Shown here: positions 1 to 64,000 of the stretch, in pieces
Position numbering within the stretch: the first letter of the stretch is position 1
How the letters are laid out: each line of letters opens with the position of its first letter
Assembly: GCA_944325415.1 (NCBI GenBank)
Contig: CALUZW010000012.1
Coordinates: 1 to 64,000 of the forward strand
Direction: 5' to 3'
Length of the DNA stretch: 64,000 nucleotides
Origin: an uncultured Bacteroidales bacterium
Lineage (GTDB): Bacteria; Bacteroidota; Bacteroidia; Bacteroidales; UBA11471
Translations under genes and position numbers: made by a program
The notes under the pieces: model-generated
The model's database searches: none
Seen by the model: the letters and a program-made list of their open reading frames with translations, nothing else
What the model was told of the DNA's origin: nothing

Positions 1-76
1 AAGGTTGCTAAAACGGCGAAAGTACTCTTTCTTTTTCTTTTCGTCAGGAAGTACACTTTTAGTACGCCCGATAAAA

Positions 77-110
77 AAACCCTTGATAATCAGTTGATTA
101 CCAAGGGTTT
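77..110 (-). terminator. Rho-independent terminator of tRNA-Leu
   Basis: A 9-bp inverted repeat (77-85 with 102-110) lies just past the tRNA 3' end. On the minus strand it is followed by a short T-rich run (rc of 71-76). Confidence 0.75.
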
Positions 111-114
111 GAAG

Positions 115-198
115 TACCCAGAGCCGGGGTCGAACCGGCATGGAAGTGAATCCACTGGTGTTTGAGACCAGCGCGTCTACCGATTCCGCCATCTGGGC
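115..198 (-). tRNA. tRNA-Leu (anticodon CAA)
   Basis: Read on the minus strand, the segment folds as a class II tRNA. It has an acceptor stem GCCCAGA/TCTGGGT with discriminator A, an anticodon arm CTGGT-CTCAAAC-ACCAG giving anticodon CAA, a long variable arm typical of leucine tRNAs, and a T arm with GGTTCGACCCC. CCA is not encoded. A Bacteroidetes-type promoter lies just upstream and a terminator just downstream, so it is a single-gene transcript. Confidence 0.95.
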
Positions 199-212
199 TC
201 GATAAAGCGTTG

Positions 213-243
213 CAAAGGTAGTGATTCTTTTGTGGTTTGCAAA
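213..243 (-). promoter_or_regulatory. Promoter of tRNA-Leu
   Basis: On the minus strand TTTG (240-243) is separated by 19 bp from TACCTTTG (213-220). This matches the Bacteroidetes -33 TTTG / -7 TAnnTTTG consensus and points at the tRNA 5' end at 198. Confidence 0.8.
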
Positions 244-570
244 TTTTTTCACGTTTTTTTTTCGCTGATTGTGGCCTGTCTGCCTGCCGATGATATTTGC
301 CCCAGGTCGGGTCGTAGTGTGTTGTGGCGATATCTTGCCGCATGGTTGTGAGGGGGAAGTCTGCCGCGTGTCTTGAATGGTGTGCGGCTGCGTGCCGTAT
401 TTGTTTTGCAGGCAGGCACGAGGAGCCCTTTGAGCTGTTCGGCGGTGATGGAACAGGTGTTGCGCGTGCATTGAAAAGGTTGTTTTTTATCTAAAAAAAA
501 TCTTTTTCCGGGTCGTGTTGCCGAAATTATGTAGTATATTAGCCGTACCAACTTTGATATCTATTTTGCT
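244..570. other. Intergenic stretch without a recognisable gene
   Basis: This is the space between the tRNA-Leu promoter and manC. The part from about 290 to 470 is GC-rich and resembles coding DNA in base composition. The short open frames in it on both strands have no recognisable motif and no sensible start context. No clear TAnnTTTG promoter for manC was found; the last 90 bases before manC are AT-rich and may hold one. Confidence 0.5.
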
Positions 571-1650
571 ATGGGAGCAAACCGTTATTGTGTGATTATG
601 GCCGGCGGTGTAGGCAGCCGTTTCTGGCCGTTCAGCCGGGCCGACCGTCCGAAGCAGTTTCTTGACCTTTTCGGTATGGGGCGTTCGTTGTTGCAGATGA
701 CGTATGACCGTTTTGCGGCCATTGTTCCGCCCGACCATATATTTGTCTCTACGCATGAGCAGTATGTCGACCTGGTGATGCAGCAGTTGCCCGAGGTACC
801 GCGCGAGCGCATCCTGGCCGAGTCGCAGCGGCGCAACACGGCGCCGTGTGTGGCATGGGCAGCCTATCACATACGGGCGCTCGACCCCGAGGCGACGCTT
901 GTGGTTACACCTGCCGATCATCTGATTCTCCGTGAAGAGGTGTTTCGTGGGGCGATATTGCAGGGTATGGATTTCGTCGAGGAGCTTCCGTGCCTGCTGA
1001 CCTTGGGCGTGAAGCCTACCCGTGCCGAGACGGGATATGGGTATATACAGATAGGCGATGAGTCGAAAGGTGCCATTCGCACGGTGAAGACCTTTACTGA
1101 GAAGCCCAACCGCGAGCTGGCTCAGGTGTTTGTAGACAGTGGTGAGTTTTTCTGGAATTCTGGTATCTTCATTTGGAAAGCGCAGTCGATAATCGATGCC
1201 ATCAAGCGTTATCTGCCTGAGATTTCGATGCGTTTTGAGTCGTGTACCGAGAGTTTCGGTCGTCCCGGTGGCGAATCTGTGGTACAAAAGCATTTGGCTG
1301 CCTGCCCCAATATATCGATTGATATAGGCATCATGGAGAAGGCCTCCGACGTGTATGTACTGTGTGCCGAGTTCGGTTGGAGCGACGTAGGCACGTGGGG
1401 GTCGCTTTATGCCCTGTCGCAGAAAGATACGAGCGATAATGTCGTGCTGCACGGCCGTGCCACCTGTTACGACAGTCATCGTAACATTATCTCTACTTCG
1501 GAGAAGAAGCTGGTCATTCTCGACGGCCTCGAAGATTACATTGTTACCGACTCGGAGAATGTGTTGCTCATCTGCCGCAAGAGCGAGGAGCAGCGAATCC
1601 GTCAGTTTGTCAACGATGCCAAGACCCGTTTTGGAAATGAATATGTATAG
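571..1650 (+). CDS. manC: Mannose-1-phosphate guanylyltransferase
   Basis: This cytoplasmic enzyme makes GDP-mannose from mannose-1-phosphate and GTP for polysaccharide and glycoprotein glycan synthesis. The N-terminus carries the nucleotidyltransferase signature (MAGGVGSRFWPFSR, then RPKQF), followed by VTPADH around residue 113 and a TEKPN segment near 177. At 359 aa it is the short form: the C-terminal phosphomannose isomerase cupin domain of bifunctional ManC/AlgA proteins is absent. The ATG at 571 opens directly into the first beta strand. The gene stands alone, with tRNA-Leu divergent upstream and a strong terminator at 1684-1729. The family call is firm; which glycan it feeds cannot be read from this locus. 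Confidence 0.95.
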   Translation: MGANRYCVIMAGGVGSRFWPFSRADRPKQFLDLFGMGRSLLQMTYDRFAAIVPPDHIFVSTHEQYVDLVMQQLPEVPRERILAESQRRNTAPCVAWAAYHIRALDPEATLVVTPADHLILREEVFRGAILQGMDFVEELPCLLTLGVKPTRAETGYGYIQIGDESKGAIRTVKTFTEKPNRELAQVFVDSGEFFWNSGIFIWKAQSIIDAIKRYLPEISMRFESCTESFGRPGGESVVQKHLAACPNISIDIGIMEKASDVYVLCAEFGWSDVGTWGSLYALSQKDTSDNVVLHGRATCYDSHRNIISTSEKKLVILDGLEDYIVTDSENVLLICRKSEEQRIRQFVNDAKTRFGNEYV

Positions 1651-1683
1651 CCGGAGGTAAGACTGCGGCTTGATGTATACAGG

Positions 1684-1729
1684 GAGGTTGTGCCGGTGGG
1701 GAAGCCCCAGGCACAGCCTCTCTTTTTTT
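1684..1729 (+). terminator. Rho-independent terminator of manC
   Basis: An 11-bp stem (1684-1694 with 1710-1720, one G-T pair) encloses a smaller GGGG/CCCC hairpin and is followed by an eight-T run. Confidence 0.85.
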
Positions 1730-1770
1730 CGGTATTTTTTTCTCTCTTTTCCTTTTTTCCCTTTTTCTTC

Positions 1771-1810
1771 CTCTCTCCCTCTCTCCCTCTCTCCCTCTCT
1801 CCCTCTCTCT
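1771..1810. repeat. Pyrimidine octamer tandem repeat (CTCTCTCC)n
   Basis: Four perfect copies of CTCTCTCC (1771-1802) are followed by a partial CT-only copy to 1810. The repeat sits in a longer almost pure pyrimidine tract (about 1720-1811). Its right end can pair with the GAGGGAGAGGG that follows (1814-1826). It lies between manC and the flavodoxin-like gene. Confidence 0.9.
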
Positions 1811-1940
1811 GAACAGAGGGAGAGGGCGGCGTAGACCCTTTGTGTATGTCGGCGACGGGGGCGATGTGCCGTGCTGAACAATCTGCTCTCGGAGTATGTT
1901 TCTTATGTATCCCTGTTTTGTTGTTGAGGAGATTTTGGGT

Positions 1941-2441
1941 ATGAAAGAGAACATAGGAGTGATTTATGATACCTCTCCCCAAGTGGACGAGGTGGTGGAG
2001 GTATTGCTCGGCAGCCTTTCCCTGGCGCGGCAGTCGGCGCAGCCCGTCAGGGAGGTGTGGGGCGGCTGGTTGTGCCGTTACGACGTGATGATGCTGGTGT
2101 CGGCTTTTTGGGGCGACGTGTTTCTCCCCGGCGAATGGCACCGATTTTTTGAGCGGGTGGGGATAGACTCCTTTTCGGGTCGCACATTGGTGCCGGTGGC
2201 GACGTCGCGGCCGCTTGTGGTGAGTATGGCGCCGGTCTTGCGGCGGCTTTTCCGGCCGGTATGTGTGCGGGTGGTATGGCCTGTCGAGGTGTTTTTTATA
2301 CCCGAGGGGCATTTTGCCGAGGCGGGAAATGGTGCGGGAGCTACGCGGCAGGTCGACGAGTGGCTGTCGGTATTCGGCCGTTGCGGTCGGGCCGACGACG
2401 GTGCTTATTCGACCGACAGGCTGTCGGGTTGTAGCGATTGA
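1941..2441 (+). CDS. Divergent flavodoxin-like protein
   Basis: The 166-residue product resembles long-chain flavodoxins in outline. It has a first strand IGVIYDTS, a central YDVMMLVSAFWGD followed by LPGEWHRFFERV (compare the YD-x-LIIG-x-PTW and DWEGFYD regions of flavodoxins), an FSGRTLVPVAT strand, and a late WPVEVFFIPEG segment like the WP-x-EGY-x-F motif. The phosphate-binding loop normally T/S-x-T-G-x-T is replaced by DTSPQVDE, and the 90s GxGDQ loop is not recognisable, so FMN binding is uncertain. ATG 1941 is preferred over the in-frame ATGs at 1896 and 1905 because the fold starts there. The last 37 bases overlap the 3' end of the convergent GH3/beta-lactamase gene. Assignment is from motif layout only. 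Confidence 0.6.
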   Translation: MKENIGVIYDTSPQVDEVVEVLLGSLSLARQSAQPVREVWGGWLCRYDVMMLVSAFWGDVFLPGEWHRFFERVGIDSFSGRTLVPVATSRPLVVSMAPVLRRLFRPVCVRVVWPVEVFFIPEGHFAEAGNGAGATRQVDEWLSVFGRCGRADDGAYSTDRLSGCSD

Positions 2442-5416
2442 TAGATGACCGATTGTATGCGGGTGCGAATGTTCGTGTCGAAAAGACTGGTGTTCCATCG
2501 GTGGGGATATACCCGGTTACTGAGAAAAATATAGATAATGTCGTTGTCGGGGTCGACCCAGAAGGCGGTCCCGGTATATCCGGTGTGCCCGTAGACCGAG
2601 GCGGGGGCCTCTTCGCAGGTGGGACTGTTCTGCGGTCTTTCGGGGTCGGGCTTGTCAAATCCCAGTCCACGGCGACTCAGAGAGCTTTTTTCGGTGGTAA
2701 ATTTCAGCACGGTAGTAGGTTCGAAATAGTCTTCGAGACCGTAAGTTCCGTTGTTTTGGAGCATCTGCAATATCTTGGCCATGTCGCGGGCATTGGAAAA
2801 AAGTCCGGCATTACCGCTGACGCCGCCGAGAAAGCAGGCCAGTTCGTCGTGGGGATAACCCGTGATGAGCTGTTTGCGGAAGAGCTGGTCGTTCTCGGTG
2901 GGGGCGATTTGGCTCACGGGAAATTTCTCGCGGGGCTTGAACGTCGTGTGGTAGGCCCCGATGGGTTGCAGGAGACGGCGGTCGATAAACCGGTCGAGCG
3001 GCTCACCCGAGACCCGCTCGGTAAGTTTTTGCAGAATGACGAAGTTGAGATCGCTGTATCGGTATTGGCGGTCGGCCCGCGAGACCGAAAGTATTTTGTG
3101 CCAGATGCTGTCGGAGAGTGACGGCGAGGCATACAGCCCGTCGGCAATGAGTGTGGGGAATGTTTTATTTTTCTCTTCGTTGAAAAGCCAGGGTTTCAGC
3201 CGGCTCTCCTGGCGGGCAAACCACTCCCGGTCTACCTGGACGGGGTATTCGCTGTCGCGGCCGCGTTTGAGTAGAGGCGGGGTGTAGCTGTCGGGGTCGA
3301 TGAGCAGACGACGCAGAGAGATGCCTGCCGGAAGTCCGCTCTCGTGCATCAGCGTCTGCCGCAGGGTGATGGCCGATAGACCGTAGTCGCGCATCTCGGG
3401 CAGATAGAAACAGAGCGGTGCGTTGAGGCTTACCTGCTCGTGGTCGTTGAGCCACATGATGGCGGGCAGGGTGCCCATGGCTTTGGTGATGGAGGCCAGG
3501 TCGTAGAGGTCGTCGCTCTCTACGGCGTGGCTCTTTTCGTAGTCGAAGTGGCCGAAGGCCCGGTCGTAAATGATTTTTTTGTGGCGGGTGATAACAATCT
3601 GGCAGCCCGGAAAGGCCATGCTGTCGATACCCTCCTGTACGATGCTGTCGATGTGGCACAGGGTGCGGCTGTCCATACCTACCTCTTCGGGGTAGGCGTG
3701 TCCCAGCCGACATTCGGGCGTGTAGAGGCCGCTGCCGGCCGGATAGGGACCTGCCGTCACGGGCAGTTTCCCGTCGGTCGCACTTCCGCCGAAGAGTGCC
3801 TCGGCGGCACACTCCTGCATGACGGGAGTGTTTTCATAGGCCATCACTACGGCGTCGGCCTCGGCGATGAGGGCATCATACTCCGGCAGGGTGTAGGGCG
3901 AAGAGAAGAAGACGAGGATTTTCCCCTTTGCCTTTTTCAATATCTTTTGTGCCAGCTGGCGATCTTCTTCTTTTCGGGAGAAGAGTGCGACAATGGTTGT
4001 CGTGCTGTGGGTAATGACATCGATGATGCCCTTTATCTCCTCCTCGCTCGATGCGGCATGGAGACGGCTTACATAGGAGATGGGGGCGTATTCACGCAGC
4101 CTGTCGACAAACGGTGCGGCATTCTGCGCTCCGACCGTGATGACACCGAACCGCTGCCGGTTGAGGTGGGTGAACGGGAGTACCTCGTCGCGGTTTTCGA
4201 GCAGGGTGATGGCCTGTGCCGAGAGTCGGCGTATGAGGAGGCGCGACTCGGGACTGTTCAGCTCCTCGGTCAGGGAATCGGTCTCGACCGTCGGCCGGGT
4301 GTGTAACCCCAGAATATATTTGTATTGCAGTACCTTGCGGCAGTGGCGGTCGATGATTTCCTGCGGGAGTGTGCCGTTTTGGTAGCTTTGCAGCAGTTGC
4401 TCAAATTCGGCTTCGGGTTTCAGCGGTTTCAGCAGAATGTCGTTTCCTGCCAGCAGTGCGTCGAGGGCGATAGAGGCCGAGCGGGCCCCTTTCATTTCAA
4501 GAGCATCGGTAAATATCAGTCCGTCGAAACCCATCTCTTCTTGCAGCAGCGAGGTAACGATGCGGGGCGACAGTGAGGAGGGCTGGCTGCCGGTGCTGTC
4601 GAGAGCCGGTACCAGCAGGTGTCCCACCATGAGGCCCGAAAATCCGGCCTGGATATAACGTGTGAACGGGAGCAGTTCGCAGGTGTCGAGGTGGGCGCGG
4701 TCGCGCAGAACCGAGGGCAGGGTGTGGTGTGAGTCTTCGTGGGTGTCGCCGTGGCCGGGGAAGTGCTTGCCGACGGCCATCACACCCTCGTCTTCGAGCC
4801 CTTGTGCGTAGAGGCGGGCCTTGCGGCTTACATTGTCGGGATTTTCGCCGAACGAGCGGTTGCCGATAACGGGATTCTGCGGATTGCTGTTGACATCGAG
4901 TACCGGGGCGAAGTTGACCTGTATGCCCATGCGGCGGCAGGCACGGCCCATTTCGCGCCCGTAGGCATAGATGAGCGAGTCGTCGGCGACGGCACCCAGA
5001 GTCATGTTGCGGGGGTAGGAGGGCGTATCTTTCAATCGCATGGCAAGGCCCCACTCTCCGTCCATGGTAATCAGCAGCGGTACGCGGGCCAGCGACTGGG
5101 CCATGTTGGTGAGGGTGGCTTGGTCGGGGGCCGTCCCTTTGGAGAAGAGCAGTCCGCCCACATGACACTGCTCGATGAGGGCGCGGAGCCGTTCTTTATT
5201 CCGTTCGTTCAGGTTGTTTTCGACCCCGACGACAAACAGCTGCCCGATGCGTTCGGGCACCGAGAGCCGCTGCATGACCGAGTCGACCCACTGATTCATC
5301 GCCCGCTGGTCGACCTCTCTCATCAGACGGGGGGGCTGACGTGCCTGCGCTGTTGCGAGCCACGCCGTTCCACACAGGAGAAAGAGGAGGAAAATTTTTT
5401 TCAAGTCGTTATGCAT
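2405..5416 (-). CDS. GH3 beta-N-acetylhexosaminidase fused to serine beta-lactamase-family domain
   Basis: This is a secreted 1003-aa two-enzyme protein. A signal peptide (1-24) precedes a NagZ-type GH3 domain with KHFPGHGDT and the DSH that follows it near residue 215 (the general acid/base histidine motif of NagZ) and FTDALEM near 300 carrying the nucleophile Asp. A GH3 C-terminal domain runs to about 565. From about 585 follows a class C beta-lactamase/DD-peptidase/esterase domain with SITK near 642, YSD near 785 (usually YxN) and HTG near 942 (in place of KTG). The likely substrates are GlcNAc-MurNAc peptides in the periplasm; the second domain may be a peptidase or esterase rather than a true beta-lactamase. 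It starts 17 bp after the 5'-nucleotidase stop, so the two form an operon. Confidence 0.92.
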   Translation of the reverse strand: MHNDLKKIFLLFLLCGTAWLATAQARQPPRLMREVDQRAMNQWVDSVMQRLSVPERIGQLFVVGVENNLNERNKERLRALIEQCHVGGLLFSKGTAPDQATLTNMAQSLARVPLLITMDGEWGLAMRLKDTPSYPRNMTLGAVADDSLIYAYGREMGRACRRMGIQVNFAPVLDVNSNPQNPVIGNRSFGENPDNVSRKARLYAQGLEDEGVMAVGKHFPGHGDTHEDSHHTLPSVLRDRAHLDTCELLPFTRYIQAGFSGLMVGHLLVPALDSTGSQPSSLSPRIVTSLLQEEMGFDGLIFTDALEMKGARSASIALDALLAGNDILLKPLKPEAEFEQLLQSYQNGTLPQEIIDRHCRKVLQYKYILGLHTRPTVETDSLTEELNSPESRLLIRRLSAQAITLLENRDEVLPFTHLNRQRFGVITVGAQNAAPFVDRLREYAPISYVSRLHAASSEEEIKGIIDVITHSTTTIVALFSRKEEDRQLAQKILKKAKGKILVFFSSPYTLPEYDALIAEADAVVMAYENTPVMQECAAEALFGGSATDGKLPVTAGPYPAGSGLYTPECRLGHAYPEEVGMDSRTLCHIDSIVQEGIDSMAFPGCQIVITRHKKIIYDRAFGHFDYEKSHAVESDDLYDLASITKAMGTLPAIMWLNDHEQVSLNAPLCFYLPEMRDYGLSAITLRQTLMHESGLPAGISLRRLLIDPDSYTPPLLKRGRDSEYPVQVDREWFARQESRLKPWLFNEEKNKTFPTLIADGLYASPSLSDSIWHKILSVSRADRQYRYSDLNFVILQKLTERVSGEPLDRFIDRRLLQPIGAYHTTFKPREKFPVSQIAPTENDQLFRKQLITGYPHDELACFLGGVSGNAGLFSNARDMAKILQMLQNNGTYGLEDYFEPTTVLKFTTEKSSLSRRGLGFDKPDPERPQNSPTCEEAPASVYGHTGYTGTAFWVDPDNDIIYIFLSNRVYPHRWNTSLFDTNIRTRIQSVIYQSLQPDSLSVE

Positions 5417-5433
5417 ACATTCTTATCGATAGG

Positions 5434-6921
5434 TTATTCACAGATGATTCTTTCTCCGGTTGCAACCGATATGCCACCGCTCTTCTCTGTGGAGTCTTTG
5501 ATGGCGGCCGCGATAATATCGCGCAGCAGAAACGGAGTGTCGGTGCGTTGCAGGCATCGGGTGAGCGGTGTCATGCCATCGCCGCCGTTTGCCACAAAGT
5601 CGGTAGTGGCCATGCAGTAGCGGCGCCATGGCCGCACCCTCTTCCCGCCTATGGTGAGGTGCTTTGCCTTTTTATCGGGTGAGACAATGAGACGCACTTC
5701 CCGGCTTACACCCTCTCCGCCCCGGGCGGCGATGATGTCGAAGAGCTGTCGCACCTCTCGCCCTCGCAGCGTAAGGTAGCAGATGCGATTCTCAAACGGG
5801 TAGCAGGCCATGATGTCTCCGCGGGTGATAGGCCCCTGTGCGATGTCGCGGCGTATGGCACCCATGTTTATGAGGGCGAAGTCGCAACGGCGGTTTTCTT
5901 TGCAGGCCTGGGCTGCAAGCACGTCGGCGGTAAAGTCGGAGAGGGCACTTTGCGGCCGCTCTATCTTCATGCGGTGGAGGGCTCTCCCCACGACGGTGCC
6001 TGTTGTCTTTTCCAGCGGTTGCCTGAATGTGTCGATGAGGGCCTTTGTTTCCGGGCTGGCCAGGCTGTCGTATCGGGCTGTCAGAGGTATGGTATAGCCG
6101 TCGAGCCGACCCCGGTCGTAGCTTACGACTCCGAGGTGCAGGCCTTTCTCGCCTGTCTGTACGATACACACCGGGTTGTCTTTTCCGGCGATGTTCAGGC
6201 TCCTTGTCAGCAGGGTGTGCGAGTGCCCGCCGACGATGAGGTCGATGTCTTTGCTCCGTCGGGCCAGGAGGGTGTCCTGCTCGATGCCCATGTGCGAGAG
6301 GACGATGATGAGTTCGGCTCCGCACTTCCGTAGACTGTCGGCGGTGTGTAGAGCAGCCGCGATGCCGTCGCGGCAGACGATACCCGCTATCTTCTCGGCA
6401 TCTACCATCGATTGCAGGTCTACCCCTACACCGAGAATACCTGTCTTCACCCCGCCAATCTCTTTGATGATACCGGCCTTGAAGAGTCCGTCGAGCGGGG
6501 TGCCGCTCACGTCGTAGTTGCAGTTGACAATCTCGGGCCGGGCCTTCCGGTAGAGGGCAGCCAGGGCCTCTGTACCGTTGTCGAACTCATGGTTGCCCGG
6601 CGTGATGACGTCGTAGCCCAGCCGGTTGATGAGGACCATGTCGGCCCGGCCGTGATACATGGTGAAGTAGGGGGTTCCCTGCACGGCGTCTCCGGCATCG
6701 ACCAGCAGTATGGCTTTCCCGCTGCGTCGCAGACTGTCGATGACGGCTTCCCGGCGCAGAAAGCCACCGGTGGTATCAGTGGTATCGTCCGAGAGAGGGT
6801 CTATCTGGCTGTGTATGTCGTTGGTGTGGACGATGAGCAGCCCTTTTTCCTGAGCTTGCGTTTCGGCGCACCAAGCCGAGAGGAGCAGAAGCAGATAGAG
6901 CGGTATCCGGAGCAGATGCAT
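5434..6921 (-). CDS. Secreted 5'-nucleotidase / UDP-sugar hydrolase family protein
   Basis: This periplasmic calcineurin-like phosphoesterase (UshA/NutA family) should hydrolyse extracellular nucleotides or UDP-sugars. ATG 6921 is chosen because it begins a clear signal peptide (MHLLRI, a leucine run, AQA) that an upstream in-frame start would bury. Metal-binding motifs appear in order: HTNDIHS, AGDAVQGTP, TPGNHEFDNG, LSHMG and VGGHSH. A 5'-nucleotidase C-terminal domain follows (SDFTADVL, NMGAIRRDI, PITRGDIMACYPFENR). Many Bacteroidetes split these two domains into adjacent genes; here they are one 495-aa chain. It is the first gene of a two-gene minus-strand operon with the GH3/beta-lactamase fusion. 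Confidence 0.92.
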   Translation of the reverse strand: MHLLRIPLYLLLLLSAWCAETQAQEKGLLIVHTNDIHSQIDPLSDDTTDTTGGFLRREAVIDSLRRSGKAILLVDAGDAVQGTPYFTMYHGRADMVLINRLGYDVITPGNHEFDNGTEALAALYRKARPEIVNCNYDVSGTPLDGLFKAGIIKEIGGVKTGILGVGVDLQSMVDAEKIAGIVCRDGIAAALHTADSLRKCGAELIIVLSHMGIEQDTLLARRSKDIDLIVGGHSHTLLTRSLNIAGKDNPVCIVQTGEKGLHLGVVSYDRGRLDGYTIPLTARYDSLASPETKALIDTFRQPLEKTTGTVVGRALHRMKIERPQSALSDFTADVLAAQACKENRRCDFALINMGAIRRDIAQGPITRGDIMACYPFENRICYLTLRGREVRQLFDIIAARGGEGVSREVRLIVSPDKKAKHLTIGGKRVRPWRRYCMATTDFVANGGDGMTPLTRCLQRTDTPFLLRDIIAAAIKDSTEKSGGISVATGERIICE

Positions 6922-7073
6922 AAATTCAGAGCTGTATAAAATATATAGACGAAAATACGAAACTTTGTCCCGCCTGAGCGGACCTTCGCGATAATTAACA
7001 TTTATTAGTTGCCAAGAGTTTGGTAGGGATAGCCTCTCGCTGCCTCTGCAACGTGCAAAAAAGCACACATTCA

Positions 7074-7105
7074 TTTGGTTATGCCATAAAAATTTTGTTA
7101 CTTTG
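7074..7105 (+). promoter_or_regulatory. Promoter of rplS
   Basis: TTTG (7074-7077), a 20-bp spacer and TTACTTTG (7098-7105) match the Bacteroidetes -33/-7 consensus with one mismatch. This leaves an untranslated leader of about 80 nt before the rplS ATG at 7191. Confidence 0.7.
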
Positions 7106-7190
7106 CCCCGCTTTTCGTAATCTCTGGCAGGGAAGAGTGTTACCTGTTTATATTACGTTTCAATACAAACATTTTAAATAGCTATTAAAA

Positions 7191-7538
7191 ATGGACTTGA
7201 TCAAAGTTGCAGAAGAGGCTTTTGCTACGGGCAAACAACACCCCTCGTTCAAGAGCGGTGATACCGTAACGGTGGCCTACCGCATCAAAGAGGGTAACAA
7301 AGAGCGTATCCAACAGTATCGCGGTGTTGTTATCCGCATCTCGGGTTGCGGTGAGAAAAAGCGTTTTACAGTGCGCAAAATGTCGGACAACGTGGGTGTA
7401 GAGCGTATCTTCCCCCTCGAATCGCCGTTTATCGACAGCATCACTGTAAATAAAGTGGGTAAAGTACGTCGCGCCAAATTGTACTATTTGCGCAGCCTTA
7501 CCGGAAAGAAAGCCCGCATCAAAGAAAAAAGAGGATAA
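7191..7538 (+). CDS. rplS: Large ribosomal subunit protein L19
   Basis: The 115-aa product is a full-length L19 with the typical core: a [10 protein letters not shown] segment, [12 protein letters not shown], the [12 protein letters not shown] loop and the basic [22 protein letters not shown] tail region. It binds 23S rRNA at the 30S-50S interface. It has its own promoter and a strong terminator, so it is monocistronic here rather than part of an rpsP-rimM-trmD-rplS operon. Confidence 0.98.
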
Positions 7539-7560
7539 GGATTTCCTTGTATCTCTCTAT

Positions 7561-7601
7561 ACAGAGCCCCGTCTTTCAGAAGTACGGGGCTCTGTGTTTT
7601 T
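7561..7601 (+). terminator. Rho-independent terminator of rplS
   Basis: An 11-bp perfect stem (7561-7571 with 7585-7595) is followed by GTTTTT, 22 bp after the rplS stop. Confidence 0.88.
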
Positions 7602-7689
7602 GGAGCCTGTCCCATACTCTGGGAGGCTCTCCATGCCCAATGAGGTGTACCCGATTCCTGTGTGCAGGTTTCTCTCCGAGGTCGAAAAG

Positions 7690-7729
7690 AAACGAGCAGC
7701 GGTCGCCGTATGGCGACCGCTGCTCGTTT
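7690..7729 (-). terminator. Long perfect hairpin ending the DUF5723 operon
   Basis: An 18-bp perfect inverted repeat (7690-7707 with 7712-7729, 4-nt loop) lies 16 bp past the stop of the minus-strand gene ending at 7746. A CTTTT run follows it on that strand. Confidence 0.8.
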
Positions 7730-7745
7730 ATGAATGGAAAGATTT

Positions 7746-9185
7746 TTACATGTTCTCGGGAACACTGTTGTAAACTTTCTCTTTTTTCAGCCTGGGGTCT
7801 TTGCCCAAGGGTATGGAGAGACCGAAGTTGATGTTTGCAGCCAATTCTCCAAGAGGAATGAAGTCGGGCGTTACCCGCATGGTCGATATGTCGGCACCGA
7901 TAAAAAGTGGACCGAAGTTGAGAACGGCACCGAAAGAGTTGGCCAGGTTTGATACCGTTCCGTTAATACCAAGCATAAACCATCTGAAAGGTTTGAGGTT
8001 GAGACTGCCCATGAGCGATGTGTGGGTATTGTTTTTGTAAAAGCGTGTGGTCGAGAGAAGACCTACCGATATATGATTATGCAACAACTGGTATTCGGCT
8101 CCGAATGTGAGGGTCGGATTAAGCCATGTCATGCGCTTCTCCGGGGCATCTCCTTCTCTGAACTCAATCAGGGCTTTGAGGTCGTCGGTCAGTTCGTCGA
8201 CCTGGTCGTCGAATACATTTTGAGATTCTCCGTTTTCGTCGGAATAGTCATCGCTGCCGATGCCGGTGAATCCGTCGTAGATGACCTCGCCCTCAGGGGT
8301 AACACCTTTCAGGTTTTTGTTCCAGGAGATAAATCCTATATCGGTAATGGCCATGGATACGATGAGGTTTTCGATGGGCGAGTAGGTAACACCCAGGTCG
8401 ATGCCTGCACCGCCGCCGGCGAGGCCGAGGTTATTGGTGTTGAAATCAAAGCCCGATATTTCTCCGGTTTCTTCGTCGATTTCAAGTTGGGCTCCGGCAC
8501 AAGACATGTCGACGACGCCGTAGCTCTCGATTTTCCATTGCTCTTCGCTCATGGTGAGGGTCAGCCGTTCAAAGTGAGCGTCGGCCTGGGCACCGCCGAG
8601 CAAGGCTTTCAGTTTGGCACCCACTGTCCATTGGTCGTTGATGTGGTGGGCGTGCCCCAGAGCGATTTCTACATAAGCGTCGGCGTAGGCCGATATATCT
8701 TTCAGGTCGTATTGGGTGACGGCACCTTCTTCACTTCCGTTTTTCAGGAAGCGGAAGAGGTCGCCCGGCAATGCCATGGATATGCTGCTGTGCAGGGAGA
8801 TGTCGAATGAGTTGAAGCCGTTCCACTTGTGAAAACCGAAAGAGAGTATCGAAAGGCCAAGATCGGTGTTGAGTACGTTCCGGTTTTTCAACTTCTTGTC
8901 AAATTCTTCGGCCGAGATAGCCGGGCTGAGGAATGTGTTGAGTTTATCTCCCTCGGAAGGATATATAAAGGTCGAATAGTTCAGGTCCGAACTTACGCTC
9001 ATCGATAGGTTGCCCATTGCAGGCAAAGTAAAATATCCTCTCTCAGGAACCAGCGCCGGGTTGAGTTGATGGCGCAACGGCGCACGTTCGAGGAAGTAGG
9101 CATTGCTCAATGGCTGTGCCGTTATTGTCGGAGTAATAATGCAGAGCAGAATGGCTGCCCAAATGTATTTTATATATGATTTCAT
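7746..9185 (-). CDS. DUF5723 family outer-membrane protein
   Basis: The 479-aa product has a signal peptide (1-23, ending TITAQ), a conserved N-terminal region (LNPALVPERGYF, GNLSMSVSSDLNYSTF) and alternating hydrophobic strands through to the C-terminus. This fits the Bacteroidetes DUF5723 family, predicted outer-membrane beta barrels related in outline to PorV/FadL-like proteins. Its function is unknown. It starts 24 bp after the lipoprotein gene that ends at 9210, so the two are probably one transcript. The family call rests on sequence resemblance; the barrel prediction is inference. Confidence 0.8.
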   Translation of the reverse strand: MKSYIKYIWAAILLCIITPTITAQPLSNAYFLERAPLRHQLNPALVPERGYFTLPAMGNLSMSVSSDLNYSTFIYPSEGDKLNTFLSPAISAEEFDKKLKNRNVLNTDLGLSILSFGFHKWNGFNSFDISLHSSISMALPGDLFRFLKNGSEEGAVTQYDLKDISAYADAYVEIALGHAHHINDQWTVGAKLKALLGGAQADAHFERLTLTMSEEQWKIESYGVVDMSCAGAQLEIDEETGEISGFDFNTNNLGLAGGGAGIDLGVTYSPIENLIVSMAITDIGFISWNKNLKGVTPEGEVIYDGFTGIGSDDYSDENGESQNVFDDQVDELTDDLKALIEFREGDAPEKRMTWLNPTLTFGAEYQLLHNHISVGLLSTTRFYKNNTHTSLMGSLNLKPFRWFMLGINGTVSNLANSFGAVLNFGPLFIGADISTMRVTPDFIPLGELAANINFGLSIPLGKDPRLKKEKVYNSVPENM

Positions 9186-9209
9186 AAGATTTTATCGGGT
9201 TATATCGGT

Positions 9210-11195
9210 TTATAAAGAATCCAAGTCCATACTTATTTGGGCAACTCTGGCACTGAGTTTCATTTGCAGGTATTGGGTGCTGCGAAGGGCTCCGCTTTGC
9301 AGTCCTTCGGCCAGGTCTCCTGCCACACTGTATTGCAGATGGGTAAGCGACTTTAAGGCATCTTTTTCTTTTTCGGTGAGTCGTATGATGATTTTCCCGG
9401 TCGAAGCTGTCGGGTCGACGAGGCTCAAATCGGTAGTGCCGGCAATGATTCCTTTTCCGTTCTGGTCGGCGTCGAGAACTTCGAGCCCGATGTTTTTGAG
9501 TATACGGAAGTATTTGGTATTCTCTGCATCGTCGTTGGTGAGTCTTTCGTCGGCCGGCAGATTGTGGTATTCCTGGGCTGATATCTCTTGAAGCGGTGAA
9601 AGAGTAAATTCCAGATTGAGGGGCAGTGTGGTGGCGTAGTTGGCGATGATGGCAGCCTCTTTCATGGTGAGGTCTTTGAAAATATCATCGATACCCCCTT
9701 CTATTTCGGAGAAGCTGATGGCAAAATTTTCTCCAAATTCCAGCGGTACGGTAATGTCGCAGTCGGCCTGCACGAGGCTGCTCTGGTTGTTGAGCAGGGC
9801 GATGTGTACCGATTCTTTATCGGTCTGAGCCGAAAGGCTCGCCTCGATAGATGACGGTATTTGTGTGTTGAGCAGGGCGGGCAGGTCGCCTTGTACCCAG
9901 GTATAGAGGGTGTCGTTGTACCAGAATGTTTTCTTGTCGGCATCGACCCAGTCGGTTGTGGGTGCCTTTTGAGAGATATAGAGGTTGTTTTCCTTGGGTA
10001 TCATGGTCTGGTTGGCTCTGTCGTACGTGGCCTCTTCGATGTAGATGGGGCTGATGACGATAGGTTCCGATGTGATACTTTCGTCGTTTTCATCTTTCGG
10101 CGTTACGGAGAGTGAGGCATTTACCGGTATGCCCATGGGATTGGTGGCGCTGAAACGGATGTAGGGGTTGGCCAGGTCGAGCGTGATGTCGTTGCCTTCG
10201 AGGAAGTCGGGCATGGAACCCAACTCTATGGAGAAGGATTCTTGTGCCGAAGCATCTATGATACCGGTGATGCGGGTGATTTCGAGCTCTTCGATGGCAA
10301 AGTCGGTGCGAACCTGCGGCTGTTGTGCAAGGGTGGTTCCGGGGCCGTTTAGGGCAATGTCGACCGAAGCGTTTCCGTCGAGGGTAAACCGATTGTTGAG
10401 AATGTTGAGAATGTTTTCGCCATTATCGGGAATGAGTTCAAAATTGTTTGACCCGTCGGGTTGTATATCGCCGCCGCACAATCCGTAGATGTCAATTGTA
10501 ATGGAAAATGTTCCCCTTTCGGCTTTTTTGAGGGGAATGGTGAGTTTGTGGTCTTTGACATACAGCGGGTTCCCGTTGTCATCGGTGTCGGTCAGTGTGG
10601 CATCGCCGATATTGCCCGATGCCGAGAGCATCAGCATCTCGGGAAATGCTATCTCCATATCCGATAGTGAGAGTGTGTAGTCGGCCGGACCTTGTGTGGC
10701 AAAGAGCTCGGTCGTGAAAGTGAGTACGGCTCGTTTGGGAGCATCGAACATGATGGTGTCGATGCGTTTTACATCTTCCGAGACAATCAGATTTGACGGG
10801 TCGACAGGTACATCGGCCGACAGCAGGAGCGGAATGGTGGCGTCGTAGGTAATACCGGCCTCGACAGCGGCGGCTATCTCTTCGGAAAGTGCAATTTCCG
10901 TAGGTTCTATGTGGGGCGTAAGTCCGTTGCTGGGGTCGATGATAACACTTCGCATGGCGGCAAATTCGGTTGAAGTCTCTGTCGACTCGGAAATATAATA
11001 GATGCTGTCGTTGTTGATTTTCAGGTTATCATCGGTACTGATGAGCTTGGATAGCGTGAATCTGTCGGTTTCGCCGATGGGAATCGATATTCCGTTTTCG
11101 GCAATCGTTACATTCATGTCGATTTCCTTGTCGTAATCTTTATCTACGCAACCAGTAAAGAAGACAAGTAAACAGGGGATTAGAAGCTTTTTCAT
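9210..11195 (-). CDS. Large uncharacterised lipoprotein
   Basis: The 661-aa product begins with a type II signal peptide whose lipobox is FTGC at about residue 16, followed by VDKDYDKEIDMN, a negatively charged stretch like the lipoprotein export signals that send Bacteroidetes lipoproteins to the surface. The body is mostly beta, with repeated blocks of about 100 residues (SIPIGETDRF, SLSDMEIAFPEM, ITIDIYGLCGGD, TVPLEFGENFAISF), but I recognise no named domain. It precedes the DUF5723 outer-membrane gene by 24 bp, so the pair may form a lipoprotein/barrel complex. Function unknown. Confidence 0.75.
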   Translation of the reverse strand: MKKLLIPCLLVFFTGCVDKDYDKEIDMNVTIAENGISIPIGETDRFTLSKLISTDDNLKINNDSIYYISESTETSTEFAAMRSVIIDPSNGLTPHIEPTEIALSEEIAAAVEAGITYDATIPLLLSADVPVDPSNLIVSEDVKRIDTIMFDAPKRAVLTFTTELFATQGPADYTLSLSDMEIAFPEMLMLSASGNIGDATLTDTDDNGNPLYVKDHKLTIPLKKAERGTFSITIDIYGLCGGDIQPDGSNNFELIPDNGENILNILNNRFTLDGNASVDIALNGPGTTLAQQPQVRTDFAIEELEITRITGIIDASAQESFSIELGSMPDFLEGNDITLDLANPYIRFSATNPMGIPVNASLSVTPKDENDESITSEPIVISPIYIEEATYDRANQTMIPKENNLYISQKAPTTDWVDADKKTFWYNDTLYTWVQGDLPALLNTQIPSSIEASLSAQTDKESVHIALLNNQSSLVQADCDITVPLEFGENFAISFSEIEGGIDDIFKDLTMKEAAIIANYATTLPLNLEFTLSPLQEISAQEYHNLPADERLTNDDAENTKYFRILKNIGLEVLDADQNGKGIIAGTTDLSLVDPTASTGKIIIRLTEKEKDALKSLTHLQYSVAGDLAEGLQSGALRSTQYLQMKLSARVAQISMDLDSL

Positions 11196-11338
11196 AGCCT
11201 GGAAATGTGTGCCTTGTTTTTTTGTTTAAAAATCAATCAATTAAATCTTTTGCAAAGAAAATGCTATTTTCTTTTATGAACAGAAAATTTAATACACGAA
11301 TTCCATTTATTAACATCTTTTATATATTTAGAAATAAA

Positions 11339-11375
11339 ATGGTCTACCGCTTGTTAGACATAGGCGGTAGACCAT
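11339..11375 (-). terminator. Terminator hairpin downstream of the 169-aa membrane protein gene
   Basis: A 12-bp perfect inverted repeat (11339-11350 with 11364-11375) follows the stop at 11395. On the minus strand it is followed by TTTTATTTC; on the plus strand it is followed closely by a long T run (11387-11396), so it could work in both directions. Confidence 0.7.
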
Positions 11376-11394
11376 TTGTTGAAAAATTTTTTTT

Positions 11395-11904
11395 TTAAAT
11401 GATTTGTGCTGCCAATGCTTCGGCCTCATTATCGTGATATTGTTGGGCTTCTCCGACGGCCTGATATTCAAACGGGACAAATTCCATAATCTGTGCCGTA
11501 GCGTATTGTTTGTCGCTGCTGATATAGATGTCGAGTCGTATGTCGGACGATTTGTTGTCGCTTCTTTTTATGTTTTTCAGTTGCTCGAAGTTCTTTTCTT
11601 CGAGAATGTTCTGTACACGTTTCATCTCGCTTTTATTGAAGGTAAGGCGGTGCAACGAAACCTTTTTGCCGCTTTCCCTGCAATAACAGACTTTCTTGCC
11701 CATGAAAAGTTTGATAAGCCCGAAGATACCCAAGGCCACACCGAGCATAAAGAGGCTCATGCTTAGCACAGAGTTTCCGTCGGTGAGCGAGCCGGCATAG
11801 AAGGCTGCGGCTGCGGCGATGACAACGATGATGCCTGTTGTGGAAAGGCTGTTTTTGGAAGTAATATAAGGGTTCTTATTGTTTTGTTTTTGAGTGGTTT
11901 CCAT
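11395..11904 (-). CDS. Small two-helix membrane protein, unknown function
   Basis: The 169-aa protein has a short polar N-terminus rich in Asn and Lys, two transmembrane helices (about 24-40 and 48-66), and a soluble C-terminal domain of about 100 residues starting with KKVCYCRESGKKV, whose two cysteines are close together. There is no signal peptide, and the C-terminal domain is probably cytoplasmic. It stands alone between the lipoprotein operon and the ABC exporter operon. I do not recognise the family. Confidence 0.65.
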   Translation of the reverse strand: METTQKQNNKNPYITSKNSLSTTGIIVVIAAAAAFYAGSLTDGNSVLSMSLFMLGVALGIFGLIKLFMGKKVCYCRESGKKVSLHRLTFNKSEMKRVQNILEEKNFEQLKNIKRSDNKSSDIRLDIYISSDKQYATAQIMEFVPFEYQAVGEAQQYHDNEAEALAAQII

Positions 11905-12046
11905 AGGAGATATGTTTTTTGTTGTGTGAAATGATTGTGGTAAGATATAAATACAAGGTAGGCCGGAGAGCGTATGGGCTTTCCGTCTACGGAGTCTACC
12001 CGTTGGCGAGCGGGCAGTGATTATTGTGAATAAGGAAAAGGTGGGG

Positions 12047-12475
12047 CTACATCAACATTCGACAGAGCATGTAGAAGAAGTAACCGTCGCTGTGCAGCAA
12101 GCTCTGCCGGGTGGCCTGTTGGGCCTCTATGGCTTTGTTGAATGTATGGAACAGTCGGATATGGCGCTGTTGCAATCCGGCCGGAGAGGATGTTTGTTGC
12201 CGGCTTTCGCCGTTACAGGGGTGGAGCGTCGGGTTTTGTTGCAGGAGGCAGGGCTGGGTATCGCCTGCGAGGTATATGGAGCAGGTGTGCTTTTCTTTTG
12301 AAACCCCGTTGTCGAAGTTGTCGGCAAGGACGGTTGTCTCCGGCCTCTCGGTGCCGTAGGACATAAGGGTCTCCTTCGCTCCTGCTCGGGGGGCGAAAAG
12401 GGCTATGAGCAGGGCGGCAAGCAGGCAACCGAGCGATAGCCTGCGGCCGAGCGTTTTCTTGGAGGTAGCCAGCAT
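12047..12475 (-). CDS. Small secreted hypothetical protein coupled to the ABC exporter
   Basis: The 142-aa product has an Arg/Lys-rich start and a hydrophobic segment (about 13-29, LSLGCLLAALLIALFAPRAGA) that reads as a signal peptide or anchor. The mature part has cysteines near 65, 76, 87 and 138. Its ATG overlaps the TGA of the upstream MsbA-like gene by one base, which suggests translational coupling and supports the reading frame. No family is recognised. It could be a periplasmic partner of the exporter or simply a neighbour. Confidence 0.5.
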   Translation of the reverse strand: MLATSKKTLGRRLSLGCLLAALLIALFAPRAGAKETLMSYGTERPETTVLADNFDNGVSKEKHTCSIYLAGDTQPCLLQQNPTLHPCNGESRQQTSSPAGLQQRHIRLFHTFNKAIEAQQATRQSLLHSDGYFFYMLCRMLM

Positions 12476-14301
12476 CAGAATTGTTGCATGTCGACCAGGT
12501 GCTTGTAGTATCCGTTGAGGGCAATCAGCTCGTCGTGGCGGCCCGACTCAACGATATGTCCCTCCTGCATGACGCAGATGAGGTCGGCATCCTTGATGGT
12601 CGACAGCCGGTGGGCGATAACAAGTGTGGTGCGGTTTTTCATCAGGTTTTCGAGTGCCTCCTGTACCAGTCGCTCCGACTCGGTGTCGAGCGCCGAGGTG
12701 GCCTCGTCGAGAATGAGTATCGGCGGGTTTTTGAGAATGGCCCGTGCTATGCTCACGCGTTGTCGCTGACCGCCCGAGAGGCGACAGCCGCGGTCGCCGA
12801 TGGGGGTGTCGTACCCTTGTTCGGTGGCCATGATGAAGTCGTGTGCGTTGGCTATGCGTGCGGCCTCTTCGACCTGCTCCTGTGTAGCGTCGGTTACGCC
12901 GAAAGTAATGTTGTTGTAGAAGGTGTCGTTGAAGAGAATGGCTTCCTGGTTGACGTTGCCCATCATGGCGCGCAGGTCATAGACCTTCATGTCTTTGACG
13001 TTGACCCCGTCGATGAAGATGCCTCCCTTGTTTACGTCGTAGAAGCGGGGCAACAGGTCGGCCATGGTCGACTTGCCCGAGCCCGACTGGCCTACGAGGG
13101 CAACCGTCTGACCCTTCTTGATGGTGAGGTTCACCCCTTTTATAACCCAATCTTCGTTGTATTTGAACCACACGTCGCGGTATTCGATGGCGTGGTTCAG
13201 AGCCACGTCGGTTACCGGTTTTTCGGGGTTCTTTATGGGGTTTTCGGTCGAGAGTATCTTGTCGACGCGCTCCATGGCGGCCAGGCCTCGCTGTATGGTG
13301 TAGGCTGCTTTGGTCAGATCTTTGGCCGGGTTGATGATGCTGTAAAAGATAATCAGGTAGTAGATAAATTCTCCGGCGTTGATGACGCTGTTGCCTTTCA
13401 AGATGAGTGCGCCGCCAAACCACAGCACGATGGCGATGGTGGTGGTGCCCAGAAATTCGCTCATCGGGTGGGCGAGAGCTTGCCGGCGGCCTATGCGGTT
13501 GGTCGTGCGGTAGAATTTGTCGTTGATGTTGGCGAAACGTTGGCTGATGCGGTTTTCGGCATTGAAAGCCTTGATGATGCGCAGTCCGCCGAGAGTCTCT
13601 TCAATCTGGGCCATTATGCTGCCCCACTGCTGTTGGGCATCGAGCGATTTCCGTTTCAGCGATTTTCCCACGCGCCCCATGATATAGCCGGCCAGCGGCA
13701 GCAGTACAAGCACGAAGAGGGTGAGCTGCCAGCTGAGAATAAACATGGTGGTGAGGTAGCTGATGATCATGATGGGGTTCTTGAAGAGCATGTCGAGAGA
13801 GGTCATGATGGAGTTCTCGACTTCGGCCACGTCGCCGGTCATACGCGACATGATGTCGCCCTTGCGCTCGGTGGTGAAAAATCCGATGGGCAGGCTCACC
13901 ACCTTGCGGTACACAAAGTTGCGTATGTCGCGTACTACGCCGCCGCGCAGCGGTATGATGCAGGCCGAACTCAGAAAGCTGGTCATGGTCTTGGCAAAGG
14001 TCATCACGATGAGCCACACGCCCAGCAGCATGAGGGTCCAAATGGCGCCGTGGGTCTTGATTTGTTCCGATACAAACCAGTAGAAGTTGTTGATGAGTAT
14101 GTCTTTCAGGTCGCCCTCGCTCCAAGGAATAAAGGTATAGGAGGCCTCACTCGTCTTGAAAAGAATTTCCAGAATAGGAATGATGAGCATGAAGGAGAAG
14201 ATGCTCAGCAATGTCGAGAGGAGGTTGAAGAAGATATTGAGAATCAGATACCGTTTATAGGGAGGAACAAACCGTAAGAGAAGTTTAAACAGGTCTTTCA
14301 T
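12475..14301 (-). CDS. MsbA-like ABC exporter (fused permease/ATPase)
   Basis: The 608-aa half-transporter has six transmembrane helices in residues 1-330 and an ATPase domain after about 360. Visible motifs are Walker A GQSGSGKST, signature LSGGQRQR, Walker B ILILDEATSAL and the H-loop IAHRLST. It resembles lipid A/lipid flippases (MsbA) and multidrug exporters of type IV fold; the substrate cannot be read from sequence. ATG 14301 is preferred to an in-frame TTG at 14334 because that TTG lies inside the -7 promoter box at 14332-14339. It is the first gene of a two-gene operon with the small secreted protein at 12047-12475. Confidence 0.9.
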   Translation of the reverse strand: MKDLFKLLLRFVPPYKRYLILNIFFNLLSTLLSIFSFMLIIPILEILFKTSEASYTFIPWSEGDLKDILINNFYWFVSEQIKTHGAIWTLMLLGVWLIVMTFAKTMTSFLSSACIIPLRGGVVRDIRNFVYRKVVSLPIGFFTTERKGDIMSRMTGDVAEVENSIMTSLDMLFKNPIMIISYLTTMFILSWQLTLFVLVLLPLAGYIMGRVGKSLKRKSLDAQQQWGSIMAQIEETLGGLRIIKAFNAENRISQRFANINDKFYRTTNRIGRRQALAHPMSEFLGTTTIAIVLWFGGALILKGNSVINAGEFIYYLIIFYSIINPAKDLTKAAYTIQRGLAAMERVDKILSTENPIKNPEKPVTDVALNHAIEYRDVWFKYNEDWVIKGVNLTIKKGQTVALVGQSGSGKSTMADLLPRFYDVNKGGIFIDGVNVKDMKVYDLRAMMGNVNQEAILFNDTFYNNITFGVTDATQEQVEEAARIANAHDFIMATEQGYDTPIGDRGCRLSGGQRQRVSIARAILKNPPILILDEATSALDTESERLVQEALENLMKNRTTLVIAHRLSTIKDADLICVMQEGHIVESGRHDELIALNGYYKHLVDMQQF

Positions 14302-14331
14302 AACGCCGGCGATGTTTTTTCGTTTGCGCGG

Positions 14332-14339
14332 CAAAGATA
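14332..14339 (-). promoter_or_regulatory. -7 promoter box of the MsbA-like operon
   Basis: The minus strand carries a perfect TATCTTTG 30 bases upstream of ATG 14301. The -33 element is only approximate (a T-rich run about 19 bp away). The 15 bases 14332-14346 are identical to those at the promoter at 30135-30149. Confidence 0.65.
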
Positions 14340-14399
14340 CGATAAAATATGCAGGATAAAATTTTTTTGCATTTCTTTTCTCTCCTCTACGGTTCGATG

Positions 14400-14407
14400 T
14401 ACCTTTG
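14400..14407 (+). promoter_or_regulatory. Candidate -7 box of the outer-membrane receptor gene
   Basis: TACCTTTG matches the TAnnTTTG consensus and would give a leader of about 215 nt before the ATG at 14628. No properly spaced TTTG is present upstream, so support is moderate. Confidence 0.5.
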
Positions 14408-14627
14408 CACCTGTTTTTGAGAAGTATTGACGTATGGAAGAAAAACAGTCAAGATGGTATTTATTTTTTATAGGGATATATCGTCCGCTGTCATTTTGAT
14501 TACTCCTGGTAGTCGTGTGTTACCGACTGTTAAATCGAAAGAAAAAGGCGATTCTCTATTAAACCATTTATTTGCGAAGCTGTCAAAGCAACAAAATCGA
14601 AACGATATTTAAGAAATCAATAGCCAA

Positions 14628-17543
14628 ATGAAACAATATCTTCTTCTCGGCATCATGTTGGCGATATGTATGTCGGGCATGGCACAATATCCGGTGCGTC
14701 CGCCGATGCGAATGGAGGGTAACGGACCCGATGCCGAAAATCAGAACCAGTCGGAATATTTTGTTACCGGTCAGGTGATAGACGAGAAAAACGAGCCGAT
14801 GGTGGCCGTTTCGGTGCGGCTGCTCTCTGCGGCCGACAGCTCCTTGGTCAATGGCACCGGGACGATGACCGACGACAAGGGTAAATTCACCATCAAGGAC
14901 CTGAAACGGGGCGATTATCTCGTGAACATTACCTTCTTGGGTTACAAGCCTATCTATAAGTCCGTAAAACTGCTGCGGGTACAGCCTTCGGCCTCCATCG
15001 GCATGGTAAAGATGGAGCCCGACGCCATACTCCTGGGCGAGGCCGTGGTTACGGCCGTCGTGCCTCCCGTAGTGGCCAAGGAAGATACGTTGGAGTTCAA
15101 TGCCGACTCCTACAAGACGCAGCCCAATGCTGTGGTGGAAGATATGTTCAAGAAATTGCCCGGTGTAGAAGTTTCGGACGATGGCAAAATTACCGTACAG
15201 GGTAAAGAAGTAAAGAAGATTCTTATAGATGGAGAGGAATTTTTTACCGATGACCCCAAGGTGGCGTCGAAGAATTTGCCGGCCAGTATGATAGATAAGA
15301 TACAGGTGGTCGATCGCAAGTCCGATGAGGCTCGTTTCTCGGGTGTCGACGACGGAGAAGAAGAGACTGTTATCAACCTTACCGTGAAGAAGGGAATGAA
15401 GCAGGGTTGGTTCGGTACGGCACAGGCTGGTGGTGGTACCGAGATGGACGAACTTACCGGCATGTATGAGCTTAATGCCATGGCCAACCGCTTTATTGAC
15501 AACAATCAATTCTCGGTACTCGGTAGCCTCAACAATACCAACAACCAGGGAGCAACCGACCTTGGCGCCTCCATGTTCTCGGGCAGTAGCCGCATGATGG
15601 CCGGCGGAAACCGCGGTACAGGTACTTCGGGTATGCTGGGTGGAAATTTCAATGTCGGTAACAAAGAGAAAACACTGCGCATCGGCGGTGATGTGGGTTA
15701 TATGGGTAGCGACCGTTACTACGACAGCCGCAGTGAGCGTCAGAACTTCCTCACCAGCGACAGTTCGTCGTTTGTCAACCGTGAGGGTGAGAACATTAAC
15801 CGCAGCCATAGTCTCAGCATGAACTTCCGCCTGCGCTGGGAAATCGATACCCTCACCCGATTGGAGTTTATGCCCCGTTTCGGATTTAACAAGTCGCATC
15901 TCGAAAACAACAGCTATTCCGAGACGATGGGTGGATACCGCGATGCCGAGTTGGCCTATCGCGACAGTGTCAACGACCAGAAAACCATATCGCAGAGCGA
16001 TGGACAGGGATATAACCTTTCGGGCCGACTCAGTTTCAGCCGTGCCTTTAAGAGCGACCCCCGTCGCAAGTTCAGTTTCAGTTTTAATTACAATGCCAAT
16101 CGTAATGAAGAAAACGGTTCTACCAACGATGTCATGAACTTTTACCGTCTGGGTATTCTCGACTCTACCCGCATGCAGAAAGACGACAACATACAGTCAG
16201 GAGCCTCGTATAATGCCCGGGTTACCTACGTCGAGCCCTTGTCGGACCACTATTACCTCAACTTCGTCTACCAGTACCGTTACAACAACAACAACTCCGA
16301 TGCCTATACCTATAATATAGATGAAGCCGGCAATTATATCGAGTTCGACTCTCTGGGAATGCCGATACCCGATGTGAATTATAGCAATGTGTCGCGCAGT
16401 CTTTATCGTACCCATCGAGGAGAGGTTTCTTTGCGCGGTGTATATTCCAAGTTGAACTTCAACGCCGGTGTGAGAATGGAACACCAGAAGCGTGAGACCC
16501 GCTACCTTTTCGGTCGTAATGTGGATAATGACATTACCCAGCGTGCGCTCAATTTCTCTCCGACCGTCCAGTTGCGTTATCGCATTACCAAGCACAAGAG
16601 TTTGTGGTTGAACTACCGAGGTAACACTTCGCAGCCCTCGGCCCGGCAGTTGCAGGCATCGCCCGATATTACCGACCCTCTCAACATATATATCGGTAAT
16701 CCTGCGTTGAAGTCGGAGTTCTCTCATCGCGTTTCGTTCCGTTATAGGTCTTACGATATCGACACTTACCAGTCGTTCTCCATCGGTGTTGATGGCCAGG
16801 CCACGCAGAACGGTATTATTGAGAAGACCATCTATAATGCTGATGGTGGTCGCACTCGCACTCCGGTCAATGTCAATGGTGAATGGAACGCTTCGTTGTG
16901 GGCTTTCTACAATATGCCGTTCAAGCGTAACAAGAAGTTCAGTTTCAACTCCAACACCCGGTTGTCTTATGACAACTCCGTAGGATTTGTATCGTTGGGA
17001 GGAAATACCGACAGTGAAAAGAACATCTCTCGCAACGCCAATATCCGGGAGTATCTCTCGCTGCGTTACTCTTCGGAGTTGTTCAATGCCAGCATCGGTG
17101 GCAACTATGCCATTTCGTATGTGAAAAATACGATGCAGACCGATAACGACCAGACCACCATGGACTTTGGTGCCCGGGCCGAGATAGACTGGTTCCTTCC
17201 CTGCGGTGTTTCGATAGGCTCTGACTGCCGCTATCGTGGCACGGCCGGCTATGCCGAAGGTTATAACCAGAACAAGGTCATCTGGAACGCCTCTGTTGCC
17301 TACTCGTTCCTGGAAAAGAAAAACGCAACAATCCGCTTCAAGGTGTATGACATTCTGCGACAGAATACCAACATCAGCCGTTCGGTAACCGGTACATATA
17401 TACAAGACCAGGAGACCAATGCCATAGGCAGTTATTGCATGCTCTACTTTGCCTACCAGTTCAATACCATCGGAGGTAAGGGCAATGCCGGCGGGCCGCA
17501 GGGTCCCGGTGGTCATGGCCCTCGCGGATATAGACATTTTTGA
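14628..17543 (+). CDS. Outer-membrane beta-barrel protein with carboxypeptidase-like N-terminal domain
   Basis: The 971-aa protein has a signal peptide (1-19, ending GMAQ), a carboxypeptidase regulatory-like beta-sandwich (about 45-130: VTGQVIDEKNEPMVAV, GKFTIKDLKRGDYLV), a plug-like region (about 150-240: EDMFKKLPGVEVSDDG, GEEFFTDDPKVASKNLP, IDKIQVVDRKSDEARFSG) and a C-terminal barrel of about 650 residues. This is the layout of the Bacteroidetes outer-membrane beta-barrel family related to TonB-dependent receptors but without a SusD partner. The last 25 residues are Gly/Pro-rich. It is probably a transporter or surface protein of unknown substrate, transcribed divergently from the MsbA-like exporter. 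Confidence 0.85.
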   Translation: MKQYLLLGIMLAICMSGMAQYPVRPPMRMEGNGPDAENQNQSEYFVTGQVIDEKNEPMVAVSVRLLSAADSSLVNGTGTMTDDKGKFTIKDLKRGDYLVNITFLGYKPIYKSVKLLRVQPSASIGMVKMEPDAILLGEAVVTAVVPPVVAKEDTLEFNADSYKTQPNAVVEDMFKKLPGVEVSDDGKITVQGKEVKKILIDGEEFFTDDPKVASKNLPASMIDKIQVVDRKSDEARFSGVDDGEEETVINLTVKKGMKQGWFGTAQAGGGTEMDELTGMYELNAMANRFIDNNQFSVLGSLNNTNNQGATDLGASMFSGSSRMMAGGNRGTGTSGMLGGNFNVGNKEKTLRIGGDVGYMGSDRYYDSRSERQNFLTSDSSSFVNREGENINRSHSLSMNFRLRWEIDTLTRLEFMPRFGFNKSHLENNSYSETMGGYRDAELAYRDSVNDQKTISQSDGQGYNLSGRLSFSRAFKSDPRRKFSFSFNYNANRNEENGSTNDVMNFYRLGILDSTRMQKDDNIQSGASYNARVTYVEPLSDHYYLNFVYQYRYNNNNSDAYTYNIDEAGNYIEFDSLGMPIPDVNYSNVSRSLYRTHRGEVSLRGVYSKLNFNAGVRMEHQKRETRYLFGRNVDNDITQRALNFSPTVQLRYRITKHKSLWLNYRGNTSQPSARQLQASPDITDPLNIYIGNPALKSEFSHRVSFRYRSYDIDTYQSFSIGVDGQATQNGIIEKTIYNADGGRTRTPVNVNGEWNASLWAFYNMPFKRNKKFSFNSNTRLSYDNSVGFVSLGGNTDSEKNISRNANIREYLSLRYSSELFNASIGGNYAISYVKNTMQTDNDQTTMDFGARAEIDWFLPCGVSIGSDCRYRGTAGYAEGYNQNKVIWNASVAYSFLEKKNATIRFKVYDILRQNTNISRSVTGTYIQDQETNAIGSYCMLYFAYQFNTIGGKGNAGGPQGPGGHGPRGYRHF

Positions 17544-17570
17544 TAAATTATAAATCTTGACTATGGGAAA

Positions 17571-17606
17571 AGAAGGCTGTGAAACATTTTGAAATCACAG
17601 CCTTCT
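17571..17606 (+). terminator. Terminator of the outer-membrane receptor gene
   Basis: A 12-bp perfect stem (17571-17582 with 17595-17606) starts 27 bp after the stop. The following TTTG is shared with the apbE promoter, so terminator and promoter are packed together. Confidence 0.75.
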
Positions 17607-17617
17607 TTGTATCTTTG
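17588..17617 (+). promoter_or_regulatory. Promoter of apbE
   Basis: TTTG (17588-17591), 18 bp, then a perfect TATCTTTG (17610-17617). The -33 element lies in the loop of the preceding terminator. The leader to ATG 17679 is about 55 nt. Confidence 0.7.
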
Positions 17618-17678
17618 CTTCATATCATGTCGGTAGTCAGATAAGTGACCCGTCGAGCCAAATTGTAAAACAGAGAGA

Positions 17679-18704
17679 ATGAAAAATAAGAAAGGCTGGT
17701 TGGCCTGTGTATTGTGTGTGATTGTTATAGCCGGAGTGGTGCTTCTGCGGCAATGTCGTGCGACCGGAGGAAATGCCTACCATCGTAACGAAGGTATGAT
17801 ATTTAATACCATATATCATTTTACCTATGAAGCCCGTGAAGATTATCAGTCTCAAATCGAGGCCGAACTGCAACGTTTCGATGCCTCCCTCTCGCCGTTT
17901 AACCCCGCATCGGTTATTTCGCGCTTCAACCGCAACGATACGTCGGTCGTGGCCGATGCTTGGTTCGAGACCGTCTTTAACCGTTCCCGGGAGATATGGC
18001 GCGATACCGGTGGCGCCTTCGACCCTACGGTCTCTCCGCTCATCAATGCGTGGGGATTCGGCTTCAAGACAGGTGAGCCGGTAACACCCGAGGCCGTCGA
18101 CAGCCTGTGGCACCTTGTGGGTATGGAGCGTATGGCTCTCGTCGATGGCCGCCTTCATAAAGACGACCCTCGTATGACCCTCAATTTCTCGGCCATTGCC
18201 AAAGGATATGCCGTCGATGTGGTTGCCTCGTTTCTCCGGAGCAAAGGTGTCGAAAACTTCCTGGTCGAAATAGGAGGTGAGATAGTAGCCCGAGGCAAGA
18301 ACGATCGGGGCGAAACCTGGCGTGTGGGTATCGATACCCCCGATGAGGCCAATGTGGCAGGCGGTGAAATCGAGGCGGTGCTGTTGCTCGACAACGCGGC
18401 TTTGGCCACATCGGGCAATTACCGCAACTTCCGGGTGGTCGACGGGCGGCGTGTCGCCCACACAATCGATCCGGCCACGGGTTATCCCGTGCAGCACTCT
18501 CTGCTGAGTGCTACGGTGCTTGCTCCCGACTGCATGACGGCCGATGCCTATGCTACGGCATTTATGGTGCTCGGTGTCGAAAAGAGTCTCGACATTGCCG
18601 CACGCAATCCCGGTATAGAAACTTATCTTATCTATGCCGTCGACTCGGCCACCACCTCGGTGGCCATGACGCCGGGCATGAAACAATATCTTTTCGGTGA
18701 ATGA
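17679..18704 (+). CDS. apbE: FAD:protein FMN transferase
   Basis: ApbE attaches FMN covalently to threonines of target flavoproteins such as NqrB/NqrC and RnfG/RnfD on the outer face of the inner membrane. The 341-aa product has an N-terminal membrane anchor or signal (about 6-24), then family landmarks: SLSPFNPASVISRFN, GAFDPTVSPLINAWGFG, NFSAIAKGYAVDVVA near residue 170, EIGGEI, and HTIDPATGYPV with SATVLAPDCMTADAYATA near 285, the metal/FAD-binding end. It has its own promoter. No Nqr or Rnf operon is visible in this window. Confidence 0.95.
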   Translation: MKNKKGWLACVLCVIVIAGVVLLRQCRATGGNAYHRNEGMIFNTIYHFTYEAREDYQSQIEAELQRFDASLSPFNPASVISRFNRNDTSVVADAWFETVFNRSREIWRDTGGAFDPTVSPLINAWGFGFKTGEPVTPEAVDSLWHLVGMERMALVDGRLHKDDPRMTLNFSAIAKGYAVDVVASFLRSKGVENFLVEIGGEIVARGKNDRGETWRVGIDTPDEANVAGGEIEAVLLLDNAALATSGNYRNFRVVDGRRVAHTIDPATGYPVQHSLLSATVLAPDCMTADAYATAFMVLGVEKSLDIAARNPGIETYLIYAVDSATTSVAMTPGMKQYLFGE

Positions 18705-18795
18705 CAATTTGTTTTCAAAAGGTGTTCTTGCTGCGCCTTTTGTCAGTCAATGTATGAAAATAAGATAAAAATATTCCCGTAAAGAATATTCTTTA

Positions 18796-18803
18796 TATAT
18801 TTG
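18796..18803 (+). promoter_or_regulatory. -7 promoter box of the aminotransferase gene
   Basis: A perfect TATATTTG lies 30 bp before ATG 18833, which suits a short leader. No good TTTG is seen at the -33 position. Confidence 0.6.
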
Positions 18804-18832
18804 CACACTGGAACATTCAAAAAATTAGAAAG

Positions 18833-20026
18833 ATGAATCAAGTATCAGAGCGTTTGGCAAGCCTTTCTCCGTCAGAGACTTTGGCTATGTCGCAGAAGAG
18901 TAACGAACTAAAAGCACAGGGCATTGATATTATCAACCTGAGCGTGGGAGAACCCGACTTCTTTACCCCCGACCACATCAAAGCCGCTGCCAAGAAAGCC
19001 ATCGACGACAACTTCTCGTTTTATTCGCCGGTGCCCGGTTATATGGATTTGCGCAAAGCCATCTGCGCCAAGCTGAAAAACGAGAACCACCTCGATTTCA
19101 CCCCCGAGCAGATTGTCGTTTCAAACGGTGCCAAACAATCGATATGCAATGCCATACTCTGCCTTGTCGATCCCGGAGACGAGGTGATAATACCCGCTCC
19201 CTGCTGGGTAAGTTATGTCGAGATGGTGAAACTGGCCGAAGGTAAGAGCGTTGTAGTGCCGTCGACCATCGACAACGACTTCAAGATTACCCCAGAGCAA
19301 CTCGAAGCCGCCATCACCCCCAAGACCAAGGCCATTATCCTCTGCTCTCCCTCCAACCCCACCGGCAGTGTGTACAGCCGCGAAGAGTTGAAGGCCCTTG
19401 CCGACGTGCTGGCCAAGTATCCCCGCGTTATCATTCTGGCCGACGAGATATATGAGCACATCAACTACATCGGTGGCCACCAGAGCATAGCCCAGTTTGA
19501 CAACGTGCGCGACCGCGTGGCTATCATAAACGGTGTTTCCAAAGCCTATGCCATGACCGGCTGGCGTATCGGATTCATCGCCGCTCCCCTGTGGCTGGCC
19601 AAGGCCTGCAACAAGTTGCAGAGCCAGTACACGTCGGGCCCCAGTTCTATCGCGCAGAAAGCCTCTGTGGCAGCCTTTTCGGGCGACCAGAGCTGCGTTG
19701 AGGAGATGCGTCAGGCCTTTGAACGCCGTCGCGACCTGGTTGTGGAGCTGGCCCGTCAGATACCCGGCTTTAAGGTAAATGTGCCTCATGGAGCCTTCTA
19801 TCTCTTCCCCGATGTATCGTACTACTACGGAAAGAAATTTGGCGACAAGGTGATTGCCAACTCGGCCGACCTGGCCATGTATCTCCTCGAAGAGGGTCAC
19901 GTTGCTACCGTGGGCGGTGCAGCTTTCTGCGCGCCCGAATGTCTGCGCTTCTCCTATGCTACTTCTGATGAAAACCTCAAAGAGGCTTTGCGTCGCATCA
20001 AGGAGGCACTGGCCAAGTTGCAATAA
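18833..20026 (+). CDS. Class I pyridoxal-phosphate aminotransferase (aspartate aminotransferase type)
   Basis: The 397-aa cytoplasmic enzyme fits the AspB/AspC-like fold-type I aminotransferases that exchange amino groups between aspartate (or other amino acids) and 2-oxoglutarate. It has NLSVGEPDFFTP, the VSNGAKQSI cofactor loop, CSPSNPTGSVY, ILADEIYEHI, the PLP lysine in NGVSKAYAMTGWRIGF near residue 238, and a C-terminal ECLRFSYATS with the substrate-carboxylate arginine. The length is normal. It has its own promoter and a very strong terminator. Substrate preference beyond the family cannot be read. Confidence 0.93.
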   Translation: MNQVSERLASLSPSETLAMSQKSNELKAQGIDIINLSVGEPDFFTPDHIKAAAKKAIDDNFSFYSPVPGYMDLRKAICAKLKNENHLDFTPEQIVVSNGAKQSICNAILCLVDPGDEVIIPAPCWVSYVEMVKLAEGKSVVVPSTIDNDFKITPEQLEAAITPKTKAIILCSPSNPTGSVYSREELKALADVLAKYPRVIILADEIYEHINYIGGHQSIAQFDNVRDRVAIINGVSKAYAMTGWRIGFIAAPLWLAKACNKLQSQYTSGPSSIAQKASVAAFSGDQSCVEEMRQAFERRRDLVVELARQIPGFKVNVPHGAFYLFPDVSYYYGKKFGDKVIANSADLAMYLLEEGHVATVGGAAFCAPECLRFSYATSDENLKEALRRIKEALAKLQ

Positions 20027-20052
20027 TTCTCTCCATATCGACGATATGAAAA

Positions 20053-20088
20053 CAAGAGCGGAGGCTGTATTTACAGCCTCCGCTCTTG
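20053..20088. terminator. Bidirectional terminator between the aminotransferase and Crp genes
   Basis: A 17-bp perfect inverted repeat (20053-20069 with 20072-20088) lies between two convergent genes. TCGTTTT follows on the plus strand and TTTTCAT on the minus strand. Confidence 0.85.
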
Positions 20089-20125
20089 TCGTTTTATACG
20101 GGGTGTCGCGTTGTGTGCGGTGGAA

Positions 20126-20815
20126 TTATTCGTCGGAGTCGGTGGAGAGAATCTCGCTCAGTTTGTGCCGATCGAGCAGTTGTATCCCTTGGGGGGAATA
20201 AGAGATGATGCCCGCGTCGCACAGTTCGTTGAGTGCGGTCATGAAGACCGAACGCTGTACGCCGAAGAAGGTATACAGGTCTTTCAATTTGCAGATTATC
20301 TGTATGTCGGTGGCGTTGCGCTGTGTGAAACTCAGTATCCAGAAAGCCAGTCGCTCTTTGACGCTTCCCGACGATAGCGCAAGGAATGTTTCAAGGCTTT
20401 TCTGGGAGTGGCGGGAGAGAATGTTGAGAAGATTGATGATGAATATGGGGCTCTGTTGGATGAGCGATACAAAAGATTGCTTGTCGATTTGCATAATGCC
20501 GCAGTTGTCCTGGGCGGTAATCTCGCTGGGGTAGGTGGTGTTGCGGCCGAAAAGATGGTTGGGGAAAAGTATGTCGGGCGCGTGCAATGTCTCGGCTACA
20601 CGTATCTTTCCGTTTATGTTTTTTAACTCCGAGCGCGCGCTTCCCGATACGATGAATTTCATGTGCGTACATTCTTCTCCCCGGTGCGCAATGATTTCGT
20701 TGTCTTTATATTTTAAGAAGTGAAAGCGTGTCTTCTCTATGATTTCCGACATTTTTACACGATTTACCCCCTGGAAAAGAGGTAATTGCAGCAATACGTC
20801 ATACATACTGTCCAT
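20126..20815 (-). CDS. Crp/Fnr family transcriptional regulator
   Basis: The 229-aa product has a cyclic-nucleotide-binding-like N-terminal beta domain (about 10-120; FLKYKDNEIIAHRGEECTHMKFIVSGSAR), a long dimerisation helix (about 125-150) and a C-terminal winged helix (SVKERLAFWIL, then LKDLYTFFGVQRSVFMTALNELCDAGII). It lacks the Fnr N-terminal cysteine cluster, so it is not an oxygen sensor of that type; the ligand is unknown. ATG 20815 is preferred to an in-frame GTG at 20824, because a -7 box at 20837-20844 leaves almost no leader for the GTG. Confidence 0.88.
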   Translation of the reverse strand: MDSMYDVLLQLPLFQGVNRVKMSEIIEKTRFHFLKYKDNEIIAHRGEECTHMKFIVSGSARSELKNINGKIRVAETLHAPDILFPNHLFGRNTTYPSEITAQDNCGIMQIDKQSFVSLIQQSPIFIINLLNILSRHSQKSLETFLALSSGSVKERLAFWILSFTQRNATDIQIICKLKDLYTFFGVQRSVFMTALNELCDAGIISYSPQGIQLLDRHKLSEILSTDSDE

Positions 20816-20836
20816 ATTTTCCACGTTTTAATAATT

Positions 20837-20844
20837 CAAAAATA
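20837..20844 (-). promoter_or_regulatory. -7 promoter box of the Crp/Fnr gene
   Basis: The minus strand carries a perfect TATTTTTG about 22 bp upstream of ATG 20815. No correctly spaced TTTG is visible. Confidence 0.5.
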
Positions 20845-20926
20845 AGAAGAATTATTCAAATCTCTACCCAATAAACATAAAATCAAATTCTTTGTTTAGA
20901 AAGAATTGACTTCTTTCTTTTTTCTT

Positions 20927-20934
20927 AACTTTGC
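20927..20934 (+). promoter_or_regulatory. -7 promoter box of the marC-family gene
   Basis: A perfect TAACTTTG lies 37 bp before ATG 20972. The -33 position holds only a weak match. Confidence 0.6.
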
Positions 20935-20971
20935 TGTCGGTGTCAAATTAACCTAAACATCTCTATTTGCT

Positions 20972-21583
20972 ATGGAACAGACAATGTTTTATCTCGATTT
21001 GCAGGAGATAGTCAGCGCGTTTGTAGTGCTTTTTGCTGTTATAGACGTAACAGGGCTTCTGCCAGTGTTCATTGATTTCCAAAACAAGGGAATGAAGATT
21101 TCGCCGGTCAAGGCCGCGATATATTCCTTGATTGCTTTTGTCGCTTTCCTCTTTGCCGGAAATGCCATTCTGCAACTCTTTCAGGTAGATATCTCTTCGT
21201 TCGCCGTCGCCGGTTCGCTGGTGATATTTGTCATGGCCATCGAGATGATATTTGGCGTGGAGATATTCCGCAACGATGGCCCCGGCGGGTCGGCAACGCT
21301 GGTGCCTATTGTCTTTCCGCTCATAGCCGGTGCCGGTTCGTTTACCGCCCTGCTTTCGCTGCGGGCGCTGTACAGTCTGCCCGACATTCTCATCGCCCTG
21401 GTGCTGAATATCGTGATTGTATATCTGGTGCTGCGTTATGCTTTTATGGTCGAGAAGATTTTCGGAAAGGCATTTGTTTACGTGCTGCGTAAGTTGTTCG
21501 GCATTATCCTGCTGGCCATCTCGGTGCGTATGTTTGTCAGCAATCTCACCAAACTGCTCGAATCGTTTGTGAGTCAGCAGTAG
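20972..21583 (+). CDS. MarC family integral membrane protein
   Basis: The 203-aa protein has six predicted transmembrane helices (about 10-30, 44-64, 68-88, 110-130, 137-157, 170-192), the expected size and topology of the UPF0056/MarC family. Recognisable segments are AVIDVTGLLPVF near the start (the family's DP-x-G-P-P region in modified form), GNAILQLFQVDISSFAVAGS, and PIVFPLIAGAGSFTALL. The molecular function of the family is unknown and it is not the multiple-antibiotic-resistance regulator its name suggests. It is monocistronic, between a -7 box and a terminator. Confidence 0.88.
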   Translation: MEQTMFYLDLQEIVSAFVVLFAVIDVTGLLPVFIDFQNKGMKISPVKAAIYSLIAFVAFLFAGNAILQLFQVDISSFAVAGSLVIFVMAIEMIFGVEIFRNDGPGGSATLVPIVFPLIAGAGSFTALLSLRALYSLPDILIALVLNIVIVYLVLRYAFMVEKIFGKAFVYVLRKLFGIILLAISVRMFVSNLTKLLESFVSQQ

Positions 21584-21605
21584 GCGGCGTGTATTTATAA
21601 AAACA

Positions 21606-21639
21606 AAAACAGGTCGTACGTTTTATGTTGACCTGTTTT
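21606..21639 (+). terminator. Terminator of the marC-family gene
   Basis: A 10-bp stem (21606-21615 with 21630-21639) is followed by GGTTTTA, 22 bp after the stop. Confidence 0.75.
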
Positions 21640-21878
21640 GGTTTTATCTCGGACGAGGGGCTTTTTGAGCACCAATTTTCGTTCAAAAATAACAAGAAAA
21701 ATGTAAATATCCAATTAAAAGAAGATTTTTTTGAGGTTGTCGATAAAAATATAGGAAATTGTTATTTTCCAATTAAATATCTCTTGTAAAAATTTGGAAT
21801 ATTGAGAATCATTTTCTATATTCGAAAAACAGTTTCTATGGGTTTTATCCAGGAAAATATAATATTTTGAGATAAGAT
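21640..21878. other. AT-rich leader of the glycogen operon
   Basis: These 240 bases before the debranching-enzyme gene are strongly AT-rich and contain no open frame of note. No full TTTG/TAnnTTTG pair was found. The operon promoter must lie here unless it is read from upstream. Confidence 0.45.
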
Positions 21879-23828
21879 ATGAGCTATTTGAAGTTTGATA
21901 AAAACATAATGACCAATCTGTCGCAATCTCTTCCTAAGGAGATGTTGCGCACCAATCGGTCGGGAGCTTACCATTGTACGACGATTGTCGATTGCAATAC
22001 CCGCAAACAACATGGCCTGCTGGTAATACCTATTCCCGAGATGGACGATGATAATCATGTGCTGCTGTCGTCGTTTGACGAAACGGTGATACAGCATGGC
22101 GCGCCCTTTAACTTGGGATTGCATAAGTATCAGGGCGACTGTTTCAGCCCCAACGGGCATAAATATATACGGGAGTTTACTTGTGAAACGGTGCCTCAGA
22201 CTACGTATCGCGTAGGAGGTGTCATATTCTCCAAGGAGAAAGTCTTTATTTCGCACGAGAACCGTATCCTTATCCGATATACGCTGCTCGACGCCCATTC
22301 CGATACGATCTTGCAGTTCAGGCCATTCCTCGCATTCCGTAACGCCAACTCCTTGTGTGTGGCCAATGACCAGCTAAACGGCCATTTTGAAGAGGTGGAG
22401 AATGGTATCAGCTGCTGCCTTTATCCCGGATATCCTACGTTGTACATGCAGTTCAACAAGCCGGTGAAGTTTGTTTCGCAGCCCAACTGGTATAAGGGTA
22501 TTGAATACATCAAAGACCAGGAACGGGGCTATGACTTTAAGGAAGACCTCTATGTGCCCGGCTATTTTGAGCTGCCCATCAAGAAGGGCGAGAAGATCAT
22601 ATTCTCGGCGGGAACCAGCGAAGTGAAGACGCGTTCGCTTACCTCTCTTTACACCAAGGAGATGGGTGTGCGCACGAGCCGCACAAGCTTTTATAACTGT
22701 CTGAAAAATTCGGCACAGCAATTCTATTACAAGCAAGGAAAAGAGATCTATCTGTTGGCCGGTTATCCGTGGTTCAAGGTAAGTGCGCGTGATATGTTTG
22801 TGGCTTTGCCCGGCTGTACCCTTGCCATCGACGATGTGGATATGTTTCATGCAATTATGGCAACGGCACAGAAAGCCCTCCGCCGCTGGATGGAGAAAGG
22901 CGAGCGCGACGCTGTGATAAAGGATATAGACAAGCCCGATGTGCTTTTGTGGGTTGTCTGGGCGTTGCAGCAGTATGCCAAGATGGTCTCGGTCGAGGAG
23001 TGCCGTTCCCGCTATGGCAGCCTGATTGTCGATATGGTACAGGCCATCATCAAAGGAAAGGTGGCCAACCTCTTTTTGCAGGATAACGGCCTGCTTTATG
23101 CCAATGGCCGGGATACCCCCATCTCCTGGATAGATGCCGTTGATGCGTCGGGGCGCCCTATAACGCAGCGTACGGGCTATTTGTCGGAGTATAACTCGTT
23201 GTGGTATAATGCCCTGATGTTTACCGCAGAGCAGATTCTCGTAGCACCCGAAAGTGCAGCCCTGGCCGATACACTGAAAAATCTGGCCGCAAAGACCGCG
23301 ATGTCGTTTAAGGAGATGTTCCTTAACGACTACGGCTATCTGTTTGATTATGTCGATGCCAATTTTGCCGATTGGAGTGTGCGTCCCAATATGCTGTTTG
23401 CCCTTTCGCTCGACTACTCTCCGCTTGACAAGAGCGAGCGTAAAAAGGCGCTCGATGTCGTTACCCGGGAGTTGCTTACCCCCAAGGGTATCCGTACACT
23501 CAGCCCTAAAAGCCACGGATATTCTCCCATATACGTGGGCAATGAAGACCAGCGTGCCCGTGCCTATTTCCAAGGGTCGGCCCGGCCGTGGCTCATGGGG
23601 GCTTATGCCGATGCCTATCTCAAACTCTTTGGCATCAGTGGCGTTTCTTTCCTGGAACGTATGCTCATCGGGTTTGAAGAAGAGATGTCGAACACCTGTA
23701 TAGGTACCATATCGGAACTCTTCGACGGCAACCCGCCCTATTCGGGCCGGGGCGGAATAAGTCTCGCTGCGAATGTGGGAGAGATATTGCGAGTCTTGCG
23801 TCTGTTGAAAAAATATAACCATATATAA
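21879..23828 (+). CDS. Glycogen debranching enzyme (GH133 amylo-alpha-1,6-glucosidase)
   Basis: The 649-aa cytoplasmic enzyme removes alpha-1,6 branch stubs from glycogen. An N-terminal beta domain (about 1-270; NRSGAYHCTTIVDCNTRKQHGLL) is followed by an (alpha/alpha)6 barrel with YPWFKVSARDMFVALPG near residue 300, a WIDAVD segment near 415, NSLWYNAL, and the closing EDQRARAYFQGSARPWLMGAYADAY near 560. These match the GDE C-terminal catalytic domain. It is followed after 28 bp by a GT4 synthase and then a GH57 enzyme, a conserved Bacteroidetes glycogen/storage-glucan cluster. Confidence 0.93.
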   Translation: MSYLKFDKNIMTNLSQSLPKEMLRTNRSGAYHCTTIVDCNTRKQHGLLVIPIPEMDDDNHVLLSSFDETVIQHGAPFNLGLHKYQGDCFSPNGHKYIREFTCETVPQTTYRVGGVIFSKEKVFISHENRILIRYTLLDAHSDTILQFRPFLAFRNANSLCVANDQLNGHFEEVENGISCCLYPGYPTLYMQFNKPVKFVSQPNWYKGIEYIKDQERGYDFKEDLYVPGYFELPIKKGEKIIFSAGTSEVKTRSLTSLYTKEMGVRTSRTSFYNCLKNSAQQFYYKQGKEIYLLAGYPWFKVSARDMFVALPGCTLAIDDVDMFHAIMATAQKALRRWMEKGERDAVIKDIDKPDVLLWVVWALQQYAKMVSVEECRSRYGSLIVDMVQAIIKGKVANLFLQDNGLLYANGRDTPISWIDAVDASGRPITQRTGYLSEYNSLWYNALMFTAEQILVAPESAALADTLKNLAAKTAMSFKEMFLNDYGYLFDYVDANFADWSVRPNMLFALSLDYSPLDKSERKKALDVVTRELLTPKGIRTLSPKSHGYSPIYVGNEDQRARAYFQGSARPWLMGAYADAYLKLFGISGVSFLERMLIGFEEEMSNTCIGTISELFDGNPPYSGRGGISLAANVGEILRVLRLLKKYNHI

Positions 23829-23856
23829 GTAGAAAAATTTAAATCTTGAAAAGCAC

Positions 23857-25119
23857 ATGAAAGCACTCATGTTCGGGTGGGAATTCCCTCCGCATATTTT
23901 GGGAGGTTTAGGTACGGCGAGCTATGGCCTTACAAAGGGTATGGCCGAGTGCGGCGACATGGATATTACCTTTGTCATACCCAAACCCTACGGAGACGAA
24001 GATAAAAGCTTTGCCCACATCGTCGGTGCGGGAAATACCCCGGTCGTGTGGCGTGACGTCTCGTGGGATTATGTGGCCGGTCGTCTCGGTTACTGCATGA
24101 ATCCTCAGGAGTACTTCGATTTGAGAGATCATATTTATGCCGATTTTAACTACTTACATACCAATGATCTTGGCTGTATCGAGTTCTCGGGCCGTTATCC
24201 CGACAACCTCCTTGAAGAGATAAACAACTATTCGATTGTGGCGGGTGTGATAGCTCGCACCTATCCCTGCGACGTCATTCATTCGCACGACTGGCTTACT
24301 TACCCGGCCGGAATACACGCCAAGCAGATAACCGGCAAACCGCTGGTCATACATGTCCATGCCACCGACTTCGACCGTAGCCGTGGCAATGTCAACCCCA
24401 CCGTCTTTGCCATCGAAAAAGACGGTATGACATGGGCCGATCATATCATTACCGTAAGTAATCTTACCCGGCAGACGGTGATTGAGAAATATGGTATCGA
24501 TCCCTCCAAGGTTACCACCGTACACAATGCGGTTGAACCCCTCAGCCCCGAAATCATGGCCATACAGATGCCCCATAACCCCAAGGAAAAGGTCGTAACC
24601 TTCCTGGGCCGCATTACCATGCAGAAGGGGCCCGAGTATTTTGTCGAGGCAGCCGCCCAGGTGTTGCGCAAGACCAATCGCGTGCGTTTTGTCATGGCCG
24701 GCAGTGGCGATATGATGAACAAGATGATATGTCTGGCTGCGCAGCGCAATATCTCAGATCACTTCCATTTTACAGGCTTTTTGCGGGGCAAGCAGGTCTA
24801 TGAGATGCTCAAAGCCAGCGACGTATATGTCATGCCGTCGGTGTCGGAGCCTTTCGGTATCTCGCCGCTTGAAGCCATGCAGGTGGGGGTTCCGTCGATT
24901 ATCTCCAAACAGTCGGGGTGTGCCGAAATTCTCAACAATGTCGTCAAAATAGACTATTGGGATGTGCAGGCAATGGCCGATGCCATCTATTCCATCATTA
25001 CCTATCCGGCTATGTATCAGCAGCTGAAAGAGGAGGGAAAACGGGAAGTTGACGAGATAAAATGGGTATATGCCGGCAAGAAGGTCATAGATATCTACCA
25101 CAAAGTTATGCAGCCCTGA
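23857..25119 (+). CDS. GT4 glycosyltransferase, probable glycogen synthase
   Basis: The 420-aa GT-B enzyme starts with MFGWEFPPHILGGLGTASYGL, the donor-loop region of starch/glycogen synthase-like GT4 proteins. It has DVIHSHDWLTYPAG near residue 140, HVHATDFDRSRGN, FLGRITMQKGPEYF near 250 and the E-x7-E motif in SVSEPFGISPLEAMQVGVPS near 330. It sits between a debranching enzyme and a GH57 enzyme, which supports a role in alpha-glucan synthesis. It is not a GT5 GlgA by layout, so the donor (UDP- or ADP-glucose) is not established from sequence. Confidence 0.88.
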   Translation: MKALMFGWEFPPHILGGLGTASYGLTKGMAECGDMDITFVIPKPYGDEDKSFAHIVGAGNTPVVWRDVSWDYVAGRLGYCMNPQEYFDLRDHIYADFNYLHTNDLGCIEFSGRYPDNLLEEINNYSIVAGVIARTYPCDVIHSHDWLTYPAGIHAKQITGKPLVIHVHATDFDRSRGNVNPTVFAIEKDGMTWADHIITVSNLTRQTVIEKYGIDPSKVTTVHNAVEPLSPEIMAIQMPHNPKEKVVTFLGRITMQKGPEYFVEAAAQVLRKTNRVRFVMAGSGDMMNKMICLAAQRNISDHFHFTGFLRGKQVYEMLKASDVYVMPSVSEPFGISPLEAMQVGVPSIISKQSGCAEILNNVVKIDYWDVQAMADAIYSIITYPAMYQQLKEEGKREVDEIKWVYAGKKVIDIYHKVMQP

Positions 25120-25154
25120 GAATATTTTATCTGATGAAATAAAGATTACTGTAT

Positions 25155-26516
25155 ATGAAAACCATCTGTTTTTACTTTCAGATTCACCAGCCGTTCAGGC
25201 TGAAACGTTATCGTTTCTTCGATATCGGTAACGACCATTATTACTACGACGATTATAACAACGACGAGATTATCACCCGTATTGCCCATCGTTCGTACCT
25301 GCCCGCCAATCAGACCCTTCTCGAAATGATAAAGAACTCCAACGGCAAGTTCAAGGTGGCATTCTCCATTTCGGGTGTGGCTCTCGAACAGCTCGAAATC
25401 TATGTGCCCGAGTTTATCGACTCCATGAAGGAGCTGGCTCGCACCGGCTGTGTGGAGTTCCTCTCCGAGACCTATGCCCACTCGCTGGCCTCGCTGCGCG
25501 ACCCCGAGGAGTTTGCTTTGCAGGTAAAGGAACACGACGACAAAATCGAAGAGCTCTTCGGGCAGCGACCCAAGGTGTTCCGCAACACCGAGCTGATATA
25601 CTCCGACGAGATTGCCTGCATGGTGGCCGATATGGGTTTCAAGGGCTGCATCACCGAAGGTGCCAAGCACATACTCGGCTGGAAGAGCCCCAACTATCTC
25701 TATTGCTCCACGGCGGTGCCCAAGTTGAAACTGTTGCTCAAAAACTACAAGCTGAGCGACGACATCACCTTCCGTTTCTCCAACTACGAGTGGAATGAGT
25801 ATCCTCTCACGGCCGACAAGTATATGGGCTGGATCAACTCCATTCCCGAGACCGAGCAGGTCGTGAACCTGTTCATGAACTACGAGACCCTGGGCGAATT
25901 GCAGCCGCGGGAGAGCGGTATCTTTGAATTTATGAAAGCGCTTCCCTATTTTGCCGAGCAGATGGGCATCACCTTCTCCACACCCACCGAGGTCATCTCC
26001 AAGCTCAAACCGGTCGATTCGCTCTCGGTGAGCTATCCTATCTCGTGGGCCGACGAGGAGCGCGACACCAGTGCCTGGCTGGGTAACCTGCTGCAAAATG
26101 AAGCTTTCGACAAACTCTACTCCGTGGCCGAACGCGTGCGCTTGTGCGACGACCGTCGTCTCAAACAGGACTGGCATTATCTGCAAACCAGTGATCACTT
26201 CTACTATATGTGCACCAAGTTCCTCTCCGACGGTGCCATACACAGCCATTATAGCCCTTACGACTCGGCCTATGAGGCGTTTACCAACTATATGAATGTG
26301 CTGAGCGATTTCATCGTGCGCGTGCAGGAGCAGTATCCCGATACGATAGAGAACGAAGAGCTCAACTCGCTCATCACGACCATTCGTAACCAGGCGGCCG
26401 AGATAGATGTCTTGAAGAAAGAGTTGAAAATAGCCAAAGAGGAACATGCGGCCAAGCGGGCAACAGCCGTGAAGAAACCGTCTACCCGTAAGACCGCGGC
26501 CAAGAAGACCGAATAA
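25155..26516 (+). CDS. GH57 alpha-amylase/4-alpha-glucanotransferase family enzyme
   Basis: The 453-aa cytoplasmic enzyme begins with FYFQIHQPFRL, the GH57 HQP motif, followed by FSISGVALEQLE, ETYAHSLASL, RNTELIYSDE (the region of the catalytic nucleophile in GH57) and NLFMNYETLGE (the acid/base region). From about 405 a coiled-coil segment (NQAAEIDVLKKELKIAKEE) leads to a short Lys/Ala/Thr-rich tail (VKKPSTRKTAAKKTE) that resembles histone H1-like tails and is unusual for this enzyme family. It is the third gene of the glycogen operon, 35 bp after the synthase. Confidence 0.9.
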   Translation: MKTICFYFQIHQPFRLKRYRFFDIGNDHYYYDDYNNDEIITRIAHRSYLPANQTLLEMIKNSNGKFKVAFSISGVALEQLEIYVPEFIDSMKELARTGCVEFLSETYAHSLASLRDPEEFALQVKEHDDKIEELFGQRPKVFRNTELIYSDEIACMVADMGFKGCITEGAKHILGWKSPNYLYCSTAVPKLKLLLKNYKLSDDITFRFSNYEWNEYPLTADKYMGWINSIPETEQVVNLFMNYETLGELQPRESGIFEFMKALPYFAEQMGITFSTPTEVISKLKPVDSLSVSYPISWADEERDTSAWLGNLLQNEAFDKLYSVAERVRLCDDRRLKQDWHYLQTSDHFYYMCTKFLSDGAIHSHYSPYDSAYEAFTNYMNVLSDFIVRVQEQYPDTIENEELNSLITTIRNQAAEIDVLKKELKIAKEEHAAKRATAVKKPSTRKTAAKKTE

Positions 26517-26557
26517 ATTACTTAATCTTATCCTCCCAATTTATGTTTTATTCCAAG

Positions 26558-26585
26558 AAAGGCCGTCTCGACTGAGACGGCCTTT
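26558..26585. terminator. Bidirectional terminator between the glycogen operon and proB
   Basis: A 12-bp perfect stem (26558-26569 with 26574-26585) with a 4-nt loop lies between the convergent GH57 and proB genes, with T-rich flanks in both directions. Confidence 0.85.
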
Positions 26586-26621
26586 TACTTTTGTATCGGT
26601 AACGGTGTAGCCGGGGCGCAC

Positions 26622-27728
26622 TCAGACAGTCGCTTCCCGGTCGAGGTAGAGATAGTCGTAGTGTACCAGAGGTCTGGCCCCCTTCTTGCCGATGAGTGTG
26701 CGGGCTTTCTCGCTGTCGCAGCTGATGCGTCCTACTCCGATGGATTGCCCTTCGGGAGAACAGATGCGCACGATGTCGTCTTTCTCGAAGTCGCCCCTTA
26801 CCTCGGTCACCCCTATGGGCAGCAGGCTCACGGCCCGGTGCGAGAGCAGTTGCTGGGCGGCGCCGGCGTTGATGTGCAACTCACCCTTGGCAAAACCTTC
26901 GGAGTGGGCAATCCACTTCTTGACACTCGATGTCGTCTTGGTGGCCGGCAGGAAGCGGGTGCAGAGCACCGTCTCTCCGTTGCCGAGCAGGTCGGTGAGT
27001 ATGTTGTCGCGTTTGCCGTTGGCGATAATCACCTCGATGCCCTCCTGTGCCACCTTGCGGGCGATGTTGCACTTGGTGAGCATACCTCCCCGGCCGAAAG
27101 AGGACTTGCCGGTCTGTATATATTTCGACAGTTCGGCGCGGCTGTCGGCGGCGATTTCGGTAATGACGTGGCTGCCGGCTTCGCCGGGTTTCCCGTCGTA
27201 GATGCCGTCGATGTTGCTGAGAATGATGAGGGCTTCGGCACCCATCATGGTGGCAATCATGCCCGAGAGTTCGTCGTTGTCGGTAAACATCAGCTCGGTT
27301 ACCGACACGGTGTCGTTTTCGTTGACAATGGGTATCACTCCGTTTTCGAGCATCACCTCCATGCAGTGTTTCTGGTTGAGGTAGTGGCGGCGTGTGGCGA
27401 AATTCTCTTTCATGGTGAGTACCTGGCCGCAGGCGATGCCGTGTTCGCGGAAGAGCTCGTAGTAGCGGTTTATGAGCTTGGCCTGGCCCACGGCCGAGAA
27501 GAGTTGTCGGGCCGATACGGCATCGAGTTTCCTGTCGTGTTCGATACCCAGCTCGCTGCGGCCCGAGGCCACGGCACCCGAGGAGACGAGAATGACTTCG
27601 ACGTGGCGGCGGTGCAACTCGGCCACCTGGTCTACCAGTGCCGATATGCGGGTAACGTCGAGGGTGCCGTCGGGGCGGGTGAGTACGTTGCTGCCTATTT
27701 TTACTGTGATGCGTTTGTAGATAGACAT
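26622..27728 (-). CDS. proB: Glutamate 5-kinase
   Basis: ProB phosphorylates L-glutamate at the gamma-carboxylate, the first step of proline synthesis. The amino-acid-kinase domain shows KIGSNVLTRPDG near the start, SSGAVASGRSELG, NENDTVSV near 145, DNDELSGMIA and GRGGMLTKCNIA near 212. A C-terminal PUA domain (about 275-360; GELHINAGAAQQLL, GRISCDSEKARTLIG) is present, as in E. coli ProB. ATG 27728 is chosen because it gives a 13-bp gap to the upstream acyl-CoA synthetase gene and a normal N-terminus. No proA is adjacent. Confidence 0.95.
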   Translation of the reverse strand: MSIYKRITVKIGSNVLTRPDGTLDVTRISALVDQVAELHRRHVEVILVSSGAVASGRSELGIEHDRKLDAVSARQLFSAVGQAKLINRYYELFREHGIACGQVLTMKENFATRRHYLNQKHCMEVMLENGVIPIVNENDTVSVTELMFTDNDELSGMIATMMGAEALIILSNIDGIYDGKPGEAGSHVITEIAADSRAELSKYIQTGKSSFGRGGMLTKCNIARKVAQEGIEVIIANGKRDNILTDLLGNGETVLCTRFLPATKTTSSVKKWIAHSEGFAKGELHINAGAAQQLLSHRAVSLLPIGVTEVRGDFEKDDIVRICSPEGQSIGVGRISCDSEKARTLIGKKGARPLVHYDYLYLDREATV

Positions 27729-27741
27729 GGCCTCGGCTGTA

Positions 27742-29397
27742 TTAGTGGTTGGATTTCTGGCGTATCTCGACCCGGCGTATCTTTCCGCTGATGGTCTTGG
27801 GCAGTTCGTCGACAAACTCTACGATGCGGGGGTATTTGTAGGGAGCGGTTACCCGTTTTACATGGTCTTGAATCTCCTTCACCAGTTCGTCGCCGGCCTT
27901 CTCTTTATACTCTTTCGCCAGGACGATGGTGGCTTTTACCACCTGGCCGCGTATCTCGTCGGGTACGCCGGTGATGGCACACTCTACCACGGCGGGGTGA
28001 GTCATCAGGGCGCTCTCTACCTCAAACGGGCCGATGCGGTAGCCCGACGATTTGATGACGTCGTCGGCACGTCCCACAAACCAGTAGTAGCCGTCTTCGT
28101 CGCGCCAGGCTACGTCGCCCGTGTAGTAGATGTTGTCGTGATAGGCTTCGTGCGTCTTTTCGGGGTCGCGGTAATATTCTTTGAAGAGTCCGAGGGGTTT
28201 GCCCTTGTCGGTGTGGATAACGATTTGTCCCTGTTCGCCCTCCTCGGCCGAGCGACCGTCGGGCGTAAGCAGGTCTACATCGTATTGCGGGTTGGGAATA
28301 CCCATCGAGCCCGGTTTGGGTTCGATCCACGGGTAGGTGGCGATGGTGAGGGTCGTCTCGGTCTGTCCGAAGCCCTCCATGAGTTTGATGCCCGTGATGC
28401 GGTAGAACTCTTCGTAGACCTTGGGGTTGAGAGCTTCGCCGGCGATGGTGCAGTAGCGCAGCGAGGAGATGTCGTATTTGGAGAGGTCTTCGCGTATGAG
28501 GAAGCGGAATACCGTGGGAGGGGCACAGAACGAGGAGATGTGGTATTTCTCTATCATTTCGAGTACGTGTGCCGGTACAAATTTCTCGAAGTCATATACA
28601 AAGACATTGGCTCCGGCAATCCATTGACCGTAGAGTTTTCCCCACACGGCTTTTCCCCAGCCGGTGTCGGCCAGGGTGAGGTGCAGGCTCTCTTCGTTGA
28701 GATTGTGCCAGTACGACCCGGTAACGATGTGTCCCAGCGGATAGGTGAAGTCGTGAGCCACCATCTTGGGGTTTCCGGTGGTACCCGAGGTGAAGTAGAG
28801 CAGGGAGGTGTCGTCGTTGGTGTTGGCCATGGCGGGACGTTCAAACGGTGCTGCCGCCTCGATGCCGGCGTGGAAGTCGAGCCAGCCTTCGGGAACGGTG
28901 GGGCCTATCGACACCCGGTATTGCAGCGAGGGCGAGTCGGCCACCGAGCGGTCGACGTGTCCGATGACGGGCTCTTCGCCTACGGCGACAATCATCTTTA
29001 TGTCGGCGGCGTTGCAGCGGTATATGATGTCTTTTTCGGTGAGCAGGTGAGTAGCCGGTATGCACACGGCGCCTATCTTGTGCAGGGCGATGATGGAGAA
29101 CCAGAATTCATAGCGGCGTTTGAGTATGAGCATCACCATGTCGCCGCGCTTGATGCCCAGCGACTGGAAAAACGAGGCTGTCTTGTCGCTCTCCCGCTTG
29201 ATGTCGGCAAAGGTGAAATCGATGTGGTGGTCTTCTTCGTTGGTCCAGCAGAGGGCCTTTTTGTCGGGGGCTATGCGGGCCCATTCGTCGACGACGTCGT
29301 ATCCGAAGTTGAAATTTTCGGGTACGTTTATATGGAAGTTTTTGATGAAATCTTCTTGTGAGGAGAAGTGTGTCTGTTTCAGAAATTTCTCTAACAT
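27742..29397 (-). CDS. AMP-forming acyl-CoA synthetase
   Basis: The 551-aa ANL-superfamily enzyme activates a carboxylic acid to acyl-AMP and then acyl-CoA. Core motifs are in order: [13 protein letters not shown] (A3) near residue 200, FGQTETT (A5) near 340, [22 protein letters not shown] (A7/A8) near 420 and the A10 lysine in [10 protein letters not shown] near 535. The overall pattern resembles Bacteroidetes acetyl/medium-chain acyl-CoA synthetases; the acid substrate is not determined. It follows a HTH-cupin regulator by 12 bp and precedes proB by 13 bp. Confidence 0.92.
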
Positions 29398-29408
29398 GGG
29401 GCCGATAA

Positions 29409-29963
29409 TTAAAAGATGATGGCAAGGAATTGTACACGTTTACCGTCGAGGGCTTTCATGCCGTGGGGGCGGTTGGCGTCGAAGTAGAGGCTGTCGCCTT
29501 CGTTCAGGATAAGTTGCTTGTTCCCGATTTGCAGGGTCATGCGGCCTTCGAGCACATAGTTGAATTCCTGTCCCGGGTGGGTATTGAGATAGATGGGCTC
29601 TTCTTCGTCGTGAGGCTCTACGGTAACGATGAACGGGTCGGCCTTGCGGTTCATGAATCCGGCAGCCAGCGACTGGTACTTGTAGGCTTGGGTGCGCTGT
29701 ACGCTGGCTCCCTTGCCCTTGCGGGTGAGAAAGTAGCTGTTCATGCGGGGCTCCTCGCCGAACATGAGTGCCGACAGGTCTATCTCGTAGTGGCTTCCTA
29801 TCTGGTGCAAGATACTTACGGGAATGTCGATATGTCCCGATTCCATCATTTCATATTCCCGCGGTTCGATGCCGCACACGGCTGCAACGTCGGCCGTTGT
29901 CAGGTCGAGAACTTCCCGCAGACCTTTCAGTCGGGAGGCGATTTGCTTGATTTGCTCGTTCAT
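29409..29963 (-). CDS. XRE-type HTH / cupin regulator
   Basis: The 184-aa protein combines an N-terminal helix-turn-helix (about 10-65; [29 protein letters not shown]) with a C-terminal cupin (about 110-184; [39 protein letters not shown]). This architecture is common in regulators of small-molecule metabolism in which the cupin senses a ligand. It is the first gene of the operon with the acyl-CoA synthetase and proB, so it most likely regulates the synthetase and itself. The ligand is unknown. Confidence 0.9.
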
Positions 29964-30128
29964 AGAAACTCATATTTAGTATGTCCGGACGAAGGCCTTC
30001 GGCCTGTTCCAGAACGGTTTTTTGACATTTTTCGGGGGCGGGCCCTCCCTGCCGCTGTATGGTTGCTGATGCAGCCTGCCGCCTGGGCGGAGCGACTTGC
30101 GGCAACCTGTCCGGGATAGACTCTCCGC
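29964..30128 (-). other. GC-rich structured leader of the regulator operon
   Basis: If transcription starts about 7 bases after the -7 box at 30135-30142, the message has a leader of about 165 nt. The leader contains a strong hairpin AGGCC/GGCCT (about 29994-30006), a TTGCCGCAA palindrome (about 30096-30106) and a GTTGC/GCAAC pair enclosing a GC-rich block. It does not match a riboswitch class I can name. Confidence 0.4.
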
Positions 30129-30134
30129 CATTGA

Positions 30135-30142
30135 CAAAGATA
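30135..30142 (-). promoter_or_regulatory. -7 promoter box of the regulator operon
   Basis: The minus strand has a perfect TATCTTTG. The 15 bases 30135-30149 are identical to those at the MsbA-like promoter (14332-14346). No exact -33 TTTG is seen. Confidence 0.6.
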
Positions 30143-30210
30143 CGATAAACTGTAAGAAAAACAATCGCCCCGACAGGAAAATGCGATTTCCGCTTCTCTT
30201 TTGCCGGAGA

Positions 30211-30242
30211 TTTGTTTCTCTGCCGAATATCGTTTAACTTTG
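30211..30242 (+). promoter_or_regulatory. Promoter of the FHA-protein gene
   Basis: TTTG (30211-30214), a 20-bp spacer and TAACTTTG (30235-30242) match the Bacteroidetes consensus exactly. ATG 30262 follows after a very short leader. Confidence 0.85.
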
Positions 30243-30261
30243 TAGAAAAGTTTCACAAAGT

Positions 30262-30765
30262 ATGAAGAGAGTTCTCTGCCCCCGTTGCGACGGCTATGTT
30301 ACCTTCGACGAGCAGCGTTGCAGCGCCGGTGAATCGCTTTTTCTGGTGTGTTCACACTGCGGAAAAAGTTTTTCGTTGTCTTATGAAGAGATTGTCCGTC
30401 AGCCCGACACGGCCGACTGGGGCAAGATTGTCGTGCTGGAAAACAACTGCTGCGAACGTCAGGAGTTTCCCCTCATCGTTGGCGACAACGTGATAGGCCG
30501 CCGCAATAAAGGCACCGATGTCGACATTGCCATCGAAAGCAGCGATGCCGACCTCGAACGCCGACACTGCATCATCAATGTCCGGCTCAACAAGCGGGGT
30601 GAGCCCGTCTACACCCTCCGCGACTGCTCGGCCCGCTCGGGCACCTATCTGCGGCAAGACCGCCTCGGCAAGCGCGACCAGGTGCGCCTCGGGCACGCCG
30701 ACATCGTGTCGATAGGCGGCACCACCTTTATTCTCCACCTTCCCGGCGGAGACGAAGAGGAGTGA
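30262..30765 (+). CDS. Zinc-ribbon plus FHA-domain protein
   Basis: The 167-aa product has an N-terminal zinc ribbon (CPRC near residue 5 and CSHC near 31) and a forkhead-associated domain (about 55-160) with the phosphothreonine-binding landmarks IGRRNKGTD, ERRHCII and LRDCSARSGTYL. FHA domains bind phosphothreonine peptides, so it may act downstream of a Ser/Thr kinase; none is visible in this window. An alternative GlmU gene follows 63 bp later, probably on the same transcript. Confidence 0.88.
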   Translation: MKRVLCPRCDGYVTFDEQRCSAGESLFLVCSHCGKSFSLSYEEIVRQPDTADWGKIVVLENNCCERQEFPLIVGDNVIGRRNKGTDVDIAIESSDADLERRHCIINVRLNKRGEPVYTLRDCSARSGTYLRQDRLGKRDQVRLGHADIVSIGGTTFILHLPGGDEEE

Positions 30766-30828
30766 TGCAGCACGCCCACCCCGGTCGGGCCTGCTGGCAA
30801 AAAAGTGAAATCTGTTTATTTAGGAAAT

Positions 30829-32019
30829 ATGGAAAATATCGTTCTTTTTGATACCTCCGAACGGCATTGCGCCTGCCTGCCCATCGCCTTCACCCGTGCG
30901 GTGAGCGATGTGAGAGTGGGCATATCTACGATAAAGGAGAAGTGGCAGCACTATCTGCCCAGCGAGTACACGGCTCTCACGGCCGATTATCTCGCGGTGA
31001 AATACCCGGCACTCCCGGCCGAGGCCCGTTTTGTGGCCGGCCATGTGTGCCCCGATGCTGCCCTTGCCGCAGCCGTGGCCCGGCTGGCCGTGGGCAGCGC
31101 CCTGGTGGGGCACGAGGGCGAGCTGCTGGCCTTTGCCGGGAGCCGTGCCGACTTCGACGCCCGCCGTTTTGCCACCACCGTTGCCTATGACAGCCCCTAC
31201 GTGGCGATATATGCCGCTTACGACATTTTCAGAGAGAACGGCCGCGAGCTCGAAAAAGACTTCCGTCGTCTCACTGCCGGACGCACCTCGCAGCCCCTGC
31301 CCGAGTCGTGCCGGCTGGTAGGTGAACCCACCTTCCCCGACGGTACCCCGCGGCTCTTTATCGAAGAGGGGGCCAAGCTCGAATGTGTCATTATCAACGT
31401 CAACAACGGCCCGGTGTATATAGGCCGCGACGCCGAGGTGATGGAGGGGGTGTGCATACGTGCCCCGTTTGCTGCCTGCACCCATGCCACGGTGAACATG
31501 AACGCCAAAATCTATGGCGCTACCACCCTCGGTCCCTACTGCAAGGTGGGAGGCGAGTTGAGCAACGTCGTCATGCAGGCCTACTCCAACAAGGGCCACG
31601 ACGGCTATCTGGGCAATGCCGTTATCGGCGAGTGGTGCAACCTCGGTGCCGATACCAACTGCTCCAACCTCAAAAACAACTACGCCGAAATCAAGTTGTG
31701 GGATTATGTCACGCACCGTTTCAAGCCTACCGGCATGCAGTTCTGCGGCCTGCTTATGGGCGACCACTCCCGCTCGGGCATCAACACGATGTTCAACACC
31801 GCCACCGTTGTGGGGGTAGGTGCCAACGTCTACGGTCCCGGATTCCCCCGCACGGTCATCGACTCTTTTGTGCAGGGCGGAGCCGAAGGCTTCCAGTCTG
31901 TACCCGTAACGAAGGTCATGGAGATGGCCGGGCGTATGATGGCCCGCCGTGGCAAGTCGCTCACCGATGCCGAGCGTCAGGTGCTGCAATCACTGGCCGA
32001 CAATCCCTATCCCGCCTGA
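30829..32019 (+). CDS. Alternative GlmU-type nucleotidyltransferase/acetyltransferase
   Basis: The 396-aa product matches the pattern of the Bacteroidetes alternative GlmU, which supplies UDP-GlcNAc from glucosamine-1-phosphate. The N-terminus (IVLFDTSERHCACLPIAFTRAVSDVRVGI) replaces the classical GxGxR pyrophosphorylase motif. The C-terminal half (about 190-370) is a left-handed beta-helix with hexapeptides and the conserved YSNKGHDGYLGNAVIGEWCNLGADTNCSNLKNNY block. ATG 30829 is preferred over an in-frame GTG at 30805 because it follows AGGAAAT and starts the conserved strand. It lies behind the FHA-protein gene. Confidence 0.88.
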   Translation: MENIVLFDTSERHCACLPIAFTRAVSDVRVGISTIKEKWQHYLPSEYTALTADYLAVKYPALPAEARFVAGHVCPDAALAAAVARLAVGSALVGHEGELLAFAGSRADFDARRFATTVAYDSPYVAIYAAYDIFRENGRELEKDFRRLTAGRTSQPLPESCRLVGEPTFPDGTPRLFIEEGAKLECVIINVNNGPVYIGRDAEVMEGVCIRAPFAACTHATVNMNAKIYGATTLGPYCKVGGELSNVVMQAYSNKGHDGYLGNAVIGEWCNLGADTNCSNLKNNYAEIKLWDYVTHRFKPTGMQFCGLLMGDHSRSGINTMFNTATVVGVGANVYGPGFPRTVIDSFVQGGAEGFQSVPVTKVMEMAGRMMARRGKSLTDAERQVLQSLADNPYPA

Positions 32020-32032
32020 GAATAATGTAAGA

Positions 32033-32065
32033 GAAGGGGCTCCACACGCGGGAGCCCTTTCTTTT
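32033..32065 (+). terminator. Terminator of the GlmU-like gene
   Basis: An 11-bp stem with one G-T pair (32033-32043 with 32051-32061) is followed by TTTT. Confidence 0.8.
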
Positions 32066-32106
32066 GCTTGAAAATTCCCAATTTCCTGACCGGTATGTCC
32101 GTGTCG

Positions 32107-32148
32107 GAAGAGAGGGGAGAGACCCGACCGGGTCTCTCCCCTCTCTTC
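32107..32148 (-). terminator. Long hairpin downstream of sprA
   Basis: A 20-bp perfect inverted repeat (32107-32126 with 32129-32148, 2-base nominal loop) lies 47 bp after the sprA stop. The convergent GlmU-like gene ends on the other side. Confidence 0.75.
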
Positions 32149-32194
32149 GTATGAGAATGTTGCGACGGCAGTGCCATGTTGCACTCGGCAGACG

Positions 32195-35100
32195 TTATCG
32201 GGCGAGGTCGAGTTTGATGGTGATGCCGATGTCGCTGTTGAGGGTGGGGTAGCTGCTCGACGAAATGAGCGGCGTGGAGATTTGCAGGTCGTAGTAGGCT
32301 TGCAGGGTGATGTAACGGCTGAGTTTGTACTCGGCCGAGTATTTCATGTTGATAGACTTGTTGCCGGCCGTAGCCTGGGTATAGTTCTGCTCGATGCGGC
32401 GAATGAGGGAGTGGGTCTTGGCAAACGAGAAGTCGCCCCGCAGGTTGAGGTCGTTGCTGTATGTGCCCTGTTTCCCGCCCTTACCCGAGAAGAAGCCTCG
32501 CAGCCCGGTAATCTTGTAGCCTACCCCTACGGTAACGTCCTGGGTGATGGCCTCGACCAGTTGCACCGAGGAGATGCTCAGGTTGAGGTTGCGGCTGTTT
32601 TTATAGGCGAGGCTGCCCGACAGGTTGTTTTTGAGGGTGAAGTCGATGCCCAGCAGCGGAGAGAAACTCTCTACTATCGTTACCGACGAGATGTCGTAGG
32701 GCGACGAGGGGGTGGGAAGCCCCGTCTGTGAGTCTTTGACAAAGCCCATGTCGCCTCCCACACCGGCCCAGTTGAGGTAGGACGAGAAGCTGGTTACGTT
32801 GTAGGTGCATTTGTAGGCGTGGGATATGATGAAGCTCTTGAAGTGTTTCTGCATCCGTTTCAGCCTCGACAGTCCGTCGTAGGAAACTTTCCAGTTGGGA
32901 ATGAGCTGGCTCCACGAGGGGAAAGCCGTGAGTTCTATTTCGTTGGCGTCTTGCCCGGTGTAGGCGGCGATGAAGGCCGGTATCATGACATCGGCCGAGC
33001 TGGTGTTTATGCCTCCGTTTATACGGTTATAGGGTTGTCCGGCCAAGTTGCTTTCGCCTAAGAAGTCGGCGGCCGGATAGAAGGTCTTTGCGTAAAGACT
33101 TTCCAGGCGGTCGGCAACGATTTGCCGGTTTTGCAGGAAGCGGTCGAACGCGTCGGACTGGTATCCGTTGTCGGGCGACAGTCTCTTCATCGAGGTCGAT
33201 ATGGCCATGTGGGTCATGGTGAAGTTGCCTCCCTGTATGGTGGGTTTGTTGTCGTACATGAAATAGATCTGGTCGTTGTGGCTCTGGCTGCGGGCGATGT
33301 TGAGGGTGATTTTAAACCCTCTCAGCGGTTCGAGTACGATGTCGGTCTGCAAGTCGTTGGTGCGGTTGTATATGGCCGGACTGATGAGCGAGGAGTCCTG
33401 GGTCATGAGCCAGTTGTTGTCGACGGCCTGGTCGATGTAGCCGGTACCCACGGTGGCAAAGGCAAAGCCCAGACCCGGAGCCATGGCTCCGTAGGCCGAC
33501 GACTGTCCGAAGATGTCGCCTATCGATGGTTCGAACGACGGCAGGGTCATGGCGCGGGTGTTGCTGAACTGCACGTTGACACTGCGCAGCATCATGGCAA
33601 AGCGGGTGGCATAGAGCCCGGCCTGGTACCACTTGTTCTCTTCGCGCCCTTTCCCCGGCAGTACGGTAACGATGACACGTTCGTCGGCGCGGGTCTCGAT
33701 GCGTATCGTGTTGGCATCGACGACCTTGTATTTGATGGGGTAGGCTTCGCCTTTGAGAGTCGCCGATACGACGGGTTTCTTGCTGTCGAGGTTGTGGCGC
33801 ACGAGGGTCGATGTGTCGGCACGCAGGGTGACGGTGCGCTGGTAGCGGTTGCGCTTCTGCGGGGTGCGGCTGTTGTTGCCCCGGTTGTTGAATTTCTGGT
33901 TGACCGATTTCAGGAACTTCGACTTGTTGTAGAGGCTCTCGAAGTTGAAACGTCCGTTTACCGAGAGGCGACCCTGGTTGCTGATGGAGTTTCCCACCGA
34001 GGTGGTGTCGTCGATGGTGGCGCCGCGGTCCCAGTTATAGGTGGCGTTGTAAGACGAGGTGAGGCTTATCCAGTTGAGCGAGGGTATGTTGTTGAGGGGC
34101 ACGTTGAGGGTGGCGTTGAAACTCTGCTGGTATTCCCACGGGGTACCGAAGTGGCGCAGGCTGTTCTTTACCGAGTCTTTCCACACCGTATATTCGTCGG
34201 CAAAGAGGCGTTTGTTTACGGCTCCCGACGGCTCTTCGATGCGGGCGTTGGTGGCGGTCGAGAGGTTCATCGAGAGGCTTTGCAGGAGATTCCACTGTAT
34301 GGCAAACTGGCGGTCCCACAGGAAGCTCTTGCTCACCGACACGGGCAGCGTTACATCGCTTTCGTCGATGCTGCGTAGTTGCTGCTCGTAGTAGTAACGC
34401 GATATGCTGGTGCCGAACGAGAGATTGTTGGGCAGGTAGTTGATGCTCATCTTTTTGAGAACGTTGAGGCTCTTCGATTTCGACTTTATCTTTCCGAAGG
34501 GCTGCCACGGCTTGATGAGGGGCGAGTAGCTGTATATGAGGTTGCCGTTGTAGGTGTTGGTGTTTTCGTAGGCGGTGGTCGGGTCGTTCTCGTGCTGCTT
34601 GTTCTGGGCGTAGCTGAACGTGAAGTTACCCGGGTCGTAGGGCATGGGGTTTTTGCTCTTGATGTCGACCTTGAAGCCCGAGAGGCTGAAACTCTTCACG
34701 GTCGACTGGGTTATCGAGAGCTGTTTTATCGAGTCGCGCGCGGCATCGTTGGCGGCGGCTTCGAGGGCATCGGAGAGCAGTATGTCCTGGTCGAGCGGGT
34801 TGTATTTGGGCAGCGATTTCTCCATCGTGTAGGAGTAGAAAATCGGCGCCTTGATTTTGGCTTTCTCGGGGAAGAAGCGGCCCAGGTCGACCATGGCGGC
34901 GAAGTTGTACTGGTAGAGGTCGTCGAGCCGACGCTCGCTCAGGCTCTGGTCGATGCCGCCGAAACCGGTCGTCTCTACCAGTCCGCTCATGTTGAGGGTG
35001 GCGATGTCCGACACGGCCAGGTTGAGGTTGCCCTTGGCAGCCCAGCCGCCCTCCTCGTTGAAACCTTTGAGGCGCAGCTCGTTTATCCACACGGTGGCAC

Positions 35101-38100
35101 TCTTCTTGCGGCCCGAGTTGTTGCGCACGCCCACGAGTATGGTTTTTACGTTCGAGAGCGAGGGGTTACCCATGACGGTGATTTTGTTGGTCGGCTTGTC
35201 GGGGTCGTAGCTCGAATAGGGTGTGGTGCTGCTCACGCCCGAGCCGTTGGTGTTCTGGGCGAGGTTACGCTCCTGTTTCAGCGAGGTGAGCAGTTCGAGC
35301 GGGAAGTCAAACATATTGGCCTCGGGCCACACCTTTTCCTGGTCGGCCGAGCTGTATGTGTTGTAGCGGCCGGCCGGGGTGAGCTGCAAGGGTATCTCGT
35401 ATTCATAGTAGTTGTTGCAGTAGTCCGAACCCAGGCGAATGAATACCGACAGTTCGCCGCTTTTCAGGTCGGTGTCGTCATCGATGAGTTGCTCGGCGTG
35501 GGTAAACATTTGCAGGCTCTTGTAGTTGCGCATGTCGGTGCCGGCGCTTTTGTAAATGGCCCGGGCATTCTTCGAGGGCAGGTCTCTGATGGTGAGCGAG
35601 ATGGCCTGTTCGTTGAGTTGGGTAATCTGCGACTGGTCGGGCGAGATGATGCGGGTTACGCCCGGGGGGAGTACATAGTTGACGGGTGTCTGGCCGGCGT
35701 TTTCCTCTATGTTGACCACCGACACGTCGATGTCGCCCTCGGCGGGGGCATTGCTGCTGCCGCTGATGTCGGAATGCAGTTTGTACTCGTAGGTGCGCCA
35801 TTCGCCGCGCACCAGTTCGAGGGTGGCAAAGCGCAGGTGGGTCTCTTTGTTGAAGCCCGTGAGGAAGATGCGGGCAAACCGTATGCTCGAAAAGTCCTGT
35901 ATCGACCCGATGGTCTGGCGCGGCTCGTGCGAGGCGTCTTCGCTGTCATCGCGCAAGGGTATCTTGAACTGGTACCACCGCACTGTCGACGACTCGCCGT
36001 TGCGCAGCGGCACCGTTACCGTGCGCACGTCGGTAATGTAGTTGCTGCCCACCTGCAAGGCCTCGGGGGTGATTTTCACGGCATACTGGTAGTAACGCTC
36101 GTACTCGTCGAGGGTGTTGTCCTGGTTGATGTCTTCGACGTCGGGCACGCTGCGCGACGACTGGTAGTAGCGGTCGTCGACCTCGTCGGCCGAGAGGGAG
36201 TTCCCCTCGGTGCCGTTGTAGTATTTGTACCGGGTGAGAATGTCGGTCTCTTCCTCGTTGAAACGTTCGCTCAGGAAGTACTGGTAGTTGTCGCGGGCGG
36301 GGTCGTTCAGCGGGGAGTGCGGGTCGGCCAGCATGCGGTTGAGCGCCGTACCTGAGAGCTTGGCTCGGAGTCCGGCGACAAATTCCTGATAAGAGGAGAA
36401 GCCCGCTTCGTCGTCGTCGGAGAGCCCGTCGAGACCCACGTCCTGCCGCACACGGGCGCCGCTGCTGTTGTCGAAGGCGTAGGTGAGCGACTGCTGCCGC
36501 GAGACACGCCCCCACACCGTCGTGGAGAGGTAAGAGGTATCGTTGTTGATGGGAAGGCCGTTTTCGTAGGATTTCATGCCGTCTTTGAGAATGTCTTCCG
36601 ACACCTCTCCGAAGTTGAAGTAGAGCATACCCCCCTTGTTGCTGCCGTCTTCGTTGTAGAGGAAGGGGTCCATGAGCCAGAATTGCAGGTACTCGATGTT
36701 GGAGTTGTCAAAGTCGGTGATATCCATCTTGCGCATGATGCCTGCCCACCGCTTTTCGGGGTTGAGCAGCCGCCCCTCTTCGTCGATGTTCTGGGCGTCG
36801 GTGTTGTAGGGTCCGTGCTCTTGCGGGTAGTAGGAGAGGTTGAGTACCTGCATGACCGACGACTCGCCGTAGTTAAGTTCCTTGTTGGGGAACACCTCGG
36901 TGTATTCTACCTCGCGCACGTAGTGGTTGGAGAGCTGTTCGAGGTCGTTCTTGATGTGGGCGGGCGTGGCCGACGAGTTGCGCTGCGTAAAGATGCGGTC
37001 GATGTAGTACCAGGCCAGCAGGGCCCGGTTGCGGCCGTAGTTGAGGTCGTTCGACAGCGACGACTCCATGAACATCGACGGCGTGGCCGACAGTGTCCAT
37101 GAGTAGGGTGTGCGTATGTCGATGGTCGTTTGCGAGCCCTCGAAGTCGTCGAGATAGGAGAGCGTGGAGGTATTTTTCTTCTCTCCCGGAATGAGTTGGG
37201 CAAACTCGGCGGTGAGCGACAGCCGCGACGGAGCGGTGGCTGTAACGGTGGGTATCTTGTTGAGCCACGAGGTGAGCCACTGGAACTCGGTGTTGTAGGA
37301 GGTGTTGATGCCCCACAGCGTGTTGTTGAGTACTTCGCTGCCGAGGTTTACCTTCTCGGTGAGGGCTTTCTCTTTCATGTGCATGAGGGTGAGCCCCAGG
37401 TTGAAGTCGGGCGTGAAGGCGTAGTTGAGGTCGAGGCCCACCAGCGTCTTGCGCTGCATGCTCAGGCTCTGGTTTTCGAACGAGACGTCGATGCTGGTGC
37501 CCGAGTCGATGTAGCTCTGGTTGAGAATCGTTACCACACCCATGTTGTAGTCGACCGTGTAGTCGACATTCTCGGTGAGGGTTACGCCGCCGGCGGTTAC
37601 CCGCACCGACCCGCGTGGAATGTTGAAGGCATTGAGGTGTATCTCGGAGCTGTACGAGGCCTGGTATTCGCCTTTGAGAATAAACTTGTTCTTGTCGGCA
37701 AACTGCTTGGCCACGGTGAGGGTCGAGTCGTAGAGCTCCTGGTAGGCGTAGCGTGAGGCGTCGGGGGTGCCGATGGCTGCCTGCAAGTGCGAGCCGAACG
37801 GCTCTACGACCGGGAAGATGATGCGTCCCGACGACGGCAGTACGGTGTAGCCCGACACATAGTCGAAGATACCGTCGGAGTTGGTCTCCTGGTTGTTGTC
37901 GAGCCGGTCGAGGTTCATCACCTGCAAGAGGGTCTTCTCCTTGATGTTGCCCACCGGCAGGTAGGCGGTGTTGGTACCGGCCGAGTCGTTCTGGTAGTAG
38001 ATGTTGAGGCGGAAGTTTTCCTGCTCTATCTGGTAGGCGCCCAGCGAGTAGACGTTTTTCATCATCAGGTCCCAAATCGGTTTCTTGTTGGTGACGGTCG

Positions 38101-39613
38101 AGCCTTTCAGCATCTTGACGTAGAGGCTCTGTTCGGTGTCGGTGATGTCGGTCGAAAACTCTCCCACCTGGTAGGTCTGTCCGTTCTTGGTGTACTCAAA
38201 GGCCACGGCAAGCACTTCGTCGCTCGACAGTTGGCTGTTGAGCGAGACGTAACCGAGCTGGCTGTTGAGGGTATATTCCGACGACGACAGCAGGCGGGCG
38301 CTCTCTATCTTGGCATAGTCTTCGCCACCGTAGATGCCAAAGGCTTCGAGGGGGCTCAGCGCTTGCGTTACCAGACTGATGTAGCGGGCGTCGGGGTAGG
38401 AGGCGATGATGTCGTTGTAGAGACTGTTGGCCGTGTTTGAGGGATATTGTGCGCCGGTGGTCGACCAGTGGTTGCTGGCCAGGTTGTCGGCCTGGGTCTC
38501 ACCCAGGTCGGCAAAGGCCACGATGTTGCGGGCGTTGTCGTAGGAGCCCTGCTTGTTGGTGACCCATATCTCGATGCGGTTGATGGTGATACCCGATGTG
38601 ATGTAGGGCAGCCGCGAGATGAAGTTGTCGTAGTTGTCGCGGAAGTAGTGGGCCAGGAAGAAGTGCCGGTTCTGGTCGTAGGCATCGACTCCGATTTCAA
38701 ATTCGGTGGTCTGGCTGCCGCCTTCGCTGCTCACCGTCTTTGAGTCGGTCTCCTGCTGCGACACGAGTCCGGTAACGGTCAGCTTGCCAAATTGCAGGGT
38801 CGTTTTCAGACCGAAGAGCGAGGTACCGCCCCGTATGAGCGACGAGCCGGTGGTCATGCTTATGTTACCTCCCTCGATGGTCTTGATGATTTGGTCTTCA
38901 TCGCCTTCGTATTTCAGACTCATCTTTTGGGCGTCGAAGTCGAAGGTGGCGTCGGTATTGTAGGTCATGTTGAACCCTATCTTAGTACCTACCGATGCGT
39001 TGATGTTGGCCTGAATCTTTTCGTCGAAGTCGAAGTAGGTCTTCTTCCGGGCGCTTTCGGCCAGGGCGGGGTTGTCGATTTTGTTGGTAACGAGGCTGAG
39101 GGTGAGGCTCATCGACCCGCTGGTTTTGAGCCGCACGCCACCCGGGCCGAATACCTTGTCGAGGGCCTGTATGTTGAACTGCATGTCGAGGAAGTCAAAC
39201 TCGGTGCCCCCCTTGGCAAAGTTCTCGGCGTTTTTGGCCCGGTAATATTCCTGCATCGATTTTTTGAGCGAGTAGTCGCTGTACTCGTCGGCGGTGAGCA
39301 TGAAGGGGGTCGACACCTCCATGTCGCCCACCTTGGTGCGTATTACATAGCAGTTGGTCTTGGCATCGTACTCGACTTCGGTGCGGACGTTTTCGGGGGT
39401 CTTCAAGTCGGCCGGCGGCAGCCGGTGCAGGTCGTCGAAGGTCTCTATCGAGGTTTTGGCTACGGGGAAGCGCGACGGGGTGCGCGGTGTGGTATCGCTT
39501 GCGGCGGCCTGTTGCCCCGGCGGGGGGGCAGCTTGTGATGAGGCTCCGGCGGAATATAGACATATTCCGCTTATAACCAGAATGATATATATGGCAAAAA
39601 GTCTCTTTCTCAT
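32195..39613 (-). CDS. sprA: Type IX secretion outer-membrane translocon SprA/Sov
   Basis: The 2472-aa protein has the size expected for SprA (about 2400 aa), the giant 36-strand outer-membrane barrel through which type IX secretion substrates leave the cell. A signal peptide (1-28) is followed by the conserved N-terminal region (GGTEFDFLDMQFNIQALDKVFGPGGVRLKTSGS; SSLIRGGTSLFGLKTTLQFGKL) and long stretches of alternating strands ending in LGITIKLDLAR-type barrel closure. It lies 60 bp downstream of ruvA on the same strand; ruvA-sprA adjacency is also known from other Bacteroidetes. The plug gene for this channel is nearby at 41305-42549. Confidence 0.95.
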   Translation of the reverse strand: MRKRLFAIYIILVISGICLYSAGASSQAAPPPGQQAAASDTTPRTPSRFPVAKTSIETFDDLHRLPPADLKTPENVRTEVEYDAKTNCYVIRTKVGDMEVSTPFMLTADEYSDYSLKKSMQEYYRAKNAENFAKGGTEFDFLDMQFNIQALDKVFGPGGVRLKTSGSMSLTLSLVTNKIDNPALAESARKKTYFDFDEKIQANINASVGTKIGFNMTYNTDATFDFDAQKMSLKYEGDEDQIIKTIEGGNISMTTGSSLIRGGTSLFGLKTTLQFGKLTVTGLVSQQETDSKTVSSEGGSQTTEFEIGVDAYDQNRHFFLAHYFRDNYDNFISRLPYITSGITINRIEIWVTNKQGSYDNARNIVAFADLGETQADNLASNHWSTTGAQYPSNTANSLYNDIIASYPDARYISLVTQALSPLEAFGIYGGEDYAKIESARLLSSSEYTLNSQLGYVSLNSQLSSDEVLAVAFEYTKNGQTYQVGEFSTDITDTEQSLYVKMLKGSTVTNKKPIWDLMMKNVYSLGAYQIEQENFRLNIYYQNDSAGTNTAYLPVGNIKEKTLLQVMNLDRLDNNQETNSDGIFDYVSGYTVLPSSGRIIFPVVEPFGSHLQAAIGTPDASRYAYQELYDSTLTVAKQFADKNKFILKGEYQASYSSEIHLNAFNIPRGSVRVTAGGVTLTENVDYTVDYNMGVVTILNQSYIDSGTSIDVSFENQSLSMQRKTLVGLDLNYAFTPDFNLGLTLMHMKEKALTEKVNLGSEVLNNTLWGINTSYNTEFQWLTSWLNKIPTVTATAPSRLSLTAEFAQLIPGEKKNTSTLSYLDDFEGSQTTIDIRTPYSWTLSATPSMFMESSLSNDLNYGRNRALLAWYYIDRIFTQRNSSATPAHIKNDLEQLSNHYVREVEYTEVFPNKELNYGESSVMQVLNLSYYPQEHGPYNTDAQNIDEEGRLLNPEKRWAGIMRKMDITDFDNSNIEYLQFWLMDPFLYNEDGSNKGGMLYFNFGEVSEDILKDGMKSYENGLPINNDTSYLSTTVWGRVSRQQSLTYAFDNSSGARVRQDVGLDGLSDDDEAGFSSYQEFVAGLRAKLSGTALNRMLADPHSPLNDPARDNYQYFLSERFNEEETDILTRYKYYNGTEGNSLSADEVDDRYYQSSRSVPDVEDINQDNTLDEYERYYQYAVKITPEALQVGSNYITDVRTVTVPLRNGESSTVRWYQFKIPLRDDSEDASHEPRQTIGSIQDFSSIRFARIFLTGFNKETHLRFATLELVRGEWRTYEYKLHSDISGSSNAPAEGDIDVSVVNIEENAGQTPVNYVLPPGVTRIISPDQSQITQLNEQAISLTIRDLPSKNARAIYKSAGTDMRNYKSLQMFTHAEQLIDDDTDLKSGELSVFIRLGSDYCNNYYEYEIPLQLTPAGRYNTYSSADQEKVWPEANMFDFPLELLTSLKQERNLAQNTNGSGVSSTTPYSSYDPDKPTNKITVMGNPSLSNVKTILVGVRNNSGRKKSATVWINELRLKGFNEEGGWAAKGNLNLAVSDIATLNMSGLVETTGFGGIDQSLSERRLDDLYQYNFAAMVDLGRFFPEKAKIKAPIFYSYTMEKSLPKYNPLDQDILLSDALEAAANDAARDSIKQLSITQSTVKSFSLSGFKVDIKSKNPMPYDPGNFTFSYAQNKQHENDPTTAYENTNTYNGNLIYSYSPLIKPWQPFGKIKSKSKSLNVLKKMSINYLPNNLSFGTSISRYYYEQQLRSIDESDVTLPVSVSKSFLWDRQFAIQWNLLQSLSMNLSTATNARIEEPSGAVNKRLFADEYTVWKDSVKNSLRHFGTPWEYQQSFNATLNVPLNNIPSLNWISLTSSYNATYNWDRGATIDDTTSVGNSISNQGRLSVNGRFNFESLYNKSKFLKSVNQKFNNRGNNSRTPQKRNRYQRTVTLRADTSTLVRHNLDSKKPVVSATLKGEAYPIKYKVVDANTIRIETRADERVIVTVLPGKGREENKWYQAGLYATRFAMMLRSVNVQFSNTRAMTLPSFEPSIGDIFGQSSAYGAMAPGLGFAFATVGTGYIDQAVDNNWLMTQDSSLISPAIYNRTNDLQTDIVLEPLRGFKITLNIARSQSHNDQIYFMYDNKPTIQGGNFTMTHMAISTSMKRLSPDNGYQSDAFDRFLQNRQIVADRLESLYAKTFYPAADFLGESNLAGQPYNRINGGINTSSADVMIPAFIAAYTGQDANEIELTAFPSWSQLIPNWKVSYDGLSRLKRMQKHFKSFIISHAYKCTYNVTSFSSYLNWAGVGGDMGFVKDSQTGLPTPSSPYDISSVTIVESFSPLLGIDFTLKNNLSGSLAYKNSRNLNLSISSVQLVEAITQDVTVGVGYKITGLRGFFSGKGGKQGTYSNDLNLRGDFSFAKTHSLIRRIEQNYTQATAGNKSINMKYSAEYKLSRYITLQAYYDLQISTPLISSSSYPTLNSDIGITIKLDLAR

Positions 39614-39673
39614 TATCGGACGGTCGCCGTGAGGCCAATCGTTTTCTATTTCTCCGACCGTCGATATAGGTGA

Positions 39674-40258
39674 TTACAGCATTTTCAATGCGGTCTTTAT
39701 CAGGCTTTCGACTTTGAGGGCCGGATTCTCTTTTAACAGCTTCTGCACGACCTTTTGCGAGGCAGCCTGGGGGAATCCCAGCATCACCAGTGCGGCGACG
39801 GCCTCATCTTGCAATTCCTGCTGTTGGGTCGTTGGGCTTATAAGTAACGTATTACCCCCTGCTTTTATTTTATCTTTGAGGTCAACAATTATGCGTTCGG
39901 CAGTTTTGGCTCCGATTCCCTTCACCGATTTGAGCGTATTGACCTGTCCCGCAGCGATGACCTGTTCGAGTTCGGCCGGTGAAAGCGACGAGAGAATCAT
40001 GCGTGCCGTGTTGGGTCCCACGCCCGATACCGAGATGAGCAGCAGGAAGAGTTCGCGCTCCCGCCGGTCGACAAAACCGTAGAGGAGGTGTGCATCTTCG
40101 CGTATGGCTTCGTAGACGTAGAGACGTGTTTCCCGCCCTACGGCCAGTGTGCTGTATGTGGTAAGGGTGATGTTGAGGCCGTAGCCTACGCCCTGGCAGT
40201 CGATTACGGCCAGTGTGGGGGTGAGTTCGGCGACTTCGCCGCGGATATATTCTATCAT
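39674..40258 (-). CDS. ruvA: Holliday junction DNA helicase subunit RuvA
   Basis: RuvA binds four-way DNA junctions and loads RuvB for branch migration. The 194-aa product has an N-terminal OB fold ([28 protein letters not shown]), tandem helix-hairpin-helix motifs ([18 protein letters not shown] near 75; [21 protein letters not shown] near 110) and the flexible linker plus C-terminal domain III (about 145-194). Length is normal. It is transcribed ahead of sprA. Confidence 0.97.
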
Positions 40259-40303
40259 GGCAGGAGTGGGGGTGTTATGGGTTGGTGCCGGTTAAACATA
40301 AAA

Positions 40304-40340
40304 AACAGAACAGCCGGCAACTCTTACCGGCGGCTCTGTT
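40304..40340 (-). terminator. Terminator of the bactofilin gene
   Basis: An imperfect 14-bp stem (40304-40317 with 40327-40340) is followed on the minus strand by TTTTTTATG. Confidence 0.75.
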
Positions 40341-40407
40341 GATGGTTTGTTGCTGAGGCGGCCCGTTTGTCGGGGCTGTCTCTTGGCGAGGATACATTCC
40401 TTGCAGG

Positions 40408-40773
40408 TTATTTCCCCTCTTTGCCGGTGCGTCGGGCATCTTGCATCTTGCAACTTCCGTTGAAGATGGCTTTGGGCTCGATAATCAGCGTTTGTGTGGC
40501 GATATCGCCCTCGATGTTCGATGTCGATTTCAGGGTGAGGGTATCCTGTATGGTGAGGTTGCCGTTGACTTTGCCGTTGATTTCGGCATTGGCGGCCGTG
40601 ATGTTTCCCTGTATGCGTGACTGTTCGCCGATGATTACTTTCCCGGCGCACTCGATGTTGCCTTGCAGGGTTCCGTCGATGCGTATGTCGCTCGCGGCGT
40701 TGATGTTGCCCACAATCGTGGTGTTGGCCGAAAAATTATTGTGAATCATTCCGTTGGAAGTCTCTTTGCTCAT
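40408..40773 (-). CDS. Bactofilin (polymer-forming cytoskeletal protein)
   Basis: The 121-aa protein is almost entirely a bactofilin domain: a short N-terminal tail, then six-residue beta-helix turns (TTIVGNINAASDIRIDGTLQGNIECAGKVIIGEQ, followed by NGKVNGNLTIQDTLTLKS) and a short basic C-terminal tail. Bactofilins polymerise at the membrane and scaffold cell-wall or morphogenesis enzymes. It is a single gene divergent from folB. Confidence 0.93.
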   Translation of the reverse strand: MSKETSNGMIHNNFSANTTIVGNINAASDIRIDGTLQGNIECAGKVIIGEQSRIQGNITAANAEINGKVNGNLTIQDTLTLKSTSNIEGDIATQTLIIEPKAIFNGSCKMQDARRTGKEGK

Positions 40774-40800
40774 ATCGTTTGCTTAATCATGGTTTGTTTG

Positions 40801-40808
40801 CAAAAATA
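40801..40808 (-). promoter_or_regulatory. -7 promoter box of the bactofilin gene
   Basis: The minus strand has a perfect TATTTTTG 28 bp before the ATG at 40773. A -33 match is weak. Confidence 0.55.
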
Positions 40809-40850
40809 CAATTTCCCGACAGAATAACACGGTTTTTCTGCAAAAAGATT

Positions 40851-40858
40851 TATTTTTG
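40851..40858 (+). promoter_or_regulatory. -7 promoter box of folB
   Basis: A perfect TATTTTTG lies 19 bp before ATG 40878, divergent from the identical box of the bactofilin gene 42 bp away. Confidence 0.55.
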
Positions 40859-40877
40859 TAGAAAATAATCCCGACAG

Positions 40878-41231
40878 ATGAATACCTTTATCGAACTGAA
40901 CCAGATGCGTTTTTATGCTTACCACGGGGTCGCCGCTCAGGAGCGCCGGGTGGGTAACGACTATGAGGTGTCGTTGCGGGTGAGTTTCCCCTTTGAACAG
41001 GCCATGGTGAGCGACAACCTCGACGATACGCTCAACTATGCGGCCCTTTATGCACTGGTGGCTGCCGAGATGGCCCGACCCTCGGCGTTGCTCGAACATG
41101 TGGCGGGACGCATTTGCCGCGCTCTCTCCGAGCGTTTCCCGGCCATTACCGGCGGTTTGCTGCGCGTGGCCAAACTCACGCCTCCCATCTCCGGAGAGAT
41201 AGGTGAGGCTGTCGTTGTCGTGGAGTGGTGA
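40878..41231 (+). CDS. folB: Dihydroneopterin aldolase
   Basis: FolB converts dihydroneopterin to 6-hydroxymethyl-dihydropterin in folate synthesis. The 117-aa product has the family start IELNQMRFYAYHGVAAQERRVGNDYEVSL with the conserved tyrosine, histidine and glutamate, LDDTLNYAALYALV near 50, the LLEHVAGRICRAL glutamate near 75, and the closing KLTPPISGEIGEAVVVVEW. It lies just upstream of, and may be co-transcribed with, the SprA plug gene. Confidence 0.95.
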   Translation: MNTFIELNQMRFYAYHGVAAQERRVGNDYEVSLRVSFPFEQAMVSDNLDDTLNYAALYALVAAEMARPSALLEHVAGRICRALSERFPAITGGLLRVAKLTPPISGEIGEAVVVVEW

Positions 41232-41304
41232 GCCGGCCGTTCCCTTTGCCGCTTTCGGCAGGAAGCAGACGGGAGGTGTTGAGAAATTGAAATCCGACGC
41301 TTTT

Positions 41305-42549
41305 ATGCGATATATACTCTCTTTTATATTACTTCTGGCGGTGCAGGCCGTGTGCGGTGTGCAGCCTTACCGTACCGAAATATTTAATCCGAACGTGCAT
41401 ACCTTGCAGGTGCGTCTCTCGGGCGACCCGCTGGCTCCTCCCGTGGCACTGCTCGGCAGCGACAACGGCATTGTCGTCTCGTTCGACATGCTCGAAGACA
41501 ATCCGCAATACCTCTATTACCGTGTGGTGCATTGCGATGCCGACTGGACTCCTTCACTGCTTTCCGAGGTGGAGTACATCGACGGTTTCAACGGGTTGTC
41601 GGTCGACGACTATGCACTCTCGTTCAACACCTATTGCAACTATGTGCATTATCGTATCGATTTGCCCAACGACGATATGCGCTTCCGTGTCTCGGGCAAT
41701 TATGCACTTCTGGTTTATCACGAGAACAACCCCGATTCTCTGTTGCTCACGGCCTGTTTTTCTCTCACCGAGAATCTGGTAGCCCTTTCGTGTGAGATAA
41801 CCACCCGTACCGATGTCGATTACAACAAGGCGCACCAGCAACTCTCTTTCAAGGTGATGTATCCCCAATACGAAATACGCAATCCGCGTGAGGAGATAAA
41901 GGCTGTTGTGTCAGCAAATGCCGACAATGAGTCGGGTGTGTGGCTGTCGCAACCGCTCTATGTGCGCAATCAGGAGGTGGAGTACGGGCATGTTCCGCAG
42001 CTGATATTCACGGCCGGTAACGAATACCGCCGTTTTGAGACGGTTTCGCGCCATTACAACACGATTGGGGTGGAGAGTATGCGTTACTTCGACCCCTATT
42101 ACCATGCCCTGTTGCGTCCCGACAGCCCGCGGGCAGGGGGAGCCTATCTTTACGACGAAACGCAGAAGGGTCGCTTTTTTATCCGCACCGACGAGAGCGA
42201 TGAGGCCGATACCGAGGCCGACTATTTTGTCGTGCATTTTACCCTGGCGACCGGGGCGCCTCTCGACGGCGAGGTCTATCTCGACGGTGAATTTACGCAC
42301 GGCCGTCGCGACGAGTCGACCCGGCTGACCTACAACCCCGCGACACGGGCCTATGAAAAGTCGCTCCTGCTCAAACAAGGGGCCTATAACTACCGCTATG
42401 TGCTGCAACGTCCCGGCCGTGCGGCCGATGCAGCTCCTATCGAGGGTAATTTCTACGAGACCCGCAACGAGTACCAGATACGCATCTACCACCGTCCGCA
42501 GGGGGCCCGCTATGACCGTCTGGTGGGTTATACCCGTTGTCGTATGTAG
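41305..42549 (+). CDS. Type IX secretion plug protein (DUF5103 family)
   Basis: The 414-aa secreted product begins with a signal peptide (about 1-19, MRYILSFILLLAVQAVCG). It matches the pattern of the DUF5103/T9SS plug family, the protein found closing the periplasmic side of the SprA barrel in Flavobacterium johnsoniae structures. Landmarks are YRTEIFNPNVHTLQVRLSG, LYYRVVHCDADWTPSLL and the conserved EYIDGFNG, then LVYHENNPDSLLLTACFSLTE. ATG 41305 is chosen because it starts the signal peptide; an in-frame upstream start overlaps folB. Its position 1.7 kb from sprA fits the role. Confidence 0.88.
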   Translation: MRYILSFILLLAVQAVCGVQPYRTEIFNPNVHTLQVRLSGDPLAPPVALLGSDNGIVVSFDMLEDNPQYLYYRVVHCDADWTPSLLSEVEYIDGFNGLSVDDYALSFNTYCNYVHYRIDLPNDDMRFRVSGNYALLVYHENNPDSLLLTACFSLTENLVALSCEITTRTDVDYNKAHQQLSFKVMYPQYEIRNPREEIKAVVSANADNESGVWLSQPLYVRNQEVEYGHVPQLIFTAGNEYRRFETVSRHYNTIGVESMRYFDPYYHALLRPDSPRAGGAYLYDETQKGRFFIRTDESDEADTEADYFVVHFTLATGAPLDGEVYLDGEFTHGRRDESTRLTYNPATRAYEKSLLLKQGAYNYRYVLQRPGRAADAAPIEGNFYETRNEYQIRIYHRPQGARYDRLVGYTRCRM

Positions 42550-42608
42550 CTTGCTGCCCCTGCCGTGCTTTTCCCTTCTTCTTCCTCGACTTCTTTTTCT
42601 CGCGTTTT

Positions 42609-43100
42609 TCAGAAAGGAAATTCGGGGCGTGTCCAGCCCCGCTCTTCATAGATGTCGGCGATGGGTATCTCCCACGTGCCGTGCGTAATCTGGCCTGATA
42701 AATCAAATCTTTTCCCTATGACACGTTTCATGTTGTCTGTCAGAGGAAAGGCTCCTATGTACAGGTGCGAAGGCGTGATGGCAATACCCTGTCGCACCCC
42801 CTTTTTTCGTTGGCAAAAAACCTCTCCCAGGAAAATGTTTGTTTCGTAAAACGTGGCTGCCTGAAATGCGTCGGCTTTTTGAAGCAGTTCCGACAGTTCA
42901 TTCTGGTAAGCCGTTTTAAGTTCCCATGCGGCAAAAATCCCCAGTGTGATGTTGCGATGGAGGTTGTCGATAACGACACCGTACCCGTTGGGTGCCCCTT
43001 GATAAAGCATGCCCGCATATTCTATGTGGCGGTCGATTTTCAAGAAGGAGACACAGTCTACATCATAATTTCCCATAAAGCTTGACGTCTTTTTAATCAT
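42609..43100 (-). CDS. Small hypothetical protein with one MORN-like motif
   Basis: The 163-aa product has no signal peptide and no recognised catalytic motif. Near residue 28 it contains YAGMLYQGAPNGYGVV, which fits a single MORN-repeat pattern (YxG-xxxx-G-x-x-xGxGxx). The central part is helical (ELSELLQKADAFQAATF), and the C-terminus ends in aromatic/proline residues (GWTRPEFPF). It has its own promoter box at 43213-43220. I do not recognise the family. Confidence 0.65.
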   Translation of the reverse strand: MIKKTSSFMGNYDVDCVSFLKIDRHIEYAGMLYQGAPNGYGVVIDNLHRNITLGIFAAWELKTAYQNELSELLQKADAFQAATFYETNIFLGEVFCQRKKGVRQGIAITPSHLYIGAFPLTDNMKRVIGKRFDLSGQITHGTWEIPIADIYEERGWTRPEFPF

Positions 43101-43212
43101 GCTATGAGCAGTATGCCATCTCTAAGGCCAAACTGCGGAAAAGCTCGTGTATAAGAAAGAGCGGCATCAAGAAGCAGGTCAAACAAAAAAATGCTCTCGG
43201 TAAATAATGAAG

Positions 43213-43220
43213 CAAAGATA
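43213..43220 (-). promoter_or_regulatory. -7 promoter box of the MORN-like protein gene
   Basis: The minus strand has a perfect TATCTTTG, giving a leader of about 105 nt before ATG 43100. The -33 region is only T-rich. Confidence 0.55.
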
Positions 43221-43460
43221 ATAAATTATATATAACTTTAAAAACAAAAAACTAAAATATTTTATAAAAAGAAAGAGGATGGTAGTCCGGGGCGGGAAGC
43301 TGTATGTCCGAGGCGGAGCTTCGGCCGGCGGCTTTGTGGGTTGTGCAGGGCAATGTGAGGGGAGTGGGGGTGAGCGGTGCAGAAAAATGTTTCTTGCGGG
43401 CGATGACGGCCGCAGCCCATGAGGGGCAAGCCGGTATGCCGGGAGCATATTGCATAAAAA
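43221..43460. other. Noncoding patch with a sharp composition change
   Basis: An AT-rich segment (about 43160-43270) switches abruptly to a GC-rich segment (about 43275-43450) just before the tRNA-Arg terminator. Short frames here, including one of 66 codons starting at 43304, run into the tRNA terminator and show no family. It may be a remnant of a lost gene or part of an unrecognised RNA. Confidence 0.4.
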
Positions 43461-43489
43461 AACCTCGCAAGCAAACAACTTGCGAGGTT
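43455..43489 (-). terminator. Rho-independent terminator of tRNA-Arg
   Basis: An 11-bp perfect stem (43461-43471 with 43479-43489) is followed on the minus strand by a run of six or more T, 13 bp past the tRNA 3' end. Confidence 0.88.
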
Positions 43490-43501
43490 CGTTATGATTT
43501 G

Positions 43502-43574
43502 TGACCCCGACAGGACTCAAACCTGTGACCTTCAGAACCGGAATCTGACGTTCTATTCACTAAACTACGGGGCC
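43502..43574 (-). tRNA. tRNA-Arg (anticodon CCG)
   Basis: The minus strand folds as a 73-nt tRNA with acceptor stem GGCCCCG/CGGGGTC and discriminator A, D arm with AGTGAATAGA, anticodon arm TCAGA-TTCCGGT-TCTGA giving anticodon CCG, and T arm ACAGG-TTTGAGT-CCTGT. CCA is not encoded. It has a consensus promoter and its own terminator. Confidence 0.94.
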
Positions 43575-43585
43575 TTTTCGGTTGG

Positions 43586-43617
43586 CAAAAGTAAGAATTA
43601 TTTGTAGCTTTGCCAAA
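43586..43617 (-). promoter_or_regulatory. Promoter of tRNA-Arg
   Basis: On the minus strand TTTG (43614-43617), a 20-bp spacer and TACTTTTG (43586-43593) match the consensus exactly and point at the tRNA 5' end at 43574. Confidence 0.85.
43605..43612 (+). promoter_or_regulatory. -7 promoter box of ung, overlapping the tRNA-Arg promoter
   Basis: A perfect TAGCTTTG on the plus strand lies 31 bp before ATG 43643, with GTTG (43581-43584) 20 bp upstream as a near -33 match. The box lies inside the spacer of the divergent tRNA-Arg promoter. Confidence 0.7.
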
Positions 43618-43642
43618 CGAAACGGTTTAAAACTTTAAAATA

Positions 43643-44305
43643 ATGAATGTTCGTATCGAAGAGAGTTGGCGCGAGAGGCTGCAACCCGAGTTTGATGCTC
43701 CTTATTTTGAGCAGCTTACCGATTTCGTGCGCCACGAGTACGCCACGACACGAGTCTATCCTCCCGGCCGGGAGATGTTTGCCGCCTTCGAGGCTTGTCC
43801 GTTTGAGCGGGTGAAGGTGGTAATTCTCGGTCAAGACCCCTATCACGAGCCGGGCCAGGCCCATGGCCTTTGTTTTTCGGTGAACGACGGTGTGCCGTTT
43901 CCTCCTTCGTTACAAAACATTTTCAAGGAAATTCACGACGACATAGGTACGCCTATACCCATGAGCGGCAATCTTACCCGTTGGGCCAACCAGGGAGTTT
44001 TGTTGCTCAATGCCACACTCACGGTGCGGGCTCATCAGGCCGGTTCGCATCAGAACCGGGGGTGGGAACGTTTTACCGATGCGGTGATACATCGCTTGGC
44101 CGAGGAGCGGGAGCATCTCGTCTTTATCCTGTGGGGGGCTTATGCCCAGCGCAAGGGAGAGTTTATCGACCGCGCGAAACATCTGGTGTTGCAATCGCCG
44201 CACCCGTCGCCGCTCTCGGCACACAGGGGATTCTTTGGCAATCACCATTTCAGTCGAACCAACGAGTATCTTATGGCTCATGGTATGGAGCCTATTTTAT
44301 GGTAA
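43643..44305 (+). CDS. ung: Uracil-DNA glycosylase
   Basis: Ung removes uracil from DNA to start base-excision repair. The 220-aa family 1 enzyme has the water-activating loop GQDPYHEPGQAHGL near residue 63, FPPSLQNIFKEI, the NTxLTV-type strand (LLLNATLTVRAHQAGSH), and the DNA-intercalating HPSPLSAHRGFFG loop near 187. Length is normal. It has its own promoter shared face-to-face with tRNA-Arg, and the C_GCAxxG_C_C gene follows immediately. Confidence 0.97.
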   Translation: MNVRIEESWRERLQPEFDAPYFEQLTDFVRHEYATTRVYPPGREMFAAFEACPFERVKVVILGQDPYHEPGQAHGLCFSVNDGVPFPPSLQNIFKEIHDDIGTPIPMSGNLTRWANQGVLLLNATLTVRAHQAGSHQNRGWERFTDAVIHRLAEEREHLVFILWGAYAQRKGEFIDRAKHLVLQSPHPSPLSAHRGFFGNHHFSRTNEYLMAHGMEPILW

Positions 44306-44313
44306 ATGCCTAT

Positions 44314-44787
44314 ATGGAAAAAATTGATGTAGAAGCTCGTGCCCGTAAAGCACGCGAATTGTTCATGAGCGGATACAACTGTTCCCAGTCGGTAATGCTG
44401 GCTTATGCCGACTTGTTCAGTGTTGACCCCGAAATGCTCTCAACGCTGGTGGCACCTCTTGGCGGTGGTATGGGCCGGTTGCGTGAGGTGTGCGGTGCGG
44501 TGAGTGCAGCCTTTATGCTCACCGGCCTGAAATATCCCAATCCACGCCCCAATGATAAAGAGTCGAAGACCCGTTCTTATGTGGCGGTGCAGGCGCTGGC
44601 CGAGCGGTTCCGTCGGGAGAATGGTTCTATTGTGTGTCGGGAGTTGCTGGGCTTGGGCAAAGGGCCAGATTCGCCGGTTCCTCTTGATCGTAACGAGGCT
44701 TATTACAAGCGTCGTCCCTGTCCTGTTTATATTGAGACAGCCGCCCGTTTTGTGGGCGAGATGCTCAATGGCGAAGACGAAGCATAG
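44314..44787 (+). CDS. C_GCAxxG_C_C family redox-type protein
   Basis: The 157-aa product carries the family's spaced cysteines: GYNCSQSV near residue 23, the GGGMGRLREVCGAVSAAFML block near 46, CRELLG near 105 and CPVYI near 132. These proteins are thought to bind metal or act in redox reactions, but their role is not settled. ATG 44314 starts in the usual place ahead of the first conserved helix; ATG 44299, overlapping the ung stop, is an alternative. It is probably co-transcribed with ung. Confidence 0.88.
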   Translation: MEKIDVEARARKARELFMSGYNCSQSVMLAYADLFSVDPEMLSTLVAPLGGGMGRLREVCGAVSAAFMLTGLKYPNPRPNDKESKTRSYVAVQALAERFRRENGSIVCRELLGLGKGPDSPVPLDRNEAYYKRRPCPVYIETAARFVGEMLNGEDEA

Positions 44788-44812
44788 TTTTTATTCCGGG
44801 ATTTTTTGAGAA

Positions 44813-44846
44813 AAGCGCCTGTGTCCGAAACCGGACACAGGCGCTT
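44813..44846. terminator. Bidirectional terminator between the redox-protein and DUF4890 genes
   Basis: A 15-bp perfect stem (44813-44827 with 44832-44846) with an AAAC loop lies between convergent genes. Confidence 0.8.
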
Positions 44847-44879
44847 GTTATGCGTTCTATTTGTGTTGCAGGAGAGCGT

Positions 44880-45443
44880 TTATTCCTTCTCGACGGGAAG
44901 TGGCTGTGCGGTACCGGGTTTTGTCGGAGCCGATTCGGGAGTGCGGCGACGTTCTGCCTCCTTCTTAGTCCTCTCCTCGGCAGCTATTTTCTGCCATTGT
45001 GCATACTTTTCTTTGCCTATAATTTTCTGAATTTTCTTTTCTCGAATCTCTGCCCTCTCTTTCAGTTCTTCGGGAGAAAGAGTGTCTCTCGTACCCTCGT
45101 GTTGAGGTCTGTCGGGGCGACTGCCTTGCGGCCCGAAACCTTCGGGTCTGGGGCGTTGACCTTGCGGCCGTTCACCCTGGGGGCGTTCGTCCCGCTGCCG
45201 TTGCGGACGCATGGCCTGCTGCTGATCTTGCGCTTCCTGTAAATTGATTTTGTAGAGTTTCTTACTCTGTTTCTTTGTCAGAGAAAGGGCCTCGCTCATT
45301 TTGTCGGTCTTGTTTTGCGCTATCATCTCGGGGGTGATACGCAGGCGTTGGACCTTTGCCCGGTTTTCGCGGGCTTCCTGCGACTGGGCCGATGCTCCGG
45401 CCATACTGGCTGCCAGAAGGCAGATGCATAGAATCTTTTTCAT
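44880..45443 (-). CDS. DUF4890-type secreted protein with Gln/Arg/Pro repeats
   Basis: The 187-aa product has a signal peptide (1-19, ending GASAQ) and two helical regions reminiscent of Spy/CpxP-like periplasmic chaperones (MIAQNKTDKMSEALSLTKKQSKKLYKINLQEA near 40-70; LSPEELKERAEIREKKIQKIIGKEKYAQWQKI near 122-155). They are separated by a low-complexity linker with repeated RPQGERPQGQRP-like units and followed by a Pro/Lys-rich tail. Such proteins are common in Bacteroidales and their function is unknown. Confidence 0.78.
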   Translation of the reverse strand: MKKILCICLLAASMAGASAQSQEARENRAKVQRLRITPEMIAQNKTDKMSEALSLTKKQSKKLYKINLQEAQDQQQAMRPQRQRDERPQGERPQGQRPRPEGFGPQGSRPDRPQHEGTRDTLSPEELKERAEIREKKIQKIIGKEKYAQWQKIAAEERTKKEAERRRTPESAPTKPGTAQPLPVEKE

Positions 45444-45530
45444 TGTCTTCTTTTTTTAGGGTTCTGCTGTTTAGACACCAGGCGGACGGGTGAGTTTAAA
45501 GCCGTTCGACGGAGAGCCGTTTTTTATCGA

Positions 45531-45568
45531 TAAAAAACGTCGCCCCACCGATATTCCGGCAGGGCGAC
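45531..45568 (-). terminator. Terminator of the RND/LpxA-like operon
   Basis: On the minus strand, 30 bp past the stop at 45598, a 7-bp GTCGCCC/GGGCGAC stem (45539-45545 with 45562-45568) is followed by GTTTTTTA. Confidence 0.75.
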
Positions 45569-45597
45569 AGATGAATTTTTATGATGGCGGCGACGGC

Positions 45598-46386
45598 CTA
45601 TAAACCCTCTTCTCCGTACGTGGCGATGATTCCCATTTTCGACTCTTCGATGAAGCGGAGTATGTAGTCTATCTCGGGAGTGGGCTTGCAGACGTCCTTG
45701 ATACGCAGCACTGCATTTTCGAGGCTGGTACCCGATGAATAGATTTGTCGGTAGGCCAAAGCTATATTTTCGACTGTGGCTTCTTCGAAGCCGTTACGTC
45801 GCATAACGAAAGCGTCAATGCCTTTGTAGGTAATGGGGTTATGTGCGGCAATGATATATGGCGGGATATCTTTGCTTGTGCGACAACCACTCTTGATGAG
45901 TGACCAACTGCCTACGCGGCAATTTTCCTTGATGATGACGCGTCCTGCCAAAATAGCTTTGCTGTGTATGTGGCAGTCGCCTGCGAGGTCACAGTCGATA
46001 CCGAGTATGCAGTCATCGTCGATGCGACAGTCATGTCCGATGCGGGTACCTTTGAGAAGATAATTGTTGTTTCCTATACGGGTCTCTCCTTGAACAGAAG
46101 TAGCACGGTTGATAACGACATATTCGCGTATGATGTTGTTGTCGCCGATGGTGAGCCGGGTGGCTTCGCCTTTGAAGCGGAAGTCCTGCGGTTCAGCACC
46201 GAGAATGGCACCTTGAAATACCCGGTTGTTTTTGCCCAAAGTCGTTCCTGCTAATACGCTGGCATAAGGTAATACCTCGCAGTTGTCGCCAATGACAACA
46301 TTTTTGTCGATATAGGCAAAGGGGTGTACTGTTACGTTATTCCCTATTTCAGCTTTGGGGTCGACGTATGCTAATGGACTTATCAT
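45598..46386 (-). CDS. Divergent LpxA-family acyltransferase
   Basis: The 262-aa left-handed beta-helix protein has the LpxA layout: ISPLAYVDPKAEIG, AILGAEPQDFRFKGEATRLTIGDNNIIREYVVINRAT, GHDCRID, and after about 185 the helical cap HNPITYKGIDAFVMRRNGF. LpxA adds a 3-hydroxyacyl chain to UDP-GlcNAc in lipid A synthesis. The catalytic-base position (E. coli His125) is retained in GHDC, but positions aligned with His122, His144 and His160 are Arg, Asp and Lys. It may be a paralogue with a changed role rather than the housekeeping LpxA. It begins 19 bp after the tolC-type gene of the RND operon. Confidence 0.75.
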   Translation of the reverse strand: MISPLAYVDPKAEIGNNVTVHPFAYIDKNVVIGDNCEVLPYASVLAGTTLGKNNRVFQGAILGAEPQDFRFKGEATRLTIGDNNIIREYVVINRATSVQGETRIGNNNYLLKGTRIGHDCRIDDDCILGIDCDLAGDCHIHSKAILAGRVIIKENCRVGSWSLIKSGCRTSKDIPPYIIAAHNPITYKGIDAFVMRRNGFEEATVENIALAYRQIYSSGTSLENAVLRIKDVCKPTPEIDYILRFIEESKMGIIATYGEEGL

Positions 46387-46405
46387 AGTGTTGCATTTTA
46401 AGGTT

Positions 46406-47821
46406 TTACTTGGAGGTTTCTTCTATCTCACGGCCACCGCCCAAAGCGTGGTACAGGCTGATGACGGCCACCATGCACTGGTAAGAGTCGGAGACTTCCG
46501 AGAGCTGGGCGCTCAGCAGCGACTGTTGGGCGGTCAATACTTCGAGATAGGTCGAGGTGCCCAGTTTCATGAGCGATTCGGTCGATTCTACGGCGCGTTG
46601 CAGGGCATCGATTTGTAACGACCGCTGCGAAAGAATGTCCTTGTTTGCCTGGTAGGCATAGAGGGCGTCGCTCACTTCTTGTCCGGCATTGAGAATGGTT
46701 TGCTGGAAGTTGATGGCAGCGATTTCCTGCTGAGCTTTTGCTGCTTTCAGGTTGGCGATGTTACTGCCTTGGTTGAATATGGGCTGTACCAGCGATGTGG
46801 CTGCCGAGAGAAGTATCTTGGCGGGGTTGACGGTTCCGTTCTGGTTGCTCAAACCTGCCGAACCTGAAATGACCAGGTTGGGGTAGAAGGCCGAGCGGGC
46901 TATGTTGGTCGTGTAGTAGGCTGCGGCGAGCGACATTTCGGCGGCTTGTACGTCGGGTCGGTTGGCAAGCATCTGTACCGGAACACCTACATGGAGGATT
47001 TCGGGCAAGGTCTGTTCGTCGAACGAGCCTCTTTTTATGGCCTGCGGAGCTTGGTAGAGCAGGGTCGAGAGGGTGTTCTCGGTCTCGCGTATCTGCTGTT
47101 GCAGGGCCGGTATCGAGGCTGCGATGGCGTAGCAGTTGGCTTCGCTTTGGGCCACAGCGGCTTCGTTGGTCATACCGGCGAGTTTCATGGCCTTCATGAT
47201 TTCAACGCTCTGTTGCCACGAGATGGCGGTTTCCTCGGTGATCGCCAGTTGCTTGTCGAGCATGAGCAGCGTGTAGTAGCCGTTGGCGATGGTGGCTATG
47301 AGTTGTGTGCGCACAGCTTGCTGGTAGGCTTTTCCCTGCATGAGAGCCGCCTTGGCATTGCGTTTGGAGTTGAGTACACGACCGAAGATGTCGATTTCCC
47401 AGCTGGCGCTTACGGGAGCGGTCCAGCTCCATGTGCTTCGACCTCCAAAATGCAGATTACCGTCGAAACTCGATACCGAGGCTTGCGGCGTAAGGTTTAT
47501 TGAGGGCAGGAAGGCCAGTTGCGAGGCGCGGAAGCTGGCCTGGGCCGCTTCGACTTGCAGCATGGCGGTCTTCAAGTCGCTGTTGTTTTCAAGACCCTGG
47601 CGTATGAGGTCTTGCAGTATGGGGTCGGTAAAGATGTCAGTCCAGGGCAGATCTCCTATGTTGAGGCTGTCGGCCGCGAGGGTATCGGTTACCGATACCG
47701 TGTCGCGGAACAGACCTTGTACGTCCACCTCGGGACGTTCGTATTTCTTGTATATGTGGCAGCTGTTGAGCGTGGTGGCCAGAACGAGGCTGCATATGGT
47801 AAATGAAAAGACATGTTTCAT
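46406..47821 (-). CDS. RND efflux outer-membrane lipoprotein (TolC/OprM family)
   Basis: The 471-aa outer-membrane channel of a tripartite pump has a lipobox LNSC near residue 20, so it is lipid-anchored like OprM/NodT proteins. Two repeated outer-membrane efflux domains follow (LPWTDIFTDPILQDLIRQGLENNSDLKTAMLQVEAAQ near 60-95; VPVQMLANRPDVQAAEMSLAAAYYTTNIARSAFYPNL near 280-315). It is third in an acrA-acrB-tolC order, 17 bp after the permease gene. Confidence 0.94.
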   Translation of the reverse strand: MKHVFSFTICSLVLATTLNSCHIYKKYERPEVDVQGLFRDTVSVTDTLAADSLNIGDLPWTDIFTDPILQDLIRQGLENNSDLKTAMLQVEAAQASFRASQLAFLPSINLTPQASVSSFDGNLHFGGRSTWSWTAPVSASWEIDIFGRVLNSKRNAKAALMQGKAYQQAVRTQLIATIANGYYTLLMLDKQLAITEETAISWQQSVEIMKAMKLAGMTNEAAVAQSEANCYAIAASIPALQQQIRETENTLSTLLYQAPQAIKRGSFDEQTLPEILHVGVPVQMLANRPDVQAAEMSLAAAYYTTNIARSAFYPNLVISGSAGLSNQNGTVNPAKILLSAATSLVQPIFNQGSNIANLKAAKAQQEIAAINFQQTILNAGQEVSDALYAYQANKDILSQRSLQIDALQRAVESTESLMKLGTSTYLEVLTAQQSLLSAQLSEVSDSYQCMVAVISLYHALGGGREIEETSK

Positions 47822-47838
47822 GCGTTCGGGTTTAAATG

Positions 47839-50800
47839 TTATTTCGCATATTGTTCAATTTCAGAAATGACGTCTTTGTTGTCGAGGTCGTCCCATACCA
47901 GCGGTTTGAAACGTTCTTGTATGGTCTGGAAGACAACAAACAGTGCCGGTACAATGAAAATCTGGCAAATCATACCGATGAGCATACCGCCCACGGCTCC
48001 TGCACCGAGTGTGGTGTTACCGTTGGCACCTACACCAGAGGCAAACATCATGGGCAACAGACCGATGACCATGGCCAGTGAGGTCATGAGGATAGGACGC
48101 AGACGGGCAGCGGCGCCGTCGATGGCGGCGTTGATGATGGGCATACCGGTGCGGCGGCGGTCGAGGGCGAACTCAACGATAAGAATGGCGTTCTTGGCCA
48201 ACAGACCGATGAGCATGATGAGTGCGATTTGCAGATAGATGTTGTTTTCAACACCCATAATCCAGGCGAAGATAAAGCTGCCGGCCAGACCGAAGGGTAT
48301 CGAGAGGATTACCGACAGAGGTAAGATGTAACTTTCGTACTGGGCACTCAGCAGCAGGTAGACGAATACGAGACAGAGTACGAAGATAATGGCGGTTGTT
48401 CCGCTGCTCGAACTTTGTTCCTCACGGGTCATACCCGAGAATTCATATCCGTAACCTACCGGCAGTGTCTGGGCGGCTACCTCCTGTATGGCCTTGATGG
48501 CCTCACCCGAACTGTATCCGTCGGCGGGGCTACCGTTGATAGACATGGAGGTGTACATGTTGAAACGCTTGATGTTGTCGGGGCCGTATACCTTCTGCAA
48601 GGTGATGAAGTTGGTGATGGGGGCCATCTCCGAGCCGTTGCGTATTTTGATGTTGTTCAGACTTTCGGGGCTGACGCGAGCGTCGGGGTCGGCCTGGATC
48701 ATGACACGGTAGAGTTTACCGAAACGGTTGAAGTTTGACGAGTAGAGACCTCCCAGGTAACCTTGCAGGGCCGTGAGTACGTCGCTGGGGCTGATGCCGG
48801 CCTGTTTGCACTTGGCCACGTCGACATCGACACGGTATTGCGGGAAGTTGGGGTTGAAGGTGGTCGATGCCTGGGCAATCTCGGGACGCTTCAACAGCTC
48901 GGCGATGAATTCCTGGGCTACCTGGTAGAAGTTGTCGAGTGAGCCTCCCGTCTTGTCTTGCAGGTTCAGCTCGAAACCGTTACTGATACTGTAACCGGGA
49001 ATCATAGGCGGTGCAAAGCAGAGTACACGGGCATCTTTCACCTGGGTGGCACACTGGGCGTAGATGGCTCCGATGACGGAGTTGGCATCCATGCCTTTTT
49101 CTGTACGTTCGTCCCAAGGTTTGAGTTTGCAGATGAACGAACCGTAGGTGTTGCCCTGTCCGCCGAGGAAGCTGAATCCGATGATTTGGGTACGGCTCTG
49201 CATGGCAGGTTGGGCGCCCAGTATCTGGTCGATTTGGGCCATAACCTCTTCGGTACGTTCCTGTGAGGTACCCGGTTGCAGGTCGGCTGTAACCATGATG
49301 GTTCCGGTGTCTTCGTTGGGAACGAATCCGGTCGGGGTGATGTTCATGAGGAATATCAGCACGGCAATACCGGCAACGACACCAATGGTCGAGAGTTTCT
49401 TGTGGTGTACAAAGTGGGCCACGCCGTTTTTGTACTTGCCCAGCATGGAGTTGTAGGCGGCGTTGAAGGCTATGTGGAAGCGGTCGATGAAACTGCTTTT
49501 CTTGTTGCCCTCTTCTTTGTGCGGTTTAAGCAGCATGGCACACAGGGCCGGGCTCAGCGTCAAGGCGTTGATGGCCGAGAAGCCGATGGCGAAGGCCATG
49601 GTGAGACCGAACTGACGATAGAAGGTTCCCGATGTTCCGGTCATGAAGCTCACAGGAATGAATACCGACATCATCACCAGCGTAATCGAGACGATGGCAC
49701 CTGAGAGTTCGCTCATGGCGTCGATGGCAGCCTTTCGGGGAGACTTGTATCCTTGGTCCAACTTGGCATGGACACCCTCGACGACCACTATCGCGTCGTC
49801 GACCACAATGGCGATGGCCAATACCAAGGCGCAGAGGGTAAGGAGGTTAAGGCTGAATCCGATGAGGTACAGGGCAAAGAACGTACCGATGAGCGATACG
49901 GGAATGGCAATGGTAGGAATAAGCGTGGAACGAATATCCTGCAAGAAGATATACACCACGAAGAACACGAGAATGAAGGCTTCGATGAGGGTCTTGATAA
50001 CCTCGTAGATCGATGCGTAAAGGAAGTCATTGGAGTCCATCGTCACATCGATTTCGAGACCTGGGGGAAGTGTTGGCCTTATCTCGTCGAGCAGTTCGGT
50101 AATATCTTCGATGATGGCGGTGGCATTGGAGCCGGCGGTCTGGTATATCATGGCCGATACGGCGTTGTGCCCGTTCTGGAAGTTTTTGAAGTTGTAGTAG
50201 AGCCGGCCCAGTTCGATGTCGGCAACATCTTTGAGGTAAAGAATCTCGCCGTTATCGTTGGCGCTGATGACCATGTTGCCGAATTCCTCGGGGGTGGTCA
50301 AGCGGCCTTTATAGGTCAGCACATACTGGAACGACTGGTCGCCTTGCGCACCAAATTGTCCCGGGGCAGCCTCTATGTTCTGTTCGGCCAATATGCCGGT
50401 AATGTCGCTGGGCATCAAGCCGTATTGGGCCATGACATCGGGTTTGAGCCAAATACGCATCGAGTAGTCCGATGCCATGACGTTGGCTTCACCTACACCC
50501 GAGACACGTTGAATCAAAGGAATGATATTGATTTTGGCGTAGTTTTCGATGAATTCTATGTCATAGCGGTCGTCGGGGCTGTACAACGAGAATACCATGA
50601 GCATGCTGGTCTGCCGCTTTTGCGTGGTCACACCCACTTGGGTTACTTCGCTGGGCAGCAGGTTTTGTGCTTGGGATACGCGGTTCTGTACTTTTACCGA
50701 GGCCATGTCGGGGTCGGTGCCCTGTTTGAAGTAAATCGTGATACTGGCCGAACCGGTGTTGGTTGCGGTAGAGGTCATGTAGGTCATGTCTTCCACACCG

Positions 50801-51012
50801 TTGATCGACTCTTCGAGCGGCGCGATGACACTGTTCAGAATCGTTTGGGCGTTTGCACCGGTGTAAGAGGTGGACACCTGGATTGTGGGCGGTGCAATAT
50901 CGGGATATTGGGTGACGGGCAAGAAGAGGAGCCCCAAAATACCCAGTATGACCATGAATATCGAAATCACGGTCGAGAGTACCGGGCGGTTGATAAATCT
51001 GTCTAACTTCAT
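47839..51012 (-). CDS. RND efflux permease (AcrB/HAE1 family)
   Basis: The 1057-aa inner-membrane proton-drug antiporter begins with MKLDRFINRPVLSTVISIFMVI, has two sets of transmembrane helices and two large periplasmic loops. TM4 carries the proton-relay aspartates in AIAIVVDDAIVVVEGVH near residue 405; PGFV-like loop residues (TPTGFVPNEDTG) and GLLAKNAILIVEFA near 965 are also typical. Substrates cannot be read from sequence. It forms one operon with the adaptor upstream and the outer-membrane lipoprotein downstream. Confidence 0.96.
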   Translation of the reverse strand: MKLDRFINRPVLSTVISIFMVILGILGLLFLPVTQYPDIAPPTIQVSTSYTGANAQTILNSVIAPLEESINGVEDMTYMTSTATNTGSASITIYFKQGTDPDMASVKVQNRVSQAQNLLPSEVTQVGVTTQKRQTSMLMVFSLYSPDDRYDIEFIENYAKINIIPLIQRVSGVGEANVMASDYSMRIWLKPDVMAQYGLMPSDITGILAEQNIEAAPGQFGAQGDQSFQYVLTYKGRLTTPEEFGNMVISANDNGEILYLKDVADIELGRLYYNFKNFQNGHNAVSAMIYQTAGSNATAIIEDITELLDEIRPTLPPGLEIDVTMDSNDFLYASIYEVIKTLIEAFILVFFVVYIFLQDIRSTLIPTIAIPVSLIGTFFALYLIGFSLNLLTLCALVLAIAIVVDDAIVVVEGVHAKLDQGYKSPRKAAIDAMSELSGAIVSITLVMMSVFIPVSFMTGTSGTFYRQFGLTMAFAIGFSAINALTLSPALCAMLLKPHKEEGNKKSSFIDRFHIAFNAAYNSMLGKYKNGVAHFVHHKKLSTIGVVAGIAVLIFLMNITPTGFVPNEDTGTIMVTADLQPGTSQERTEEVMAQIDQILGAQPAMQSRTQIIGFSFLGGQGNTYGSFICKLKPWDERTEKGMDANSVIGAIYAQCATQVKDARVLCFAPPMIPGYSISNGFELNLQDKTGGSLDNFYQVAQEFIAELLKRPEIAQASTTFNPNFPQYRVDVDVAKCKQAGISPSDVLTALQGYLGGLYSSNFNRFGKLYRVMIQADPDARVSPESLNNIKIRNGSEMAPITNFITLQKVYGPDNIKRFNMYTSMSINGSPADGYSSGEAIKAIQEVAAQTLPVGYGYEFSGMTREEQSSSSGTTAIIFVLCLVFVYLLLSAQYESYILPLSVILSIPFGLAGSFIFAWIMGVENNIYLQIALIMLIGLLAKNAILIVEFALDRRRTGMPIINAAIDGAAARLRPILMTSLAMVIGLLPMMFASGVGANGNTTLGAGAVGGMLIGMICQIFIVPALFVVFQTIQERFKPLVWDDLDNKDVISEIEQYAK

Positions 51013-51063
51013 AATGTCGTATTTGCGAAGTTGTTTTTATTCGGTTGCTTTATGCTCTGATTC

Positions 51064-52212
51064 TTATTTGCCGGCTTGTGCTTGGCTTTGAGCTTGTGTA
51101 CCAGCCACCTTTATGGTCATGCCGTCTTTGAGCGAATTTACTCCTTCGACAACGATGCGGTCGCCCTCTTTGAGTCCCGAGAGTACCATGTATTCTTTTC
51201 CGTTGTCGATGGTGGCGATTTCTACTTCGGTCGATTTAACGGTCATGTCGTCGTTGAGCAGGTATACAAATTTCTTGTCCTGTATCTCGTAGGTGGCTTT
51301 TTGGGGAATGAGCAGGGCTTTGTCGTTCTTCATCGGAATCATGATGTTGCCGGCACCGCCGCTACGCAGTACACGGTCGGGATTCTTGAAGGTGGCACGC
51401 ATGCTCGACGAGCCGGTCTGGGTGTCGATAATACCGCTTACGGTTTCGATTTTTCCTTTTATGGGGTAAGTCGAGCCGTCGGCCAGTTTCAGCGATACGG
51501 CCGGGAGTTTCGACAGGAAGTTGTTGGCTCCGTATTGATTGGTCAGTTCCAGAATCTGTTTCTCGGTCATGGAGAAGTAGACATACATCTCGGAGTTGTC
51601 CGATACGGTGGTGAGAGGCGTGGTCATGGCCGACGATACAAGGCTGCCCACCCGGTAGGGGATTGAGCCAACGATACCGGTGAGGGGGCTGGTAACACGG
51701 GTGTAGGAGTCGTTGTTGCGGGCGTTGACCAGCTGGGCCTCGCTCAGGGCCAATTGGGCGAGAGCCGATGCGTAGTCGTTTTCGGCCATCTGGCGATCGT
51801 ATTCGCTGATGATGCCCTTTTGTTGCAGTTCACGTTTGTTCTCGGCCGTGAGTCGGGCGGTTTCAGCAGTTGCTTTGGCCGATTGTACGGTAGCTTCGGC
51901 TACTTTCAGGGCCGATTTGTAGGGAATGGTATCGATAACGAAAAGCACGTCGCCTTTCTTTACCAGGGAGCCTTCGTCGACGAGGAGCTCGGTGAGAAAC
52001 CCGCTGACGTTGGGACGTATCTCAATGTCTTGTTTGCCTTTGATGCGAGCGGGATAGCTGCTAAACCACTCCATCGAAGAGGGTTGTACGGTCATGACGG
52101 CGTATTCACGGGCAAATCCGCCCATGCCTTTGGAGTTTTTTCCTTCACAGGAAAACAGCGAAATGCACAGTACCGCACAAGCGATAGTCTGAATAGATGA
52201 TTTCAGTTTCAT
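51064..52212 (-). CDS. RND efflux periplasmic adaptor (AcrA family lipoprotein)
   Basis: The 382-aa membrane-fusion protein has a lipobox LFSC near residue 22, a lipoyl/barrel-sandwich region (RIKGKQDIEIRPNVSGFL; DEGSLVKKGDVLFVID), an alpha-hairpin (about 85-150) and a beta-barrel plus membrane-proximal domain ending before a Gln-rich tail. ATG 52212 is preferred to an in-frame GTG at 52224 because it gives a normal lipoprotein signal. It is the first gene of the RND operon. Confidence 0.94.
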   Translation of the reverse strand: MKLKSSIQTIACAVLCISLFSCEGKNSKGMGGFAREYAVMTVQPSSMEWFSSYPARIKGKQDIEIRPNVSGFLTELLVDEGSLVKKGDVLFVIDTIPYKSALKVAEATVQSAKATAETARLTAENKRELQQKGIISEYDRQMAENDYASALAQLALSEAQLVNARNNDSYTRVTSPLTGIVGSIPYRVGSLVSSAMTTPLTTVSDNSEMYVYFSMTEKQILELTNQYGANNFLSKLPAVSLKLADGSTYPIKGKIETVSGIIDTQTGSSSMRATFKNPDRVLRSGGAGNIMIPMKNDKALLIPQKATYEIQDKKFVYLLNDDMTVKSTEVEIATIDNGKEYMVLSGLKEGDRIVVEGVNSLKDGMTIKVAGTQAQSQAQAGK

Positions 52213-52383
52213 AGATAATTGCACTTTATTTTAGTGTTGTTAAGTTCATTTGTTTGTAAATGAGGACTCTTATTTTTATTAACAAATGTTAAATTTGTCG
52301 TTGCAGATAGATGTATGTTAAAACAAAAAATACGGCAAAAACTCCTTGTGCAAAGGGCTTTTCCGGTATTCTTAATTGCCTTA

Positions 52384-52391
52384 CAAAGATA
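52384..52391 (-). promoter_or_regulatory. -7 promoter box of the RND operon
   Basis: The minus strand has a perfect TATCTTTG about 170 bp upstream of the adaptor ATG, in an AT-rich divergent intergenic region. No exact -33 TTTG was found. Confidence 0.5.
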
Positions 52392-52462
52392 GGGATAAAG
52401 AATATATAATAGAGAGAAATAATGAAAATAAAATGAAAAAAATCGAGAAAAGGCGACAATAA

Positions 52463-52494
52463 GTTGCGTTATTGGAAATGAAACGCTATATTTG
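52463..52494 (+). promoter_or_regulatory. Promoter of the coiled-coil/zapA operon
   Basis: GTTG (52463-52466), a 20-bp spacer and TATATTTG (52487-52494) fit the consensus with one mismatch, 20 bp before ATG 52515. Confidence 0.75.
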
Positions 52495-52514
52495 TGTAGA
52501 TTTTTGTATAAAAA

Positions 52515-52808
52515 ATGGCCAAGACTCCGAGAGATGCCGTCGACAGTCTGCGGATGCATATAGGCGAGTTGACAACCCGCTATACCGCTTTGATGGAGCG
52601 ATGCGAACATCTTGATGTTCTGTTGCAAGAGAAAGAAAAACAGATACTTTGCTTGCAGGAAGAGTTGGAAAGAATACATGCCAGGTACAAAAATCTGGCC
52701 ATGGCGCAGACCGTAGCCCTGCAAGAGGGCGATGTGGCGGCTGCGCGCAGCCGATTTGAAAAGTTGGTGCGGGAAATCGATAAATGCATCTCTCTCTTGA
52801 ACGAATAG
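52515..52808 (+). CDS. Small coiled-coil protein upstream of zapA
   Basis: The 97-aa cytoplasmic protein is almost wholly helical with heptad-like spacing (LTTRYTALMERCEHLDVLLQEKE, ILCLQEELERIHARYKNL, FEKLVREIDKCISLL). It ends 10 bp before zapA and shares its promoter, so a role in Z-ring assembly similar to ZapB is plausible, though this is inference from position and coiled-coil character only. No family is recognised with certainty. Confidence 0.75.
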   Translation: MAKTPRDAVDSLRMHIGELTTRYTALMERCEHLDVLLQEKEKQILCLQEELERIHARYKNLAMAQTVALQEGDVAAARSRFEKLVREIDKCISLLNE

Positions 52809-52818
52809 ACCAGATGCG

Positions 52819-53163
52819 ATGAACGATAAACAAAGTAAACAACGTATAATTGTTACAATAGCCAACCGCTCTTATACATTGTATGTCGAGCGTGATAAAC
52901 TCGTCGAACAAGAACCCCTTGCGCGGAGAGCCGCCGAGTTGATAAACAGAAGAGCGGGACAGTATGAGGTGCACTTTGAGAGTTGCGAACGCCTCGATTT
53001 GCAAGATTTGCTCTCAATGGCAGCTTGGGACATTGCTTATGATTATCTCCGGTTGAAAGCGTCGAACGACGCAGGTCTTATGGCCGAGGAGATACGTCGT
53101 ATCGATGCCGAATTGGAACGCTATCTGCAACAGACCGGGACCTCTCCCGATGATGCTGTATAA
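52819..53163 (+). CDS. zapA: Cell division protein ZapA
   Basis: ZapA binds FtsZ and bundles its filaments. The 114-aa product matches the family: an N-terminal strand pair (RIIVTIANRSYTLYV with the ERDKLVEQEPLARRAAELIN helix) followed by a long C-terminal helix (about 60-105; LDLQDLLSMAAWDIAYDYLRL). It lies between a coiled-coil gene and rny in one direction, so all three are probably one operon. Confidence 0.9.
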   Translation: MNDKQSKQRIIVTIANRSYTLYVERDKLVEQEPLARRAAELINRRAGQYEVHFESCERLDLQDLLSMAAWDIAYDYLRLKASNDAGLMAEEIRRIDAELERYLQQTGTSPDDAV

Positions 53164-53253
53164 CTATACAAAAAACAATACTTTATCCTGCACTGCAACA
53201 AGACATGACGCTCTTGATGCGGTGTTTTTTTTTAAACCTAAAAACACGAACAG

Positions 53254-54798
53254 ATGGAAATGATGACATTACTGTCGGCCGGAGCCTTGATAGGCGTAGT
53301 TGTGGGAGTAGTCGTGTGTGTGATACTCTACAAGGTACGTCTTAACGCCCGGTCTCGCTCGATTCTCGATGAGGCCCGAGCCGAAGCCGAAACAATAAAA
53401 AGAGACAAGATGCTGGAAGTCAAGGAGAAGTTTATCTCAATGAAGGCCGAACTCGAAAAGCAGATGGCTGTACGCAGCAGCAAGGTGCAGTCGGCCGAAG
53501 CCAAAGCCCGGCAGAAAGAGATGCAACTCAACCAGCAACAACAGGAACTCCAACGTAAGAAAACCGAAGTAGAAGCCATTCGCACCAACCTTACCTCGCA
53601 GGTAGAGGTTGTTGAGAAAAAGAAAGCCGAACTCGAACGCCTGCACAAGGCCGAAATCGAAAAACTGGAACACCTTTCGGGACTCTCGGCCGAAGAGGCC
53701 AAAGACCGCCTCGTCGAGTCGCTGAAAGAAGAGGCCAAGACACAAGCCGCCTCGTATATCAACGATATTATGGACGAAGCCCGCATGACGGCCAACAAGG
53801 AGGCCAAGAGCATCGTCATCAAGACCATACAGCGCGTTGCCACCGAGACGGCCATAGAAAACTCCGTTACCGTGTTCCACATCGACTCCGACGAGATAAA
53901 AGGTCGCATCATCGGACGTGAAGGCCGCAACATACGCGCCCTCGAAGCCGCCACCGGTATCGAAATCATCGTCGACGACACCCCCGAAGCCATCGTGCTG
54001 TCGGGCTTCGATCCCGTGCGTCGCGAGATTGCCCGGCTGGCCCTTCATCAGCTGGTAACCGACGGCCGCATCCACCCGGCCCGCATCGAAGAGGTGGTAG
54101 CCAAGGTGCGCAAGCAGGTCGAAGAGGAAATCGTAGAGACCGGAAAACGCACCGCCATCGACCTCGGTATCCATGGCCTGCACCCCGAGCTTATACGCCT
54201 GGTCGGCAAGATGAAATACCGTTCGTCCTACGGACAGAACCTCTTGCAGCACTCGCGCGAGACAGCCAACCTCTGCGCCATCATGGCCTCGGAACTCGGT
54301 CTTAACCCCAAGAAAGCCAAACGTGCCGGACTCCTCCACGACATAGGTAAGGTGCCCGACGACGAACCCGAACTGCCGCACGCCCTGTTGGGTATGAAGC
54401 TGGCCGAGAAGTATAAGGAGAAACCCGAAATATGCAACGCCATCGGTGCCCACCACGACGAGACCGAGATGACCAGTCTGCTGGCCCCCATCGTTCAGGT
54501 GTGCGATGCCATATCGGGTGCCCGTCCCGGTGCCCGTCGCGAAATCGTCGAGGCCTACATCAAGCGTCTCAACGACCTCGAACAGCTGGCCCTCTCTTAT
54601 CCGGGTGTACTCAAAACCTACGCCATACAGGCCGGCCGCGAATTGCGCGTCATCGTAGGTGCCGACAAAATCGACGATTCCGAGATAGAAACCCTCTCGG
54701 CCGAAATCGCCAAGCGCATACAAGACGAGATGACCTATCCCGGACAGGTGAAGATTACCGTCATCCGCGAGACACGTGCCGTAAGTTTTGCCAAGTAA
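53254..54798 (+). CDS. rny: Ribonuclease Y
   Basis: RNase Y is a membrane-anchored endoribonuclease that begins mRNA decay. The 514-aa product has the standard order: a transmembrane helix (about 5-25), a long coiled coil (about 30-190), a KH domain with [15 protein letters not shown] near residue 215 and an HD hydrolase domain with [21 protein letters not shown] near 355. It is full length. The next gene is a RicT/PSP1 protein, whose B. subtilis homologue belongs to the complex that directs RNase Y. Confidence 0.96.
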
Positions 54799-54818
54799 GA
54801 ACAGCCAATCAACCCTAT

Positions 54819-54856
54819 CCGGGTGTCCGGCCCCTGTGCAGGGACCGGACACCCGG
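54819..54856 (+). other. Strong hairpin between rny and the RicT-like gene, without a T tract
   Basis: A 12-bp perfect stem (54819-54830 with 54845-54856) extends inward with CCC/GGG. The following TGGGCATAT has no T run, so it is not a standard terminator. It may be a processing, stabilising or partial-attenuation site within an rny-ricT-gldH transcript. Confidence 0.7.
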
Positions 54857-54870
54857 TGGGCATATAAAAG

Positions 54871-56427
54871 ATGAATATGGACAGTAAACAACCCGAAAAC
54901 CCCAACAATACCGCGCCCGAGCCGCTGCCCTCGCCCGACGAGTCGGCCGCCGTGGTGGCGCAATGCGGCGGGAAGCTCCATTGCTATGACTGGCTGTCGG
55001 ATATTCCCGAGTCGCACGACGACACCGAAATGGTCGAGGTGCAGTTCAAGAACACCCGCAAGGGATACTATAAAAACTCCGTTCACCTGCGTCTCGAAAA
55101 GGGCGACATCGTTGCCGTAGAGGGCAACCCCGGCCACGATATCGGTGTCGTAACCCTCACCGGCCGTCTGGTCCTGTTGCAGATGCGCAAGAACGGCGTG
55201 AAACTTGATAACCCCGACCTCAAACGTGTTTACCGTAAGGCCAAGCCCAATGATCTCGAAAAATACCGCGAGGCCAAGGCCCGTGAACACTCCACCATGC
55301 TGCGGGCCCGCAAGATAGCCGAAGACCTCCACCTGAACATGAAAATAGGCGATGTCGAGTATCAGGGCGACGGCAACAAGGCCATCTTCTATTACATCGC
55401 CGACGACCGGGTCGACTTCCGGCAACTCATCAAGGTGCTGGCCGAGGTCTTCCGGGTGCGCATCGAGATGAAACAGATAGGCGCCCGACAGGAAGCCGGA
55501 CGCATCGGCGGCATCGGCCCCTGCGGACGACAGCTCTGCTGCTCGTCGTGGATGAGCAATTTTGTGTCGGTCGCCACCAGTGCCGCCCGTTTCCAGGACA
55601 TATCGCTCAACCCCCAGAAGCTCGCCGGGCAGTGTGCCAAGCTCAAATGCTGCCTCAACTTCGAGGTCGATGCCTATGTCGAGGCACAGAAGCGTCTGCC
55701 TTCTCGCGAAATACCGCTCGAAACGCTCGAAGGCACCTTCTATCATTTCAAGACCGATATATTCAAGCGACAGATAACCTACTCCTCTTCCAAAGAGGTG
55801 GCTGCCAACCTGGTAACCATCGATGCCGGACGTGCCTTTGAGGTGATAGCCCTCAACAAGCGCGGCGTGAAACCCGATACTCTCGTTGTCGAGAGCGGAA
55901 AAGAACCGGTGCGCAAGGAGTTTGAAGATGTTGTAGGGCAAGACAGTGTAACCCGTTTCGATAAGAAGAGTCGACAGAATGGTGCCGGCAACCGCAAGAA
56001 AAAGAAACGGAACGGAGGTGATAACACCTCCCCGGCCGAGAACGGCCGTTCCGGCGCTCCCGCCGCAAGCGCGGAGAATACCGCCTCTGCCCCTTCGGCA
56101 TCGAATACCGAGGCCCAGCCGGCCAGTCAGCAGCGCGAGAAGACACCGCGCCCCAATGGGGGACGTCGCAACGATAACCGCCGTAACAATAATCCCCGTC
56201 GGGCCGACAACCGTCGCGGGAACGAGACAAATAACGCCGAGCGTGAACGCGACAACCGTCGTGGCAATGAAAACGGCGAACGTACCGAAAAGGGAAACCG
56301 TCGTGCCGGCGAAGGTAATGCAGAACGGGGCGAGCGCGACAATCGCCGCGGAAACGAGGCCGTGCCCGAACGTCAGACACCCCGACCCAAACCCGCGGCC
56401 GAGAAATCTTCTGATAATAATGCGTAG
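54871..56427 (+). CDS. RicT/PSP1 family protein with long Arg/Asn-rich tail
   Basis: The 518-aa product has a PSP1 core (about 45-340) with VEVQFKNTRKGYYKN, IARQ-like EMKQIGARQEAGRIGGIGPCGRQLCCSSW and LAGQCAKLKCCLNFE; these cysteines match the Fe-S-binding cysteines of RicT/YaaT. Residues 375-518 are disordered and rich in Arg, Asn, Gly and Glu, with repeated RRN and DNRRGNE units, typical of RNA-binding tails. In B. subtilis RicT acts with RicA and RicF on RNase Y; here the gene follows rny directly. Its stop overlaps the gldH start region, so gldH is translationally linked. Confidence 0.9.
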   Translation: MNMDSKQPENPNNTAPEPLPSPDESAAVVAQCGGKLHCYDWLSDIPESHDDTEMVEVQFKNTRKGYYKNSVHLRLEKGDIVAVEGNPGHDIGVVTLTGRLVLLQMRKNGVKLDNPDLKRVYRKAKPNDLEKYREAKAREHSTMLRARKIAEDLHLNMKIGDVEYQGDGNKAIFYYIADDRVDFRQLIKVLAEVFRVRIEMKQIGARQEAGRIGGIGPCGRQLCCSSWMSNFVSVATSAARFQDISLNPQKLAGQCAKLKCCLNFEVDAYVEAQKRLPSREIPLETLEGTFYHFKTDIFKRQITYSSSKEVAANLVTIDAGRAFEVIALNKRGVKPDTLVVESGKEPVRKEFEDVVGQDSVTRFDKKSRQNGAGNRKKKKRNGGDNTSPAENGRSGAPAASAENTASAPSASNTEAQPASQQREKTPRPNGGRRNDNRRNNNPRRADNRRGNETNNAERERDNRRGNENGERTEKGNRRAGEGNAERGERDNRRGNEAVPERQTPRPKPAAEKSSDNNA

Positions 56428-56884
56428 GCCTATACTCGCTCTGGTTGTGTGGCTGGGGTTGGCAACAGGTTGCCGGTTTGCCCCCAACGAAGTGCAAAGC
56501 TATCGACATATCGACCCGCAGGGTTGGTATGTAGATTCGCTGGTGCAGATAGAGTGCCCTGTGTCCGACACCCTCTCCCTCTACGATATGCAGGTGGGGT
56601 TGCGCTATACCGACGACTATGACTATGCCAATCTTTGGCTCTTCATCACTACCGTCTCGCCCGATGGTACACAGCATCTCGATACCCTTAATGCCACCTT
56701 GTGCGATGCCTATGGGCGCTGGCTGGGTTCGGGCATAGGGGTGCAGATGCAGCAGGAAATACCGTTCAAGACTTTGGTACGTTTCGGTCAACCCGGTATA
56801 TGGCGGGTCGTTATACAGCAGGGCATGCGCGACAGTTGCCTGCCCGGTATTACCGCCGTCGGCCTGAAAATATCTGCCCGGTAG
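56420..56884 (+). CDS. gldH: Gliding motility lipoprotein GldH
   Basis: The 154-aa product has a lipobox ATGC near residue 18 and the GldH body: YRHIDPQGWYVDSLVQIECPVSDTLSLYDMQVGLRYTDDYDYANLWLFI, then LCDAYGRWLGSGIGVQMQQEIPFK and a closing GIWRVVIQQGMRDSCLPGITAVGLKI. GldH is needed for gliding in Flavobacterium but is widely kept in non-gliding Bacteroidales, where its role is unclear. ATG 56420 overlaps the stop of the RicT-like gene by 8 bases, which supports this start. Confidence 0.92.
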   Translation: MRRPILALVVWLGLATGCRFAPNEVQSYRHIDPQGWYVDSLVQIECPVSDTLSLYDMQVGLRYTDDYDYANLWLFITTVSPDGTQHLDTLNATLCDAYGRWLGSGIGVQMQQEIPFKTLVRFGQPGIWRVVIQQGMRDSCLPGITAVGLKISAR

Positions 56885-56983
56885 CGATTCCATACCTCTG
56901 TCACCCGAAGTCGCAACGGGCGATTTCCGATTCTTCCTTGCCTCGCTACGCCGTGCCGCAAGGCCTTTCTCTCTTTATAGAAT

Positions 56984-57034
56984 AAAAAAGGAACCGTATC
57001 AACCCCACATAGTGGGAGATACGGTTCCTTTTTT
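56984..57034. terminator. Bidirectional terminator between gldH and the ABC-2 operon
   Basis: A 17-bp perfect stem (56984-57000 with 57018-57034) encloses a CCCAC/GTGGG hairpin and has A and T runs at its ends, so it works for both convergent transcripts. Confidence 0.9.
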
Positions 57035-57075
57035 TGCCTGTGCTGCGGGTCGTGGGCGGCAGGGCCGTTTCCGCA

Positions 57076-58314
57076 TTATTTGCTTTCAGTAGTATCTGAT
57101 ACTGCCTCTGTGCGCTTGCGTTGCTTGTCTTTCCATATCTGGTAGCTGTAAGCGATGCAGGTTGTAATAAAGTAGAAAATCGTGAGACCCCAAAGGTGCA
57201 GGAAGGGGCCTTTGACATCGACAATCGACGCCCCTTCGGTATTCATGCGCACAAACCCTTCCACGCCCCATGTCGATGGTATGAGGCTGCCCAATACCTG
57301 CCATACGACGGGCATACGGTCATAGGGCCAGGTAATGCCGCTGATGAAGAGGAAAATCATCGAGGTGAAGACGATGATGAGGAAAACGCTTTCCCGTTCG
57401 CGAACGAATACCGACAGCGTCATTCCGAAGAATATCGACGAGAGCAGGAACGGTGCCATGAAGGCATAAATCTCCCACTGGCTGCCCAGTTGCGGGTAAT
57501 CGAAGAGCCAGGGAATGATGTGCAGCATATACATGGTCGTAACGATGTAGAGGCTGTAATAACAGATGGCTTTGCCGAGTACGAGGTGCAGGATATTGTT
57601 GCGTATTTTTTCGCGGTGCTGGTAGTAGTGCCGCAATTTGCGGTGTTCATAAAACCCGCCGGCCAGGATGCCGATGCCGAGTATAAGGCTCTGTTGCATG
57701 ATGACGATGAGCAGGGCGGGAATCACAAACGAGGCAAATCCGCCCGTGGGGTTGTAGAGGGTAAACGAGAAGGCGGGTATGGGGTTGGTTACCATATCGA
57801 TTTGCGCCGGTGTGGCACCCGTGAGGGTGCGGCTTTGCAGCTCTCTGCCCATATCGAGTGAGACGTCGGTGAGGGTAATCAGGAAATTCTTGTAGTTGAG
57901 CAGCAGGCTCATGTCGGAATAGAAGACAACGGGGCTCTGTTCGCCGCGGGCCAGTTTCTTGTCGAAGTCGGCCGGAATTTCCAGTATGCCGAAACAGTCG
58001 CGCTGATACATAAGTTCCTTCGCTTCATCGAGGTTGGCACAGTAGGAGAGAACCTTGGTGTTGGGCGAGGCATCGATGCGGCGACACATCTCCCGGCTCA
58101 GTTGTGTGCGGGAGTTGTCTACAACGGCCAGTGGCACGTCGTAGACGGCTTCGGGATTATATATGAACGCGTAGAGCAACGGGTAGGCAAATGGCAGGGC
58201 AAAGAAGAAGAGCAGCGCTCCCATGTCGCGGAACACCGCCACATATTCTTTGCGCCAGATGTAACCTATATCGGCCAGGCCCGTTTTTATCGATGTGAAG
58301 AATCTGTTTCCCAT
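57076..58314 (-). CDS. ABC-2 type permease (second of pair)
   Basis: The 412-aa inner-membrane protein has one N-terminal transmembrane helix (about 30-50), a large extracytoplasmic loop (about 55-190) and five further helices (about 195-395), the layout of YbhS/YbhR-like ABC-2 permeases. Characteristic segments are PLAVVDNSRTQLSREMCRRID, FGILEIPADFDKKLARG, and GFASFVIPALLIVIMQQSL. No ATPase domain is present. It is the last gene of a TolC-HlyD-permease-permease operon. Confidence 0.92.
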   Translation of the reverse strand: MGNRFFTSIKTGLADIGYIWRKEYVAVFRDMGALLFFFALPFAYPLLYAFIYNPEAVYDVPLAVVDNSRTQLSREMCRRIDASPNTKVLSYCANLDEAKELMYQRDCFGILEIPADFDKKLARGEQSPVVFYSDMSLLLNYKNFLITLTDVSLDMGRELQSRTLTGATPAQIDMVTNPIPAFSFTLYNPTGGFASFVIPALLIVIMQQSLILGIGILAGGFYEHRKLRHYYQHREKIRNNILHLVLGKAICYYSLYIVTTMYMLHIIPWLFDYPQLGSQWEIYAFMAPFLLSSIFFGMTLSVFVRERESVFLIIVFTSMIFLFISGITWPYDRMPVVWQVLGSLIPSTWGVEGFVRMNTEGASIVDVKGPFLHLWGLTIFYFITTCIAYSYQIWKDKQRKRTEAVSDTTESK

Positions 58315-58333
58315 TGCATTGTTTTCTTAAATG

Positions 58334-59515
58334 TCAGGCCACATACACTTGTCTGTGCAGCGCTCGTTTGAGCAGCGGCAGGAAAGGAAGGGGCAGCAGT
58401 GCATAAATGAAGAGGGCCATATAGTGTATACGGCTGTAATAGAGCGGAACACCGTTAAGGGCCTGGTCGGCATAGATAATGAAGTAATGCCGCAGCGGTA
58501 GAATGTCGGTGAGCAGGTGGAAGGTGGGGTACATGGCTTCGGCGGGGAATGAGATGCCTGCCAGCGAGAACGATACCACACCGAACAGGCCTCCCATGCT
58601 CAGTGCTATGCGTAATGATGGCGCCATACATATGAAAAATATGCTCACACCCTGTAAGGCCATGACAAAAAGCAGCATGGCTGCCAGCATGGGCCCGATA
58701 CCGTTTTGCAGCGGGAAGCCGAAGTAGCCGTAGAGTAGCAGCTGGCACAATGCTCCCATGAGGAAGAAGAGTAGGGTCTGAGGCAGCAATTTGCCGAGTA
58801 TGGCCAGCAGTATGTTGTCGTCGGCGGTTTTCAGCCATTCCCGCGAAGTGGCCCGTTTGATTTCCGACCCTATGGAGAAGATGGTGGTAAGCAAGATGAT
58901 GACCCCCAACACTCCCGGCAGGAAAGTGTTGTTGAGGTAGATGGAGTAGCTTATCCACGGGTTGCCCAGCGGGTGCATGTCGACGGTGATGGGTTGTATT
59001 TGCGGCAGAATGTCGCGTTCATACTCACCCCGGGCCAGGAGCGTCTGTTGCACGGCAGCGGCGGCCGCCAGGGTGGTGGTCGTCTTGAAACTGCGGAACT
59101 CCAATGCTCCCGGTATGAGGAAGGCATCGGTGGTGTAGTACGATACTTCGGGCTGGCGGTTGGCCATGATGTCGGCTTCGAATGAAGGGGGAATGATGAT
59201 AAATCCGAAGATTTCTCCTTTCTGCATGGCCTTCCGAGCCTCGTAGAAACTGGCGTATTCTGTGGTTATGGCCAGGGAACTGACGGTCGTAAACTGCCGG
59301 GTAAGGTTGCGCGATGTGGCGGAGTGGTCGAGGTCGACTACGGCGGTTGGCAATTCCTCGGGCAGACCGTTGGCCATGAGGGAGAGGAAAAATGCGTAGC
59401 TTATCAACGGCGCGATTACGATAGAAAACAGGTATATGGGGCGCGACACCAACTGGTGCAGCTCCCTGACGATAACCTGCCACAAGATTTTGGGCCCTGT
59501 TGTGAATGTTCCCAT
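58334..59515 (-). CDS. ABC-2 type permease (first of pair)
   Basis: The 393-aa protein shares the topology of its neighbour: helix 1 (about 26-46), a loop with PTAVVDLDHSATSRNLTRQF and FGFIIIPPSFEADIMANRQ, then helices from about 205 to the end (LPGVLGVIILLTTIFSIGSEIKRATSREWLKTADD). It ends with a basic tail. It begins 13 bp after the HlyD-type gene and is followed after 19 bp by the second permease, suggesting a heterodimer. Confidence 0.92.
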   Translation of the reverse strand: MGTFTTGPKILWQVIVRELHQLVSRPIYLFSIVIAPLISYAFFLSLMANGLPEELPTAVVDLDHSATSRNLTRQFTTVSSLAITTEYASFYEARKAMQKGEIFGFIIIPPSFEADIMANRQPEVSYYTTDAFLIPGALEFRSFKTTTTLAAAAAVQQTLLARGEYERDILPQIQPITVDMHPLGNPWISYSIYLNNTFLPGVLGVIILLTTIFSIGSEIKRATSREWLKTADDNILLAILGKLLPQTLLFFLMGALCQLLLYGYFGFPLQNGIGPMLAAMLLFVMALQGVSIFFICMAPSLRIALSMGGLFGVVSFSLAGISFPAEAMYPTFHLLTDILPLRHYFIIYADQALNGVPLYYSRIHYMALFIYALLPLPFLPLLKRALHRQVYVA

Positions 59516-59528
59516 AGCGTTGATGGTT

Positions 59529-60533
59529 TTAATGGAGCGGTTTCTTTACCAGAACTGACATGCCTGGACGCAGATTCTCGACCGGCTGGGTGGGGCGGGC
59601 CTTGATCTGGAAGGTGCGGGCATCATAGCTTCCGGTAGCTTTGGTGGCGCGCCATACGGCGTAGGTGCCCATATCTTTGATGAAATAAATTTTGAGCGTA
59701 ACGGTCTTGTTGCCGAGAGCCGGAATCTGGGCCGTAATCTCTTTGTCCATGGTGAAGTATTGCAGCAATTCTTCCCGCACATTGAACGTTACCCACATGT
59801 CGTCGAGTTGCAAGACATTCATGATGGGGGCACCGGTACCTACCAGTTCGCTTACATGGGGGAATATTTCCGAGATTTCACCGTCGATGGGAGCTGTCAG
59901 GTAAGAGTCGGCGAGGACCGATTTCACCTGTTCCACACCACCTTGGGCGGCTGCTACCATGGCGGCGGCGGCCTCTTTGTCTTCGCTCTGGGCGCCTTTA
60001 CGCACCATTTCGTATTGCGAGCGGGCGGCACTCTCGGTAGCGACCATGGCTTTGTATTGGGCTTCGGCCTCGTCGCGTTTCTGGGCCGATACCACCCCTT
60101 TGAGGTAGAGGGCCTCCATGCGGTTGAACGATTTCTGTGCTATTTCAAGTCCGGCCAGTGCCTGTTGCCACATATCGTAGGCCGATTGAATGACCTCGCT
60201 GCGGGCCCCTTTGTCGACCTTCTCGTTGGTAGCCTTGTAGACATTTTCCATGGCCGTTGCCTGCATGAGCTTGGCTTCGGCGTCGGGCGATGAGATGCGC
60301 ACCAGCGTGTCGCCGCGGTGTACGCGTTGGCCCTCTTCAACCCAGTATTCGGCGATGCGGCCCGGAAGTTTTCCCGAGATGCGTATCTGTGTGGCCTCGG
60401 CCTGCCCCTGAATGGTCTCGCTTTTCGGTTCGAGCAGGAAGAATCCGATAAGGGCCAGAATGACGATGACGATGATGACGGCGACCAGTCCGATGGTCAA
60501 GCCTTTTTCTTTGTCTCTTTTGGGAGTGTCCAT
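59529..60533 (-). CDS. HlyD-family periplasmic adaptor
   Basis: The 334-aa membrane-fusion protein has an N-terminal anchor helix (about 12-33), a lipoyl-type half (ISGKLPGRIAEYWVEEGQRVHRGDTLVRI), an alpha-hairpin (about 85-195), and the closing half-motif VLADSYLTAPIDGEISEIFPHVSELVGTGAPI near 210. It resembles YbhG-type adaptors of ABC-2 exporters. It lies 28 bp after the TolC-family gene and 13 bp before the first permease. Confidence 0.93.
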   Translation of the reverse strand: MDTPKRDKEKGLTIGLVAVIIVIVILALIGFFLLEPKSETIQGQAEATQIRISGKLPGRIAEYWVEEGQRVHRGDTLVRISSPDAEAKLMQATAMENVYKATNEKVDKGARSEVIQSAYDMWQQALAGLEIAQKSFNRMEALYLKGVVSAQKRDEAEAQYKAMVATESAARSQYEMVRKGAQSEDKEAAAAMVAAAQGGVEQVKSVLADSYLTAPIDGEISEIFPHVSELVGTGAPIMNVLQLDDMWVTFNVREELLQYFTMDKEITAQIPALGNKTVTLKIYFIKDMGTYAVWRATKATGSYDARTFQIKARPTQPVENLRPGMSVLVKKPLH

Positions 60534-60561
60534 TGTATATTGTTTTTTGTTTTTCTGAGGA

Positions 60562-62019
60562 TTAGTATTTCATTTCACCGAGAGCTTTGGCCAAGTAAAC
60601 TTTACATAGTTTAAGCTCTATCTGAGCGTCGATGTATTCCGAGCGGGCTTTGAGCCAAGCGGTCTGGGCTTCGAGTACATTGTCGGTGGTGAGTACCCCT
60701 TCTTCAAAGCCTATTTGTGCGTTGCGCAGATTCTCGTCGGCTTTTTCAAGATTTTTGGCAGTCATGCCGGTGCGCTTGGCCGCTTCGTCGATTTTGAAGG
60801 CGGCCTGGTTTACCTGCAATTCGATTTTTTCTTTGGCTTCATCGAGTTCGAGCCGGGCGATGAGGCTTTCCGATTTGGCCGCACGGTATTTATATACGTT
60901 GTCGCCCCAGTGGAGCAGGGGTATGCGCACCAGTACGCCTACGTTGAAGAAGCCTTTGAATTCTCTCTCAAAGCCGTTGAACAGGTTGGGGTTGGAAATC
61001 ATATAGTTGCCGGTGAGAGCCACGGTAGGCAGCATGCCCGATAGGGCTATTTTCTGTTTGTTCTGGAAAATTTTTCCGGCCAGTGTGAGGCTCTGTATCT
61101 CGCTGCGGTTGGCAAAGACGCTTTCCATGTCGGGGAGCAGGGTGTGTCGGGCAGCGGTGTAGGTCTCGGGCTCCATGGTCTCGTCGGCCAGTGTGTAGGT
61201 CTCGTCGATGGGCATGCCGCACATCTGGGCCAGGACCATCTTGGCCAGGCTCAGTCCGTTGTCGACTTGTGTGAGGGAAATCTGTGCTTCGTTGGATTTC
61301 ACTGCGACAGTCAGTCCGTCGGACTGGGTGGCGACCCCTTCTTCTATCATGGCCCGTATGTTGTATTGCAGCGAGTCGAGCAGGGCGGCGTAGCTCTCGG
61401 CCAGTCGCTTCTTGTGGGTGAGTGAAACGACTTGCCAGTAGAGTTCGTCGACCTGATATACAATCTCTTGTGCGGCTGTGTTCTGTTGGCTTTGGGCCAG
61501 CTCCTCGGCATAGCGGGTGATTTTGTTGTAGGCCCGCAGCTTGCCTCCGAGGTAGAGGGGTTGGGTGAGAGAGATGTTGCCTACCCACATGTTCCGGGTG
61601 TCGGTGCGGAATTCGTCGACAATCTGTTGCCCGAGGTTGTTGAGCGGGGTGGCCAGGTCTATGTTCCCGAGAGAAGCCAGCAGCTGACCCAGTGCAGGAT
61701 TGGAGGCTAAAACGGCTCCCAGAGACTGTTGCAGGGCGGTACCCATTTGCGGGAGGGAACTTTTAAGGTTGTCGTTGAGAAGAGATATTTCCCGGGAATT
61801 ATAAATATATCCCCCGCTTGCGTCGATGCTGGGCAGGTAGGCCGAGAATGCAGCTTTGCGGTTGTAGCGGGCGGCATTGATTTTGGCTTCGGCAATACGC
61901 AACTGCTTGTTGTTGTGCAGGGCCATCTGCCGGCAGGAGTCAAGGGTGAGCGGTTGTTGCGACTGGGCCGACAGGGCAACAAGCATACCGAAAATTCCTA
62001 TGACAATACGCTTTTTCAT
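60562..62019 (-). CDS. TolC-family outer-membrane channel of the ABC-2 exporter
   Basis: The 485-aa protein has a signal peptide (1-20, ending SAQSQ), no lipobox cysteine, and two outer-membrane efflux repeats (LTLDSCRQMALHNNKQLRIAEAKINAARYNRKAAFSAYLPSIDASGGY near 25-70; EIQSLTLAGKIFQNKQKIALSGMLPTVALTGNY near 305-340). It is the first gene of the operon. With the adaptor and two permeases it would form an envelope-spanning exporter. Confidence 0.93.
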   Translation of the reverse strand: MKKRIVIGIFGMLVALSAQSQQPLTLDSCRQMALHNNKQLRIAEAKINAARYNRKAAFSAYLPSIDASGGYIYNSREISLLNDNLKSSLPQMGTALQQSLGAVLASNPALGQLLASLGNIDLATPLNNLGQQIVDEFRTDTRNMWVGNISLTQPLYLGGKLRAYNKITRYAEELAQSQQNTAAQEIVYQVDELYWQVVSLTHKKRLAESYAALLDSLQYNIRAMIEEGVATQSDGLTVAVKSNEAQISLTQVDNGLSLAKMVLAQMCGMPIDETYTLADETMEPETYTAARHTLLPDMESVFANRSEIQSLTLAGKIFQNKQKIALSGMLPTVALTGNYMISNPNLFNGFEREFKGFFNVGVLVRIPLLHWGDNVYKYRAAKSESLIARLELDEAKEKIELQVNQAAFKIDEAAKRTGMTAKNLEKADENLRNAQIGFEEGVLTTDNVLEAQTAWLKARSEYIDAQIELKLCKVYLAKALGEMKY

Positions 62020-62326
62020 TGTTTTTAAATATTGAGATGTCTTTTTATATACAAATATGTAAGCCGGTTTGTTGGATGCCGCCTTGTTTTTTTGTTCTGG
62101 TTGTCGCCGAGTTTTGGAAATATTTATAACTGGGGAGCCGGATTTGTTGTTTTTATTGCCTTTCAGGTAGGCAAATATAGATGATTGGATTGGTTTTTAA
62201 AATCCTTTTTGAGAAAGAGTTTTCGATTTGTCGGTGATTTTGTCGATTTAGGCCGAATAGAAAATACTATTCGACTATATGAACAATGGGCGGTTTTGCC
62301 TCGGTCGGGTTGAGGGGGCGAAAAAA
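62020..62326. other. Intergenic region between the TolC and coiled-coil genes
   Basis: This 307-bp AT-rich region should hold the promoter of the TolC-HlyD-ABC2 operon; the best minus-strand match is CATATTTG (62052-62059), one base off TAnnTTTG. A 7-bp hairpin CGAATAG/CTATTCG (62254-62273) may end the coiled-coil gene transcript. No open frame of note is present. Confidence 0.45.
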
Positions 62327-63223
62327 TCAATTTTCCAGAGAGAACGACCGGTTGCCGATGAGCAGGGAGTCGGCATAAATGTTGATTTGGTAGAGTCCCT
62401 GCGGGAGATACTCCTCTACATTCCAGGAGAAGTACATTTTTTCGCTGTCTCCGGTGTAATCGATGATTTGTTGCAGGGAGAAGTAATGTTCCCGTCCGTC
62501 GATGGAGAATGTATTGCTCCTATCCTTGACGAGTGTCGACCCGTCGGGCTTTTTGATGCAAACATAGATTCTCTTCTCTCCGGTGGGTGCCATGGTGTTT
62601 CGGGCTATGACAAAATTGATTTTCAGTCGGCTGACTTTGTCCTTGTCGTCGGTCTTTCGTCCGCGTCGGTTCAGGGTGGCAATCTCTATATCTATGGCTT
62701 CAAGACGTTTGGCCTGAGATACTTTTTCAGAAAGTTCGTCTTTGTCTTTTTGTAATTGAGAGGCTTCCTGTGTCGCTTTCCGGTAGCGTAGGAGGGCGTC
62801 GTCTTTTTCGGCTTTCAGCAATTTGTTTTCCCGTCCCAGCGAGTCGATGGCCGACTGGTAGATTTTAATGCTGTTGCGCAGGCTTTTCAGCTCTTCATGC
62901 AGCGAGTCGATGGTGAGGGCATCGATGTCCTTCCGGTTGCGTATCTCTTCGAGCAGGCGTTTTACCCGGGCTTTTTCCCTGTCGAGCTGCCAGATGAGCG
63001 AGTCGTTGTTGAATCGTATGCGATTGCTTTCATACTGCCGGTATTCCCGGAAGATAGCCGTATATTCCTCTTCGAGTTTCTCGCGTTCCTTTTCAATATT
63101 GACTTGTTCCTTGAAGTTGTTGATTTCGGAGCGTTGCCGGTAGACGTATGTCAGGAGTGCTGCGATGAGTATTACCAGCACGGCGCTGATAATAAGCCAG
63201 ATAATTGAAACTTGTTTTTTCAT
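62327..63223 (-). CDS. Membrane-anchored coiled-coil protein, unknown function
   Basis: The 298-aa product starts with one transmembrane helix (about 7-29), followed by a coiled coil (about 30-195) rich in Glu, Lys and Arg, and a C-terminal beta domain of about 100 residues (LKINFVIARNTMAPTGEKRIYVCIKKPDG, HYFSLQQIIDYTGDSEKMYFSW, GLYQINIYADSLLIG). The coiled coil is probably periplasmic with the beta domain at its end. It has its own promoter box at 63319-63326. I recognise no named family. Confidence 0.75.
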   Translation of the reverse strand: MKKQVSIIWLIISAVLVILIAALLTYVYRQRSEINNFKEQVNIEKEREKLEEEYTAIFREYRQYESNRIRFNNDSLIWQLDREKARVKRLLEEIRNRKDIDALTIDSLHEELKSLRNSIKIYQSAIDSLGRENKLLKAEKDDALLRYRKATQEASQLQKDKDELSEKVSQAKRLEAIDIEIATLNRRGRKTDDKDKVSRLKINFVIARNTMAPTGEKRIYVCIKKPDGSTLVKDRSNTFSIDGREHYFSLQQIIDYTGDSEKMYFSWNVEEYLPQGLYQINIYADSLLIGNRSFSLEN

Positions 63224-63318
63224 TCTTTGTCCGGAATTTTGTAGTGTAAACCCTTTCAGGGTCGATGCCGGAGCACTTGTCCTTACAGACGGTATGTCGG
63301 GCGCTCGCTATCCTTAGG

Positions 63319-63326
63319 CAAAGATA
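63319..63326 (-). promoter_or_regulatory. -7 promoter box of the coiled-coil protein gene
   Basis: The minus strand has a perfect TATCTTTG about 95 bp before ATG 63223. Confidence 0.55.
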
Positions 63327-63437
63327 ATCACTTCTGTTACATAAAAAAAGGAGAAGAGCTTTTTTCGTAAAAATACTTTTTAGGGAAATCTCCGGCAAAA
63401 TAACGACCCCGACCCGGCGATTCCATCGAAATTATGT

Positions 63438-63445
63438 TATCTTTG
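63438..63445 (+). promoter_or_regulatory. -7 promoter box of the PASTA-protein gene
   Basis: A perfect TATCTTTG lies 28 bp before the GTG start at 63474. No -33 TTTG is seen. Confidence 0.6.
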
Positions 63446-63473
63446 CACCAATTATTAGGTAAAATAAGAGTCT

Positions 63474-64000
63474 GTGAAAGTGCGTATTCGTTTTTTATCG
63501 GTCGGATTACATATCCTTATCATGCTGGCGGTAGCTGTCGTGGCTGTCGTGGCGCTCTATTTTTGGCTCGACCATTATACTCGCCACGGCGATTCGGTCG
63601 AAGTTCCTGATGTGTGCGGCCTTTATTATCTTGATGCCGACGCTTCGCTGGCCGAAAGCCAGATGCGTTCGCTTGTCATCGACTCGATGTATATCGATAC
63701 GATGTCTCCCGGGGTGGTGCTCGATCAGGTGCCGCGAGCCGGCAGTGCGGTAAAAAGCGGCCGTACGGTATATCTGACCATCAATGCACTGAGCCCCCGC
63801 AAGGTAACCATGCCCGAGCTGAAAAACCTCTCATACCGTCAGGCCGAGGCAATTGTCAAGGGATTGGGGCTGTCGGCACCACAGATTATTTATTGGAACT
63901 CCGAGTATAAGGATTTGGTACTGAACGTTATGGTCGACGGCCGGCCGGTGGAGGCAGGCGACAAACTGCCCGTGACGGCACGTGTTGTCTTCTCGGTGGG
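63474..64000 (+). CDS. PASTA-domain membrane protein (5' part)
   Basis: The frame opens with GTG at 63474 and runs off the window end (175 codons seen). It encodes a transmembrane helix (about 8-33), a first PASTA repeat (about 44-105; SVEVPDVCGLYY, VLDQVPRAGSAVKSGRTVYLTIN) and most of a second (VTMPELKNLSYRQAEAIVKGLGL). PASTA repeats bind peptidoglycan or beta-lactam-like ligands. There is no N-terminal kinase domain, so it is not a PknB-type receptor. GTG is chosen because the first in-frame ATG (63522) lies inside the membrane helix. Confidence 0.88.
   Translation, partial: MKVRIRFLSVGLHILIMLAVAVVAVVALYFWLDHYTRHGDSVEVPDVCGLYYLDADASLAESQMRSLVIDSMYIDTMSPGVVLDQVPRAGSAVKSGRTVYLTINALSPRKVTMPELKNLSYRQAEAIVKGLGLSAPQIIYWNSEYKDLVLNVMVDGRPVEAGDKLPVTARVVFSV

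Follow-up and report, generated by a model that had tools for sequence, protein, structure and literature searches.

A recurrent lipoprotein-DUF5723 gene pair in Bacteroidales, a candidate outer-membrane complex resembling BamG-BamH

In the 64,000-nucleotide stretch of DNA analysed here (the window, from an uncultured Bacteroidales bacterium), the gene of a lipoprotein stands directly upstream of the gene of a DUF5723 outer-membrane protein, and both this pairing and the homology of the paired proteins recur from locus to locus. Probably, the products of both genes belong to a single complex of the outer membrane, in which the N-terminus of a surface lipoprotein would dock on a FadL-type barrel, in a manner similar to BamG-BamH but, so far as the profile searches tell, distinct in sequence; we infer the surface location, the binding and the role of the pair. 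The layout given by the original prediction, namely a 661-aa lipoprotein followed after 24 bp by a DUF5723 protein, is borne out by the open reading frames and the PF18990 match, and the locus comprises the following features.

9210-11195, minus strand: lipoprotein gene (open reading frame), 661 aa, predicted all-beta; distant relative of DUF4621 / PDB 4H3W (BDI_1231)
11061-11150, minus strand: residues 16-45 (CVDKDYDKEID...), comprising the lipidated Cys16 and the conserved segment behind it, from conservation and the joint model; probable surface-export signal and docking segment
9186-9209, minus strand: intergenic gap of 24 bp from the lipoprotein stop to the DUF5723 ATG, from the open reading frame positions
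7746-9185, minus strand: gene of the DUF5723 outer-membrane protein, 479 aa, predicted FadL-superfamily barrel (PF18990, E 6.2e-99; fold matches)
9054-9062, minus strand: Asn-Pro-Ala motif, residues 42-44 of DUF5723, from the alignment of relatives
7691-7728, minus strand: perfect 17-bp inverted repeat with a 4-base loop and a T-rich tail, terminator-like, beginning 17 bases beyond the DUF5723 stop
11339-11375, minus strand: 12-bp inverted repeat with a T-rich tail, terminator-like, in the interval that separates the lipoprotein gene from the next gene upstream (11395-11904)

A homologous lipoprotein was found directly upstream in 174 of 181 loci of the window's order that were selected only for DUF5723 (L061-L240 and the window). 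In this order, 100 loci were taken by hand from the listed DUF5723 places in roughly rank order, several places, some of them at contig starts, being skipped; these 100 are a non-random set biased to high-scoring matches and overlap in some genomes with a further fetched set. The same arrangement in so many loci, the window included, is more than chance. When these loci were counted by frame together with 20 loci chosen for the lipoprotein, 192 of 199 were paired (in L220, DUF5723 is split across two frames), and 170 of the 192 pairs were left once DUF5723 proteins more than 85% identical were removed. Frames from these loci also served to iterate the lipoprotein profile, and the search with it covered all 5151 frames and not the upstream ones alone. 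Seven of the 181 loci harbor no lipoprotein, two of them near contig ends. In the reverse direction, 94 lipoprotein places were located in 74 of 295 genomes; 68 of these places have a listed DUF5723 downstream at no more than 6 kb, 61 of them at no more than 1.5 kb, and DUF5723 lies directly downstream in 17 of 20 fetched regions, which cover 24 of the other 26 places, two weak places falling outside these regions. A lipoprotein standing alone was seen at L258. Three genomes (G002, G108 and G291) contain two or three lipoprotein-DUF5723 pairs each, indicating co-duplication, and the window genome (83.3% complete) has one match each for the two proteins. Outside the order, an upstream lipoprotein was present in 39 of 60 hand-picked phylum loci and absent in 21, with several lipoboxes judged by eye and L305, where frame assignment failed, counted among those without; 22 of the 39 are homologous by profile and 17 have no profile match. 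The co-occurrence check that accompanied the original prediction is therefore strongly favourable within the order, and about two thirds of the sampled phylum loci agree with it.

The median distance between the two genes is 19 bp across 192 pairs, and 187 of these gaps are no longer than 60 bp. The terminator-like repeat between the upstream gene and the lipoprotein gene makes the pair look like its own two-gene unit, although neither this repeat nor the one at 7691-7728 was listed by the terminator scan. TAnnTTTG is the Bacteroides-type promoter motif, and it was not found within 200 bp before the start of either gene. The best-conserved other neighbour is present in just 31 of 181 loci, none being nearly as conserved as the pair. 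No third partner conserved across the neighbourhoods emerged; a DUF3352-like protein is the most frequent neighbour, and the window genome gave no match to it.

The lipoprotein signal peptide, MKKLLIPCLLVFFTGC, is followed by VDKDYDKEID, which places three acidic residues among the six after the cysteine. The criterion used for surface export, at least two acidic residues among these six, was taken from a published account (PMC12578637). Such residues are present in the window lipoprotein (VDKDYD) and in 159 of 180 family lipoproteins; among the control lipobox frames, 12 of 72 have them (Fisher p 7e-28). An aromatic-acidic motif occurs in 153 of 180 family members and in two of the 72 controls; the controls are frames, not proven genes, and were selected by a stricter lipobox than that applied to the family. 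This enrichment supports the earlier suggestion that the acidic post-cysteine stretch is a possible surface-export signal, and the signature suggests that the lipoprotein reaches the cell surface. Its strong enrichment also argues against the opposite topology, in which the lipoprotein would sit on the periplasmic face and plug, gate or tether the barrel from inside. Periplasmic contacts do appear to matter to the DUF5723 family, some members of which carry peptidoglycan-binding type tails, yet we give the inside location little credence.

The internal beta blocks noted in the lipoprotein at the outset are seen in its predicted structure, which is beta strand nearly throughout. The protein matched no Pfam or NCBIfam profile at E <= 1, so that it is not a DUF4621 (PF15414) member by Pfam, and PF15414 was matched by two of 61 aligned relatives at E <= 0.1. 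However, the lipoprotein family profile (A3) finds 4h3w_A at E 5.5e-19 over the C-terminal half, the sole match below E 0.001 among PDB sequences, and the model matches 4h3w_A at a fold Z of 21.9 over 302 of 313 residues. By profile homology and predicted fold, the lipoprotein is thus placed in the DUF4621 / 4H3W superfamily. Jelly-roll matches of the model (virus capsid proteins and others) reached Z 8.4 at most, compared with 21.9 for 4H3W, and were set aside as common beta arrangements.

The downstream protein matches PF18990 with 332.6 bits against a cut-off of 26.8 over the entire profile and is a DUF5723 member. Neither Toluene_X / FadL (PF03349), at E <= 1, nor any PDB sequence, at E <= 10 with the DUF5723 profile, was matched; Pfam gave DUF5723 and a weak Porin_4 only. 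The model resembles CymD (Z 22.6), FadL 1t16 (Z 21.5), chain F of the type 9 translocon (Z 19.2) and chains of the BAM complex (Z 17.4-19.0), and barrels other than the FadL type reach Z 14.8 at most. DUF5723 is therefore predicted to form a FadL-superfamily barrel with the fold of FadL, PorV and BamG, the N-terminal stretch of which would, judging by the fold, fill the pore. The barrel part of the joint model has 16 strands of at least seven residues, some of which may lie outside the membrane (14 transmembrane strands in the FadL superfamily).

The fold raises the possibility that the pair imports hydrophobic compounds, the surface lipoprotein capturing or channelling a lipid-like ligand that the barrel passes into the membrane, as in FadL and TodX. 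The top fold matches are FadL-family transporters (FadL, TodX and CymD, Z 19.9-22.6, aligned from about residue 22 on), and the Asn-Pro-Ala motif is nearly invariant: N42 and P43 are invariant among 26 aligned DUF5723 relatives, and all three residues among 13. An NPA motif near the N-terminus has a role in FadL, and a FadL "delta NPA" mutant, with the same letters, is among the fold matches. On the other hand, neither PorV nor BamG, which have the same fold, is known to act in import. The lipoprotein relatives are very divergent, mostly 17-25% identical to the window protein, and range from about 200 to 1280 aa, which is odd for a ligand-binding partner, and no metabolic gene is prominent among the recurrent neighbours. 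Import is a possible role but a doubtful one.

The lipoprotein N-terminus is predicted to dock on the barrel. For residues 11-20, 21-30, 31-40 and 41-50, the mean pLDDT is 43, 51, 71 and 71 when the lipoprotein is modelled alone and 69, 89, 87 and 82 with the barrel present, and most of the remaining lipoprotein shows no gain in confidence; the two models were built on different alignments, and the chains of the joint model were covalently joined via read-through of the stop codons, which may favour contacts. With a pTM of 0.62, the two-protein model does not place the body of the lipoprotein securely against the barrel. The lipoprotein N-terminus also takes part in seven of the 25 top inter-protein pairs by mutual information, compared with 1.6 expected, a count that is confounded by shared ancestry and has little weight. 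It might be argued that the two genes share an operon only for co-expression and that their products do not bind each other, because binding rests on prediction, at this pTM, and seven DUF5723 loci have no partner. This seems quite improbable in view of the two-way linkage, the co-duplication and the ordering of the N-terminal segment beside the barrel. Tight gene pairing and an export-type N-terminus that is predicted to order there would also fit a device by which DUF5723 helps its partner, or surface lipoproteins generally, to cross the outer membrane. However, a general flippase needs no single conserved partner alongside, and the pore of FadL-type barrels is plugged, so that we consider such a device very unlikely. 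We favour the docked complex, in which the conserved N-terminal segment would hold the lipoprotein on the barrel while a pillar of beta domains stays outside the cell. The distinct lipoprotein-barrel complex originally proposed is thereby a prediction that the joint model supports well in silico.

DUF5723 is present in 251 of 295 genomes of the order and 179 of 296 of the phylum, in one to four copies, which is more in keeping with a core role than with a substrate-specific one; it was not found in 44 of the 295 order genomes, incomplete assemblies included, and the barrel is accordingly not needed everywhere. In some relatives, the barrel is followed by TSP_3 repeats and OmpA, or by SPOR, and the barrel C-terminus should therefore be periplasmic. 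The likeliest role may be that of a housekeeping module, structural or for assembly, in the outer membrane of Bacteroidota, ahead of the uptake of hydrophobic compounds, and a role other than these two or lipoprotein export is rather unlikely. It is tempting to speculate, tentatively, that the pair joins PorV and BamG as the third machine of FadL type in the Bacteroidota outer membrane: a phylum-wide, largely core complex whose DUF5723 barrel bears a rapidly diverging surface lipoprotein pillar and which serves outer-membrane assembly or integrity, possibly linked in some lineages to an inner-membrane DUF3352-type protein. Kept together at almost every locus examined in the order, and recurrent across a phylum prominent in the gut and the environment, the pair makes a strong candidate for a core component of the Bacteroidota cell envelope. 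DUF5723 and DUF4621, both domains of unknown function, gain a joint, testable role. A literature search found no paper on the pair.

Among known systems, SusC-SusD is similar in its tandem of lipoprotein and outer-membrane barrel. In that system, the barrel (SusC) is a large TonB-dependent transporter and the lipoprotein (SusD) a helical protein, whereas DUF5723 has a predicted FadL fold and the lipoprotein is predicted to be all-beta. Of the SusD/SusC-like parallel drawn originally, the layout stands and the transporter does not; SusC/SusD membership was rejected because Pfam gives DUF5723 and the fold is of the FadL type. The PorU/PorV-like parallel is closer than claimed, since chains F of the type 9 translocon, which we take to be PorV, match DUF5723 at Z 19.1-19.2. 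This is kinship of fold only: DUF5723 is not PorV by sequence, the lipoprotein is not PorU-like by family search, and Bacteroides ihuae has DUF5723 but yielded no SprA_N match. The window lipoprotein shares its fold with DUF4621 / BDI_1231 of Parabacteroides distasonis but has roughly double the length and lacks a Pfam match. In a Parabacteroides locus, the short lipoprotein upstream of DUF5723 is itself a full-length DUF4621 protein (E 7.7e-117), which gives genomic context to the orphan structural-genomics entry 4H3W, titled a putative secreted protein and uncharacterised, on which a literature search found no paper. The BSAP-1 receptor was dropped as a DUF5723 candidate because its paper places it likely in the FadL family PF03349.

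BamG-BamH of the Bacteroidota BAM complex (B. thetaiotaomicron, P. gingivalis and F. johnsoniae) likewise combines a FadL-type barrel with a surface lipoprotein. The BAM-entry chains matched at Z 17.4-19.0 are presumably BamG. Profiles A1 and A3 found no BAM chain among PDB sequences, the presence of BAM entries being confirmed for the fold library. In the published description, BamG is termed FadL/Toluene_X, whereas the window DUF5723 protein has no Toluene_X match; the one Toluene_X match of the window genome found no PDB sequence at E <= 0.01 and was not identified as BamG. BamG2-BamH2 (Bt1785-Bt1786) is described as a putative operon encoding a FadL-type barrel together with a lipoprotein, which the authors' proteomics did not detect. 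Its layout is similar, but its proteins are BamG and BamH homologues according to these authors, whereas the present pair forms a separate family by profile searches of PDB sequences. In BamG-BamH, the conserved N-terminus of the lipoprotein is described as wedged between two strands of the barrel, which is what we propose for the lipoprotein and DUF5723. The present pair may thus work as BamG-BamH does, a FadL-type barrel holding a surface lipoprotein by its conserved N-terminus, and would be the second example of this arrangement, different in sequence from the first.

The original prediction described a lipoprotein gene followed closely by a DUF5723 (PF18990) gene, and this tandem was confirmed, with the features listed here.

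9210-11195, minus strand: lipoprotein gene, 661 aa, with Cys16 as the last residue of the lipobox, followed by VDKDYDKEID
7746-9185, minus strand: DUF5723 gene, 479 aa, DUF5723 match with E 6.2e-99, 24 bp after the lipoprotein gene
7691-7728: hairpin with a T-rich tail, flanking the pair on the DUF5723 side
11339-11375: hairpin with a T-rich tail, flanking the pair on the lipoprotein side

Because such hairpins lie on both sides, the two genes look like a two-gene unit of their own; a simple terminator scan listed neither hairpin. The lipoprotein has no Pfam or NCBIfam match at E ≤ 1. A search of the window's genome, assembled to 83.3% completeness, gave a single match for each gene. The closest named relatives in the DUF5723 alignment are labelled Porphyromonadaceae and Coprobacter, from which the order is inferred to be Bacteroidales.

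Of 295 genomes sampled from the order Bacteroidales, 251 have DUF5723. Loci were taken from order-wide DUF5723 places (100) and from named loci of the DUF5723 alignment (80), and family profiles were iterated on the complete set of 5151 reading frames from the fetched loci and the window. A homologous lipoprotein lies directly upstream in 174 of the 181 loci chosen by DUF5723, the window counted in; the other seven are L070, L073, L077, L081, L099, L213 and L227, with L070 and L227 near a contig end. From the side of the lipoprotein, the profile found 94 places in 74 of the 295 genomes, a low number because these lipoproteins diverge fast. At 68 places a listed DUF5723 follows within 6 kb (at 61, within 1.5 kb). 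Twenty further regions, around lipoprotein matches without a listed DUF5723 neighbor, cover 24 of the other 26 places, the remaining two being weak; in 17 of the 20, DUF5723 comes directly after the lipoprotein, in two (L257 and L260) the contig ends first, and in one, L258, the lipoprotein is alone (L258:1987-3579, with 3.2 kb of sequence downstream). Co-occurrence of the pair thus holds both ways in the order. Over all 201 loci, 192 of 199 DUF5723 frames are paired, in 198 loci, since L220 has its DUF5723 split between two frames; 170 of the 192 pairs are left once DUF5723 proteins more than 85% identical are removed. The gap from the lipoprotein to the first ATG of DUF5723 has a median of 19 bp and is at most 60 bp in 187 of 192 pairs. 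Two or three pairs occur in each of three genomes (G002, G108 and G291), and a second family lipoprotein at L107:2874-4523, upstream of the DUF5723-adjacent one, represents a tandem duplication.

Across the phylum Bacteroidota, DUF5723 was found in 179 of 296 sampled genomes, and a lipoprotein lies just upstream in 39 of 60 hand-picked loci (14/20 and 25/40 in two sets). Among these lipoproteins are short forms of 175-199 aa and long ones reaching about 930 aa. The family profile recognizes 22 of them (E < 1e-3), and the other 17, without a profile match, are counted by position and lipobox. The 21 loci lacking one have mostly weaker DUF5723 matches, and in four (L267-L270) the protein has a long C-terminal tail read as OmpA-like. 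In the order the partnership is real, and it extends across the phylum.

Most aligned lipoproteins are 17-25% identical to that of the window and four are 40-50% identical; in the listed loci their lengths span about 200-1280 aa (median 582). At 579 aa, the lipoprotein frame of the closest named relative (L161:466-2205) is short and has no N-terminus, perhaps through an assembly frame error. The model of the window lipoprotein, from a 61-sequence alignment, is all beta (mean pLDDT 87, pTM 0.74), and only one structure is clearly related to it: 4H3W, the Parabacteroides distasonis protein BDI_1231, annotated as a putative secreted protein (E 5.5e-19 with the family profile, Z 21.9 for the fold over 302 residues). 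In a Parabacteroides locus (L206), the lipoprotein upstream of DUF5723 is a full-length DUF4621 (E 7.7e-117). Thus, DUF4621 represents the short version of the DUF5723 partner, and the window lipoprotein is a long and distant one.

The DUF5723 part of a joint model resembles FadL, TodX and CymD (Z 19.9-22.6), type 9 translocon chains (Z 19.1-19.2) and BAM-complex chains (Z 17.4-19.0), the latter two of which we take to be PorV and BamG, compared with Z up to 14.8 for other barrels. Residues 42-44 form a conserved Asn-Pro-Ala motif, also present in FadL. In the barrel part the model lists 16 strands of at least 7 residues, some of which may lie outside the membrane, so that the count does not confirm the 14 strands of the FadL family. 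In some relatives the barrel is followed by thrombospondin type 3 repeats and OmpA, or by SPOR, which places the C-terminus in the periplasm. The repeat and OmpA tails are Pfam-confirmed in L065, L083 and L112 and read by eye in L101, L105 and L116, and L073 has a SPOR tail (Pfam); barrels with such tails are probably tied to peptidoglycan. Toluene_X (FadL, PF03349) is matched by a single frame in the window's genome (538 aa; L281, G000:C11:28154-28960), which has no match among PDB sequences and may be BamG.

At least two acidic residues in the six after the cysteine, the export-signal criterion given in PMC12578637, occur in 159 of 180 family members and 12 of 72 other lipobox frames of the same loci (Fisher p 7e-28); the 180 are those with a locatable cysteine, which 16 of 196 lack. 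A conserved aromatic-acidic pair in the same segment (153/180 against 2/72) is more than an export signal alone would explain. When the lipoprotein is modeled with the barrel, mean pLDDT rises from 43 to 69 for residues 11-20, from 51 to 89 for 21-30, from 71 to 87 for 31-40 and from 71 to 82 for 41-50, with fewer alignment rows for the lipoprotein (48 against 61 alone), and most of its remaining blocks are equal or lower. The joint model is limited by its pTM of 0.62 and by the joining of the chains through read-through of stop codons; that junction follows the C-terminal end of the lipoprotein, distant in sequence from the segment that gained confidence. From this gain, we read the N-terminal segment as predicted to dock on the barrel.

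As a supported proposal rather than a demonstrated mechanism, DUF5723 would be the membrane anchor and the lipoprotein a beta-domain pillar held by it on the cell surface. A role in outer-membrane structure or assembly is more likely than one in uptake, because DUF5723 occurs widely, with one to four copies per genome and no conserved metabolic neighbor, and because the lipoprotein body varies freely; even so, the pair may be an importer. In 31 of 181 loci (e.g., L143:1738-4623) the same strand encodes, upstream, a protein of roughly 920 aa, which in 27 lies within 125 bp of the lipoprotein frame; the one scanned has DUF3352 and beta-propeller matches. Relatives occur in 191 of 291 genomes of the order, and none was found in the window's genome (83.3% complete). 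The pair seems independent of the type 9 secretion system, since the control genome Bacteroides ihuae has DUF5723 and no SprA_N match. The window's own genome does carry sprA: a 2472-aa frame at 32195-39613 (minus strand) has two SprA_N (SprA/Sov) matches (E 4.6e-188 and 5.1e-17), which puts the translocon gene some 21 kb away from the pair.

No paper on DUF5723, BDI_1231, PF18990 or PF15414 was found in a search outside most subscription journals and preprints, and DUF4621 and 4H3W each occurred in a single paper, unrelated as judged by title and opening lines of the abstract. The literature found on lipoprotein-FadL complexes in Bacteroidota comprises, among others, the BAM papers and a toxin-receptor paper in which the receptor is described as a likely PF03349 protein; the works drawn on are PMC12578637, PMC12611786 and PMC12853789. 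The lipoprotein-DUF5723 partnership merits experiment. In the Bacteroidota BAM complex, BamG, a FadL-type barrel, binds the surface lipoprotein BamH, the conserved N-terminus of which is wedged between two BamG strands (PMC12578637, PMC12611786). Although profile searches of PDB sequences detected no sequence similarity between the two pairs, DUF5723 and its lipoprotein appear to share this anatomy in the predicted models.
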